Shown piece by piece: positions 1-64,000 of a stretch of 64,000 bases of DNA (position 1 is its first letter; each line of letters opens with the position of its first letter). The position numbers and the translations under genes are program-made. The stretch is from Lophium mytilinum (lineage: Eukaryota > Ascomycota > Dothideomycetes > Mytilinidiales > Mytilinidiaceae), in assembly GCA_010093605.1 (NCBI GenBank), contig MU004197.1, forward strand, positions 930,001 through 994,000, in the 5' to 3' direction. Under the pieces are notes generated by a model. That model saw nothing but the letters and a program-made list of their open reading frames with translations. It did not search any database and was not told the origin of the DNA.

Positions 1-1409
1 GAGTATGAACACTCTTATTATGTACCTGTCCAAATGCTGACTATTTACAGAGAACAAAGCCACCGGTACGGATAGCTTTTGGAAATACGACATATTGCTG
101 TAGTGTGCTGATTTTCCCCGCAGAATACCATCTCGGTCTTCTCAAAGGGTTCGTCCAACGTGATCATAAATCCCATCTTAAAGAGCTTCATGCCAACTGC
201 CATACAGTAAACTTGCTCGACTACGAGCGCAGCTTCTCGAGCCTGCCCCTGGTGCGGGCGCCAGTGCTGGAACAGGCTTCGACGTGAGCAAAAGCGGCGA
301 CGCACGCATTGCCCTCGTAGGCTTTCCATCCGTCGGCAAGTCGACTTTCTTGTCCAAGATCACGAAGACCAAGAGCGAAGTAGCTGCGTATTCTTTCACC
401 ACTCTGACCGCCATCCCCGGTGTGCTCGAGTATGGAGGGGCCGAGATTCAAGTTCTCGATCTTCCAGGTATCATTGAGGGCGCGGCCGAAGGCAAGGGAC
501 GAGGTCGGCAGGTCATTTCTGCGGCGAAGACGAGTGATCTCATTCTCATGATTCTGGATGCTACGAAGAGGGCCGAGCAGCGCAAGCTGTTGGAAGCGGA
601 ACTGCACGCTGTGGGCATCAGGCTGAACTGCGATCCCCCGTATGCAGGGTCAATTGATATGAATTATTTAAGTATACTAACAATGCATAGAAACATTTAT
701 CTAAAAGCAAAGAAAGCTGGGGGGATGAAGATTACCTTCTCGGCGCCACCTAAGTATCTCGACGAAAAGATGCTCTACAATATCCTCCGCGACTACAAGA
801 TCCTAAACTGCGAGGTCCTGGTCCGAGATGAGTACGCAACCGTTGACGACTTCATCGATGTCATCATGAAAGATCACAGGACCTATATCAAATGGTAGAC
901 TACGTTTCTCTCTCCCTACGTCCTCTTCCCCTCATCCGCAAATTCCTGCCAAGCTAACGGCGAACCATAGTCTCTACGTCTACAACAAAATCGACAGCGT
1001 CTCCCTCGACTTCCTCGACAAACTAGCACGCGAAGACCACACAGTCGTCATGAGCTGCGAGCTAGACCTCGGCATCCAAGACGTCGTCGAGCGCTGCTGG
1101 GCGGAACTCCGGCTCATCAGGGTCTACACAAAACGGTTTGTTCCCGTGAACTCTGACTCCCGTTACGTAGAATGCCTCTAACATCCCCATAGGAAAGGAA
1201 TCGACCCCGACTTCTCAGAAGCCCTCATTGTCCGCTATAACGCCACCATCGAGGACGTATGCGACCAGATTCACCGCACCATCAAAGACACCTTCAAGCA
1301 CGCACTCGTATGGGGCGCTAGCGCTCGCCACGTTCCGCAGCGCGTTGGGCTGGGCCATGTGGTTGCGGACGAGGATGTGGTGAGTATTGTGACGCGGTAC
1401 ATGGCATGA
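1..1409 (+). CDS. RBG1: DRG1/Rbg1-type GTP-binding protein, 5' end missing
   Basis: Developmentally regulated GTPase of the Obg/DRG family, which in fungi acts with translating ribosomes. Proposed exons: <1..2, 51..65, 124..148, 208..639, 691..894, 971..1135, 1193..1409, all joining in phase. The sequence shows the N-terminal [12 protein letters not shown] segment, a Gly/Ala-rich linker, a P-loop [10 protein letters not shown]3 DLPGI, G4 NKID, and a C-terminal TGS-type domain ending in [12 protein letters not shown]. The first coding exon or exons lie outside the window; only two bases of the preceding exon are present. Odd points are a 15-nt exon, a 25-nt exon, and a 51-nt intron (640..690) that is free of stops and so looks like coding sequence. 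Removing that intron restores the usual RLN..PNIYLK join. Family assignment is firm; the tiny-exon joins rest on phase and homology. Confidence 0.9.
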
Positions 1410-1616
1410 GCAGTCAGTATGTACATCGAACACAAGATACCAAAACTACCTCCAAATAAACAGCTGAGCCATTGATCAATGCGTCCTTTCTCTATATACA
1501 AGAGGACTATATGCTGTCTTACACTCCCCTGACGCCAGACTTCCCTCATAACGATCCATTCATCCTATCATCGCGCTTGTAGTAAGAACCCTCGTTACTA
1601 AACTCTCGACTCCCGA

Positions 1617-4600
1617 TCAATAATCCCTCCTCCCCTCCTCCGCTAGCTCCCCAAGCTCCCTTGCCGTCTCCGCACACTTCCCCAGCACCCTATCCGCCTG
1701 CACCAATCTGACCCTCAGCCTGCGCGCAAAATCCGGATACCGCCCCGCCTCCGTCTCCTCCCCTTCCTCCACTGCCACGAGCTGCAGGTCGCGGACAAAG
1801 TTATCCAGCTCGCGCGTGATGGCGCTGATCATGCCGTCGAAGGTCGCGCGCACGAAGCTGCGGTGGTTGCGCTCGACCATGGTAGACAGCTTGGGGAACA
1901 GGCGGCATTGCTGGATGTGCTTGCTCATTATTTCTTTGCGGCGGGCGTCGCTGCCAGGGCCTACATCGTAGAGTTAGTAAGGCTGTGTAAGGTGGGATCG
2001 GGTTGGAAAGTGAGGCTTACCGCTTTCGAGACTACAAGCTTGATACGCCGGGCGGAGGATATCGCAGGTGTAGGAGCTGTCGTGGCCGTAGAGAGCATCG
2101 TTCTCGATCTGAGAGGTTCCTTCGATCAGGTCCTCGAAGCCGGTGTCGACGATGTGGATGATGCAGTCGCGGTGTGCGGCGAAGTTGTCTAGCATGTTGC
2201 GGACCGCGTTGGGCGACGCGTCTTTGAAGGCTTCTAGGGGCTGGCAGACGGACTCGAAGACATCGTGGACAGAGTCGATGACGTCTTTTCTGCAGTCTTC
2301 GATCCATTCTTGGAAGAAGCCCCAGTTGCTTTCGAGTTGGAGGCGCATGACTCGGATGAGATCTTCGTTCCATTTGTGGGCACCCACTGCTCGGGTTTCG
2401 TGGTTGCCGTATTTGCGGCAGAAGGCGGCGAAGGCGCTGGGTTTGTACTGGATTCGGGTCAGAAATGTTGTTATCAGGTTATGAGAGGGAATGCTCACAA
2501 CGATCCATTCGCGGCTGACTTCTGTTGCAGCCTTTATCCAGTCATGACGTTGCTCCCCTGGTACATGTAAGCTACAGCCAGACTATATTCAAACATGGAT
2601 ATACTCACGTATTGGGTGGACGATGGAAGCAGCAAACTCTCTGTTCAGATTGTTCTTCGCCACCTGTATCTCTGAGGAGCCGAGCACCAGTTTCTATGCA
2701 AGGTTAGCATCTCGAAGTTAACATTCTTGATGTCTCTGACTTACCTTGGTGAGAACTTCCTCCGTCTGCTTCATCAGGTGCCTCAGGTCTTCTGCCACTT
2801 TTCCAGGCACCTGATCGGAGCCCGCTACACTCCATTGCCGTAGAGATCCTACAAGAGCAGGCGCCTCATGTTCAATGAAAGCAGCTGCAGCGATAAATTG
2901 GGCTTCTGCTGGGATGGAATGGCAATATCGGCGTAATCCTAGGATACCGCTCAACTCTAGTCTCAATTCTGCTCGGTTCTGCTCGTCGTGACGGTGCTCG
3001 AAATAGTCCTTGTTACTGACGCAGAAGATCTTCAAATCGGCCATCTGGACGTCCATGGCGTATCTATCAATCAGCTTTGTGGCGACTGAATGATTTCGCC
3101 GCTCTATAAGTAGTTTTTTGAGCCTGTTTCGTGGTTAGAATATGTAAGCCGTGTAGGAGGGTTGTAAGGATTACCCGAATTCCATTTCCTCGAGAACATC
3201 ACTGGTGATAGTCAGCAAAGCACTTGGGACATATGAACGTGCAGCATACCGATTCGCAATCTCCTCCTCGACAGAGCCAGGCAACCTACGTCGCCGACGA
3301 GCTTCACATCTTTTCAATTGCATGTGAAGGCTCTGGATCTGCTCTCTCCAAGTTCTGATTTGACGCGCAACATCAGGGGGAGCGTTCCTTTCAATCTCCC
3401 TCCCGTTGACGTTCTATATGGTCAGACGAAACTTCTTTCATGGGCTTCTCGACTTACCTCGGACTTGGTGCATACGATTCGAAGAGGGCGATGTCTACCA
3501 TTCCTTCGGATGGTGTCCAGCACCCCCTGATCCGCTAGTGCTTGACTCATGGTCGTCACCGCAAACACTTCGTGGCAGTTCCGCAGGTATCGTTCGATAG
3601 AACATACTCTGGCATGATTCAAGTCTCGAAGGCCTAATCAACTTTAGCTAGTTTCCCGCATCATCGGTTCGCGTAGCTTACTTGGAAGATCTACCAGTAC
3701 AAGACCTGTCTGCAAGAGAGGAGTGCGAAGATAAACCCTAGTTGTCTTTGTTAATTTGATAGACTGAATACGGGGTTCAATTCTCACTTACCGAATAATT
3801 CTAACAAACGGCCACAGTGAGGGAGTGGTGTCGTCTATTGAGTCTCGATTGAATTGCTCGACTCGATCAACGCATTCGTCAATGCTATTGGCGGTGCCTG
3901 ACCAGATGCGACAGTTGGCGCCACCGGGACGCGTTGAAAGGACTTTGTTCGCCCACTCTTGGAGAGTATTGAGTAACGAGGCATCTTGGTCAGTTGATGG
4001 CGCAATCAGGAGCTCTTTTGTTAGCCGCGGTTCGTTCCGGAACATGGCATGTAGCGTAGTCCACGCCTTGGTGGATTTATCCCGGATTTCGGTTTGTTCT
4101 TCGATGGTTTCGACTTCTTGAAAAGCGGGGATATAAAAGTGCCGATAGGTCCTAAGAAGCTCTTCAAGGAGTTCTTTGATCTCTTCAGAGCTCATGTAAT
4201 CAGCCTCGATTCCGAACGGTTCATCGTGGTGAGCTGATCTGAAGCGATACTCGGTCACCACACTGGTGGAGCCGCTACCATCGCCGCTCTTATTGAAGTT
4301 AGACAGGTAACGCCGTACGCAGAGAAGAGTGACCTACTGATCTTGCTAGATCGGGCCGGTCAAGAAGAGAATTGATGAGACTACTCTTTCCTGGTGAACC
4401 GTCAGCTTCCAGTTTCACGTCATTTCAAGAAGGCTCGAATACACACCAACACCTGAGTCTCCCACGAGCCCGACAGTTCTCGTTCGAGGTGGTTCAAACT
4501 CGCTTAGGGCTTGTGCCTGCTGACGTAGGGCGTACAGATCAGTGCCAGCCTGATGTGCTGCAGTACAACCCCAAATAGCGAGGGATATTTCTCGCATCTC

Positions 4601-5029
4601 CGCCTTCGTCTCGGTCAAGGCATCCTGAAAGGGCGCCCGGAAAATTCGTTCGTCAGGCCTCTGTTCGGTGGCAATACTATACAGTAACTCGTCTCCGGGT
4701 TGCTGGGGCGGGGCCGATGGCGAAAAGAGCGGACTCTGCTCGTTCGCGGGCACCCGCAGCTGGCCGCCAAAGTGAAGACCAGCCATGCCGGCAACAACAC
4801 CAGGAAGCGAGCCATTAGATTGGGTCTCCTCGCGACCCGAGTCGTAGTCTGGGGTCAAGACGCCATCCGAGCCTGGAGAGTATTGAGGAGCGTCGTTCGG
4901 ACTTCTCGCGAAGCGAAGGCTCTTGACCGACTGCGAAGAAGCTTTCCTGACGATTCCGTTCTTTAGAGGGGGACTTGGATTGGTAATTCTCGGGGTGTTG
5001 CTTCTTGAGAGAGGGTCGCGGGTGGCCAT
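1617..5029 (-). CDS. Large P-loop GTPase, nuclear GTPase SLIP-GC-like
   Basis: Predicted 949-residue protein in 12 exons: 4447..5029, 4338..4390, 3792..4288, 3682..3737, 3458..3633, 3250..3413, 3175..3201, 2745..3123, 2609..2693, 2499..2557, 2021..2447, 1617..1960. All 11 introns (44-60 nt) are GT-AG and keep phase. A disordered Ser/Pro-rich N-terminus of about 170 residues precedes the P-loop GDSGVGKSSL, split by intron 1. Then come a VVTEYRFR segment, a helical insert, the G3 region LVLVDLPSLRD and G4-like VCTKSE. The rest is long, charged and helical with no membrane segment. The layout matches fungal dynamin-like proteins annotated as SLIP-GC-like; their function is largely unknown. G3 has Ser where Gly is usual. 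An in-frame ATG upstream at 5092 is possible, but 5029 (MATRDPLSRS) fits better. No neighbour shares its strand, so context says little. Confidence 0.85.
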
Positions 5030-6589
5030 GTTGGTAATAGGTTTCAGAATAACATATACTTCTAGGGGAAATGAAACGCTATGCTCAAGCACGCATGAGA
5101 TATGGAAATGAAAGTAGACCGAAATTTGGGGAACTGAAGAGAGAAACTAAAGGAGAAGGAGGACAGCCTGAGGAAGTTTGCAGGGAGACGGAAGGTTAAA
5201 GTGGCTTCGCGGGGATGGGTCGGGGATGGGCTAGCACGCTGATCAGAGCCAGGAGAGGTCCATGAAGACCAGGATGGTCCCCGTAGACACGTTCAGATGT
5301 GAACATCACGCCAACGGTGGAGGAGAGGCCGCTGAAGTGGCCTATGACTGTTGGTGGCGCGTAGAGCGATTGGCCGAGTGGTGTGCAGCATGGGAGTGAA
5401 GGTTGGTTGTCCTGGCGGTTATTGGGTCGCGAATCACACGACGTCCTGTGGGGGCCGACTGAGCGGTAAACGGGCGTGCCAAGGGCGCTTCCGCCGGGAG
5501 CCATACGGCCTATGGTTAGCATCGTATTTAGGCTTTCAGGAACATGTTAAGCTTCCTCACCACCAACCTCATCGTCGTCCAGTATCCGAAAGGTTAAGCT
5601 TCCGAGAGTCGCGCCGCATTGGCGCACTGCGGCTCTTCGGAGCGCTCACACTGTCGTCCATAAGTGCCGAAGGGTGCCTTGATACCAGCCCAGTTTTGGA
5701 GACGATGTTGACGAGTCTATGCGGCTGTGAAACGAGGGCATGCTCCGGACAATTGTGTTAAACATGACTGAAGCGCCAGCATGTTTGGCGGCTCTGCAAG
5801 CCACCCGAGCTGGTCATCTGCCGGCTTAACGATTGTGACAACTGCTAATGTCCTGCATAAGTGCGTCTGCACTAGTCTTGAAACATTGATAACTGCCTGC
5901 AATTTGATGAGTGTAGAAGCATTCTGTGGCTCTATACACTTCGTCCGCGGGATCTCGAATAGTCCTCGCGTAAAGACTAGCCTGTATGACCTTTTCTCAA
6001 AGTTAGAATAACACACGGAGTGCACCTGCGCGAATCTGGAGAGATTCGGTAGAACAAGGCCATGATTGAAAAGGTTAGTGGACTGTTATTTTGGAGGTGT
6101 TCTGAAAAGAATCGTAGACAGAAGGCTGCTATGTAGGGTTTGGTCCAAGCGTAAACAGGAAGTTGAAAATTGGTATACATGAAGGGTCGCTCCACTTGTA
6201 AAATCCACTTGTGTTAGACTACGCGTAAGCAATACAGGATTAATACCGATAAGAAATAGCTAAGACGGCCGCTACAAACTTCCTAGAGATTTTGAATGAC
6301 AAAGACGTAAAGGGGAGCGGGCGTGCTCGAAAGTAGAGATAGCCCTTCCAACGTCTGAGTCCACGTTTCACCATATGATGAAGATATCGAAAGACTTGAA
6401 CACAAGGATGGTAAATACTGGCTCGTATTTTGTAGAAAAGGAGGAGTCGTGACTCCAAGAAGGGTGACATCGTGAGTCATAATGAACATAAGGCAGCGAA
6501 ACACGCGTGCCTGACTTCCAAACGCCATTCGCTATGCATGGTATCAGAAACCCAAATCCTCCGACAAGCTAGTAGGAAACGCCAACTGC
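5030..6589. other. Intergenic, no gene seen
   Basis: Contains the upstream region of the SLIP-GC-like gene and the downstream region of the DUF2423 gene. Short open frames on both strands have no recognisable domains or splice context. A stretch near 5360 resembles a tRNA A box but no folded tRNA or B box follows. Confidence 0.6.
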
Positions 6590-7256
6590 TCAATTCCGAA
6601 TCCTCCTCTTTTTGACGCCACCCGTCTTGACGCCCCTCTTCAGCTGAGACTTCGAAAACGTCAACGTCGATTGGGGCTTGCCGCGGACCTTGTGCCGGTT
6701 CTGGGGCTTCTTCCGTTTTGAAGAGGCGGAGGCGGCGGGCTTCGTGGCACCATCGATCTCCATCTCTGTTCACTGGGCGTTAGCCATGACCTCAACGATC
6801 AAAAGCTAGACGCAAATCTCCCCGAATATCAAACCCGACAATATCAGAGGAAACGCCGAGAAGGGTGTAGAACATGTCTTCGTCAAACTGCGCCTTCTGC
6901 TTCTCCATGGGGCTCTCTGGGGGTGTCTCGGCGCCGTCTGAAGACAGCGAGCGCGGGAGGGACCAAGAAATGCAGGGTGACAAACCTTCTGCCTGCGGGT
7001 CCTGGGGCGCGTCAGCGTCCTTGGGCGCTGTGTTGGAGTTAGCGAGTGCTTTGAGCAGCGATTCGGACATGGAGTTGTCCATACCCTCATCTGCGTCAAT
7101 CTCCATCTCGGCTTTGGCGGGTCGTGGTTGGGACGCGAGCTCGAGGAGCTTCGCGGAGAGTCGCTCGGTGCGGGCGACTTCAACAGGGGCGAAGACGCGG
7201 GTGCGGAGCTTCTTGCGGTTCGTCTTGATGCTGCTGGAGCGGAGTCCCTTGGCCAT
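6590..7256 (-). CDS. DUF2423 family small basic protein, probably nucleolar
   Basis: Predicted 190-residue protein. Exon 1 7256..6986 encodes MAKGLRSSSIKTNRKKLR, the basic N-terminal signature of DUF2423 proteins (yeast YBL028C type, linked to ribosome assembly). A 48-nt intron (6985..6938) follows. Exon 2 is probably 6937..6812 and exon 3 is 6765..6590, ending in a second very basic stretch with KRKKPQNRHKVRGK and finishing KKRRIRN. The middle is acidic and Ala/Ser-rich. The second intron has a good CTAAC branch point and CAG acceptor, but its donor at 6811 is weak, so the residues around that junction are uncertain. The gene is divergent from the SUMO ligase gene, with about 570 bp between their start codons. 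Localisation is inferred from the family and charge. Confidence 0.8.
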
Positions 7257-7829
7257 TTTGACGTGTATGTGTTGGGGTAGCGGGATAGTGTGTGGGTAGA
7301 GGGTATGCTGGGAGTGTTGTGGTGGGCGAGAATTTCGGTGGGCGAGGCCGAATTTTGTAGGGCGGTGGCGGGATATTCCAGGGCGGTCGGGCAGAATCAC
7401 AACGGCCCCGGATTGGCTGCGTTGCTCTGGTCTCGGGCGTATTCAGTCACGCACGTCGCAGGCAGCCTGGCAATGATGCCTTTACGGTAGCTTCATGCAA
7501 AGACGCAGCTCTACGAAAGAGAGACACGGCCGTGGAACGGATCAGCTGCTGCTGTGCCCTATTCGAGCTCTGTTTTATAAAAAGGCACCTAGGTTGGAGA
7601 AGCAGGCGCATCGCTGTCCGTTATATCGCAGCCGGGCAGGAGCCACTTCGGACCACCATAAACCCCCAAAGGCTCTCCACACGTCCTCACTACCATACCC
7701 TCCATCCCGACCGTGACCCGCGCCAATCCCGCCTTCCATGTCTCTCCGCCCGCGTCGCGCCCTCCTCCTCACGCTCCTGTAGTGCGCCTTGCTCGCGCGT
7801 GAGCTGATAGCAGACAAAAACTCATCGTT
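7257..7829. promoter_or_regulatory. Shared upstream region of two divergent genes
   Basis: The 573 bp between the start codons of the DUF2423 gene and the SUMO ligase gene must hold both promoters. No canonical TATA or named operator is clear to me; CT-rich tracts lie upstream of both ATGs. Confidence 0.5.
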
Positions 7830-10090
7830 ATGGCCACGGGCGGCAACCGGGCTCTCCAGGACCAGGTCAACACCCTCTCCGCCCACATCAAGAGTTTGAT
7901 CAACGCCGATCTAAAAGAAATATGCAGAGGCGAAAACCTCGCGGTATCTGGCGTCAAGGCGGGCCTCCAGAGCCGTATCATCCAGCGTGACTACCCCTCT
8001 CCCTCCGTCCTCCTCACTTGAGCATGAAGCTAACCACTCCCTCTTCACTACAGGCTTGGAAGAGCTCGCTTCGACCGGTGATTCCCCGGGTATCGCAAGA
8101 CTGAGATATCGAGTTCAAAACCACGGCCGCGCCCCGCCCGACTCGCAACCACCTACATACCCGACAAGCGCTGTACCAGGCCTCAACATGCAAGGCCAGA
8201 ACGGGTTTGGAAGACCGCCGGGTCAGACCCAGGCTCCTCGTCCACTGTACCAAGGCATGTGCAGTTTGCACGCATACCGACACCGATGCTGACTCTCTTG
8301 TAGCGCGTATCCTCTTCAAGCAGTCTCCGTTCTATGAGATACAAGATACGCTAGCCGCGCCGATATATCTCGAAGGTGAGAATTTGCAACAAATTGGTCT
8401 AAGTCATTTGCTAATCGGCGAGTGAAGTTACGCCGAATCACAGGACCAACGCCAATGGGCAAATAACGCTCAATGACGCTACCTGCGCGCAGCTGAGAGC
8501 GGATACCAACATGCGAGTAATGATATATTGCGCCAGCGAGGGCCCTCTAGATCAATTTTCGCGGACCGAGATCAGCTTTCCTGCGCAGTTCGAGGTCAAA
8601 ATCGGCGCCGACGAGGTGAAGGCCAACTTCAAAGGTCTCAAAAATAAGGCTGGTTCGACCAGGCCAGCCGACATTACGGACCAGATCCGAAAAGTCCCGG
8701 GATATAGAAACAATGTCCAGATAACCTATGCCCTGACACAAAAGGCAAGCCCTACAGAGGTCGCTGTACTTCTTGTCTATGATTGCGTCGGCGATACTGA
8801 CGATGTTTGCAGAGATTCACCATAATCATACATTTGGTCAAGAAGCGCTCCGTTGAGGAGCTTACGAAGAAAATACAAGATAAGGGCGTCATTGCCAAGG
8901 AGACAACTATACGCGAAAGTCAGTGCAGCGTCTACCTCAATACTAGCTCATATGCACTAACATCTTCGCAGTGCAAAAGAAGGCAAACGACCCAGACATC
9001 GTACTCGGCTCTACTGTCATGTCCCTGAAAGATCCGGTGTCCACGTTGCGAATCGCCATCCCTTGTCGCAGCGCTGTCTGCAACCACAACCAGTGCTTCG
9101 ACGTATCGTCCTTCCTTCAACTTCAAGAGCAGGCCCCTACCTGGACATGTCCTCATTGCAATAAAGTCGTAGGATTCGACTCGTTGGCTGTAGATCAGTA
9201 TGCTAAAGTGTTCTTTGCCACCAATCCGGAGCTAACGAGACACAGATACTTCCAGGAAATCTTGCAATCTGTATCGGGATCCACCGATCAGGTGACAATT
9301 GAGCCCGATGGTACCTGGTCGCAAGGGGCCAACACCGAGAACCAGACCCCTAGAAATGGCACGGTGGCGAATGATGAGGATGATAGCGATGATCTGGTAG
9401 AAATATCAGATTATCGCCTCAACAACCTCAAGGTTGAAGCCGCCGGCAGTCCGCTTTCTCTCGCCCGCACACCACCAATGTCTTCACGGGAGGCCTCGAC
9501 GGCGCTCTCAGCACCGAGAAGCAGTCACAAGCGCACGTCAGACGTCATCGACCTAACGCTGAGCGATGACGATGAGCCACGACCGGCAAAGAAGGTAGCG
9601 TACCATACCCCCAGTAGCTTGCCCGATCCATCACGAAATGGATACCGGGCGCCGAGCTACAGGCCGCAGGGCTCGACGCAACCTCCTCTACCCCGTCCAC
9701 CAAATGGAGCGCCACCCTTCCGATTAGCCCACTCTCCTCCCCAACCATATACTTATCCACCTCGCCCTTCTGCACCTTCCACCAGCTATCCAAATGCAGG
9801 ATCGTATAACGACTATAGCAGCTCACCATGATCTTTTCATTCCTATTCATGTTACGAAAACTAACAATTTGTTTTCGCAGACCGCAAGGTAGACCTACGT
9901 CGAAGCCGGCCATCGACAGCGGGATTGCGCACTTCGGTGACCACGACTCGCTCGATGCCGACCGACGGCGGAGTTCAGTGTGCTTCTTTCAACATTCTCC
10001 AATTTCTCAGCGCTTCACGGCACAGTGCAGCAAGGTGTTCCGGGGACCGGGGATTATCAAGATTACGGCGTTTTCGGGCTGTATACTTGA
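7830..10090 (+). CDS. SIZ1: SIZ/PIAS-type E3 SUMO-protein ligase
   Basis: Predicted 606-residue nuclear SUMO E3. Exons: 7830..7986, 8054..8254, 8304..8375, 8428..8744, 8813..8918, 8972..9803, 9881..9936, 10011..10090; all phases agree. Order of parts: N-terminal SAP-like helix pair, PINIT domain (FKQSPFYEIQDTL through FTIIIHLVKK), the SP-RING with its Cys/His set (PCRSAVCNHNQCF ... WTCPHCNK), then a disordered tail with an acidic SUMO-interacting motif, VIDLTLSDDDE. The family ligates SUMO to nuclear substrates with Ubc9. Two introns (8255..8303 and 8745..8812) start with GC rather than GT, with good context after AAG. The end is less sure: without the last two introns the frame stops at 9831 (SYNDYSSSP). 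The spliced version is preferred because both introns have strong branch and acceptor signals and the protein then ends YQDYGVFGLYT. Confidence 0.88.
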
Positions 10091-10783
10091 GGGTTTTGAG
10101 AGGTGATGGGCCTCTAAAAGGAATGATTTCTTGGCGGGCATTATGCGGGTTTCTTTGCTTGGGGATATCCGCGGAATCTGCGACGGAGTTCTATCTCTTC
10201 GTGGATTTTCCTGCTTCCTTTACCCGAGGCAATCAATGCGGTTGCTTGCTTTGCGAGGAGGGAGGGGAGAACGGCTCGGTGGTCAATCCTGTCTCAGCTG
10301 GGCTAGTGTATGAGAAAGATAGCGGAATCGACTACCACATATTAACTCTTAAAATCGTTCACGTGTGGACCTCATTTTCTATAACGATACTATCTTTATT
10401 ACACCAATGACAGCAGACTGACGCCGTTAACTCCAGAACCCCCTCGAAGGAGCTGTAAAGTACATTAATCTCTATAGATGCACCGCATAACGGTCGGAAA
10501 TGGTATTATGTAAAAGGCGTTCGCGGTCTGAGAGAGATTGATTACAAGACCGCTATTACATCCGGCGCGCTCGCTCTCTTCGAGCGGCCAAGCCTATCCA
10601 TACAGAAGGACAGCTTTCTGTTTGACTAAGAAGTATCGTAGACTTCCTACGCGAGAGACTCGCGTATATTCGAACTAGTAAAAGAAAGCAATATGCTCCA
10701 TTGACCGCTCCAGTCGGCTCTTCTCTCGCCTATACACCACCTTGATCTATCGTTCTTTGATCTCTTGATCTTAAAACCACCGT
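10091..10783. other. Convergent intergenic region
   Basis: Holds the 3' regions of the SUMO ligase gene (+) and ERG3 (-). No further gene seen. Confidence 0.6.
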
Positions 10784-11915
10784 CTATTGCATCTTCTTCG
10801 TCTCCCCCTCTAGCGGCTCATACGTCCGATCATCCTCGCCCTCAACCTCCTTCACAATCTTCTCCATCTCCTGGCTCTGCTTCTTCCACTCAGCCTGGCA
10901 CATCTTCAGCTCCTTGCGGAACAGCTCATCGTTAGGCTTGCGGTAGCTGCCACCGAGCCGATCCCACAGCGTCGTGAACTGGCCATAGTTGTAATTAAAG
11001 TACAAATGATGCATCGTGTGGCACGCAGCGCCATTGATAATCGGCGAGTCCGCGATATACTCGCCGTCATGGATCATAACGGTCCAGATATTGATAAAGA
11101 CGAAAAGGAAGACGTAGGCGAACTTCTGCAGCGGGAACAGGAAGGGGAAGACGTGGTAGGGGACGCTCTGGCTGAAGCCGTCGACGGGGTGGAAGGCGTG
11201 CGAGGCGTAGGGGGTCGGCATGATCCATTTGTGGTGCGGCTTGTGCAGCTGCTTGTACACCAGTGGGTGGTGCAGCCCGCGGTGGATCCAGTAGATGAAC
11301 AGGTCCGTGAAGAGAATGAAGAAGGGGAATTGCAGGATGTCGTACCACGTGCCTGGCCCGGCGGAGCTGGCGTCGTACATCTTGGAGTAGCCGCGCACTT
11401 CGGCTAGGAAGATGGGCGCGGTGAGCACGGCCATGCCAGGTAGGGATTTGTTGGTCTGCCAGATTTCTTGCCGCACTTGGTGTTTGAGGTATTTAGGGTG
11501 TGCGAAGGTGGCTTTGTCGAAGACGAAGATGTAGGAGAGGGTCGCGCAGACGTAGTAGATTACTAGGCCGAAGATCCTAAGAGAGGGTTAGCTCTGGGGA
11601 GAGGCAATTGGGTGAGGGGGTGGTTTGGGGGGAGGGAGGCGTATACCAGGTGATGATGAACAGACTGAGCAGCTGTCGCCGCCAGTCGTCTCTGGGTAAT
11701 TCACTCATGTAGGCGTATTTTCCAGGCGTGAAGGAGAGGTACTCGCTCGCGGGCTCATACTGCCAGACCGCCGCTGGGATTCCAGTCGCGGCTTCGCGGA
11801 TGCTGGAGAGAGTCGCGTTGCCCTTGAGGCCGGAGAAGGCGGATGAGGCCGGGAACACAGTGGCGTATATGGGGTCGAATAAGAAGGTGTCGAACAACTC
11901 AAGGACGAGATCCAT
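10784..11915 (-). CDS. ERG3: Delta7-sterol C5(6)-desaturase (ERG3 type)
   Basis: Predicted 353-residue ER membrane di-iron enzyme of the fatty-acid hydroxylase superfamily. It introduces the C5-C6 double bond late in ergosterol synthesis. Exon 1 is 11915..11647, exon 2 is 11576..10784, with a 70-nt intron. Hydrophobic segments lie around residues 80-110, 150-180 and 240-260. The three His clusters are visible: HRGLHH, HKPHHK and HTMHH, in the correct order and spacing, and the sequence is full length for the family. The C-terminus is charged and lacks an obvious KDEL-type signal. The ATG at 11915 gives the N-terminus [11 protein letters not shown]; an upstream in-frame ATG would add a low-complexity leader and is less likely. 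A second ERG3 paralogue in the genome cannot be excluded from this window. Confidence 0.93.
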
Positions 11916-14180
11916 GGCGGCGAATGTTGCCCCTCGGGGACCTGGCAGATGGTGGTGAGAAAGGAAGAAGAGGTCCGGCGCAAGCTGCGGAGAGGGTCCA
12001 GGAGCGCTCGGAAGCGGGGGCAAGAACGACAGGAGGTAGCAGTTGATAGCAGTCGAGCAGGATGCAATTGCTGAAGCTCTCGGGGGCAACTCGCAGTGAT
12101 AAAGACAGTGTGGTAAGGAGGTTGCCGTGTTAATTAAATTCGCTCTCGCTTTCGCAAGCTGCCATTAATTTTTCAGGGGTGGCGCGCTCCAATCAGCACG
12201 CGCCTTCGCCGTGCTCCACTCTCGGATTCTCACACGAGAGTGTATCCGAACCCGAGGAATCATCTGATAATAGAATGGCCAATGCCTGGTCACTCGATGT
12301 ACTCCTATTGCCCGCAAATTCAACACTTTTGACCGCTATTTGAAGCTGATTATCAATTTTAACAACCGGATGATATAGGGACGCTTTGCGGCAATTGAAT
12401 AGAGTCTGTGTCACGTGTCGTTTTTTTTTACCTTGTGGAGAATAGGGGACGTCATTATGGACGATGACTTCTGCTTTCTTTATACATATAACCACCACAA
12501 CAATGCACTCCTCGTATTCCTCTATCTCCACGTGGCGAACCGGAATCTGATACTTCCGCTCCTACTCATCAAGGACCCTTGGACCCTTAGCCGTTTGACT
12601 ACCTAAGCGACGGCATATTCGGCTTCGACATGACTTCGCCTTATTGTAGTGAAGCGAAAGCGAAGCAAGCGAGATAAGTTGTATTTATTGGGATTATCTG
12701 TCACGTCTATCAAGTCCCGCATCTTGTCCTCCCAGGGTATGCAAGATACCGACTTGAGCCCATACAGTCACCCTCATTCAACAATCTCAGTCAAAGCGAA
12801 GTAAGACAATTACAAGAGTTTATTCTAGAGGTACAGTAAGATAGATTGAGACTGAGTTCCCAACGTCCGATGATGCGGACACATCCGTATGGCTCATAGT
12901 ACCCGTGCGAACTGCGTTACAATAAAGGTCTTATATACCTGCATCCTGCAAAGCCATCACAACCTTAATCCAAATATACGTAGCATCCAGCTGCCCAACC
13001 CAGCAACGGTCTCACATGCGGCACCCTCTCACAACCCATAGTCACTAGTAGCACATTGCAACAACCGACTGACGCGTACTTTCACGTCTTAAACGTTGAT
13101 AGTCACCTCATACTGCGATATCAAGGACGGCTGACCCCGGGAAACAGAATACGAAAGCGATTTCCGGACCAGCTATAGAAAAGGACCAGGTTAGAAGCTC
13201 TTGAAGGCTTTCTAAGCCTGTCTATCAGCTAACCACCTACAAAATCTACCGGGAAAGACCGTCGTACCTTAGCTTACCTTAGCTACACCAATATACCAAA
13301 ACGATGCAGCTTTATCTGCAACCTCTACCAACTACCAAGCTTCGGAATTCCTGTGTCCTTGGTGCATGTATTTCCCGAGTCACCTGCACCAACCAGCACT
13401 AACGTTGGTAATGCGCTCCTCTACCGTTGAATTCGTACATACAGGCGCTAAAGTACGACATCTCTTCCACGCAGCGCCAGGACCCAAGGTTGGGCAAATC
13501 GTGTTTTGGTATTCTCCCGGATTCAGTCGCATAACAACGCGCTAACACACCACAAACATCAGCTGTATAGGCAGGCCGGCCGTAAGCGCGTCAACCCTCT
13601 CCAATTCAAACCCTTTCCAAGCCTCCGCAAACTAATCAGAAGCTTCATAATCTATCTGAAGCGCCTCAAACGGTGTTTGAGTAAATGTGTCTACATGTGT
13701 GGCGAGGCGGCACTATAGCTTACCTACGTGACTGCATTGCCACTCAGACAATAAATGCACATTTGTTAAGCTGATCCTGCTCAAACAGACTAGTGCACTG
13801 GGACAAACCTAGGCGCCCAGTGGGGACTACGCTTACCGTCATATCCCCGAGAGTACCCCGCAACCCCATGGGCCGCCTCGTTCATCTTCTTGTCTCGATT
13901 TTCTTTGATACAGCTCATGATGAGTCAGCGCTAAGTCCTCCAGCGTACCGGCGTACTCCTCTGATTAGGCAAGCAGTAATGCTAGTAAGGCCTGCGACGG
14001 CATGCCACCTACGGCGTAGGTATAGATACAGAGGTGCATATAAGTAGGAGGGTGCTTACCTGCAATAGAGTATCTCAGCCTTTCGCTTTTCAGATTCTGA
14101 CGAGCATATATATATATATACATATATTCTTGAGACCTTTTCTTTGCCTGATTAGGACGTCACGGACTTAACGATCGATA
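11916..14180. other. Intergenic between ERG3 and O-methyltransferase
   Basis: About 2.3 kb shared upstream of two divergent genes. Only short frames without domains are present. A TA-rich tract ends it just before the methyltransferase gene. Confidence 0.6.
14106..14127. repeat. (TA)n microsatellite
   Basis: An alternating AT run with one C, about 55 bp upstream of the methyltransferase ATG. It may serve as a TATA-like region, but this is only positional. Confidence 0.7.
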
Positions 14181-15525
14181 ATGGACACCACCCTCCAGAG
14201 CGTCACCCAAGCCCTGAGCGGCTTCTCTGTCCAGAATGCTACGGAAGCGTCTCGCAAATCGCTTTTAGAAGCCGCGCGTTCTCTTGTCGCGGAACTCGAG
14301 ACACCTGGAGAGAAGCTGGCGCGGTTGGGTTGGTTTGAGGTAGATATTCCTATATTCCCGTCATTACGTAACTTCGAGAAAGCTAACGAGGAGTAGATCC
14401 ATCGCCCTACGGCACTCAAAGTTGGGTTGGATCTTGGTTTGTTCAACAAGATGGCGGAAGATAATGCGTCGCCGAAGTCTGTGGACCAGCTAGCGAAAAT
14501 GACGGGTGCAGAAGCACGGCTTTTAGGTTAGTGGAAAGACTAGGTCTCCGCTGGGTGGATAGCTGACAATGCGCTACAGGGAGACTTCTCCGCGTCATGG
14601 CTGCGGATCGCATGGTCGAAGAGACGGGACCTAGCCAGTACAAGCTCAACGGGTTCTCGACGTTGCTAACGCAGGAGATTTACCAAGGCCTCCTGCTTGA
14701 CTGGTCAGCAGCCTTGCCCCAAGTGAAGAATGAGGTTATCGTACTGACTCGAAGTGTAGTCTGGAAACCAACCTCTTGCCAACCGCATTACTACCAGACT
14801 ATCTCAAAAAGACCGGATACAAAAACCCGATCAACAAGGACGAGACTGCCTGGAAGGTTGCGATGAACACACCTCTGCCGTTCTTCGAGTATATCGCCCA
14901 GCCAGGCGAAGGACGTCGCTTGCGGAACTTTAACAATCATATGACGGCAAAGAACGAGATTTATACCCAGCGCTGGTTCGAAGTGGTCCCTGTGCATGAA
15001 GCCTTACGCCCATCGCTAGGGCCAGACGCACCTCTAATCATCGACGTCGGCGGGAGCGTCGGGCACGACCTCATCGCTCTTCACGAGGCGCACCCGGAGC
15101 TGAAAGGAAAGCTGTTGTTGCAAGACCTACCTGGCCCGATTGCTCAAGCAAACCTACCCGCAGGGATCGAGAAAGTGGAGTACGACTTCTTCACGCCGCA
15201 GCCCGTGAAAGAGGCGTCTGCCTACTACTTCCACCAGGTGCTCCACGACTGGCCGGATGACAAGTGCCGCGAGATTTTGAAGAACCAGATTCCGGCGATG
15301 AAGAGGGGGCATAGCAAGATTCTCATCGATGATATTGTCATTCCGGATCGAGGCGCAGGCTGGCTGGAGACGGGGATTGATATGATTATGCTGTCGACTC
15401 ATAGTGCACAAGAGCGGACGCAGGCGGATTGGAGGGAGCTGCTCGAGAGCGTGGGGTTGAAGATGACGCAGCTCTGGGATTGCAAGGGATACCCTTTCAA
15501 GTTGATTGAGGCGGAGCTTGCGTAA
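14181..15525 (+). CDS. Class II SAM-dependent O-methyltransferase
   Basis: Predicted 392-residue enzyme, the usual size for fungal secondary-metabolism O-methyltransferases. Exons: 14181..14339, 14397..14526, 14580..14703, 14760..15525; GT-AG introns of 53-57 nt in correct phase. An N-terminal helical winged-helix dimerisation region (about residues 55-140) precedes the Rossmann domain. SAM-binding glycine loop: IIDVGGSVGHD. An acidic ribose contact lies in LLLQDLPG, and the likely catalytic His sits in YYFHQVLHDWPDD. It would transfer a methyl group to a phenolic or similar hydroxyl; the substrate cannot be read from sequence. No polyketide synthase, NRPS or P450 lies next to it in this window, so it is not obviously part of a cluster. 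Confidence 0.9.
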
Positions 15526-15680
15526 GTCTCTTGTGGAGAGTAACGTTCAAGATTATGACTTGAATCATACAAGGGCTATCCTGTGGGGCATGTTGTCAGA
15601 TTTTTGAGCTGCAAGAGGAAAGACGGAATCCAGGGAAGATCGGGGCCTAAGATGGCGACTTTGTGAGTCCAAAGGGCACA

Positions 15681-15915
15681 GGAGAGCTGTCACCCCCCCC
15701 CCCAGATTACTAGGAGAAATGTTCAACACGCTCCAAAGCATGGATTTAAGTTAAGAGATATCAAAACAAGGTCCGTTTATTTAGCTCTGCGTACTTGGAT
15801 GCATGGACTCCCTCTTACTGCCGAGTTCTTAATACTAGAAGTCTCGTCGCGACCCTATTTTAAAGGATCTGATTGGTTGATGGGCCCGTGGAGGATTTGG
15901 GGGTGACAGTTCTCC
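15681..15915. repeat. 235-bp inverted-repeat element, MITE-like
   Basis: The left end, GGAGAGCTGTCACCCCC (15681..15697), is the reverse complement of the right end (15899..15915) with one mismatch. The left copy runs into an 11-C tract. No target-site duplication is visible, so it may be an old miniature element or a hairpin unrelated to transposition. Confidence 0.45.
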
Positions 15916-16070
15916 CGTCCACCCCTGTGAAGGTATTCTTTCAGATGGGTTGATCTGCAATTGACATGGAAACAGCTAGTACACGTTCCGAATGAAGTAG
16001 AATAAAGAGAAAGGTATACGACCGTCAACGTCCTCCTCCATCCAGACTAGAACGCATAGTTTCAGCTCAC

Positions 16071-16394
16071 ATGTTCTTCGGCCTCACCGCTCTAAGCCTC
16101 CTCGTGAGTAGGGTGAGATGTATGTTGTATCAAGACACGAGATCATCGACACCGATACCCTCTATCCCCACATTCCAGAGTCATGCAACCAACCCATTAG
16201 CATGACTCGAACGCTCAAGCCAACTTGAAACATAAGTGCCACACAACTGACTAACAGAAAGTCCGCAGCCGGAGAACGTTGCCACGGTGCGTCAATGCTA
16301 CTTCCTAGCTGCCTATTTGGGTTGCACGTGCGACATCCTAGTCTGCCACGCTTCTTCTGCATTTCCTGTATTCATCTGCACTACCCCTGCATGA
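16071..16394 (+). CDS. Possible small Cys-rich protein, speculative
   Basis: Two candidate exons, 16071..16103 and 16269..16394, would give 52 residues. The start MFFGLTALSLL is hydrophobic like a short signal peptide, and the second exon holds five Cys (QCYF, GCTCD, LVCH, FICT). The donor is GTGAGT and the acceptor is the second of two nearby AGs after a CTAAC branch point; using the first AG gives a different frame. No family is recognised and the signal-like segment is short for secretion. It could equally be chance. Confidence 0.2.
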
Positions 16395-19300
16395 GGTATC
16401 CGTGAGTAAGTTTTTGGCCACGCAGGCGGCTCCTCATCGGTGTTTGGACAGACTCGTCAGACCAGAGTAGGAAGGTTTCAACCTGCGGCGAAGGAGCCCA
16501 AAAGCCCTGGTCTGGGGTAGGTACTGGGGAGGGCAGTTAGCCTCCGCACACCACATGGCTACCGACCGTTGCGTGGGATGACAGCGAGCTTCCTGAGTCG
16601 GACCCGACATCTGGGTTCATTAGTAGTGGCGCGGAAGGATTCGCTGCTGTGTCAATCTCTCTCAATTGTGTCTCAGGCTGACAGCGGGCGGAGACATCAC
16701 CGTCGGCCGGAGATTCGAAACGTCGGTCTGAACACAAGGCCGATCGTATGGACACCGTTCTTCGTTTAGATGATGGTTGCTAACTGTTGCTCGCAGTAGT
16801 CTTGTCTACACGTAATTCGGATTTGCAGATCGACTTATCGTCGGGGGCTACCGAGTGAGTGTAGTCCTTTATTCTACCCCTGTGAAGCCTGACTAGAACC
16901 GCAGGCGGGTATCGGTGAAGCGGTTCTGCAACAATGTGGTCAACTAGCGGAGATGTTTGGGACGGGCGTTTCCGCTACCGTCTAAAAAGCGGGTAGTATG
17001 CGTGGAGGTAGCATGTCGTCGACGCTCGGGGCACCAGACGAAGAGGAACGTAGTCCGTGCTGCCATGCTATCCATGCGGGCTGCATTAGGCAGGTGAGAT
17101 AAATCCACATGGCTGAGAAGCGGCTCCAAGGCTTGGTTCACGGGCTGGTCGTAGTTTGAGGTTGCAGGATTGCGTATGCTATGGCGTAGGAGGATTCTGG
17201 TCTGCGCGCTCCTTGAGCGGCGGCATGCAGGTTGCTTCGAGATGGATACGGCCGTCTCTTTCTTTACAGCATCCAACCTGGAGGCGGTGTCATGTCACGC
17301 CTCCACTCTGCATCTATCCGCCTGTCCAAGCGCTGGAGGAGTCGTCAATACGAGATGTGGAATCATTTCGTTGGCTTGAGAGCGTCGCAGCGCGGACCGC
17401 CTCGACAGTGATGATGTTCCTTGCCCGGTCCCGTAGGATTCAAGCTTCCATCTCTGTTGCGACCGCCGATTAGGGTAGAAGGGAGAGCAGATCCGCCTCC
17501 GTGATCCAGATCCAGTCTTGGAGTCGTACGTACTCGCAACGCAATTCGGGTCTTCTTGGAGTGGTGGATAGGCGCATCGCTCGGTCATAGCATGGCGCGA
17601 TCCGCCTCACATCTCCAATCCCAGGCGCGATCTACAAGATGGTGTCGCGATAAGCATCACACAACCCTGGCGTGGGCTCCACTCGGCCCGCTGTCTCTCC
17701 AAGAGCCGAAGAACATCATCGCCAGCTGTTGCAACCATCCCAGCTGTCCTTTCGCCCTCTACCAATACCCCAACAGCATTTATCGAGATAGCCAACAAGC
17801 AGAGCCGAGCGATGCTCCATCATGCCACTCGAAGCGAAAATCCGAATCTTCAATCAGGGTTTTCCAGCGCCCACTCATCCCCAACCTCGCCATTACCGCA
17901 TCAGCCCTCCTGCATGGCTCCGCTGAGGCTGGCTGGAGCCACTGGAGATCCGGGGACGCGATCTGCAAAATCCCCTTCCCATCTGCAACCCACCCCACAC
18001 CCCTACGCAGAGATTTCGTCCACGGCAAGGCTAGCTAGCAGCAAAAGCCAATCTGCGAATCGATGAACTCGATTTGCGCGCGGCCTCCCCAAGCGAAAAA
18101 AACTGCTTCATGTCCGGTCGTCCATATGCGGAGGTGTCCACACGAGGTGAAAGTTGCGTTGCAGGCACACACGCCCGCATCCAGCATCCCCACGCGCCCT
18201 CCATCCAATGCAGCTCGCCCTGGAAGAAAGCAGAGTTTTTCGCGCCGTCTCCGCTCCAATAGGGCTCACGGCTCCCCCAATTACCTGCAGGACGACACCC
18301 GCGTCCTGCTCTTTCCCCTCTCTCGTGAAACCTGCACCCTTCAAGCCCCGTTCGGAATTCTCCTCGCCGTATGCGATCCTCCACACACCCTGCACGTGAA
18401 GCACGTGCATCGCAGCGCCTTGCATCCGGCCTCTGACCACCACTCGCTCGTCCGCCAATGCCGCGACTATTGCCAGCTACATATTATTCCCAGCGCCGGC
18501 GCCGCATCCCCAGGCCAGCGAACGGCGCCCGACGCGAGGCGATGGCGGGCGTCTTCCGTAGCTCGTTCGCACTACAATCTCCGTACCGTATGCCCAGATA
18601 CGTACACACACACACGTACACACCATCTTATCGAGCCCATACTCAGCAATTCCACGGCTGCGCCCTCGCATCCTCAAACTCGGCTATCGTATGGGTAGAG
18701 ACGGTGTAAGCAACGCTGCCCGCCCCTACGCGTCCAACCGTGCGCGTGCAGCGTCACACACCTCACACGCGAGAGGAGGAGTATGATGTATGGATTGGGT
18801 GTACGGTGAGTGGAGCTTTTCTCCGCTCAGGATAAGCGCGATGCGGGTCGCTTGGCTGACGAGTTCCCCACCCACCGCAGCGGGGCGGGGCATATGCAGT
18901 TGTGATTGGACGCCGCAAACCTGATTTGGTGATAGGCTGGGCCTGCGCGTAATGCGATCTGTCACACCTGCACCTAAACAACCCATCCCAGCTTTTAGAG
19001 GGGGTGCTGCAAGAAAGGAGGGGGGCGTGATAGAGGCGTGCAGCAAACCGTTGCGAAACAAGATCGATGGGCCGAGGGATGGGGGAGATCTGGGGTGGAG
19101 ATTGCTGCGCGTAGAAGGAAGAGGTTGTGGTGGATGTGTCTCAGATAGATAGGAGATAGCTGTGCGGAGTGGTAATATACTCGTCTCATATCGGGGAACT
19201 GTCCAGTTTGGGGTAAGTGTGCTGGCGTAGTCGACGGAAACCTAGAGTGTGATGATGTATGTAGAAGCGGCCTTGTTTGGTAGGTAAAATAGCCATATGA

Positions 19301-19827
19301 TGCAACTGATAGAACTAGTATGTAAAATATGTATGAACAATAACACCGGCGGCGAAAAGAATGCTTGTTCTCACGCCAGCCAGTAGTGGGGTATCCGCAA
19401 GTTACCAAAAAACCGACTTTCCTCGTCCCGTCCATCCCAGATATGGCTTTGATAGCGTGCATAATAGTAATGAAAAGAATAACAACCTAACCCCGAGCCT
19501 GATGGAACTAGTATGAGCTGTCTCGCGGGGTCGAGGATCGACTGGAAATATTAGGAGCAGCGAGCATTTGCAAATCAACGTCGCGATGTTGTCCGCAACT
19601 ATCCAGTCCAATACCTCTAATCTCCTCCCACGAATCGCGGTCCAAGAGGCTCATGACAGTAGTTCCTGTGCAAGCGAAATGCTAAAGTGATCCTGCCGAG
19701 CTATCCTCTCGATAATGCGAAGGCCTTTGAGAGGCATGCCTGGCGCCTGTAATTCCCGTACATTGTCGTTATCGTCTCACATGTGGTCGTATGATGTCGT
19801 AGTCATAAAATGTGTTTGTTGCTTGAT

Positions 19828-21465
19828 TTAGTACATCTTTCGTTCCGGAAAGACCATGTCGCCGTATCCCGTAGCTTGGCTGTAGTTAACAGCGTCGACG
19901 GGACCGCTGAAGTCGTAGCTGTGGTGGCTATGTTTGTGCTCTTGCTCGGCCTCAGAGGATAGTGATGAGGAACGGCTGCTCCGGTCGCTTGCTGGGTGTG
20001 GGTGGGCATAGCTGTGGTGAATTCGGTGTGATGCTGAGGACGATGCCGTGGCCAAGGAAGAGTAAGAGGAAGATGAGGAAACAGCAGAAGACGGAGCAGC
20101 GGATATTCTCCTGTCTTTGCCACGTCCTTTAATGCCCTTGTTGGAGTTCTTGTACAGGGCAGCAAAATACTCCCAGAGGTCCTTGTCTTGGGCTGTCACA
20201 GGATCTCCCTCTCTGATGGATGCAAATTTCGATGTCAAATAACGCAGAGTCGATGTATGGAACTTGTTCTGGTGTGACTGTAGTTGCGATCAGTACTGAG
20301 TCATGTCCGTCGGTCCGACTACTGGCACGACATACCTTGAGGTTACCGAGCTGGGTGAACTGCTTGCCGCAATCGTCGAGCCTGCACGTGAATGGCTTGA
20401 TCTGTTGGTGCACAATCTTGTGTGCTCGAACATTGCCACGCTGTGCGAATGTCTTACCACAGATGTCGCACTGGTATGGTCGCTCCCCGGTGTGCCTTCG
20501 TTCATGAGTCTGCAAACTGTTAAACAAGAGCTTTCATACGTTATAGCGTGTACTAACCTTGAGGTTTCCAAGCTGAGAAAATCGTTGGCCACAGGATGGT
20601 TCTTTGCAAAGCTAACAACTTGTTAGCAACGCATTACGGACATCGAGGTGACCGCACTCACGAATGGTTTGACTCCAGTGTGAGCACGAGTGTGGATCTC
20701 AAGATGAGTCTTCTGATAGAAGCTTTTGTGGCAGTCAGGCATGCTGCATTGGTATCTCTTCTTCGACTTCTGACTGGACTTGGCCTTGTCGCTGTCACTG
20801 CTGGACTTTGCAGGTGCGTGAGCAACAGGCGCTGTGTATGTAACGAGTGGCTGCTTGTGGGGCAGTACCTTACTGGGCTGCTGCTGTCGTTTTGCCTGGT
20901 TTGACTTAGCCTGGATGGCCTTCATCAATGTGTCCACATCGGTTGCAAAGTTGATGGCACTGTCAGACTCGGAGCTCGTGTTCTTGCTGTCGTCGGCGTA
21001 GCTGGCGTCGTTGTATATCTGGCTTGGCTGGATAGGGGAGGCTGCTTCGGTCTTAACGGGTGGGGTTCTCTCCATCATGGAATAGTCGTTGCGGACATCT
21101 CTCGTGGTTGGTAGGCCGTTTGAAAGCTCGTTGGGACCCGAGTATGCCACGGAGTGGGCCAATGTCGGAGGATAATTCATGTTGAAGTTTTGTTGCATGT
21201 TGTATGGGTTCACTGCGAGAGGATCAAACGCAAATGCTCCAGATTGGTACGGAACTGAGGTTGCAGGATGGCTTTGGAACATTGGCATGGCGAGATCGAG
21301 GTGTGTTGGCTGGAAAGCTCTCGAGACTGGGGGGTTTGATACTGTCCGCACAGAAGTGTCGTAAGAAGGAAGCATGCTCATGCTCATGTTGGGGACATGG
21401 ACACCTTGGTCTGTTCGTCGTTGTTGCCAGATTCCAGCGTGTTGGGAAGCAACAGCGGCGGCCAT
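19828..21465 (-). CDS. AZF1: C2H2 zinc-finger transcription factor, Azf1-like
   Basis: Predicted 493-residue nuclear DNA-binding protein. Exons 21465..20662, 20611..20558, 20509..20336 and 20277..19828; introns of 48-58 nt fall between finger modules, all in phase 0. The N-terminal half is Gln/Ser/Pro-rich and disordered. Four tandem C2H2 fingers follow at roughly residues 238-352: [46 protein letters not shown] and [19 protein letters not shown], with TGERP-type linkers. This arrangement is that of ascomycete Azf1 homologues, glucose-responsive regulators in yeast. A second part, [37 protein letters not shown], follows the fingers and is typical of the filamentous homologues. The tail is Ser/His-rich. 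Target genes cannot be inferred here. The start could also be 21504. Confidence 0.87.
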
Positions 21466-24400
21466 TGTAGAATGAGGGCGAAGTGTCTGTAGCAATGGAA
21501 ACACTGCGGCTAGATGCTAGCTGACAGAGTGCAGCAGCAGAGGGAGGGATGCGGCAATAGAAGAGGCGCAAGGGCGGAGCCGGGAGACGGTAGGTGCGGA
21601 TATGCAGGAGCGGCGTAGTGTGGAGAAGACTAAGTAGATGATGGACACAGCAAATATGCAAGATGGCGTGGGAGCAAAATGGTCATGAGGGAGTGAGAAT
21701 CTGCAGCAGAGCTTGTCTGGGCCCGGGGGCGTGGTTGGAGAGATAGCATACATATAGATGAGCAAGCGATACAGTACAGTCTGTGTGGGAGAGACGTGGG
21801 GAGGGTAGTCCTCGAGCTAGGGCAGCAGCGGTGCACGGGGATCGAGGCCCTTTCGCGCTGCGTCAGGGCGCGCTCGGACATGCAGCAGGTGCAGAAGGCT
21901 GCGCAAGGCGCTCGGCATGCTGTCGACGCTCTGGGAAAGGCACGGGGAGAGGACGGGGCTGCGGGTGCGCCTTCAGATCCTCGCCGTGGTCCATCATCGG
22001 GAGCGCTGGGCGGCGATATGCACTGGGGGCCCTTGCGCCAGTCTCGCTGAACGGGCCGGGAAGGTGGCTTGCGGCCTGCGCGGGCCTGTCCAGGGCGAGT
22101 CTCAGAGCAGCCGCCGTCTGTGGTCGCTGTGTGGGGGTGCAGAGCACGTCGCCAGCCGTGGCGCCCAACCACGCTGAGGGCGCAGAATCCGCATCGTAGC
22201 AGCCAGGATTTGGTCGCCGACGTCAAAGCCCGTCTGGCACACTCACTCGAACTTCTCATGAGTCTATTGTTGTGCGGCAGCGAGGAGTACCTCTTGGCGT
22301 TGTGAGAAATCGGGTAGACTTCGGTGACGAGCATCGAAATGCTTTGGAGGCGTACAACAGGCCTCCACCACGCACGCCCCGAGCGGCCGGGGAGCAGGGA
22401 GACGACCGCACTGACTAAGGCCAGCAACGCCGCCAGCACGAGGGAGAGAAAGGGAGAGGAGAGTAGAGGCTGCCACTCTCTTACCGCGCCTCCCTCGCCC
22501 GCCGTGGGATTGGGTCGTGACGATCTCCTCGGTGCGTCGAGGGGTGGAGGAATCCCGGCATCGCATCGCTGGCGGCTTGCCGTCCTCGCACAGCGGCCGC
22601 CAGGCCTTCATAGGTCGACGGGTGCATGCGATACAATGCGGAGGTGCACGTGGGCGAGTTGCGAGAAACGCGCCCACAGAGGGAGCAGTTGGGCGCTCGC
22701 TTGGGGCTCCAAGAGAGGAAGCCCACCGTTCGGGCTTCAGGCTTCATCCGCGGTTGGCGATGGTCGTGGTGTGGTGGTGCGTTCGTCCTTGGAGTTAGGT
22801 AATGGGGTGGATGAAGACGGCTTCCGGCGCGAGGCCCAAAGGGGACATGCCCGGTCTGGCGATGCACTCCGGCACGGATCGTGGCCAATTCATCCTCTCC
22901 ACAACGCCCAGCTCCCCGGGAACCCATCCAGGCGGCTCTCGCGGCCAAAACAAACTCTGCCTCTTGCCCTGCCACGATGCACACCGAAGTCGCTGAGATG
23001 CAAACACCCGCTCTCAACGTACCTGCAGCCCCCTCACACTGCCCTCGATGCCTCTGATGCCTCCTCACGATGCCCCTCCCTTGACTCCTGCGGCGCGGAC
23101 CGGGCGGACGCGTAGAGGCAGCGGGTCCAGGCCCACTCGCGGCCGCAAATGGGCGGCACGCTGGCAAGTGTCGTGGGCCGGAAGGGCTGCATCTGTGTCT
23201 CTTGCCTCTTGTCGTAGGTCGGAGGTGAGGTTGTGTGGACGACCTGCGCTTCTTGCGCAGGCATCATCCCACAGCACTGGTAAGGTTCCGGGGCGCGGCC
23301 TGGGGACGGCCAGGGCCGCGCTCTGACTGCTCTACTATCTGTGCAGCTTGAATAATGCGATTTAGTTGTGCGAATCTTGCTGCCACGGCCTATCAGCGCC
23401 GTCCCTCTCGCCCCAAGTGCGCTGCGGAGCCAGCCGAGTCCCGCGCACTCGGGACGTCACGAGAGACATACAGCTGCCGTGCCGCCAACCTCTCTGCGTG
23501 CCGGCGCCCTCGCCCGGCTTCTCCAGATGGTGCATGTCGTGAGAGAGACCAAACACCTTGGTTGCCAGTCCGATAGGCGCTGGGGAGCGGGCTCCCACCG
23601 CCATCGAGCACCCTGTTTGTGGCCTCCCTGGCGCCTCGGACGCCTGTCACTTCCGCCTCTATCAGCCCCCTCTTTTGGCACAGTGGCCTCGCACCCCGGC
23701 TGATTGCTGTCCCCACTGCCGCTTCAGCTAGAGATTGTGGTCTTGCATGCCTCTGTCTAGGTCGCTTTGCCCTGCCGCCACCGTCATGGCGACGTTGACC
23801 CATTGCAGCGGAGTGGTAGCGCCTCTAGATCCACGGGGCTTCGCTCCCATCTTGCTTGCCTCATCCGCGAGCTCGGAGTCGGCCGGACATCCCGATGCCA
23901 AGTATAGCATCCAGTTTCCTAGCTTCTCATCTCTCTCCCGGCCGTACAACTCGTCGGGGCTCTAGAAAGAAATCTCCTCGTGCGCCGTAATGAGCATTTA
24001 TTTTGCGTATCCTTACAAAGTCTGTCACTGTCTGGTCATATCCTTGTAGAGCGTCTATCAAGCAGTGGCCAGTGCCATCTCATTGACGCCTCACGCTGTA
24101 CCGGGGAGAGGTAGCTTCTCGAACGCGTTCCTTCCGGTCCCTGTTCCTAGAAAAACAAACACAGCGCGATCCTGCAGTGTCTTCGCGTAGATCGTGAAGA
24201 CATGGTTTCAACCCCTCGTACCCGTCTGCCCCGAAGGCAAGATCCATGACTCTCATCCAAGACGGGCAACATGATGGCTTGGAATGGAAATGGCTGCAGC
24301 AGACTCTGACTGCAGTCAGGCCTCGCCAAAGGGGGAATGGCCGTGCTATCAGGGCCATGGCCTTGTCACGGAGAGCCTTGCCGTTTTTCTAGATCTTGAC

Positions 24401-27400
24401 CTGAAAAACCCTTGCGTTCCGTGGGGCTGCAGTGCCGTTGCGACGATTTAAAGCTGAAGTCGTGATGTTAATCCAAGAGAAACCTGGCTTGCATCCCGTG
24501 TCTTGGATACGATGCTCCAGGGGCGTCTGGATCTCCGAGGCGATGCCTCACAATCATGAACGGTCGGATGGTCGTAGATCCTCGCCTCACGACTCCCTGC
24601 CAACCAGCGTGCGTGCCAGGGATGGAAGACGAGGCTTCCTCTGATGTTGAGTGGATCGGCGGCAAGATCTACTCCCAGTTGAGCGTCTCGATCATGCAAA
24701 AGGCCGCCGGGGATGCTGGGTAGATGTCCAGATTTGGGGACCTGCAGTAGACTGAGACGACGAGCAGGGAAGAATAGAAAAGGAGGCCATGGTGAAGGAG
24801 AGTCGAGGAGCGCTAGTGCCCAACCAAAACCGCCTTCTTTGGGAGAGCCTCCAGGCGATGAAGCCGCGAGTAGTGGACAGGCAGGTAACCTGCGGCTAAC
24901 GGGGATGCGAAGTGATGAGGGGAGGGTTGCAACGGGCTGACGGTTACGCTTAATCCCAGCGTATTCCATATCCTTGTCTTCGTCAGTTGTTACACGAGCC
25001 CCAGAGTTCTAAAATAGTGTTGCTAGGGCGACATCAGACGTGCTCTCACATTCATGCTGACCGTCAGGGTTGCTCTTTTGACCCCGTTGCGTTGCGTTTC
25101 GGGTTGTTGGTGGCTGGCAATTGGTGATGTGACGAAGGCAGCCAAGTACCGGGAGATCCACAAAGGTCCTAGCTCAAGTGACAGGTCGGGAATGCCTTGC
25201 AAAATCCAGCCAGCTGCAGACTCAACACCATTGTGCCATCACATCTCAACGCTCTGCTCGCGGTCCACTTCGTCTGATCAAACGCCTGCTTCTCCCACAC
25301 TTGCATATCCTGGCGCTATCTCCTCGCTAAGACGCTAATGCTCCCTCGCTCGCTCTCGTTAGGCAATTCCACCACATCCCACGCGCCCCCACGACTCGAG
25401 CGAGGCGGTTGAGGCGGAATAATGCTGCACGCCTCATTCACGACGTCAATCCCAAAAGAGGAATCCGAACCAGAGATACAGGGTCCTCGCAAGGATGTCC
25501 GGCCACACAATGATCCGCGATCTGCGGGCTACGCTTCCCCGACGCCTATTTCCCTTAGTCCTCCCCAGACTCGTAACTGATCTCCTTGTGCCGTCGGTAA
25601 GCCGCGGCGCCTCTTCCCAATTGAAGCCCATGCTCTTTGGGGCAGGGACCGCGAGACGTTGTGATTGCGTCTCCTAATTGACGTTATGCAACCCCAGAAG
25701 ATGCCTGCAACACCTGCTCCAATCAGACCCCAAACAGAAGTATCCGCTGCTCCTCATTAGTTCAGCCACCGTTTGAGCAACTGCATCGTGACAGATGCAA
25801 TACGTTGGTGGGAGAAAGGACAGTTGCTTTGGAAGCATCATCGACTCGGATTCCAAAGTGGACTTCTTCTCGTTTCCGCCAGGCGGTTCCCTGAAGGTCT
25901 CATCGCGAAAGTGCTCGAATTTTTAGCACGGCCCTCTCGCCATGATCCTTTTCAGGCTACCGTGCCGAAATTTGACTCCTATCCCATACAATCCCAAAAT
26001 TAACAGTATCTCACTTACATGAGCAATCCCATTTCTGCATCAATTTCTTTCAATCTTGTTAGATATGGGTGTCCAAATAAGTGGCTCCTCATGGAGAACC
26101 GAAGCCGAAGCTTGGTTCTCCCGTTGCTGATCATTCCTAGAGGCCTATATCGAATCACGAAGAGAACACCTATCAGCATTCAAAAACGACACATCGGAAC
26201 TAAATTGCAAATGAACCTGCAAGATACACGAGAACGCCAATCCATGTTGTCGGGAGACATTTCCAGCCGCAAAGCCAGATCAGCGAAACGTTTTCAAGCC
26301 ACAATCCCACGCCATATCACAGATATCAACACGACGTCACTGAAGCTTCGTGGCTTCATACCTGACCCGTTCACGAGTATCAGAAAGATGCCTAGTCATG
26401 TTTTGCGCCCTCCGTCTTATATTCGCAACAGCTGACGAATACACGGAATCAATTCGCTATCTCTACGACATCGCCCTAAGGATCTCATCGCCTTAGATAC
26501 AGCGCCCGAGAAAGTACGGCCAGTTTCTTTTCCACGGTGGCTTACTCTCATTGTCGGATGGGCCGTAGCTCTCTTTAATGGCGGCAGAGAGGCTGTCAGA
26601 TCGACGCAAGTCTCACAGGTCCGATATCGCAGACTCTACCACTCAAGCACTGGGCGAATTTTTTTGAGCTTGACAATGATCAGCCAACATGTTGTAGGAG
26701 TTGCCTTCTCCATCCTCTTATTTCCGAATCACCCTGGGGTCCTATAGGAGCTGAATAGAAACATCGCAACTACGCTGTAGATCAGCTTTGAGGATTATCA
26801 GCTTTCAAAATGCTCGCGGGGAAAACCAGTATTATAGACCGCTTGAGCGAGTGGCTCGTCAGTCCATAAATGCCAGCGAAGGCGAATAGCACACTCGTTG
26901 TCATCCCTCTGTCGCGCCATCTCTGCATCATACACACTGATTTCTTTAATGCATTCACATCGCCTCAATATCAACCGGCACCATGCAGCACAAGGATACT
27001 AGCAACCACTACCCTCACCGTACACATTCCCCTCCAACCATCGACATTCTAACGGGATATGGAAGTGGTGATGATGATTGCGACGACGACGCAACGAACA
27101 TCTTACCCACGCTCCTCGCTGCCTGTCGAACTACGTCACGCGATACCCGTCTCAACCAGACTTACATTCGAGAGCTCTGATTACTGAACGTGCCTTCCAG
27201 GCTCCTACGACCCAGTATCTCCACGGCGCTATGTCCTCTATACAAAACCTATACAGTCGAAACTTGAGAGCTTCAGCGAAAACCTAACGCTCCCCAGCAC
27301 GAAGAATGACTGCTATACACTATACTGTATAGGAAGTCATACCTATGCAGAAATATAACCGAAAATACTTTAATGGCCGGTATAAAGAAGAGGCTTATTA

Positions 27401-28696
27401 TCATTGGAACTTATTCTACCAAGACATCTACTTACTACGCTCCCTTGCTCTAATATACCGCTATTAACAGTTGCGGGAAGATCTGACGAGACCGTCCTCA
27501 ACCCCTACTTACTCTCGGTCTAGAAGAGAAAGCCTACAAGCCGAACCCCACAAATAGAACTACTTCTACTAGCCTTAACGATGCACCATTCCGCGAAGCC
27601 ACAAAGACACAAGCGCTCCAGCCATCCGAAACTTCTCCGAGCAAAACCGAGCACACCTCCCAGCCCGCCTGCCGCTCAAATCCCCTCTGCCCAACCAATC
27701 CCCCCAAAAACAACCCGCGACACGCGCAGCGACACGAGCCGCTCCCCTCAAACTCGCACATCTACCCGCAAACGGCGTCCGACGACGATTCGTAATAAGC
27801 ACGAAAGATGCTAAACACAAGTTTTCATTGGGAATACCTATACAGCCTTTCTTTGCGTCCGGTGACCCAGCGCTAAACTGAGTCGATCCTGGTATTGCTC
27901 TTTTCCGGGCTAGCACTGAAGCGGCTCGAGGATTTATTGGCCAGAAGGGTGCTATTCCCCCCTAAAGGCGCTCGGAGTTGCTCCCTTAAAAGGTAAGTTT
28001 GTGGCTTGGTATTAGAGAGTGACCACCGGACGCAAAGAGAGACTGTACTACCGCATCACACCTCATACGCCACCCGGGCCCCACATCCCTAGCCATCTCC
28101 CGATCCATCCATCCAGAACACACTCACCACACACACAGACACAGAGATCTTTACCGGAGAAACCGAAAATGCTTGCAGCAGGGCTCAGATTCAAGAACCC
28201 ACGAAAAATCAACCGCGCAGCCACTCCAATCGGGTTTCTCAGCTACAAGATCCAGACCCCGCGAAATGGGATTTCGCATCGCCAATCACGAGAACCCGCC
28301 AACCTGCAACCCACCACACCCCCCTCCCCGCCTCTCTTCCCATCGATTCGATGCAGAACCCGTTATACGACAATCGGAGATATGCTGCCCTTTACTCACC
28401 TCATTCTCCACACAAGATGCCTTTCATGAAATCCCCAATTCCCATCACACAAACTCACGTGAACAAAAGGTGCGCAAGGAAATGCCCAATCCGTCGTAAC
28501 CGATAACGGGGTGTGCCCTAAGAAATTCCCCAAGCACCTAGCGCAATCTCCCAGCCATGATCCCACCGGATCTGAACCAGCATGCCTAGCAAAACCCCGC
28601 TTCTTCTGCAGCGGCAGCCAGTCGCCGCCATGCAGTGACATACCAACCACCTCAGATCGGGGGAAGGCCGTTTGCATGTTTTCAGTCGAACAGGAC
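21466..28696. other. 7.2-kb region without a convincing gene
   Basis: It separates AZF1 from the end of TUP1. From 21.8 to 23.8 kb the DNA is very GC/CpG-rich and open in many frames at once, a composition effect. No frame shows a domain, a consistent exon series or fungal protein character. 27.3-27.55 kb is AT-richer and could be an old transposon scrap. Part probably serves as the long upstream region of AZF1. Confidence 0.5.
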
Positions 28697-31600
28697 CTAT
28701 GAGGGGCCGTTGTACGGGCCATACCTGTGCAGGAGAGTCAGCGAGTCGAGCTCCCATTGGGCGGCGAAGGCCAGGCGCCGCCGCCGACGATGGGCGGGGT
28801 GATGAGAAATGGGAGAGAAAATGACGAGGGCGGAGTGTGTGGGCGCAAACGAGGGAGAGGGTGTGGTGTGGAGTGGTCGGGGGTACAGTGAATGCGGATG
28901 GGTGATCCGACAGGGTGGGCTGGGCGACGGCCGTGCATGGATAGCGCAGTGAGGGGAAAGACAAAAGCTTGACGCGAGATTTCAATCTTGCATGCCACAC
29001 GGCCGGGGCCCTCCCGCGCCACACGCAGCACTGAGCACACCTCCGACAAGCCGCGCGTGGGGGTTGCGTCGATTGCGTGCTGGCGAGGGTCGGGTGGGGG
29101 CTGAGACACACTTCTCCCAGGGCCAAGCCGTCGAGCATGCCTCAGCAGGATGCTCGGCCAGCGAGGCGGTGGGAGAGGTGGGATGCGCACCGCTCGCTAT
29201 TTGCAACGAGACGGTGAGCGAGCCCGGCCCACGTGGATGTCGATGGGGAGGGAATATCGAGGGTGGGATACGCAGGATGCGCGACTTTTGACAACAACAG
29301 AAAAATATTTTCACTCACCTCCAGATGCGGGCGCGCATGTCGCCGCTGCCCGTAGCAAATACTCCGCCGGTCGGGCTAGGAGCAACCGAGATGACTACAG
29401 ACACAAAGTCAACTCTGATCAACACGTTGCGCCGTATCAATCAGTCCCGCCGCCCGAATTGTAAGATCGGGCGCGCGGGTCGTGTTAGGCATGGGAGTCG
29501 TCTTGGTGACACTTACCAGAGTTCTTGTGACCCTGCAACATTAGCTGTGCAACGCCCGTGTTGGGATCCCAGAATTGCACGCCGCGGTCCTTGGAGCCGC
29601 TGAGCACCCATTCGCCGTGCGGTGTGAGAGCAACGCTCAAAACGAAGTCCTAGAGAGAAGTCCGTCGTCAGTCCTGTAACCAGTTGCGATATATTGCCCC
29701 TTCACTCTCGTATAGGTGACTGCGACGCGCTTGCTGCTCACCTTATGTCCTTCGAACGTCCTGAGGCACTTGCCACCGCGAGGCCCAGATCCGGGCATCA
29801 TATGAGGTTGTGTCGTCAACTCCCACATCTTGATCGTCTTGTCCAGACTTCCACTAACAAGCCTATCTCCTGTGGGAGCGAAAGCAACAGAGTAGACACT
29901 GTCCTTGTGGCCTTGTTCGCCTTCCAATCTCTCGACGAGCCGTCCGGTATTTGCATCCCATACACGGACGCTCTTATCAAGCGAGCCCGCAGCAACGAAG
30001 CGGTTGTCTGGGGAGATAGCCACTGTCGTAACGCCATCTTCGATGGAAAGCTGGAGAGACTGTTGATTGGACCTGATGTTCCAAAGTCGGACAGTCCGAT
30101 CACCGCTACCAGACGCGATAAACTCCCCATTACGGGAGAAGTCCAAAGAGTAGATGTCTTGCTCATGGCCGACGAATTGGTGTCGAATGGTGCGCGTAGC
30201 AATTTCCCAAACCTGAGGACGCATTAACATTCATTTCCATGAAAACACACAACACACAGGAGCAGGAAGGCTTACCCTAATGATCTTGTCCTCAGCTCCG
30301 GTCGCCAAATACAATCCGTCAGGGGAGAAGCAGACGCTCCGAATGTACAAGTCTCCGTCATCTGGGAGGTTGCCGTCTTGCAGGTGGGCCACAGCTTGGC
30401 CGGTCTCCACCTCGTAAATCTGAGCAGAGCGGTTGCAACCAGTCGCAACATATCTACCGTCGTGGCTAAATCTCACACAGCAAACAACACTCCCATGAAC
30501 AAGGTTGTGAAGCAGATCGACATCGAGTCTCCTCTGGATTTTGGGGTTGAATACTGCGAACCAGTCCTGGCCTTCCTTCTTGAATTCTTGTGGAAGCTGG
30601 TCCACCTCAAGGTCCGCGAGCGTGTTGCTCTGAAGAAGGCTTTGCGCGGCTTGCTGTGAGAAGTGAGAAGGGTTTTGGTTGGGGGGTGGCGTCGGGCGAG
30701 GTACTTGAGGTGAACCCGGGTATGGCGCCGCTGAGTTCTGCTGCGGTGTTGCAGGTCCCGGGGGTCCGCGAGGGCGAGGTTTTCCTCCTGGTGAGGCCGT
30801 TGGTGGTGGCACCTGTCCATAACCTACGAGTCATGATAAGCAGGGTGTTCATCAATGAGCCAAAACAGAGGGCGAAGCGGGTATCCACGCTCAACCCCAA
30901 TTCCTCTTCTTAACAAGCAGTCGGACACTTACCATTGACGGCTGGTGCAGGCTGATATCCTCCGAAGGGTGCGTGAGACGGCGGTCCCGGTGCAGGGTTG
31001 AGACCAGGCGGGCCTTGGGACATATGGGGAGGAAGACCTTGGGGCTGAGGCTGCTCCTGAGGAGGAGGAGCAAGGCCAGGACCACCTTGAGCAGCGCTGC
31101 CAGCCATGATACCGCCGAACAGATTGCTTGGTCCATGACCGATCGAAGGAGGGGGTGGCTGAGAGGGGCCATGATGATGTGACGATTGGCTTGGACCGCC
31201 GCGGGCATCCAATTCCCGCTGCAGACGTGCAAGGTCATCCTCGTATCTGCGACAAGATGTCAATTTTGATTCCAGCAATCCCTCCTACCGCAAGAGGCAT
31301 GTGTTCTAGCAACAGTCCAGATACAGAAGTCCGGTTTGTTTAGTCTGTGCAGCCAATCGAAATGAATTGTGCTACTTACTTGGCCTTCATTTGTTGATGA
31401 TCGCGCTCAAGCTGCAAGAGCCTGCTCCGCACCAATTCGACCTCGTTGATCTGGCCCGTGACTATTGACGCGATCACTCTGTCAGCAATGGCTTGGGTGT
31501 TCATATTGAGAAGTCGAGTTTTGGAAAAAAGGAACAACTGCCAGGATCACCACGCTTTGGATCACAAGCTCAATATGAATTTCGGCATGGAATAACTATA

Positions 31601-31814
31601 GCCGACGACGTTCAAGAGCGGGCGGAAAGGTACAGTAGACAGCCTCCGCGGAGGGCAACGACATGCGGCAAGTATGCGAGACAAACTCACTCTGACTCTC
31701 GTATTCCATGCTCTTGCGCGCCTCTTGGTCGAATTCCTGGCGGATCTGGTCGAGGAGCTCAATGAGGCGCGGGTTCGGCCCTTGTGGGGCCATGCGGCCA
31801 TGGGCGTTGTACAT
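28697..31814 (-). CDS. TUP1: Tup1/RcoA WD40 transcriptional co-repressor
   Basis: Predicted 591-residue nuclear co-repressor acting with Ssn6/Cyc8. Exons: 31814..31691, 31461..31380, 31246..30933, 30823..30276, 30212..29742, 29649..29517, 29394..29319, 28724..28697. The first residues ([16 protein letters not shown] ... [17 protein letters not shown]) form the N-terminal tetramerisation coiled coil. A Pro/Gln/Gly-rich linker with [10 protein letters not shown] leads into the seven-bladed WD40 propeller from about residue 280, with repeats such as [56 protein letters not shown] and the closing [10 protein letters not shown]. Introns are unusually long for this window (63-229 nt), with a 594-nt last intron. 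That last donor overlaps an in-frame TGA, so the unspliced form ends IWR and the spliced form ends RYGPYNGPS. The spliced end is preferred because the acceptor is strong and the phase fits. Family assignment is certain. Confidence 0.92.
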
Positions 31815-33802
31815 GATTGCGGGCGTAGAGTTCTGTTATTCGGCGGTGTTGAGATGCGCGTGGTGTTCGACCGTCCGTGTAGCGTCCCGAAGGCGTTCAG
31901 GCACGATGGGGTGGGCGCCCGGATTGTCAAGCAAGACGCAGCGCTGAATGCGACACAGCGGCCTCGCGCAGAGCAGGCTGGAGGGTCGGTGCGGCGCGGT
32001 GGTAGTCGCGCAGGCTGAACGGGAGGTCACAGGCAGCTCGGCCGTGATTGAGGCGTGGAGAGGCGCGACGATGGGTGGTTGAGATGGGAGCGATGGATGG
32101 GGATGCGTGGTGAAGTGGTGAAGGTGGTGAAGCTGAGGTCGGTCGGCACGATAGGAGCAGAGGGAAGAGAGTTGTGAGGAATCAGGCGCAACCGCAGGGC
32201 GGGCTCGCCTGTCAAGCACGGACGGGAGATAAGTGGGTTCGGTGCTGCGGCTAGCCGGTTGAGTCGACCGGGGAAACGCCGCAACCTCAACACCATGGAA
32301 ACAAACGCGCCACGGTTACACACGCCGCGACCACGATGCCAACAACCCGACTTTGGACTTCGTCTGCCGGTCCCAGGCTTCAAGGTGGACGAGGGGCCTC
32401 TGTGCTGTACTCTGCGACGCTACATTGGCCCATGGAACAGCTCCCAATCGTCTGGCCAGCCTTATTCAGAGGCAGCCCGTGCCAGCTTCATCCATGGGTA
32501 GACCTGGCGCCGTTCGCATCGCGCTCTCCACAGCCCTTATTTCCAGCTGACAAAATCGAACAAGTCGAGTCATAATGATCGAAACGTGGCTACTGCTACA
32601 AAACCGTAAAACACAAAACGCCAACACGGCTCTCTGCACATCCTCCCCGATGGCGGCCCGTTCCTTGTCGTTCACCGGTCGGAACGGATGCAGATCCGAT
32701 ATCGCGACTCTTGGCACGGTGCTGCATCTCCTCGCTCGGCTGTGATTGGACGGCACGACGATGGGCGGCACTGTCTCATATGTATCAACCCGTCTATATT
32801 TCCGCGCCCTAGATGCCGGTTCACAACGCAGGTCTTGCGGGTGCATTCGACGACTAGCTTCCTCGAATGTACCTACATATTCGTACTTGCGTGTCGAAAG
32901 GGACTTCCGACAGTACATAGAAGCGTCGGTGCTCGGTTCGAGCGGTCGCAACGCAGTCCTCCAACGTTCGCCACGCTGTGTCACGGCAGCCCTGAGATTC
33001 TCGTGGCGGGTGAGGTTGGTGATGTTCCACCTGGGCACTGCAAGCTCCCCGCGGGTAAAATTAGCCACAAGCTAGCCGGAAGCGCCCTAGCCTGAACCCC
33101 AGATTCCGTCGAGACATCTACGCATTGGGACCTAGCTACCGGTACAATTCACTCTTCCGTGCATGTCCAGTCACCTTCGTCATGCAGAACATCTTATTCA
33201 CTCCCCACGGTTCGTCCCAGCTTGATGCTGCCCGGAGACGCCGCCGCGGTTTTAGGGGACGTCCCTAGTCGTCGGCGGCGTATTACGACGTCACGAAAAG
33301 TCTCATGATATGTGGTATCGCCTCGCCGCCCATTGCCCAGTGCCAGGCCCATCCACGTCCAATGCCACATGTGCACTCACCGCTTATACATGGCAGCCCA
33401 CCCGGCAAGCCCTGCCTTCTTTCAACACGTGAGGTCCTGTGTACAGTCCTTGTGCGATAGCCAGTCGCGGACCTCCCCCCATTCCCCCGCCCACCGCCAC
33501 ATTCTCTGGACCAATGCTACTGCACTTTTTATTCTTGCTAGTCACCGTGCCTGCGAAACTCCAGTGTTGCCCACCCACACTCCCACGCGAGATCACGCGC
33601 CGTCTCAGCCTTCCCGTGTAGTGATTATCATACGAGGATCGCATCCGACTACTCCCACGTCGCGCAGTCGACGCTTATAAGCCCCTCTCCCACCGACTCG
33701 TCCTGACATTCTCACGCAATTGTCTTTGATCACTTCTCACTAACCATCTCAATTGTTAAACTCATACCAAGCAATTGCTATCCCCTTCCTCCCGTACCAA
33801 TC
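31815..33802. promoter_or_regulatory. Divergent upstream region of TUP1 and trehalose phosphorylase
   Basis: About 2 kb between two divergent start codons. A CT-rich leader with a TATA-like ttataag lies near 33674, some 125 bp before the trehalose phosphorylase ATG. No gene seen. Confidence 0.5.
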
Positions 33803-36210
33803 ATGGCGTCGCATAGTGCTCTCCTGAGCCCCGGTGACGCGTTGCCCATTAGACCTCATGCCAAAGGACTCCGCCGCCGCAAGACTAAGCACGCTTTCCA
33901 GGCCAAAACTTCAACCCAACAGCTGGAGAGAGCCAAGGACGACGACGAGTATGGCGTCGCCCTGCAGGTACGCTTTCTTCCCAAAATATTCCCTCCCCAT
34001 CAACCCAGTTCTGACGAAGTCGTGGATAGACTCTTTTCATAGGCCTGTCGGCAAACGACGGAGTAGGCGGGACTGTAGATGCCGGATTCGCATCCCATGA
34101 TGGCACATACAGTATCGATTTTGCTGTTCAAACACTAGGTGGAAAGGGTGGCTTCGGTGGTACTGACAGTGGGACGGATACGCCTGGACGCTCAGGCACA
34201 GACTCCCCCTCCGGCATACTTACACCATCGGGAATGCGGACGCCTCTCCTTCCCGAAGAACGAGCAGGAGTTCTTGCCGACTACTTTGTCGAAAAGATCC
34301 GGGAATACCAGCAGGACCATCTATACAAGTTCGTGGGGGCTGGATTGACCAAGAAGGTCGTTCAAATGAGTCCGAATCTGCCAGCACGACTTTGGTGGGA
34401 GCTGGATATTGTCCCGCTAATTTTCGAAACTGGACTCGAAGAACCTTTCCCTAAAGCAGCCCGACACGGTATCGCAGTTGACGAAGAGGCAGACTCGATG
34501 GCCAGAAAATGTCTAATGTACGGAATCCTACCCAATTGCCTATATTCAATTACTTACGATCTACAGGTTCTTCGGACCCAGCCAACAGCCTCGCGTGCAA
34601 GTAGGCTACCGTAACGAGGTCGAGGTCGATTCTGGAGGCCACGCCCAGATCACTTGTCTCGATCAGTACCCTGAGACAGTCGGCGACGCAACTTGGAAAG
34701 CGACCATGAAATACGTCCAGTCTCTGAAAGACAACAACGTGAGGATTGCGTTCTTCAACAGCACGCCGCAGGGTGGTGGGGTCGCATTAATGAGACATGC
34801 TCTCATTAGGCTTCTTCGTCTCGTGGGCGTCGACGCAGCTTGGTAAGTCCCAGCAAACCGTCTTTTCATGCATGTTGCTAACAGCGAAATAGGTACGTGC
34901 CGAAACCAAAGCCCGAGGTCTTCCGAATCACCAAGAACAACCACAACATCCTTCAAGGCGTTGCCGATCCTAATCTGCGGTTGACCGACTACCAAATGAA
35001 AGTACTAGACGATTGGTGCTTGCAAAACGCGGAGAGATTCTGGATCTCAGAAGGAGGCGCGCTGGCTCCTCGATCCCAAGGAGGTGCAGATGTTATCATC
35101 GTAGACGACCCCCAATTGCCAAGCTTGGTCCAGATCGCGAAGAAACTCGACCCAACACGACCCGTTATCTTTCGATCGCATATTCAAGTCCGCGCCGATC
35201 TTGCGGATCAACCCGGCACTCCCACGTCGGAAGTCTGGAACTGGGTATGGAAGAACGTTAAAGACGCCGATGTCTTCGTCAGCCACCCGGTCCGAGAGTT
35301 CATTCCTAGTATCGTCAACTTCGACAGGGTCGGCTATATGCCCGCCACCACCGACTGGCTTGATGGCTTGAACAAAGAGATGAGCGATTGGGACACCTCG
35401 TACTACCTGCACGAATTCAACTCCGAGTGCTTCCGCCAACGAATGGACCGGCTCGAGTTCCCAGCCCGCGACTACATCGTGCAGATCGCCCGCTTCGACC
35501 CGGCCAAAGGCATCCCCGACGTGCTCGAATCCTACGCTAAACTCCGCCGGGAGTACATGAGCGAGATGGACAAGGCCGACATCCCGCAGCTCGTCGTCGC
35601 GGGCCACGGCGCCATCGACGACCCGGACGCGACCCTAATCTTCGACCAAACCCTCAGCCTCCTCGAGACCAAGTACCCAGACATCCGCCACGACGTCGTC
35701 GTCATGCGCCTCGGCCCCACGGACCAGACCCTCAACGCCCTCATGTCCAACGCCAAAGTCGCGCTCCAGCTCTCCACGCGCGAGGGCTTCGAGGTCAAGG
35801 TCTCCGAGGCGCTGCACAAGGGCATCCCCGTCATCGCGACCCGCGCTGGCGGCATCCCGCTTCAAGTGGAGCATGAGAAGAGCGGGTACCTCGTCGAGCC
35901 CGGCGATAGCGATGCCGTCGCGAAGCATCTCTATCATCTGTTCACGGATGTCCCCGCGTACGATGATATGAGCGAGTACGCGGCGTTGCATGTCAGCGAC
36001 GAGGTCAGCACGGTGGGCAATGCGCTTGCGTGGCTGTATCTGGCGGACACGTTGGCGAAGGGAGAGAAGATCGAGCCGAAGAGTGCGTGGATCAATGACT
36101 TGGCGCGGGAGAAGGCGGGGTTGCCGTATACGAAGGGGGAGAGTAGGCTGCCGAGAGTGGAGGGGTTGGATCTGGAGACGCCGGTTGTGGCAAAGGAGCC
36201 GGAGGCTTAG
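33803..36210 (+). CDS. ccg-9: Trehalose phosphorylase, CCG-9 type, with an unresolved phase at intron 1
   Basis: Retaining GT4-family glycosyltransferase that interconverts trehalose plus phosphate and glucose plus glucose 1-phosphate; the Neurospora homologue is clock-controlled gene 9. Exons: 33803..33967, 34043..34517, 34567..34842, 34893..36210, with about 745 codons. Seen in order: basic N-terminus (RRRKTKHAFQAKTSTQQLE), HDGTYSIDFAVQTLGGKGG, IAFFNSTPQGGGVALMRHAL, VIFRSHIQVRADL, the nucleotide-sugar-like fold with IVQIARFDPAKG, and the GT4 signature STREGFEVKVSEALHKGIPV. The C-terminus is acidic. The exon 1 and exon 2 frames are both convincing, yet the only plausible intron between them (33968..34042, GT-AG) leaves the join one base short. 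The other joins are clean. Either a base is missing from the assembly or this allele is broken near its start. Confidence 0.88.
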
Positions 36211-36904
36211 TGAGTGACGAGGCGGATTTCGGGATGAGGTGTTGTGGTGGAAGAGGTTCTTAAGGGTGCATATGGGGAAAGGGGATTCATGATTATGACG
36301 GTGACTTTTCTACTCAAGACTAATTACAAATAAAGTCGGGCAAGAGACGGGATTGTACAGTACACAATATACTCATTTTGGGCTTTTGAAGCGTTAAAAA
36401 GTGTTTTCTTTTACTCATCGATGTACTGAGGTGTACTTATCCTGGTCGCATCGCGATCGGGACATAGAGAACTTCACACAATGTCAACAGGCCTGATAGA
36501 GATAGCTTGGACTTCGCTTGAATTACTCTGGATCGTTTACTACACCTCAACCGAGATGCTTCGAAGGGCGCCAAGGGGGCAGAAGTAGGGGAGGCCGAAG
36601 CTAGCCTGATTAATAGCGTGGTAAGCTTTACATCACATCTTAAGTAGGTATAGCATATTAAGGCGCCTCTAACGATAGTGAATGGTTGCTAATAGGATAT
36701 CTCAAGCGACGATTTGGATCAAGGTGAGTCTTATATTCGTTCTTTTTGCTCCAATGCTATAAAGCCTAGTAGACCTCCCATATACTCAAACAGTTCTCAG
36801 CGCGGCCGCGAATATTACCCGTACTCTAGTTCCACCACTCTATTGCGATTCAAATCTCTACAAATCTTTAGAAAGGTACAAAAAATAGCAAAAGCGACGT
36901 ATAA
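36211..36904. other. Intergenic, becoming AT-rich
   Basis: Trehalose phosphorylase 3' region, then DNA whose AT content rises toward the degenerate kinase locus. No gene seen. Confidence 0.55.
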
Positions 36905-37420
36905 AGATAATGTATAACGAGACGACAAACATGGATGAGACACTACCACACTGCCAACGACGCGTAATGGAGGGCTTCTTCATGAAGGGCTCCTTCACAA
37001 AGGGGTCTGATTCGACCTTGACACCTTTCTCTCTGTGCATTTCCCAGAAATTGAAAACCTCCTTCCTCTTCACCATAGCCTACTCCGGTAAAGTATGGGC
37101 CATCATATATGCCGCATCCGGTGCATGTGCTCGAGCAAGCTCGAAGAGTGTTAACGCCGGGGGCCGATTGGAAGTTTCCGAGGTCAGCGCCTGCTGCATT
37201 GCTTGATCAAGACCGGTGGAGTAGTCTAGGCTGATGATAGGCTTCGCCTTTCTCGCCGTATTTCTTTTCGCTTGCTTCTTTGCAGATAGGCTTGCTTCAA
37301 TATCCGAGAAATCCGTGAACTTGGAGCTGAATAGTTCGCATGGGGGCTGGCCGTGGGCGAGGAAGTGTACTACTGCGCCTAGAGCCCATATATCGAACTC
37401 TTCTCTTGAGCGAAGCGGTT

Positions 37421-37570
37421 CTGGGCCCAGCGCTCTTTGGGGTAGGTGACAGCAAACTTGATCGTGTTGGAGGTCTGTCCCTCATCCAGCTTGGAGTTGT
37501 AGCGCTGGTTCGCCTCGATGCGGAGAACGTCGACGGGCAGGTAAGTGTCCTTGCCCTTGGTCATCTTGAC
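37421..37570 (-). pseudogene. Argonaute-like fragment B (linker 2 region)
   Basis: Fifty codons open on the minus strand. TYLPVDVLRIEANQRYN and KLDEGQTSNTIKFAV resemble the linker-2 region of Argonaute proteins, where YLP..C and QTS.MI.FA are typical. It sits between the QPP and EPLRS codons of the kinase pseudogene, where the intact paralogue has nothing. It starts with GT and ends with AG. Assignment rests on remembered family consensus. Confidence 0.6.
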
Positions 37571-37682
37571 AAGGGGCTAGTACGTGTAGGTACCTGGGCC
37601 CCGCTCGTATTCGTCATTCTCGGTGGTTTGGAGGTGAGCGAGTCCGGAGTCGCCCAGGTTAAGATTAGGGTAACCGCCTTCC

Positions 37683-37690
37683 ACGCTGCT
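37683..37690. repeat. hAT target-site duplication, left copy
   Basis: ACGCTGCT, identical to 41198..41205. Eight bases is the size diagnostic for hAT transposons. Confidence 0.9.
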
Positions 37691-39392
37691 CAGGGCTGCT
37701 ATCCAACCAACCAACCAATCCGAGTCGTTCAGATTGGTTGGATTGGCGTATTAGTCAGCGAGGGTCAATATTAGTTGGTTGGTTAGACCAATATTAGCCA
37801 ATATTAGCAATTAGCCAATTAGTATAAGGTTAGTATATAATAGTAATACTTAGCATGGTATTAAGTTTAAGTATTAATTTATCTACCTATTTCTAAACAG
37901 CCTACCTATTTTATAATAGCCTACCCGTTTTTAGCAGCCTACCTATTTTTAGTAGCCTACCTGTTTTTAGTAGCCTTAGTCCTTACTCTAACTTAATATA
38001 TTATTATACGTTTACTTTAATTACTATCCTCTAACTAATCCGCCGTCTAGTATATTAATAAGATTGTCTCTCTCCTATAAAGATAATAAGATAGTTACTC
38101 CTATAATATTAATATCTAGTACTAATCTATTTAGAGCCTATAATAGGCCTATTTAGTTAAAATTATATTTATTACTAGTACTTATAGCTAGAATAAATAG
38201 AAGGTTAAGAGCTATATAGGTAAGATAAGAGTATTTAGAAAGTCTTAATACCTAATACTTAATTAGATTAGTAACGCGGCGGTTATTAGTATACGCACCG
38301 CGGGCAATCTAGTAAGTATACTCGTCCTCTCTAACTTATAATAAAGCTATACTTATAGCTATAACTATAAAGAAGGTTATAAAGAAGTTATTCTTATTAA
38401 GAGCTAATACCTTTACTTACTATTGCGCCTCTACCTTACTAAGTTTAATAATATAGTATTTATATTTTAAATTCTATAGCCTCTATATATTCTTCTTTAC
38501 TTCCCTAATCTAATTAGCCTTACTAGCCTAATACTTCTCTATAAAGTCCTATTTATATGCTAGATATAGTACTATAGCTATAATATAGGTAGCCGTGCGG
38601 TTAGTAAGGTTATAATACTTATTAAGTTTTATCCAGGCAAGGTTAATGCTATATTAAAAGTGCTCCTCTAGGTAGTAAGTATATAGAACCTTAAACTTTT
38701 TAAGATAGAAGAGAAGATTCTTATATATAGGTAGAACCTTCTAAAGAGAGCCTTTCTTTTCTTAAGAGATTCTACCTTCTAGGCGCTTTATAGCTATCTT
38801 AAAGGGCTTTAGAAGCTGCAGATACTCTATAATTACTACCTAGTCCTTATCTATAAGGGTATTCTTTATAATAGCTAGCTACTTATAACTTCTAGTAGGC
38901 GTAGGTTAGGTGCTACTACAGGTCTACTTTATAATATAGGTATACTACTTAGCTACCTCCTCTTCTATAACTATATTAAGATATAGCTATATCTAAATAC
39001 TGCGTTCTATTATAGACTTAATGCTATTCTATTGCGTTGCTACTAGCTTAATAGAATAATATACCTTAGTCTTATTTACTTCCTTCTAAAGCTAAATAAG
39101 ATATTATATGCGCAGCTCTAAATTAAATAGCTATATTATAATAAACTATAGCTTTATAATTAGCCCTAGCTTTTACTAGACTTATAGCTTTAATACTATA
39201 TCCTTATCTAGAAGGTTGTATTTATAGTCCTATAAAAACTCCCCTTTCTAATTACTAGTAAAGAGCGCTCTAATAATAAGGTTAATAACGTAGCTAAGGT
39301 AGCGTAGTTGCTATTTATATTTATTAACTCTAAAGTCTTCTATTTCTTATAGAAATATATTAAGGTTATTAGCGTTATTAGCTATAATATAG

Positions 39393-39400
39393 CCTACCTA
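39393..39400. repeat. Target-site duplication of the nested element, left copy
   Basis: CCTACCTA, matching CTTACCTA at 39771..39778 with one C/T difference, the kind of change RIP makes. Confidence 0.6.
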
Positions 39401-39770
39401 CTTACTATTAGCTGCATGTACGCGTAATAAAATAAGAAGGCTAAGTAATAAAATAAGAAGGCTAAGTAATAAAATAGGAAGGCTATTATATACTACCTAT
39501 TTATAGCAAGACTAATATATACTACCTATTATAGTAAGACTAATATATATAACCTATTTATAGTAAGACTATTATATACTACCTATTCTATATATACTAT
39601 CTATACTATATATACTATCTATTCTATATATACTATCTATTCTATATATACTACCTATTTATAAATAGGTAGTATATAGCAGCCTTACTATAAACGGGTT
39701 ATATATAATAGTCTTTCTATTATATTACTTAGCCCTTCTATTTTATTATATTAACGCAGCTAGCAGTAAG
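39401..39770. mobile_element. Nested 370-bp inverted-repeat element, MITE-like
   Basis: The ends are CTTACTATTAGCTGC and, inverted, CTTACTGCTAGCTGC. The similarity continues inward for about 50 bp, including AATAAAATA and GGCTAAGTAATA. The core is made of many short TATATACTACCTATT-like repeats. It interrupts the transposase remnant: taking it out with one copy of the 8-bp duplication brings VGYIIANNA directly after the upstream reading frame. It carries no coding sequence. Confidence 0.65.
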
Positions 39771-41197
39771 CTTACCTACTCTTATCTAATTTTAAACTAT
39801 TTAAATATCTATACTACTACCTCTTTAATATAGGTTCTACGGTGCCGGTCTATTATTTCTAGTAGGGCTAGTATAATAGAGTAGTATTAATAGACAGCGT
39901 CTATAAAATAGTAATTAATTCCTAGTAGCGCTTTATAATTGCGTGCAGTCTAAAGATCTATAGAGAAGTAAAGCTTTCTAGGCGCTACTAAAAGGAGTTA
40001 TTTAATAGTTTTCTAATAGCGGTAATACTTAGATAGTATATAGGTTTATAGTATTATATAGTATAGTAAGTAATTACTAATAGTAATAGCCTAATTAAGA
40101 TAGGTAAGAAGAGCACGGAGGTGCGGGCTTTTAATAGTAATAAGAGGAATCTTAGTATATATAACCCATTAAATTAGCAGCTAGAAAAAGTGCGTAGGCG
40201 TAAAGGAATAAATAATAGTATTAATTTGCGCTTACTTATAAGAAATACTAGTAGAGAGCTAGAGCTACTTAATAATACTAAGCTATTTTAGCTTCTTAGT
40301 GGCGTATTTACTAATAAAGATCTAATAACTTTTAGACAGGTACTTAGCGTAGTTATTAGTTTCTAGGGCAGTATAGATATAGCCCTCTTATGCTTTTAAT
40401 ATATAGTATAGCTTATAATACTAGAATCTTTTACCTATCTCCTTCTTTTATATATTATAGCTATGCTTCTATACCTCTCCTATTCTATTATACTGCGAGC
40501 GCGTAGGTTTATAATAGCTAAGAAGACGGCCCTAGTTAATATTATTATAGGCGTTTAAGTATTGCGGCTGCTCGGCTACCTTATATTATTACTACTTGCG
40601 GAATACTTATATAAGTATTAGATTATCTTTGCTAGGGTTATATAATAATATAACTATAGATGTAACTATAGATGCAACTATAGATATAATAGAAGTAGAA
40701 GTAGTAGAAGTAGTAGAAGTGGCAGAAGTATAAGAGGTACATTAATTACATTACAGCGGTATAGTAGATGTAATAGTTATAATAGATATAATAGAGTTAA
40801 TAATAAGATTATAATATATTATATACAGCGGCATTAAGGCGTGCAGCATTAAGGTAGCTATCTTAAAAATTCATTATAGGAGGCTATTAGCGCAGGCTAA
40901 GCTAAAAGGGAAGTATATATAAAATAGGAAGGCTATAGTTTATAAAAAGGCTGCAGGTTTATAGTAAGACTATAAGATTATAGCAAGACTATAGTATTAA
41001 AGTTATAGGTAGCCCGCGCTAAGGCGGTATATAGTTACGTGGTAATATATTAGCGTATTAGCTAATACTCTAACTAATTAGAGCCCTCTATATTAGTTGG
41101 TTGGCCTATTTTCTAAAGAGAGATTGGTTAGATTGGTTGCTTATTAATTAACCAATATTGGCCAATCGCCAATATAGTTGGTTGGATAGCAGCCCTG

Positions 41198-41205
41198 ACG
41201 CTGCT
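41198..41205. repeat. hAT target-site duplication, right copy
   Basis: ACGCTGCT. This copy supplies the SS codons of VVPSS in the interrupted kinase. Confidence 0.9.
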
Positions 41206-41315
41206 TGGAACAACAAGAAGGCTTCCGGGCTCTATTTCGTCGTGGATGATGGAGTGTATGTCATGAAGCCACGTGAGGGCCTCTGTCTCTTGAAGGAAAA
41301 GTGCCATATTAGGGC

Positions 41316-41467
41316 CTGGGAGACAACACCAAAGCGGCAGTCACAGGACTTCTTGATACGACGGTACACGTCGATATCCTTGTCGTTGACGATGAACACA
41401 AGAAGCTGCGGGCGAGAGGTGAACTTGTTCCCATTCGCCTGCCAAACGGAGTTGATTATCTCACCAC
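41316..41467 (-). pseudogene. Argonaute-like fragment A (start of PIWI domain)
   Basis: 152 nt inserted between the ITE and ALIWHF codons of the kinase pseudogene. Minus-strand reading gives RPQLLVFIVNDKD, VYRRIKKSCDCRFGVVSQ, very close to the opening strand-helix of the Argonaute PIWI domain (PQL..F..P.KD..Y..IK...D...G..SQ). The segment starts GTGGTGAG and ends CCCAG, so it has the limits of an intron in the kinase frame (phase 0) while itself being open Argonaute sequence except at its first codons. Confidence 0.7.
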
Positions 41468-42299
41468 CTCGGTGATTTGCATTCCGTTTTTGGCCCATAG
41501 CCTGTGAAACATGCTAAGATCGCCACCTTCACAATATTCGAACGCCGACCTTACAGTGGATGGTCCTGGGTTAGGAAGTGTGCCAAGAAACTCCAGAATC
41601 GTCGAGGAGCCTTGCGCTGCTGATATCATCTTGATTTCTTGTATAGCTTCTTCGTCGTAACCACGTTTCATTTTCTTCATGATAATTCCCGGTGCGACTC
41701 CTTGTGCTTGATGTGGCAGATCAGTCCCTACCCCCCGGTATCCAAGGGATGAGACGCTCAGTTCGTATCAAATTCGTCCAGTGAAAAGACGCTCCTATCA
41801 TTGCTCAAGGGCCAACGCAAGAAAGCGAAGAGAGTAAATCGAGAAGCGTTCGGAAATGAGAACATATTGCCCATATTCTCAATCCTGAAAGGAGGTTGGG
41901 GCTTCGTGAGGTGCAAGAGGTAGGTGTCTTGGGACGAGTGATACAAGGTCTTGGTTCGTACAAACTCCGATAGAGGATATTCGGTACTACATGCTGTCGT
42001 ACGCCCGTACACGATGAGTGTGTGGGAGATAGTGATGTTGTTGTGCGAGAAGTTGTGGTGTGGTGTTGTTATGGAGGTCTTGGCGAGTAAGCTATGTGTA
42101 GTTACCAGAACGCGAAGCGGCTTTTTGAGTACCATTCTCACCACGATGTGGCAGTATGCTAGTGGTTATGATGGTACGAAGCGTGGCAGCAGTTCGCTGC
42201 TCCACGCCTAGCTCGTTCGCGCCTCCTGCTTCGCTAGGGAGCTCGTGGTGTGCGATGAGGTCGTCTGTGAGTTGGAGAGAAGAATAATTGGCAGATCAT

Positions 42300-42465
42300 C
42301 GAAGTTGTCGCGAACTTAGGATTCACTCGGGCAAGGGCAGTACCAGTAGCCCTAGATGTAGAACTGCCTAGCTTGGCGTTGATCTTCATGCAGACATTCG
42401 ATGCATACTGGGAGTCCAACTTGACGCACTGGGCCGAGTGTGCAAAGTGATTGGAGAACTCCAAA
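42300..42465 (-). pseudogene. Argonaute-like fragment C (PIWI domain)
   Basis: About 50 codons just downstream of the intact kinase gene: SAQCVKLDSQYASNV, CMKINAKLGSSTSR. In Argonautes a SNV..K.NAKLGG piece directly follows the segment seen in fragment A. No stop or catalytic Asp region follows; the resemblance fades after about 42300. Confidence 0.65.
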
Positions 42466-42509
42466 AGAGTCGGCTATAATTCTCAAAAGTGTTGCCAGAC
42501 GCTCTCCCT

Positions 42510-43715
42510 CTATGCGAAGGGATCATCTTCCGTTTTGGCGTCCGGAAACAACTCCCATAGGTTGAATTCGTGATGACCGGGTACTTTTCTCTTGATTGCC
42601 CAGTCTTCAAGGGGCTTTGCCGCCATTCTAGCTTTAGCAGGCGCGAACGGCCTGACAAGCTGCAAGAGCTGAGACGCGGTGGGCCTGTCTCGGGCATTCA
42701 AGTGACATGCTGATTGTATGGCGCGACAAAGAGCGTCGCAGTGCAGGCGGCCTGGCACACCGCAAATATGTTTGGCCTTCCTCGGTGCCAGATTCTTCCT
42801 CTCCTTCTTTTCTTCAATCGGCATGTCGGTGTCGAGACGGCCCAAAGAGCAAGGGGATTCCCCATGGGCAAGGTAGTGGATAACGCTACCCACAGCCCAA
42901 ACGTCTGATGCTTTCGTTGACCGAAATGGCTCGGGAGGCTGGTAGCTCCAAGTGCCTGCTCCATACTCTTCTTTATCTCGCTCTTCGCTCTGGAACTCAG
43001 CAAGCCCAAAGTCTGCATATTTTATCTCTGGATAGCCACCCGTTGTGGTTGAAGCGATGAGGATGTTGGCAGGTTTGATGTCTCGATGGACTATGTTACA
43101 CTCTTCGTGGAGGTGGACCAAACCCTCGGCTAGTTGCTTGAATATGTGCCACAAGAGAGCGTCCGTCAGAGGCTTCTTGTGTTCTTGCCACGCATTGTAG
43201 TACTCGCTGAGATCACTCTCGCGGCAGTACTCGAACACAGGCCGTAGTTTGAGTGGCTCTGGGGGGTTTGGAAGGTTGCCCAGGTAGCTGAGGATGCGTG
43301 GGTGGCCTCCCGCGGCCTTGAACATTTCTATCTCATGTTTGGTCTCTTCGTCCACATCATGGAACATTTGTTTCATGATATAGTACCGGTGTGATTTCTT
43401 GTGTTGGATGAGGTTTATCGCGCCTTGCCCTCCGCGAGTGATCTCTCGGTATCCCCAATTTGTAGTGAGCGTGTCCTCTTTGAAAGTTACATTCTCGTAC
43501 GAGGGAACAAGCCCGGTCTCGGCGTTGTCGATTGAACTGTTGGGAGTGTCTTTAATGTCACTATTCTTGTCGAGAGCGTCCTCAAGGCTGGACACTTCAT
43601 CGGAAGAGGTATCTATGTTGGTCCATTCGTCTGAAATGTCCTCGATCCAAGCACATTGCGTCGAAGTTTCGTTAACGATACTCCACTGCTCGAGAGTGTC
43701 GTTGAATGTAGTCAT
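42510..43715 (-). CDS. Serine/threonine protein kinase
   Basis: Single-exon protein of 401 residues. The first 90 residues are acidic and disordered. The kinase domain spans about residues 95-370: glycine-loop region ITRGGQGAINLI, Lys in YYIMKQM, Glu in the following helix, catalytic loop VHRDIKPANIL, Mg-binding ADFGLAEF, a short activation segment GAGTWSYQPPE, DVWAVGSVIHYLAHG and a conserved Arg in NARDRPTASQLL. All catalytic residues are present. The class looks like fungal orphan kinases of the NEK/PLK-like branch, but I cannot name a family member. The degenerate copy downstream at 36905..41775 shows the locus duplicated. It ends about 45 bp before an Argonaute-like fragment, and 42.2 kb shows no other gene. 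Confidence 0.85.
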   Translation of the reverse strand: MTTFNDTLEQWSIVNETSTQCAWIEDISDEWTNIDTSSDEVSSLEDALDKNSDIKDTPNSSIDNAETGLVPSYENVTFKEDTLTTNWGYREITRGGQGAINLIQHKKSHRYYIMKQMFHDVDEETKHEIEMFKAAGGHPRILSYLGNLPNPPEPLKLRPVFEYCRESDLSEYYNAWQEHKKPLTDALLWHIFKQLAEGLVHLHEECNIVHRDIKPANILIASTTTGGYPEIKYADFGLAEFQSEERDKEEYGAGTWSYQPPEPFRSTKASDVWAVGSVIHYLAHGESPCSLGRLDTDMPIEEKKERKNLAPRKAKHICGVPGRLHCDALCRAIQSACHLNARDRPTASQLLQLVRPFAPAKARMAAKPLEDWAIKRKVPGHHEFNLWELFPDAKTEDDPFA

Positions 43716-45087
43716 TGCGTCGGTGGCCGTGGTTTCAGTGCTGCTTGCTTGTCAAGTGTTGGTATTAAAGGTGGGCTTGAAGTTGTTAGAAGTGTGTATG
43801 AAGAAGGCAGACGCAGACGCAACGTAAGTTATTAAGTGCAAATTCTACGGCCACAATTGTGCATAAGTGGCGTGGTTCTGAGGTCTGCACAATGTGGTAG
43901 CGATATACTGATCCATGGGTGGTTGGTTGTTCCAGAACGAAAGCCGTCACGTGTCCATTACCAAAGCCAGAGCGAGGGCCTAATAAGACCACGAACACGA
44001 CAATAATCCATCTCTTTCCGAAGACCAGCACGCAGAGGAGCATCTGCTTATGTACAGCACTGGGTCATAGGCTTGAGCGCATCGATATCTCAATGCTAGG
44101 GCTCTAACCCTGCCTGTTTGACACCACCGTGAGGAATGGCCCGGCTAGCAGGTGGACCGTCAGTCAAAAGGTACCCTGTTTGCCGCTGTGTCGATCTTTA
44201 CATCGTATTCGGAGGTTTAACGCCCCTAGAGGCGCCCCAAGCAGTGGCAAGCAATATGGAGGTTTAGAGGAAGAGTGTTGAAATAGCGGACATGATTCAA
44301 ACCACAGGCGAAAGAGTTCTGATGTACAGTGACAGGCCACAAGTCTGGGCACATTAGCTTGACACCGCATGGAGTTCCCCCACAGGATTTCGAAGATCCA
44401 AGGGTGATGTCGAGGTTCAAGCAGTGTAGATTGGACTACCTCTGGACTAATTGGCTGCTCAACAGCCAGGGTATCCCCGACAGTGGTGTCGAGTGAGCAA
44501 GTTGGAGCCAAGCTGTAATGAGTATATGTGCCCAGACTTGTGGCTTAGTACTGTAGCGTGTTGTGACCAAGAGGAGAGATAAAGAGGATGAACAACAGTT
44601 TTTATTAAGACCTAAAAGAGAGGAGTATGCCATTCGACCAGCAAATTAGACATGAGGTTGGTATCCAATAAAATCCGCACCATTTCGTTATTCTTGGCCA
44701 TAGCGCGCGACCACTACCCACTGCGTTTCTAGAGTGCACTTAAATGGTCTTAGCTCTGCTAAAATCTAGCGATCGATGCGTTATGATCATCAAGCCGTAA
44801 AGTCGTCCTTTGATAAAAGGCGTTGATGTCGCTGAGGGCTATAACAACAGAAATAGTGTTTGGAAGGTAGGTTTGTCGTGAACAGTCTGAGCTGTGCGCA
44901 CTGGTTGTCGGTGTGCGGCGAGTTTGGGATATGAGGTTCGACCATGCAGACGTCGGAAAGTATGTGTGACGAGAGCAAGCAAAGGTGATTTGGGCTTCCA
45001 TTTAATGCGGTCAGATAGTAGTAGATTTGTCGTTCCCGTCCACATGGTCGTTGAGGGTGTTCGAGAATGCGCTACGGCCACGAGGTA

Positions 45088-45618
45088 TCATTTGGAGCAG
45101 ATGCCTGACCCTCTAAAGTCGACCAGTAATTTAAGGATATCCCGAAGTGCGGGGCCCTCAAACAACCACAGACATTGCTTAGGGTTATTTCGCATGCCGT
45201 GGACATGCGTATCCGACTTGCACAACTCGATCTGCAACTTCGTGCCGACCATATGCAGGGCAAGCGTCGATGCCATGAACATGGTATATGCACCCACAAA
45301 CTGCATACACTTCAACGATACGAATACACATGAATAATAGACTCCGAGTATCTGCGATGAAGCTAACAGAAGTAGGATGATGGCGGAAAGGAGCAAAATG
45401 GAATGGTGAGTTCTACTCCCTCGGATATGAGAGAAGGGCAACGAAGAAGGAGGAACAGCGGGGCCTAAAAACGGATAAAGGAAAACGCAGAACAGCTTGA
45501 GATTACAAAGAATAGAGACAGGACGAAGCATGAGGACTACGAAGGAAGGGGGCCAAGTAAGGCAACAGTGTAGTTGATATACGCTTGTGCACGGCTGCCG
45601 AGACCGAACGTTGGACAA
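45088..45618 (-). CDS. Open frame with hydrophobic stretches, doubtful gene
   Basis: 176 codons. The stretches SILLLSAIILLLLASS and MQFVGAYTMFMASTLAL would make two membrane spans, and FCVFLYPFLGP might make a third. No family is recognised and no introns or start context support it. It could be a relic of a membrane protein gene or chance. Confidence 0.2.
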   Translation of the reverse strand: MSNVRSRQPCTSVYQLHCCLTWPPSFVVLMLRPVSILCNLKLFCVFLYPFLGPAVPPSSLPFSHIRGSRTHHSILLLSAIILLLLASSQILGVYYSCVFVSLKCMQFVGAYTMFMASTLALHMVGTKLQIELCKSDTHVHGMRNNPKQCLWLFEGPALRDILKLLVDFRGSGICSK

Positions 45619-47298
45619 GGAAGGGCCGGAGTGCGCGAATGATCAGTCAGAGGCGGATAGCGTCATGACTGAGGCTTGCACCAAGTGTGGGTAAGGCGCA
45701 GATGGCATTCCGGCTTCCGCAAGTTGAGCGAGGTGAACGAACATTGAGGAACCGGGTAACGCAAAAGTGACTCTGACAGGCCAGCCACGCGTTTTCCCAT
45801 TCAAGGCTTTGGGTAAGGCGCAGTACCATGCTAGGAGTAACTACCAATCCAAACATGGAAGATCTCGGGCGGGAATAGACGAGTGACAGGATATGGACTG
45901 CGTTCGGTGATGGGAGCTAGACTGGGGGCCGCATCGGTGAGGATTCGCAGCAAGCCCACCCTGATGGCGGTGCTTGCGAAGCCACACCTGGACTGCGATT
46001 CATACGGTCAGCAGACGATGATGGTTTGGTTAACGTTCGCAGGCAGGGGGCTCGCCATGTCTTGGCAGCGGTTGAGAAAGCGATTGGACACCGGGGAGAT
46101 TCCTGACGCCAGAAGGGAGTCAGCGAGTCGGCCACATGGTAAACATAGATACGAACATGTGGCTAAGTTGCCGGCTTTAGAACAGAAACGTTAGTCGGGG
46201 TAATGTTGGGTCCGCGGATGGTAGCCGGCATTCTAGCTCTACGGCGCGGTCAAGGCAAAAAGCTGGGGTAGCACAGGAAGAACTCGATAGGATCGAAGCC
46301 AGCATTCCCGTGGGGGGACACAGAGAGGCGGCCAGGGAACGATGATGCCACAACGGTATACGCACTTGCATCCGTACACGTCTATGATGGTGGAGGTGGT
46401 GAAAACCATCAGCCCTAGACAAGCGTACTTCGTAACACGCCCCTGGTTTCTCGGCAGTCGGCAGGCACACCGCTGTTCGACTTGACCCTTCTCACGAACC
46501 AACCTCGACGGCATGGCCGCCCTTCACGCCGGACACGCGGTTGCATGGCGGTGACCTCTTGCCACGCGATGAGATGCCAACCTGCATTCAGCCCTATGTC
46601 AGCCCTATTCGTCATCGTCTGAGGGCCCCGATTCCCCCCGTGTGGCTTAAACCACGCACCCCCATTGTTCTTAGTTCCCCTCTACCCGTCGTGCTGTCTT
46701 TTGATCTCCAATGGTCGATGTCTGAGATCCGCGTTGCGGTGATCTACGATCATGTCCTTAACGTCAAGCAATTCTCTCGTCGATGAACCCCTCAAGAGTG
46801 GCAAAGCACGTATATACGAACAGCTCACGAGTATCAATGTTGGTTCTAGCCGTTCACTGTCCGAGAGTTTCCTACTACCCTATCAATGTGTCTATTCACA
46901 TCTCCCTCTCTTACCGTTTCCCTGCAGACTGATACCGGTTAATAAGATGGCCGGAGTTTATTAATAGCTAGGTGTTTCCTGCGTTCTCGTTGGGCCTTCT
47001 CAAATTAGACCACGTTAGAATTCTAAATCTTGCGAGGCATTCTTTGAGACGCCTGCCAACACCCTTGATTATTGGTAGGTCAATGACCGGACCATTTCGT
47101 ATGCAAGCATCCGCCGCTTATGCTTTTGAATAGCCATTACAGTATCGACTCCCCTTTTCACTTGGCAGCACATGGGTGTTGTTCGACATCTATCATAACA
47201 GCAAATATCGCCTCGCACCCCCTACGAGTCATGCGCATGCACGTTTCGCCGCTCTGAAAGTTTGCCGGACGCGATGCCAGCTCTTCACAAGCAGCTTG

Positions 47299-47646
47299 TT
47301 ACTCGATTCTCTTGAATGACCGTCTTTTGAAGACTTTTCCTTCATGCCGTTCTACCCCCCGAGAATACCGTCTAGTATCTCGACCCCTGGAAATGGACTG
47401 TAGCTTCAGAAGGACGCAGGGATGAGTCGCCCCTAGGATAGCTTCAATATTCTCGCCCTTTCTAAGAAGGACTTTCCATATTTCAAATGCTCCGCCCTCT
47501 TCTCGCATGTCCAAGGCGTCATCCCCTGTAAGGCTCAGCCAGCCTCGGGATCCTAGCGTTTTAGCCATTGAAACGAATGCAGGCTGGCACTTACGTATGA
47601 ATCTCGGGCCGTTGAGCCGAGCACCAAGGAAGGATACATCGAACAT
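47299..47646 (-). CDS. Open frame of 115 codons, doubtful gene
   Basis: Contains GGAFEIWKVLLRKGENIEAI, which faintly resembles one ankyrin-type helix pair, followed by ILGATHPCVLLKLQ, which faintly resembles a kinesin-light-chain TPR. A single weak repeat is not enough to assign a family. It may be a fragment of a repeat protein. Confidence 0.2.
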   Translation of the reverse strand: MFDVSFLGARLNGPRFIRKCQPAFVSMAKTLGSRGWLSLTGDDALDMREEGGAFEIWKVLLRKGENIEAILGATHPCVLLKLQSISRGRDTRRYSRGVERHEGKVFKRRSFKRIE

Positions 47647-48557
47647 AGGAAAAGGGAGGATTTATGAGATCGCCATCTTGGCGACATGGCTGCTATATGG
47701 TCACGTGACTGGTATCTGGCAACATCTGAAGTGTGGAACCCCAGCGGCACGGTGTGAGATTCAATCCAAGTATATTCTCCTTCTCCTAAGTCTTAGAGCG
47801 CATTGAAGAGCTACGTTTCTTCGTCTCTCAATCATAAAAGCCTGGTGTGTTTCAATGTCCCAGAATTCTCGACTGGAAGACGCCCTCCTACACCATATTA
47901 TCATCTACTCTATCATACATTTATTGTTATCTTAAACACTTAATACATAGCGCAGAATCCCAACAGTGTAGTGCGACTCACGAGGTTGAAAGGAGATGGT
48001 GTTGCTCACCTCCACAGCAAAGACGCCCCGGGAGAACAGCGAAAGAACTACTTAGCCGCCAGTGAGACAAAAGACACGATCCCCGCTTCCAGATACTCTT
48101 GGCTACATGTTCTCTCTTCCGGGGACTGTTTTTGGCTGCTATTGATCGTGGTTCATACTAAGGATATCGATGCGGTGACGACAGACTCGACTGTGAAGAC
48201 CGTGCACCTCACCTCTTCGGAGCGATTAGAACTCCCAGCCTCCTCAATTCTCACTTCACCTTGCTCTTCCGCCAGATTCCACGATCCTATTGTTCCTATT
48301 GTTCTCTGTTTCCGGCTAGCGTCTTCGCCATTGAGATTTCTACTGCTCATAAAAGGCCCATCGACAAGATTCTCTTCTCTCCAAGTTTCCTTCATCCTAC
48401 ATCCTCAATATCCTCTTCACAGAATCCATATCCTGTCACCATCTCCATCGATCAAGCATCCAACTCGGCCCGAGCTACTTCCTATCTACAATCTTCTCTT
48501 CATCACTCAGCAACCATCTCCCAATCCCAAACCATCACTTCACTGTTCATCTCCAAC

Positions 48558-49261
48558 ATGTCCGACACCAACGCAAACACCAAGGTTCGTCATCGCCTAC
48601 CCGCACTCAACCAATCAGCCTGCTAATCCTTCCTAGTTCACCTGGGCCGGCGAGAACGAGCGCAAGCTCATGATGCTCACCCTCGGCCGCCAGCTCGGCG
48701 CCGAAGACTACGAGAAGATCGCAGCCTGCTTCCCTGGTACGCTTTCACCCCTCCGCTCACAGTCTCCCTCACACTAATCCCACCTCAGAGGTCACTCTCG
48801 TCGCGGTCAAGATCCGGACCTCCCGCCTCCGCGTCGAGCGCACCAACCTCTTCAAGAAGCTCGGCCTGGGCGAGCCCGACGCCGGTGCTGCTGGCAAGGG
48901 CAGGAAGGTCGCCACCAAGTCGGCCAAGGGCGCCAAAGCTGCTGCTCCCGTCGACGATCCCGTCGCTGAGAAGCCGAAGGTTGCCAAAGCTACCACTCCC
49001 GTCGCTAAGAAGCCGAAGACCGCCAAAGCTGCTGCTACCGTCGCTGAGAAGCCGAAGGCCGCCACACCACGCAAGCGCAAGGCCAGCACCGAGGAGGACC
49101 CTGAGCTCGAAAACATCAACGTCACTCTGAAGAAGGGAAAGACCGTTCATATCAGCGAGGATTCGGAGGAGGAAGACAAGACCGTTCATATCAGCGAGGA
49201 GCAGGAGGACAAGGAAGAGGCCGTACTTATCAAGGCGGAGCCAAAGGACGACGATGAGTAG
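48558..49261 (+). CDS. Small basic protein with SANT-like N-terminus and histone H1-like repeats
   Basis: Predicted 199 residues in three exons: 48558..48584, 48637..48736, 48789..49261, introns of 52 nt each, in phase. Residues 10-65 (FTWAGENERKLMMLTL ... KIAACFP ... SRLRVERTNLFKKLG) look like the short Trp/Glu-containing helical domain of many small fungal proteins. Next comes an Ala/Lys/Pro-rich part with a repeated motif VAEKPKVAKA / VAKKPKTAKA / VAEKPKAATP, then the basic KRK, and an acidic tail with KTVHISE occurring twice. The charge pattern suggests a chromatin or nucleolar protein, but no function is known to me. A long CT-rich leader precedes the ATG. Confidence 0.75.
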
Positions 49262-49679
49262 TTGGATTTGAGAGTGTTAGTCTTTAGGTTCGGTTTGGCA
49301 TATGCATATCAGGATCACCTGCCAGCGATTTTCCATAGTCTCAAAAGTTGCGCTGGACGCTGTGAGCTGCTATTATACCTGGCAGATAGCTGCACAATGA
49401 AGTCTGAATAACAGACTGTTTACTTCAATGATTCTTACTTGCCGTGATCTGAGCGTAAGAGACTCCAGTGAAGTTCAGATTAGCATCATCATGTTGATAG
49501 TTCTGGTCTTGCGAGGCGTTGCTGGGGTTGGCTTGGCAAGCTCGTAGACCATTCAAAAGGACTCACTTCTCTTTCCAATTACTACGAAGCTTCCTATATA
49601 GTGCCAAGGTAGCATACAGCTAGACTTAAAGCTTAGGCGCACGTAGATGCCACTGCTATAGTTCCATTCTTGCTCGTTC

Positions 49680-51960
49680 GACGCCACTGTACGGAGTCCT
49701 CTCGCTACTGGGTGGCTATTTGGTCAAAATGATAGCCAATCTATACCGCGCCAACAGTGACATTCATCAAGGACATGAAATCTCTAAGCTTGGCCACAAA
49801 CTCGTTCTTACTACCCATAGGGCTACGCTTTTGCTTCCTTGAAGCCACTGTACGAAGTAGCTCAGCCCATTGGTGGCCGGTTAGTTAAGAGGTAGCCCAG
49901 ATTACAACCCATCAACCTTGACATCCTATACGGACATTGGTTCCTAATGTTTTGGGCCCTGAATCGTATATTTTAAGGCTAGGCCTATACTTTTGCCGGT
50001 TCCACACCGCTGTCAGGAGTTGCTCAACTCGCCGGTAGCTAGTTAATTAATAAGTAGACTAGATTACGACCCAGCAGCCTTGACATCCTACACAGGCGCC
50101 AAAGTCTATTATTTTGGGCCCTGTATCGTATACTTTAAGGCCAGTCCGCTACTTTTGCCGGTTCGATACCGCTGTAAGGAGTTGCTTAGCTCGCTGGTGG
50201 CTAGTCGGTCAAGAGGTAGTCTAGATTACAGCCCATCAGCCTTAACATCCTACACGGACGTGAAAACGTATTACCTTAGGTCTAACTCGTATATCATAAG
50301 GCTACGATCTCGCTCTTATTAGTTTGATACCCCTATAAGGAGTACCTTAGCCAATCGATGAACAGTCCGTTAAAAGGTAGTCCAATTGACACAGTCTTGA
50401 TCCCGATATCCTAACCAAACATAAAAGATGCGAATGTAGATAGTGGTATGGATATAGTAACGCTAGGCCTTTATTCTTTCTCTCTTAACACTACTTTAAC
50501 ACTACTATAGGGGGTAGCCTAATGAGGTAGTATGCCCTGGTTAAGAGGCACCCTAGTTTATACTGCAGTAACCTTGATATACCCCTAGAGGACGTGAAAG
50601 CTATAGGCTTTAGGCCTAAATTAGATATAGCAACGCTTAGGTTTGGTTCCTACTCCTTAAATACTGCTGTAAGGAGTAGCCTAACTAGCTAAAGACCGGC
50701 CAGTCAAAATGTAGCTCATTTCATACTACAGGGACGACAATATCCTTTAAGAACATAAAGATGCAAGCTTGGACAAGGCTTCAGATATCACAGCCCTAGA
50801 GTTTCCTTTTTTCTCGCTCGACACCACCGTGTAGGGTAGCTCAGCCAGCTAACCGCCGGTCGGTTAAAAGGTAACTTAATATATACCTCGTTAGCCTTGG
50901 CATCTACTAAGAATATAAAAGCTACAAGCTTAGGGACTAAGTTAGATATGGCAGCGCTAGTAACTTACTATTGCTCGCCCGATACTACCGTGAGGAGTAG
51001 CTCAACTAGAAAGTAGCCGGCTGGCCAATAGGTGGTCTATCTTCCCACGTGTTGACCTTAGCATTATGCTGCAGTAGCTATTACTATAACCACCCAGATC
51101 TAGCACTGCTTGAGAGCCCCTCTAGAAGCTGAACACCACTGTCAGGAGTACCTCCGCCATCAAATAGCCGGCACGTCAAAACGTAGTTTACTATTCGCTG
51201 TATGGCCTTGACATTGGGTTGGAGTGGCTCCAGCACTAAGCCACAACTGTGGGCACACGGACATCACTGCTTGAATACCGCTTTTGCAAGCTGGACGCCA
51301 CTGTCAGGGGCAGCCCCTTTGCGAAGATACCTCTCTATCAATAGGAAGCTCATTTCGTAGTGTCTAAAACTTGACAAGAGGCCTACATTGTCCTCACCGC
51401 ACAGAGGCACCCCTTGCAGTGGCAATCGAGTGTGTACAAAGGTATGCCTTGTTACTGTACAGCCACACGGATGTTAGCATTGCTCGAGTGCTGCTCTTGA
51501 AGCTGCTTACCACTGTCCGGAGAAGCCTGGCCAGCAAGTAGCCATATAGTCAAAAGGTGGTCTAACATCTACTGCGTGAGCCTTGACGTTACCCTAAAGC
51601 AGCTATAAGATTAGCTATACGGATGTTAGCACTGCGCAAGTGACGCTTTGAAAGCTGCTTACCACTGTAAGGAGTAGCTCTGCTAGTCGGTAGCTAAGTG
51701 GCCAAAAGACAATCTAATATCTACTGCTAGATCCTTGACGTTGCGCTGGAGTAGCTACAACTCCAGCCACACGGATGCTGGCAGGCTTGAGTGCTACTTT
51801 GCAAGCGATACAACACTGTCAGGAGTAGCCTAACTAGCAGGTACCCAGTCAGGTAAAAGGCAGTCTAATGTATACTGTGTACAGCTTGACGTCGCACCTA
51901 GAACCGTGAAGTCCCCCGGGGTCCCATCAAACAGGGGCAAACGAGTGTGCACAAGACTTC
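49680..51960. repeat. Degenerate tandem array, about 14 units of about 160 bp
   Basis: A core like CACTGTAAGGAGTAGCTCAGC recurs near 49685, 49845, 50006, 50168, 50328, 50500, 50661, 50823, 50981, 51132, 51297, 51509, 51659 and 51811. Spacings are mostly 150-172 bp, with one of about 212. Each unit also has a GGTNGTCTAAT-like block, a CTTGACATCCTACACGGAC-like block and often TTAGGCC. Units differ by many substitutions, so the array is old. No protein frame runs through it. Confidence 0.8.
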
Positions 51961-52133
51961 TTGATGATGTATGACCATCCTAATGGCCTTCAATTTCAAC
52001 TGATCTACCTATTCAGGTCCCAACCAGCCTGGTATCGAACAGCGCCATGGCCACCACTCTGTCCCAACGCCAGGAAATGCCTATATGACTTGCCATCAAA
52101 GATCTCGACGAATCTTCCGCTGCTATGAATCTT

Positions 52134-53341
52134 TCATTTGTCACCCTTCTTCTTCCGCAGCGACTGGCCCTGGCCTTGGAAGTGGAACTTCTCCTTCTCC
52201 TTCTCTTCGTCCTCACCTTTCCGCTTTACGGGCTTGATCTCGTATCCGAAGAAGAGCTTGCCGGGAGCGAGTCTGAGGGGTTGCGGGCCGTTTGTCCTCC
52301 TCAGTACTGTGGGCGGGGCGTTGGACGAGGAACCTGCGACTGGTGTGGACGGCTTTGGCGTGGGTGCTTTGCTCCCCTTCTTGGACGACAGCTTGTGGCC
52401 GCCACTCAGGAAGTTCGAAGACACCGCTTTGGCACCCGCCGCGGCTGATGTAGACGACGGGGCGATAGCAGCGTAATTGATTGCCTGGGCCATGGTGCCG
52501 TGGGAGTGCAGCGTACCGCCCTTACCAGCCATGACTCCTGTCCCACTCCGCGGGGTGCTCGTGCCGCTGGTGTTACGCTCCGGCTCCTTGTAGCCTACGG
52601 GTGGGGCGAAGTCAACTGACAGGTCCGTCTCTAGCGTGCATATTGCTTTCTTATCGCTGACGGGCTTCGTCTCAAGCACTGCTATGCTGTACACATTGTC
52701 ATTGTATGAGAATGTGAAGATGTCGCCTGTAGTGAGGCAGGCGAAGTTCCGGAAGGCGTTCTCGAGCACGGCTTTCGGGTCTGAGATCTCTAAAAACGAG
52801 GGTGACTGTGGTTGGAGCTTGATGAAGGTTCCCAGAGGTAGATCGGTCGACTTGACTTGTAGGAGATCTCCAGGCTCGACTTCAAGAGTTTGCATAAGCT
52901 GGAGAGTGGTTAGTAAGGTGATGCTTCAAACGAGAATCAGGCGATATACCCAGTACGGTAGATATATCTTTCCCTCCTCCGCGATGAACTCCAGGACACC
53001 GGCATGGGTCTGCTTGCCATCCTTTGCGCCGTTTATGAGCTCGAAGAGCATAGGGTATGTGATGTGGAGACGGGTAAGCTTGTCCAAGGCACTGGGTGGC
53101 AGGAATACCTTGCCGCCATGATTCGCGTCTTCTCGCTCTGGACCGGGCAGCATGGCGATGGGATAGCAGCGGAAGTATTCATCGAAGCGGCGCTGGCCCC
53201 CTCCCTGGCGCCGCAATATTGCCTGCTGGTACATGGCCATCGGATCGTCGTCGTCGTAGAAGCCCGGGTTGAACTGCGGTGGTGTTAGCGGTGGTGGGGG
53301 TTTGGAGAGCGTGGCCGGAGCTCTGGAGTTTGGCTGACCAT
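52134..53341 (-). CDS. UFD1: Ubiquitin fusion degradation protein 1
   Basis: Cofactor of the Cdc48/p97-Npl4 segregase that extracts ubiquitylated proteins, including in ER-associated degradation. Proposed exons: 53341..53339 (start codon only), 53273..52950, 52898..52134; 363 residues. The conserved N-terminal double-psi barrel and UT3 region are complete: FDEYFRCYPIAMLPG, KVFLPPSALDKL, HAGVLEFIAEEGKIYLPYW, DLLQVKSTDLPLGTFIKLQP, FACLTTGDIF, FAPPVGY. The C-terminal half is low-complexity and ends in a Lys-rich tail with FFGYEIKPVK. If the tiny first exon is not used, translation would begin at the ATG at 53240 (MAMYQQ), giving 351 residues. Divergent from LIN1 with a short shared promoter. Confidence 0.92.
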
Positions 53342-53630
53342 GGTGGAATAGCTTGTGGATGTCTGGGGCGGCTATACGCAGGTCTGGGGAGAAAGAAGAG
53401 GATGTCGGGCAGGGTGAATTTGTATGGCGATATGGGTCGCGGTTACTCGCACCTGCAAGGTTGATCAGAGGCAGCCTTCGGCGATGACGGAAGGCGCACG
53501 GACCACCTGGAGCTTCATCAAATAGTGGTCCCTCTCACCCAGACTTTCTGTCAACAACACGCCTCACCTGCCAGCAGTGCCTGCCGCGCAATCCAAAAAC
53601 CACACAGCTAACAAGGCCAAGCTTACAGAA
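53342..53630. promoter_or_regulatory. Bidirectional promoter UFD1/LIN1
   Basis: 289 bp separate the two start codons of divergent housekeeping genes, so promoters and leaders must overlap. No TATA box is evident. Confidence 0.55.
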
Positions 53631-54986
53631 ATGGCAAGCAAGAACGGGTACAACGTACCGCGCCCGAAACGCGCCGGCGATCAGTTCACGCGCACCCACA
53701 ACGGCGACGACAGCGGCCACTCGACCAAGAAAGCTCGATTCGACTACCGCAATCCCTCCACTCTCGCCGCCGACGCCCCTGACGACGATCCCATCCTTGA
53801 CCTAGACGAAATCGGACGCGGCGGTGGAAAGAAGCGTAACGAGGTCATCGTTGGCGAAGATGATACCGACAGCGAAAATGAGAATTTCGATACGCGTGCA
53901 GATGACCGCGCCAAGGCAAAAGCTCGGGAGGAGGCTGAGGCAAATGAGGATGACTCGGATGAAGACATGTTCGGTGGGGCAGGTAGCAAGAAGGGCGACA
54001 AAGTCGTAGACCCGGCCAAGGAGGGAAAGCCGAAGAAGAGAGAAGTGAGGTTCTTAGATAACAACGATATCCTTGGCCAGGTTGAGGAGAGCAAGTCGGG
54101 AGGTCATGTTTCTGCCGACTTTTCGCTCAGTGGCAAGGCTCGGAAGCACGACGACAGCAGCAGCAGCGAGAGCGGGGACGACGAAGAGCGGGACCGAATT
54201 GGCAGCGACGTCGATAAAGAGGTCGGGGCCGGGGGGAAGAAGAAGCACGCTCCGAAGCTGGATGCCTTCAACATGAAGAATGAGGGCGAGGAGGGAAAAT
54301 TCGACGAGACCGGCAACTTTGTTAGAAACGCTGCGGACCCCCTCGCGGTTCATGACACTTGGCTGGACGGGATCTCGAAGAAGGACTTGAAGTCCGCACG
54401 CGAAGCACACGAAAAGCGGGAAGCTGAGCGACAGCAACGAGCCTTGGACGACGATGCTATTCTAACGAGTGATGTGCTATCTACTTTGATCGCATACATG
54501 GACAAAGGTGAGACGGTCTTGGAGTCTCTGCAGCGCCTTGGTAAGGGCAAGCCCAAGGAGAAGAAGAAGTACTGGCAGAGAAACAAACGCAAGAACGGGG
54601 AGGACATGGACCTCGACCCAGCCAAGACAGCCGCAGACCCCGCAGAGACGAAGCGTAAGGAGGCTGTCGAGGCCATTACAGGAGCGGCCGACCAGCTCTT
54701 CACGCGGGGCCAGACGGATGTGTACGACAATGAGCGGGAGAAGCTCATTCGGCAATACAAGAGGGAGACTGGCGAGGACTGGGTAGGACCCAGCCGCGCA
54801 GATGCGGAGAATGGCCCGGCGATGTGGGAGTACAGGTGGTCTAGTGCTCTGGGTGACGGAAAAATTCATGGCCCTTACGATGGACCGGCGATGGCGGGTT
54901 GGGACAATGGAGGCTTCTTCGGAGAGGGTGCGGAGTTCAGACGTGTTGGCCACTCGGGATGGTTGAGCGAGGTGGACTTTGAGTGA
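53631..54986 (+). CDS. LIN1: U5 snRNP-associated GYF-domain protein, CD2BP2/Lin1 type
   Basis: Intronless, 451 residues from the ATG at 53631 (MASKNGYNVPRPKRAG). The long N-terminal part is highly charged and mostly disordered, with acidic runs, KREVRFLDNNDI and the family motif ADPLAVHDTWLDGISKKDL. A helical middle segment follows (LIAYMDKGETVLESLQRLG, YWQRNKRK), then AADQLFTRGQTDVYDNEREKL. The C-terminal GYF domain is clear: WEYRW ... IHGPYDGPAMAGWDNGGFF, binding Pro-rich ligands. Family members join the U5 snRNP during tri-snRNP assembly. The last codons (VDFE, stop) belong to the first unit of a 61-bp tandem repeat. Confidence 0.93.
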   Translation: MASKNGYNVPRPKRAGDQFTRTHNGDDSGHSTKKARFDYRNPSTLAADAPDDDPILDLDEIGRGGGKKRNEVIVGEDDTDSENENFDTRADDRAKAKAREEAEANEDDSDEDMFGGAGSKKGDKVVDPAKEGKPKKREVRFLDNNDILGQVEESKSGGHVSADFSLSGKARKHDDSSSSESGDDEERDRIGSDVDKEVGAGGKKKHAPKLDAFNMKNEGEEGKFDETGNFVRNAADPLAVHDTWLDGISKKDLKSAREAHEKREAERQQRALDDDAILTSDVLSTLIAYMDKGETVLESLQRLGKGKPKEKKKYWQRNKRKNGEDMDLDPAKTAADPAETKRKEAVEAITGAADQLFTRGQTDVYDNEREKLIRQYKRETGEDWVGPSRADAENGPAMWEYRWSSALGDGKIHGPYDGPAMAGWDNGGFFGEGAEFRRVGHSGWLSEVDFE

Positions 54987-55150
54987 ATAGGGTAAGCTGC
55001 AAAGGTCTCCAGCTGCAAGCCATCGAAGGGGGGTGGGCTTTGTATGATTAGGGTAAGCTGTGAAAGTCTCCAGCTGCAAGCCATCGAAGGGGGGATGGAC
55101 TTTCTAGGGTTAGGGTAAGCTGGGAAAAATGTCTCCCGCTGCAAGCTATT
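54971..55150. repeat. 61-bp tandem repeat, three units, overlapping the LIN1 stop codon
   Basis: Units begin near 54971, 55032 and 55093. Shared parts: GGTGGACTTT, TAGGGTAAGCTG, GTCTCCAGCTGCAAGCCATC, GAAGGGG. The first unit includes the last four sense codons and TGA of LIN1; the third has diverged. Confidence 0.85.
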
Positions 55151-57474
55151 CCGCCTTGCTGCACTCGACCTTCTGCAGCGACGACGACACGCACATGGCG
55201 GTCGCATTGTGATACCTCAGTAGTTCAGGCGCCCTGTCGCTCGTAGATTCCGGACGGTCAGCGCGGGAGCGAGTCCGGCGTGGGTATACACATGCCGATG
55301 GCTTGCTCGTTCCCTTCCCTATCACGACGTCACTTGCAGCAAACATTATCGTGATACTCGAAACGGCAGTCTAAATGTCGGGGGCCGCGGCAGCAAAACT
55401 GGCTGTGGCACAGTCTCTTCAGGGAGGCTTGCACCTTTTGACGCGTTTGGTTTGTCGAAGATGTGCGGCGAAGAGTCCACTCAGGCCCGTGGTGACCCTC
55501 CACTATATCACGAGACCGTCTCGTCCTGCGGTTTAGCGATGTTGGGACTTGTTGGAGCTCCTCCCGTGGGCCCGGGCCAGTCAGAGGGGCTTGGGCGGCC
55601 TCTCGCAGGCTTCAGCGGCTCCATGACGGCTGCTGGCCACTCGACGTCCAAACGGTCGTCTTCAAGCTGCTGTGGAACACTGTCAGATCACGGCCCTTCC
55701 CCGCTTCGTAAACCAGTGCAGGATCTGGCCGCAAAACGCGCTCGAGCAAGACATGCGGCGCATGTGATAGATGTAATGGGGGGCATCGTGACGGCTTTGG
55801 TGGAGTTGGCAGACCGGCCGCGGCTTGCTATCTGAAGGGGGCCGCAACGAGAACGATGTGTCTGCTTGGTGATGGCATGTATGGCGCGCATGGGTGTGCA
55901 GGACGGCATGCGAAGGGCCCAGCTGTTCACCTGATGGGCAAGGTCAATGTTTGGTTGGGATTGAACAAGATGACAGGCGACGACAGGCCACCCTGCTGGA
56001 TAGCCACTGTGGGTACAACTACCTGTGTACCTCGCTCTAGTAGATATAAAGAAACCTCTCAGGTACCACCTGAGCACTGCAAACAACTCGACGTCAGGCG
56101 ACGGTTGCGCGCTCAGGATTGTAGCTTGAAGTCTCCTCCCTTGGGGAGGCAAACCAACCACGCGCGACTAGAGCTGCAGGTCATCAAATTGAATGATAGA
56201 TTACGACGGCGGCGTTTCGTCTTCAGCACGCGGCGAGGACGCAGCCCAATGCCAGGGTTCGTACCGGTAAATGAGGCTGCACCTCCTGGAGGGTGGAAGT
56301 GAGACCTGCGAAGGAGCCAAGCGGCCGGTCTGCTCTCTCAGCAGCATCCGATGGCAACGATGCGATCGCCACGCAAAGGGGGCATATGAGAGGCCCGCCG
56401 GCAGTGGATATCAATTCGGGCGGGCAAAAAAGCAACGATGGACGCCATGCCCGATCGACTCGCGGCGGCGCTGAGATTTGTTCCTTTGTTCTCGAACGGT
56501 GGACATGCTGAACCAATCCTAGGTGCCCGCCAACTGGCCTCCCAGCTGCAGTAGTGCCTCCGGTCGAGTCGCGGGTTGCTGCAGTTGTCATTTGTGGTGT
56601 CTCTTGGCTGTCTCTGGCGGGTGCATGCAACGGGCAAGCAGCTGTCAGTCGCATCGAGTGCAGCTAGGCGTAGAATTCCAATAATAAAGCAGCGCCGGCG
56701 GGTCTGCCTCTCGTGCTGGGAGTGGCCAAGGGGCAAGTCGATGGCGCTCATCCTGGCCGTGGCACGAGCTGGAGACTAGAGGCGGCGGCGGAAAGGGGAG
56801 GGACGGGAGTAATTGTAGCTCCCAGGGCTGCTCCAGTGTGTATAGGAGACGCGGGCCCATGATGAAACCCTCCCAACGCCAGGTCTCTGCCTGAACCTGC
56901 CTGCTTGCCTGTCTGTCTGCTGTATCTGCGCCGCCCCTCGCATTTCCCATCGCCCTCGCAGCACCGTGTCCGACTGTGCCTGTCTCCTGTGCCTCCACGC
57001 CTTTTCACCGTCCGGGGCCATTCCAGTGGAGAAGCAGACTAGTTCCGCTTGGGCACCGCAGCACCGACGTCTTTTTTCACCTCACAGCCCTCATCCCTCT
57101 TCTTCCACACTCCTTCCACACCCTCGCGGCTGTGAAGCGCGCCCTCGCACACCACCCCCGTCCCCACCAGCAGTGCCCTTGGAAGGAGAGCTCGGAACCC
57201 TGTCCTGCACCGGCCAGAGCTCAACTTTGTCTGCCACGTCCGCCGCCTGCACTCCCATCTCCCACGACCCGCCAGCTCCCTCCTCTGACAGCACTTGTTC
57301 CTTTTCTATCGTTGGCAGTGCGAGTTCCATCTACTCGCCCCCTCTGAAACGCTACCCGACGACGGACGCCGCGTCTTGCCTGTGCCGTACTGCTTTGCTG
57401 CAGAGCGCAAATGAACTGAGTCCCTACTCCACGACCACGGCCTCTTCGCTTTGACGACCTCTCCCTCCATCACC
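55151..57474. other. Intergenic, upstream of the PIN4-like gene
   Basis: 2.3 kb without a recognised gene. The last 500 bp are strongly CT-rich and likely the transcribed leader of the RNA-binding protein gene. Open frames there are compositional. Confidence 0.55.
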
Positions 57475-59379
57475 ATGTACTCTTCCGCCTATGACACGAG
57501 CTCGTCGCGGTCGCCGGGCTCGCACCGCCACCAGCCCAACACGCTGCACCGCCAGCCCTCTCGCCAGTTCGATGCCTACGGACAGCTGCCCGCCGGCGGC
57601 CTCTACACTGCGGAGGACCATGCCCGAGGCTACGATTCACAGCCCCGAAACTACGACCGACTCAACGCTACTATACACAGCGGTTACGGCTACGAAATGG
57701 GGGGCGGCAGCCAGGCATGGAACGCCAGCGCGTTCAACCAAAACAATCCCCTCTCGACCATCGGGGCCTCGAGCAGGATGAAGCAGCCGCCACGGGGCCG
57801 GAGTGCTCTGCCTACGGTAGGAGCCACTCATGCTGGTCTATAATTACCATGAACGGTGAAACTAACTGTTTTTATAGCCCTGGATGGACCAACCACAGCC
57901 GCTTCCCAACTTTTCCTCACTTCCAGGTCTTGGGCCCGGGCACCCCAACTCCGGGCTCGGCCCGTCCCTGCGCCAGGACAGCTACAACCCCGAAATGGAC
58001 GAGGAACTGATCCCGACCGCTATAGTCATCAAGAACATTCCCTTCGCCGTCAAGAAGGAGCAGCTTGTGCAGCTGATGACGGATCTACGGCTTCCGCTGC
58101 CTTACGCGTTCAACTATCACTTTGATAACGGAGTCTTCCGAGGCCTTGCTTTCGCAAACTTCACGACTGCCGATGAGACGGCCCAGGTCATCGACACCAT
58201 GAACCATTTCGAGCTGCACGGGCGCAAACTGAGGGTCGAATACAAGAAAATGCTCCCCCTGGCCGAGCGCGAGAGAATTGAGCGAGAAAAGAGGGAACGT
58301 AGAGGCCAACTCATTGAGCAGCACCAGCCCATGACCGGAAGTCTAACGACGCAGCAGTCCTACTCTTCTCTCAACTCCCACGTGCCCGCACAGTCGCCGT
58401 CGCCAGTGTCAGGACAGGCGTCGAAGCTCAGTAAGTTGTGAAAGCTAATCTCTCTATGGCGAAACTAACACGAATAGTAGACGTAGACATGAACGACGCC
58501 CAGGTGCTGCAATTCTACTCGCAGCTTTTGTTGTTCAAGGAGACCGCCGAGCGCGAAAGCATGACTTTCCCTCCCTCATTGGCACCGAGCCAGCGCCGTA
58601 TCGTCCATACACTGGCCCATATGCTGGGACTAGCACATCTCTCCAAGGGCAGTGGTGAGCAACGACAAGTTCACATATTTAAGCTTCGCGATGATCCGAA
58701 CATGAGCCCGCCTATGCCTCAAATGCCGACCAGCCATCCGAACGAGCAACCGCGCCGAGGCCTCAACAGGGCTGCCACTACAGACTTCAGCGATGTGAGA
58801 GCACATGAGTCATTCTACGGCAACCTCAACCGACAAGGATCCGGATTCCTTGGATTCCCGGATTCTCCTGGTGGCTTGACGGCCGGCCCGAATCTTCGAG
58901 CCGCAAAGTCGTATGCGGATCTTCGATCTTATACGCCATCGCCAGTGCCCTCAATAGCTAGTCTTCCTCCTGTACATCACTCGAGGAGAGAAGGGGAGTA
59001 CTTTTCTTCCACGAATCCTAGCGTTACCCCTACGGCAACGTCAATGAGCCAGCGTGACGAGGGCCTTTTGGTGAACGGCTTGAATACTATGAACCTCGGC
59101 AATGGGTTTGGCCAGAATGGCAGCCCGCGAGGTCTACGCGGAATGATGTCGTGGGACCGAGAACGAGAGAACCCTGGCCCGATTGGAGGACACCGGTCAT
59201 TCAGCACAAATTACGATGAGCAAAGCCGTGACAGGAGCCAAGGACTGCCGTCGCGACAACCCCGAGGCCCTGGTCTAGAACGCGGCACCGGATTCTCTCG
59301 TGGCAGGCAGAATGGCCACCATGGCCGCAACAGCGATGAACTCTCATCGCAGTCGAATGTCGAAATTGTTGTCGAGTAG
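57475..59379 (+). CDS. PIN4: RNA-binding protein with RRM and R3H domains, PIN4/Cip1-like
   Basis: Predicted 597 residues in three exons: 57475..57816, 57878..58430, 58481..59379, phases correct. The disordered N-terminus contains RSPGS and Gln/Asn-rich stretches. An RRM occupies about residues 155-240 (AIVIKNIPFAVKKEQL, RGLAFANFTTADETAQV, LRVEYKKM), followed by a basic helix (ERERIEREKRERR). An R3H-type domain lies at about 300-370 (LQFYSQLLLFKETAERESMTFP, SQRRIVHTLAHMLGLAH, RQVHIFKL). The tail is Ser/Gly/Arg-rich with RGRQNGHHGR. This order matches yeast Pin4 and fission yeast Cip1/Cip2, post-transcriptional regulators of stress and cell-cycle mRNAs. A Ser-rich tail suggests kinase regulation, as in Pin4. 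The ATG context is good and the leader is very CT-rich. Confidence 0.88.
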
Positions 59380-61493
59380 GGTCACGAAGAGACGCTGAAG
59401 GCCAGTGGGGTCTAAGACGAAGAAAGATGCATGAGCCCAGAGTATGAAATGGACGGCCTTGGCGATGTCTGGCCTGTGGAATCAACCCTCACGACGTATA
59501 CGAAGAATGACGCTACGATGGTAGAGACAACATAAGGGGTCCGTAGCCCTAGAACTTCTCGCATCTTTGACTTGGGTATCTGAAAAGCATCTGATGGACT
59601 GATTGGATTTGTTTTCTTTAGGCGGCATATTGTACCAGTGTTTTTCCATTTCGTACTGTCTTCTCTTCTCTTTTGCATTTTCCGCTGGGCCTAATCGGGT
59701 TTTCCGTCGGTGGGGAGAGCAAATGGTACTGCTGTTTCCTTCGCGCTTTTCTTTCCGATCTATTTTCTTTCACCACCCAAAACAAACATATTCACCCTTC
59801 GTCATTTTACGTACACCTCAACCGCCAAAGCGACGACGACGACGACTCTTGCATAACGACAACCACGACCCGGAACGAACATCGAGATACCAAGCATACA
59901 GCCCAACCAGCGGCTCGCTCGCGCGAAAAACGACATCCAGGCCAACCTTCGTTTGGCAATACCTGCCGCCTGTTACGTTTACGGCAGCTCTTCCAAGACA
60001 AAAAACCAAAACCGAAACCCTTATATCCGCTTTCGTGTGGGCGACCACCTACGAGACAACGAACGATTTCAACTTGTCTATATCCACCTCCCCATCCAAT
60101 GTTTTGCATAGTCTCGTCTTTCTTTTCTTTCATCTCACAGTTGGTGAAACTCCGTTCTCTTGAGTTCCTGGCAACCCTGGAACGGGGGAAGGGCACTGAA
60201 TTAGACTGACTACTTCATCATCCTGTGAGAGATTTTTAGTATTCGTTTCCGATCCGATTACTTTGATTTTTTTGCTTTCGCTTCTTCACGACTGCGTTTC
60301 TGCCGTTCTGCTGACTTTTGATTTTTTTCTTCGAGACTGAGGTTCGAGGGGTACTCCGTAATCGCCAAACTTTAATACACACCACCTTTTTGTTCTCTCC
60401 GTTGTTTGAATTTCGAGTTTGTGAGTTTTCAAGTTGACGGGCTTGGGAGTACGTGGGTACGCTTTAATACGGGGTTGTATCTAACCCTTCTTATGAGCGA
60501 GGAGAGGAGGGGAAATCGATGTAAGGTGGGATGGGAATGGGAAGTTGGCTGTTGTCTTTCATTATCGTTCGCTTGTATTGTAGTAGGCTTTAATGGAACT
60601 TATGGGTACTGGAGTCCTCTTTGCAGCCGCTTCGTGCTTTATGTGTTGTGACGTGAGAGGTTGGATTTTTTGAAGCTCCAACTCGATGGAGCTCAGGACC
60701 GGAAAGCGACGTTCAATATATGCGCGTGCTCAGGATAGCGCTGTTCGCTCGTGTCTCTGCAGCTATACGTGTACTATACTACTAAGTATATACTAAGCCG
60801 TTAGATATCTCTCTTGACCGGCTTCACATCTTATAGGCTCTTAAACCTAGGATGAAGTGAAAAGTCGTTCCATTGAAATGAAAGCACAAGCACTGACACC
60901 AATCACTTTGATCACTCCCAACACAATCAGCACATCTGCAAGACATTCTGTCTAGGTTTTTTGTGATATTTATCGTTTTCTCACTATCCGACTACCTATT
61001 GCAAGGAAAAGAAGAACAAAGTTAAAACCCACAAAACACATAGCCCCGGGCAAAGAGGAAGAGAAGCTAGAGGCCCAAGTGCCTCCGCACGCACCTTTCC
61101 TCCCATCCCGATCGGAACATTTCCTTGCCCACCACCTCCCAGTTTCAAGATGGTTCAAACCTAGCCTAGCCGAACCGAAACACCAATCCACGCCTGTGAG
61201 AAAGCAAGGAGATTAAGGGAAAAAAGGCCAAGTTGGGGGTCGCCAGATAGTCGGAGAATCGCATGAAAGTCGGTTTGGGGGGAGATAGAAGTGGGGATAT
61301 GAGCACACGTGGAGTTGGATATCGGGGATTTGTCGTAGTCGTGCAAGCGTGGCCCGTATTCGTGTGTTGAGTATCGATCCAAAGGAAACATATCCACTAC
61401 TGTGATGACTAGCCCCCACCGTCTCTCAATCTACTCCTGCCAATCCATTATCGCCCAGCGCACGTATCGCAGACCGCTAGTTCCGCCATGTAT
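59380..61493. other. 3' regions of PIN4-like and H2A.Z genes
   Basis: Convergent space of 2.1 kb, T-rich after the PIN4-like stop. Frames at 59603..60209 overlap one another in different registers and look like untranslated DNA. No gene seen. Confidence 0.55.
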
Positions 61494-62090
61494 CTAGAGC
61501 TCGCCCGCCTTTTTGTTCTTCTTCTGCTCCACCTTGAGCAGTAGCGCGCGGTTGATGTGGGGCAGGACGCCGCCGAAGGCGATGGTGGCGCGGATGAGCG
61601 TGTCGAGCTCCTCGTCGCCGCGGATCGCGAGCTGCAGGTGGCGTGGCGTGATGCGCTTGACCTTGAGGTCCTTGGCCGCGTTGCCGGCCAGCTCGAGCAC
61701 TTCGGCCGTCAGGTATTCGAGCACCGCCGTCAGGTAGATGGAGGCTTTGGCGCCGATGCGCGTCTTCTGGCGCGTGATGGTGCGGAGGTGGCGCTTTATG
61801 CGGCCGCAGGGAAACTGTGCGAAAAGCGCGAGGTTGTCAGCTGGGGGGGTGCGCTGGCCTTTGTGTGTGTTGTGGTGTGCGTCATCGAGGGTGGTGAGGG
61901 ATGGGAGAGGCGTGGACGTACCTGCAGGCCGGCTTTGGCAGAGTGCGACTTGGATGTCTTCGCGTTGGCGTCGCCCTTTCCGCCTGTCTTGCCACCTGTC
62001 TTTCCTGTGGTGCGCGCGATCGTTAGCTTAGGCGGTTCCGTGGGTGCAGCGAGATCTTCGAGGCAGGCGCGTACCTTTTCCACCGGGCAT
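61494..62090 (-). CDS. HTZ1: Histone variant H2A.Z
   Basis: 139 residues in three exons: 62090..62075 (16 nt), 62004..61922, 61814..61494. The N-terminal tail is Gly/Lys-rich ([17 protein letters not shown]), shaped for acetylation. The histone fold has the H2A.Z traits: [60 protein letters not shown], and [10 protein letters not shown] with the acidic-patch residues of the variant; canonical H2A has different residues at these places and an SQ tail. Introns after the fifth codon and before FPCGRIKR are typical of fungal H2A.Z genes. The variant is placed at promoters by SWR1. No divergent H2B gene lies next to it, unlike canonical H2A. Confidence 0.95.
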
Positions 62091-64000
62091 CGTGAATGGT
62101 GTGGATGGATTTATTAATCCGAGAGAATGGTTCCTGAAATGATGGGGGGACGCGACCGATGTGGAGGCGACTGCAGGGCGTTGCAGCGGTGGTTGTTGGT
62201 GGGGTGGCTGGTGGTGTTGAGGTTGGTGGAATGTGTTTGGTTTTGGGAGCGCGCTTTGGGCCGTTAGAACACAGAGTTTCGGTCATGTGACGACGACAGC
62301 CCTAGGGACTGTGGATGGGGCAGCCGCGATTAGGCGCCAGCAGTATTTGCCACCTGGTTGGGCGACTTTGGTAAATATTAGGATCTAGCGGTGTGTTAGT
62401 AATTGTTATTGCCATGCTGTGGACTCGCTGGGCGGCCTCAGGCTTGCAATGGGACGATTTTGAACGAAGCCGTAAACTCACTGATGGAGGCCTACGAAGG
62501 ATGGAAAAGATCTTACCAGCCGTAAATGCTACCCGCAGCTCAACTGCCTGGCACCATACAGCGCCACTATGGGCGCATCTTGACTAACCTGATATGTCGC
62601 TAAGGAACCCTTGAGAGGCTTGAAACTCCTCAGAAATACTAATGCTCCACTTTCGGCTACTGTAGGCATCTTCTTATCCTATAACGCGGATCGAACAGGA
62701 TCTCTAAGTGCATCTACTAGGGCCGGTGGAGTGCAAAGCAGGGGATGTGCTCAATCTGGTAGTTTCTTGGCATTGCGGACTCGAAAGGGTATGCAAGGGA
62801 AATGGAGGACAAACAACAACGAAATGATCCTACGGACACAGACAGGTGAAATGAGTACCACTTGCCTGTGCTAATACTCACAGAGGAAATCTCAGCTGGT
62901 TTGACTCGAAGCGGAGCAATGCCCACAGCAGCTCTGGCGCTGCTGTACGAGGCGCTGCTCAACCGAGCCACCCAAGGGGGTAGGAGACTCGAAAATGTGG
63001 TTACATACTCTTTGAAGGAGGTCCATGGCCTGCTTCCAGGTGTTGACATGCGTGCCGCTCAAAAGTTGCGGCCTCGAATATCGATTTTTGGAGTTGAGGG
63101 TCGACGTCGAACAGCTCGGCAACCAGACACCGTTCGTACCTGTCACCCAATCAACGTCAACCGCAGCTTCAAACAAAACCTCGTCTCTCTGGACTTTCGA
63201 GCCTTTGGACAATTACAAAATTTGCTAAATGCAGCCACATCCAGGGCATCGATGAACTAGCTATGCTCGGCTAGTTCTAGAGAAAAGTCGCTAGGGTTTC
63301 TAAATTGCAGTCGCATATAGTCGCCATAATACTCGACTTGAGCATCTCGACTATTCAGTGTCTTGACTGCTTGTCCGCGGATACTTGCAGTACCACGATT
63401 GCAGTTTTGGTACCGGGAGCTTCGTCCGCAATTGCCTGAAAACGGACCGTCCAGCAAAGTCTACCTTATATAAAACATAATAAAAAAGTAGAGCTCGGTA
63501 AAAGGTTCCTACAAACAGATGTTACTCCTTGTACTCTATTACAGCCCAGCCACAACGTACGCGACTTCAATTAGCATTCAGAAATATCTGAGAGTGCCCA
63601 CAAGTAGCTCCGTTGGTCGGATACTCCAATCTGGGTTCCTCGTGCACTAGGTGCTGCTCGTGCTTTTATTTATATATAACCTTCTCTTACCAGAATGCTC
63701 TTGGTACCTGAGCAGCCGGCAGCCCCAGCGGCTACTTAGCGTATCGGCAACTGTGCTATGCTGCAGCGGAAGACTTGGCTTGAAAGGTGACGGATGATGT
63801 AGATATGCATTCACACGGCGGTAACACCTCAAACCAAGGGTGAGAGCAGTATAGCCGCAGAGCCCTAGCTCTGTTCCCTCGCTGGCGAACCCAGATCCGC
63901 CATGCTCGACGTTCAACTAAAGTGCGACTCCATTCACGCTTCACACGCGCACCTGTCAGCTTGGCCAATAGGAAGCCGGCAGGCGCTTGGGCCCGAGATG
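62091..64000. other. No gene recognised
   Basis: The first 300 bp are the H2A.Z upstream region. The remainder has overlapping frames on both strands (for example 62862..63260 +, 62892..63212 -) without domains, and an AT-rich part near 63.47 kb. It might hold the fragment of a gene lying beyond the window. Confidence 0.45.

Follow-up and report, generated by a model that had tools for sequence, protein, structure and literature searches.

Three short pieces of Argonaute coding DNA at a decayed kinase locus of Lophium mytilinum

Three short pieces of coding DNA from Argonaute (AGO), an RNA-silencing gene, designated D, C, and L2, were found at a kinase locus within a 64,000-nt stretch of the Lophium mytilinum genome (contig MU004197.1, positions 930,001 to 994,000; hereafter "the window"). 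C and L2 interrupt a decayed kinase gene; D is located 69 bp beyond the stop of the intact neighboring kinase, outside of the kinase coding stretches found. The best explanation, and in our judgment a probable one, is that these stretches were inserted by error-prone repair from a diverged, functional AGO donor.

Identity of the pieces

C and L2 had been described previously as Argonaute segments on the same strand, and this identification was borne out by a whole-genome search: both are minus-strand AGO coding sequence and match an AGO gene on contig C2 (Table 1). The E-values were computed for the entire 43.2-Mb genome, and chance is therefore ruled out as the source of the similarity of C and L2. 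The third piece, D, had gone unnoticed. The preliminary description had also called for a search for the source gene in the same genome; the C2 gene was recovered as the only close full-length match to the pieces.

The C2 gene is apparently intact. Its main frame (815 residues) exceeds the Pfam cut-offs for Piwi, PAZ, ArgoL1, and ArgoL2, and it also matches solved AGO structures, QDE-2 among them. The Pfam coordinates in this frame (PAZ, 186–290; ArgoL2, 299–344; Mid, 356–413; Piwi, 452–760) refine the domain labels given earlier, which were PIWI start for C and linker 2 for L2: C bridges the MID/PIWI border, and L2 covers chiefly the end of PAZ, touching only the first part of linker 2. Singly, the 50-residue pieces fall below the Pfam cut-offs (L2, PAZ E 0.0025; D, Piwi E 0.0087) or have no match (C), and the assignment to AGO is thus carried by similarity to the C2 gene at the DNA level.

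Table 1. Coordinates of features at the kinase locus (positions in the window)
Feature	Position	Strand	Details
Decayed kinase gene	36999..41805	-	outer limits of protein matches; broken by C, the hAT-like element, and L2
AGO piece L2	37425..37576	-	C2 AGO residues 252–302, PAZ end/linker 2 start; 92.8% over 152 nt, E 2.9e-57
8-bp target-site duplication, one side of hAT-like element	41198..41205		
8-bp target-site duplication, other side of hAT-like element	37683..37690		
hAT-like DNA transposon	37691..41197		3507 bp; 21-bp terminal inverted repeats
AGO piece C	41311..41468	-	C2 AGO residues 430–482, MID/PIWI border; 84.8% over 158 nt, E 4.1e-43
AGO piece D	42291..42440	-	150 nt; C2 AGO residues 483–532, PIWI; 90.7%, E 3.8e-52
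Intact neighboring kinase	42510..43751	-	413-aa open frame; Pfam Pkinase E 8.6e-35

No piece has a stop or an indel relative to the C2 gene. The longest runs identical to that gene measure 47 and 32 nt in D and 44 and 23 nt in L2. Runs of identical codons occur in D and L2. The identical runs, together with the location of the pieces on the kinase strand, would suit a locus maintained as a source of small RNAs that regulate the real AGO gene; judged from the sequence, small RNAs from L2 or D could possibly match that gene. Such a role is nevertheless highly improbable: C has no identical run longer than 18 nt, the three pieces are not set as inverted copies, and the position-3 differences described below are not predicted by a DNA-level targeting role.

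Arrangement and junctions at the kinase locus

A tblastn search with the intact neighboring kinase located four stretches of the dead kinase, which were kept apart (best E 1.6e-16, 2.4e-5, 1.5e-9, and 2.8e-25). The dead copy has its own stop codons and frame changes, and the AGO pieces look young relative to it. The inserts (150 nt for D, 152 nt for C, and 149–152 nt for L2) are near the 150–200 bp of short templated insertions, and, with the transposon subtracted, they fall within about 1.5 kb. The order of D, C, and L2 is the reverse of that in the gene; each is in sense and on the same strand as the kinase. The source parts of C and D are ca. 6 nt apart in AGO versus ca. 820 bp apart at the kinase locus; the pieces are separate insertions, with no tandem row.

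Reverse order combined with sense orientation argues against two interleaved pseudogenes, an origin offered earlier, and likewise against the relics of a second AGO gene that decayed in place. Partial and decayed PIWI genes are present on contig C1, as the latter reading would have it. However, C is positioned cleanly between kinase codons, the genome search located no C2 AGO match in the kinase stretch beyond the three pieces, and the remaining PIWI genes and relics compared are 22–38% identical to C2 AGO at the protein level, barring the pieces at C6 and C1:2120465. Decay in place is scarcely credible.

The inserted part of C (41316–41467; placement ambiguous by 1 nt) lies between two kinase codons, with no loss seen by eye against the intact kinase, and kinase matches flank it on both sides. 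For L2, the upstream end is ambiguous by about 3 nt. Its other limit had been placed at 37421; the piece in fact ends at 37425, and the kinase reading picks up at 37424 (PEPLRS vs. PEPFRS in the intact kinase). Excision of the 150 nt originally delimited breaks the kinase frame. The clean position in that frame described earlier was confirmed for C. GT and AG ends had been attributed to both segments. In one of two equivalent placements, C reads as GTGGTG...CCCAG (152 nt) and fits phase 0, as had been noted for one segment; the claimed AG of L2 (3' CAG) belongs to the kinase, and its GT..AG reading therefore fails.

The placement of C could be taken to mean that the kinase has newly acquired spliceosomal introns, with the pieces built from AGO coding DNA. 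This is very unlikely. GT..AG ends whose excision keeps the frame are possible for C but are not found for L2, which stops short of the AG, and D is outside the kinase coding stretches. By eye, the candidate donor sites (GTGGTG and GTCAAG) are weak beside the GTAAGT of an AGO piece at another locus (L009), and the kinase has defects of its own.

The hAT-like element

The transposon between C and L2 has the ends of a hAT element, i.e. an 8-bp target duplication and short (21-bp) terminal inverted repeats. Its GC content is 0.30 and its TpA/ApT ratio is 1.70 (versus 0.61–0.88 for four window stretches elsewhere); the AT-rich interior bears a RIP-like signature.

Capture by a mobile element had been listed among the possible origins of the pieces. 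A gene-capturing element (a Helitron, a MULE, or the hAT-like element itself) might be considered given the position of this transposon, and Helitron capture of gene fragments has been reported in fungi (PMC4289320). The hAT-like element, however, has its own 8-bp duplication and contains none of the pieces: C, D, and L2 are all outside its ends, and C is joined to kinase sequence on either side. When window positions 36501–45000 were compared with other piece-bearing loci, nothing in common was observed except AGO sequence. Delivery by such an element is very unlikely, and the hAT-like element is an insertion separate from the AGO pieces.

Codon-position differences and the donor

The three pieces differ from the resident C2 gene at 49 positions, 44 of which are third codon positions (D, 13/14; C, 21/24; L2, 10/11). 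If the pieces were old copies of the C2 gene that had drifted after insertion by the same repair mechanism, the differences at positions 1 and 2 taken together should approximate those at position 3; the observed numbers were 5 and 44 (P 3.8e-9). The absence of stops and indels from all three pieces also argues against such a resident donor. On the other side, no close full-length match other than the C2 gene was found in the genome, and two AGO pieces elsewhere, on C6 (44 differences at positions 1 and 2, 40 at position 3) and C23 (7 and 11, respectively), are consistent with neutral drift. A self-derived origin of the window pieces is unlikely.

The position-3 bias without stops or indels would instead fit recent copying from an AGO that was diverged but functional, and we infer that the pieces resemble a version of AGO other than the resident one; the donor so implied was not found in this genome. 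RIP was considered as the cause of the position-3 differences and was rejected because the changes run in both directions (C>T and T>C).

A more specific proposal is tentative and rather doubtful: the pieces may derive from a sister genome, diverged but functional, as fragments of nucleosome or Okazaki size that were trapped at breaks during the loss of that genome. A hybrid partner, a heterokaryon mate, or taken-up DNA could have supplied them. If this were true, the fragments would be datable fossils, in resident chromosomes, of the AGO and other genes of the sister genome. The position-3 bias provides a test of DNA origin, distinguishing self-copying from the capture of a diverged genome, and could make such pieces a record of past hybridization.

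Gene pieces elsewhere in the genome

A genome search with AGO identified nine AGO pieces at six loci. At two of these, C4:188–190 kb and C4:430 kb, rows of short pieces match several genomic places. Pieces are joined in tandem at C4:189 kb and C4:430 kb, whereas they are separate at the window locus. In these rows, one pair of pieces abuts to the base, overlaps of 5 and 11 nt occur in two pairs, and the others are at least 9 nt apart. AGO was rejected as the sole donor, as pieces at other loci match many genomic places. Apparent intron sequence is present within the AGO piece L009 and a helicase piece (L014), so the source there was DNA or unspliced RNA. An origin from spliced mRNA was therefore rejected as a general rule; the window pieces are exonic and uninformative on this point.

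In four match lists, 8 of 13 matches (at least 84% identity and at least 90 nt) measured 145–160 nt, with the 84% cut-off chosen after the lists had been viewed; relaxing it to 80% gave 9 of 21 in our own count of the same lists, and both counts exclude many matches shorter than 90 nt. The apparent recurring donors were AGO (nine pieces), C5:1.099 Mb, C10:1.646 Mb, and C15:1.054 Mb; the long-query controls for this recurrence are soft. No comparable set of pieces was seen with control queries of 17.0 and 19.4 kb from the window, but neither query recovered its own place, which renders the sensitivity for long queries doubtful. The 17.0-kb query yielded 7 matches (five of a 250-bp repeat and two collinear matches on C3 at 76–78%), and the 19.4-kb query yielded 53, all within one repeat-rich stretch. 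Short queries were also run. The intact kinase region gave 46 matches (one to itself, two to C2 AGO, and 43 of a 230-bp repeat), the 3' part of the dead kinase gave three (itself, C2 AGO, and the C23 AGO piece), and the AGO gene on C12 gave two (itself and a 70% match on C15).

Proposed mechanism

The favored explanation, insertion during error-prone repair, would run as follows. The kinase locus would already have been decaying when the AGO pieces arrived. Stretches of ca. 150 nt of AGO would have been copied or captured into DNA breaks, either by template switching or through end joining of small DNA fragments; of the three origins offered in the preliminary description, template switching during repair is the best fit. 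The donor AGO would have been functional and distinct from the C2 gene, for example the allele of another lineage, the gene of a hybrid partner, or a copy since lost. The same kind of process may have generated the rows at other loci in the genome, which combine short pieces of several genes.

Several observations are counterpoints to a repair origin. All three pieces have the same orientation, and they are separate rather than tandem insertions. RIP is known to spare short duplicates, and a RIP-like process could by itself favor the survival of short pieces.

Comparison with known systems

Among titles and abstract openings on fungal nucleosome-sized gene fragments, Argonaute fragments, and gene-fragment mosaics in Dothideomycetes, no matching report was found. 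Fungal Helitrons (PMC4289320) likewise move gene fragments around the genome; here, however, no element ends are seen around the pieces, and C is cleanly between codons. Intron gain by break repair (PMC3443670) is resembled by C, which sits in the coding frame with a readable GT..AG, but here the kinase is dead, and L2 does not suit an intron.

Deletion of dna2 in yeast results in break insertions with a median of 187 bp (PMC11724301). Insertions in dna2, rad27, and RPA mutants are akin to the present pieces in being copy-paste events involving distant genome fragments, and the dna2 median is of similar size. Upon deletion of rad27, two same-locus pieces in the same orientation were reported to be very rare; in rad27 and RPA-related mutants, pieces paired from one locus are mostly inverted, whereas all three in the window share one orientation.

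Tandem short template (TST) jumps have median inserts of 183, 150, and 199 bp that are drawn from hotspot sources of 1–10 kb (PMC7347108); they were described in a tumor and in human cells whose chromosome bridges had broken. The likeness extends to inserts of ca. 150–200 bp, a few recurrent donor spots, and rows such as those at the two C4 loci. Unlike TST jumps, the present pieces have become fixed in the genome of a fungus, and those in the window are single rather than tandem. In the two reports cited, short templated insertions are described in human cells with damaged chromosomes and in repair-deficient yeast (PMC7347108, PMC11724301); a fungal genome in which many were retained, with donor genes used repeatedly, would show this process at work in evolution.

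Argonaute pieces and the kinase pair

The genome, read as that of a filamentous fungus, comprises 43.2 Mb in 24 contigs, and the window occupies C17:930001-994000. The preliminary description of Argonaute (AGO) coding pieces in a decayed kinase was sound but incomplete: to its two segments, C and L2, a third piece, D, is added. A genome search with those two segments also located an AGO gene on contig C2. The main open frame of this gene (815 residues) contains Piwi (E 7.7e-73), with PAZ, ArgoL1 and ArgoL2 all above the Pfam cut-off, and matches structures of human AGO and QDE-2. The pieces run L2, C, D in the gene, versus D, C, L2 along the same strand here.

Features of the locus and mosaic loci elsewhere in the genome
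Feature	Position	Strand	Basis
AGO piece D	42291-42440	minus, sense	match to C2 AGO
AGO piece C	41311-41468	minus, sense	match to C2 AGO
AGO piece L2	37425-37576	minus, sense	match to C2 AGO
Intact kinase	42510-43751	minus	Pkinase E 8.6e-35 (Pfam)
Decayed kinase	matches ~41805 to 36999	minus	protein matches to intact kinase
hAT-like element	37691-41197		3507 bp; 21-bp inverted repeats, 8-bp duplication
Mosaic, C4:430 kb (L014)	149-1880 in L014		short pieces from several unrelated places
Mosaic, C4:188-190 kb (L009)	4409-6235 in L009		short pieces from several unrelated places
Mosaic, C1:352-355 kb (L025)			short pieces from several unrelated places

On the minus strand the intact kinase precedes the decayed copy. 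The two were compared in four stretches, each kept separate (best E 1.6e-16, 2.4e-5, 1.5e-9 and 2.8e-25). The decayed copy has at least three stops plus frame changes within aligned stretches, and it reads HDE at the HRD of the intact kinase. Self-comparison of 36501-45000 yielded no DNA match between the kinases; their kinship is thus visible at the protein level only.

The insert at C (152 nt) sits cleanly between two kinase codons, as short templated insertions from error-prone repair would. Because of a one-base ambiguity, the GT..AG reading proposed earlier is one of two possible placements there. At L2 (insert 149-152 nt), kinase reading resumes at 37424 (PEPLRS versus PEPFRS in the intact kinase), so the last four bases of the segment first described, which supplied its AG, are kinase; removing that segment breaks the kinase frame. 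An intron reading therefore holds at most for C, and introns do not explain the locus in its entirety.

Capture by a mobile element, also suggested initially, is not upheld for the locus, since the hAT-like element carries none of the three pieces. The element is strongly RIP-like (GC 0.30, TpA/ApT 1.70); this dinucleotide signature is very strong, and sequence on both sides is normal.

Other repeats were noted in the window: a dispersed repeat of ~230 bp at 44325-44555 (at least 43 genome matches, 73-96% identity); a stretch of dispersed repeats at 50342-51896, within which all 53 rows of one long-query genome search fall (67-87%); and a ~250-bp repeat at 15676-15932 (five further places, 68-82%). 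Two stretches in 12667-13068 have collinear matches on C3 (76-78%), possibly a paralogous gene.

Divergence of the pieces

Differences between the window pieces and C2 AGO fall at codon position 3 in 44 of 49 cases; had the resident gene been copied and then drifted without selection, at most about half would be expected there (P = 3.8e-9). No stops or indels occur in D, C or L2, whereas the surrounding kinase has stops and frame changes. By these two features the pieces look young, yet diverged from the resident gene like a homologue long under selection.

Searching the genome with the 3,601 bases of the C2 AGO region yielded 19 rows: the gene itself, nine body pieces and a further nine short matches, to the 5' region and partly in tandem on C1, which were left out of the analysis. 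The body pieces lie at six loci: three on C17, two at C4:189 kb, and one each at C4:431 kb, C23:124 kb, C6:45 kb and C1:2.12 Mb. The C4:431-kb piece agrees with the window pieces (9/10 differences at position 3, one gap), and the share is also high at C1:2.12 Mb (32/41) and C4:189 kb (13/17); the C23 (11/18) and C6 (40/84) pieces do not depart from drift. In regions of overlap, pieces have some alleles in common that are absent from C2: C and a C4:189-kb piece do so at 8 of 89 sites, every one of them a third position (private, 5 and 8), L2 and C23 at 3 of 141 (5 and 12), D and C6 at 1 of 64 (5 and 9), and the C6 and C1 pieces at 9 of 123 (20 and 8). By these counts, C shares alleles clearly, L2 and D weakly.

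A donor was sought in this genome and not found among the AGO genes and relics on C12, C15 and C1, whose proteins are 22-38% identical to C2 AGO. Three PIWI domains (C2, C12, C15) are nearly complete and free of stops; partial stretches of 1.3-2.0 kb, some with stops and others with none, cluster on C1 (829-839 kb, 942 kb, 2.189 Mb). Under RIP, as in Neurospora, a close full-length paralogue should itself become mutated; if RIP is active here, another lineage would be the likelier origin of the donor.

Mosaic loci and other donors

AGO is not the sole donor of such pieces. The C4:188-190 kb row holds matches to C19:104950 (149 nt; presumably NOT2-like, from its translation), AGO, C12:796 kb and C14:430.6 kb (160 nt; which we take, likewise, to be tRNA-synthetase-like), with a more distant piece matching C5:1.0998 Mb (145 nt). 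Its AGO content is two pieces, one spanning the apparent first intron, plus a repeat of part of one: within the mosaic, a 34-bp stretch is present in two copies 81 bp apart (4952-5066 in L009). At C4:430 kb there are matches to C5, C7, AGO (148 nt) and, twice, C10, as well as to a SUB2-like helicase gene located at C4:1.535 Mb; the helicase piece and C10 adjoin exactly. The C1:352-355 kb locus matches three C15 places, C1:447 kb and the AGO 5' region, many rows stemming from one repeat. Over seven stretches from four non-AGO donors, the position-3 share was 53/82 (P 0.005), mixed between pieces.

Comparison with templated insertions

The locus most likely consists of repair-made short insertions. 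Its unusual features are the recurrent AGO donor and the indication of an AGO version that the search of this genome did not recover. Beyond the window, 8 of 13 pieces measured 145-160 nt at a cut-off of 84% and 90 nt, soft evidence since the cut-off was chosen after the lists were seen; at 80% our count was 9 of 21. Nucleosomes, Okazaki fragments or a polymerase making short runs could each account for a size of ~150 nt. Short templated insertions from error-prone repair are described in PMC7347108 and PMC11724301. The likeness lies in pieces near 150 nt, in apparently recurrent donors and, at the C4 loci, in rows of pieces. Two points speak against a simple match: in the window the pieces stand apart from one another and share a single orientation, and longer duplicates may be removed by a RIP-like process.
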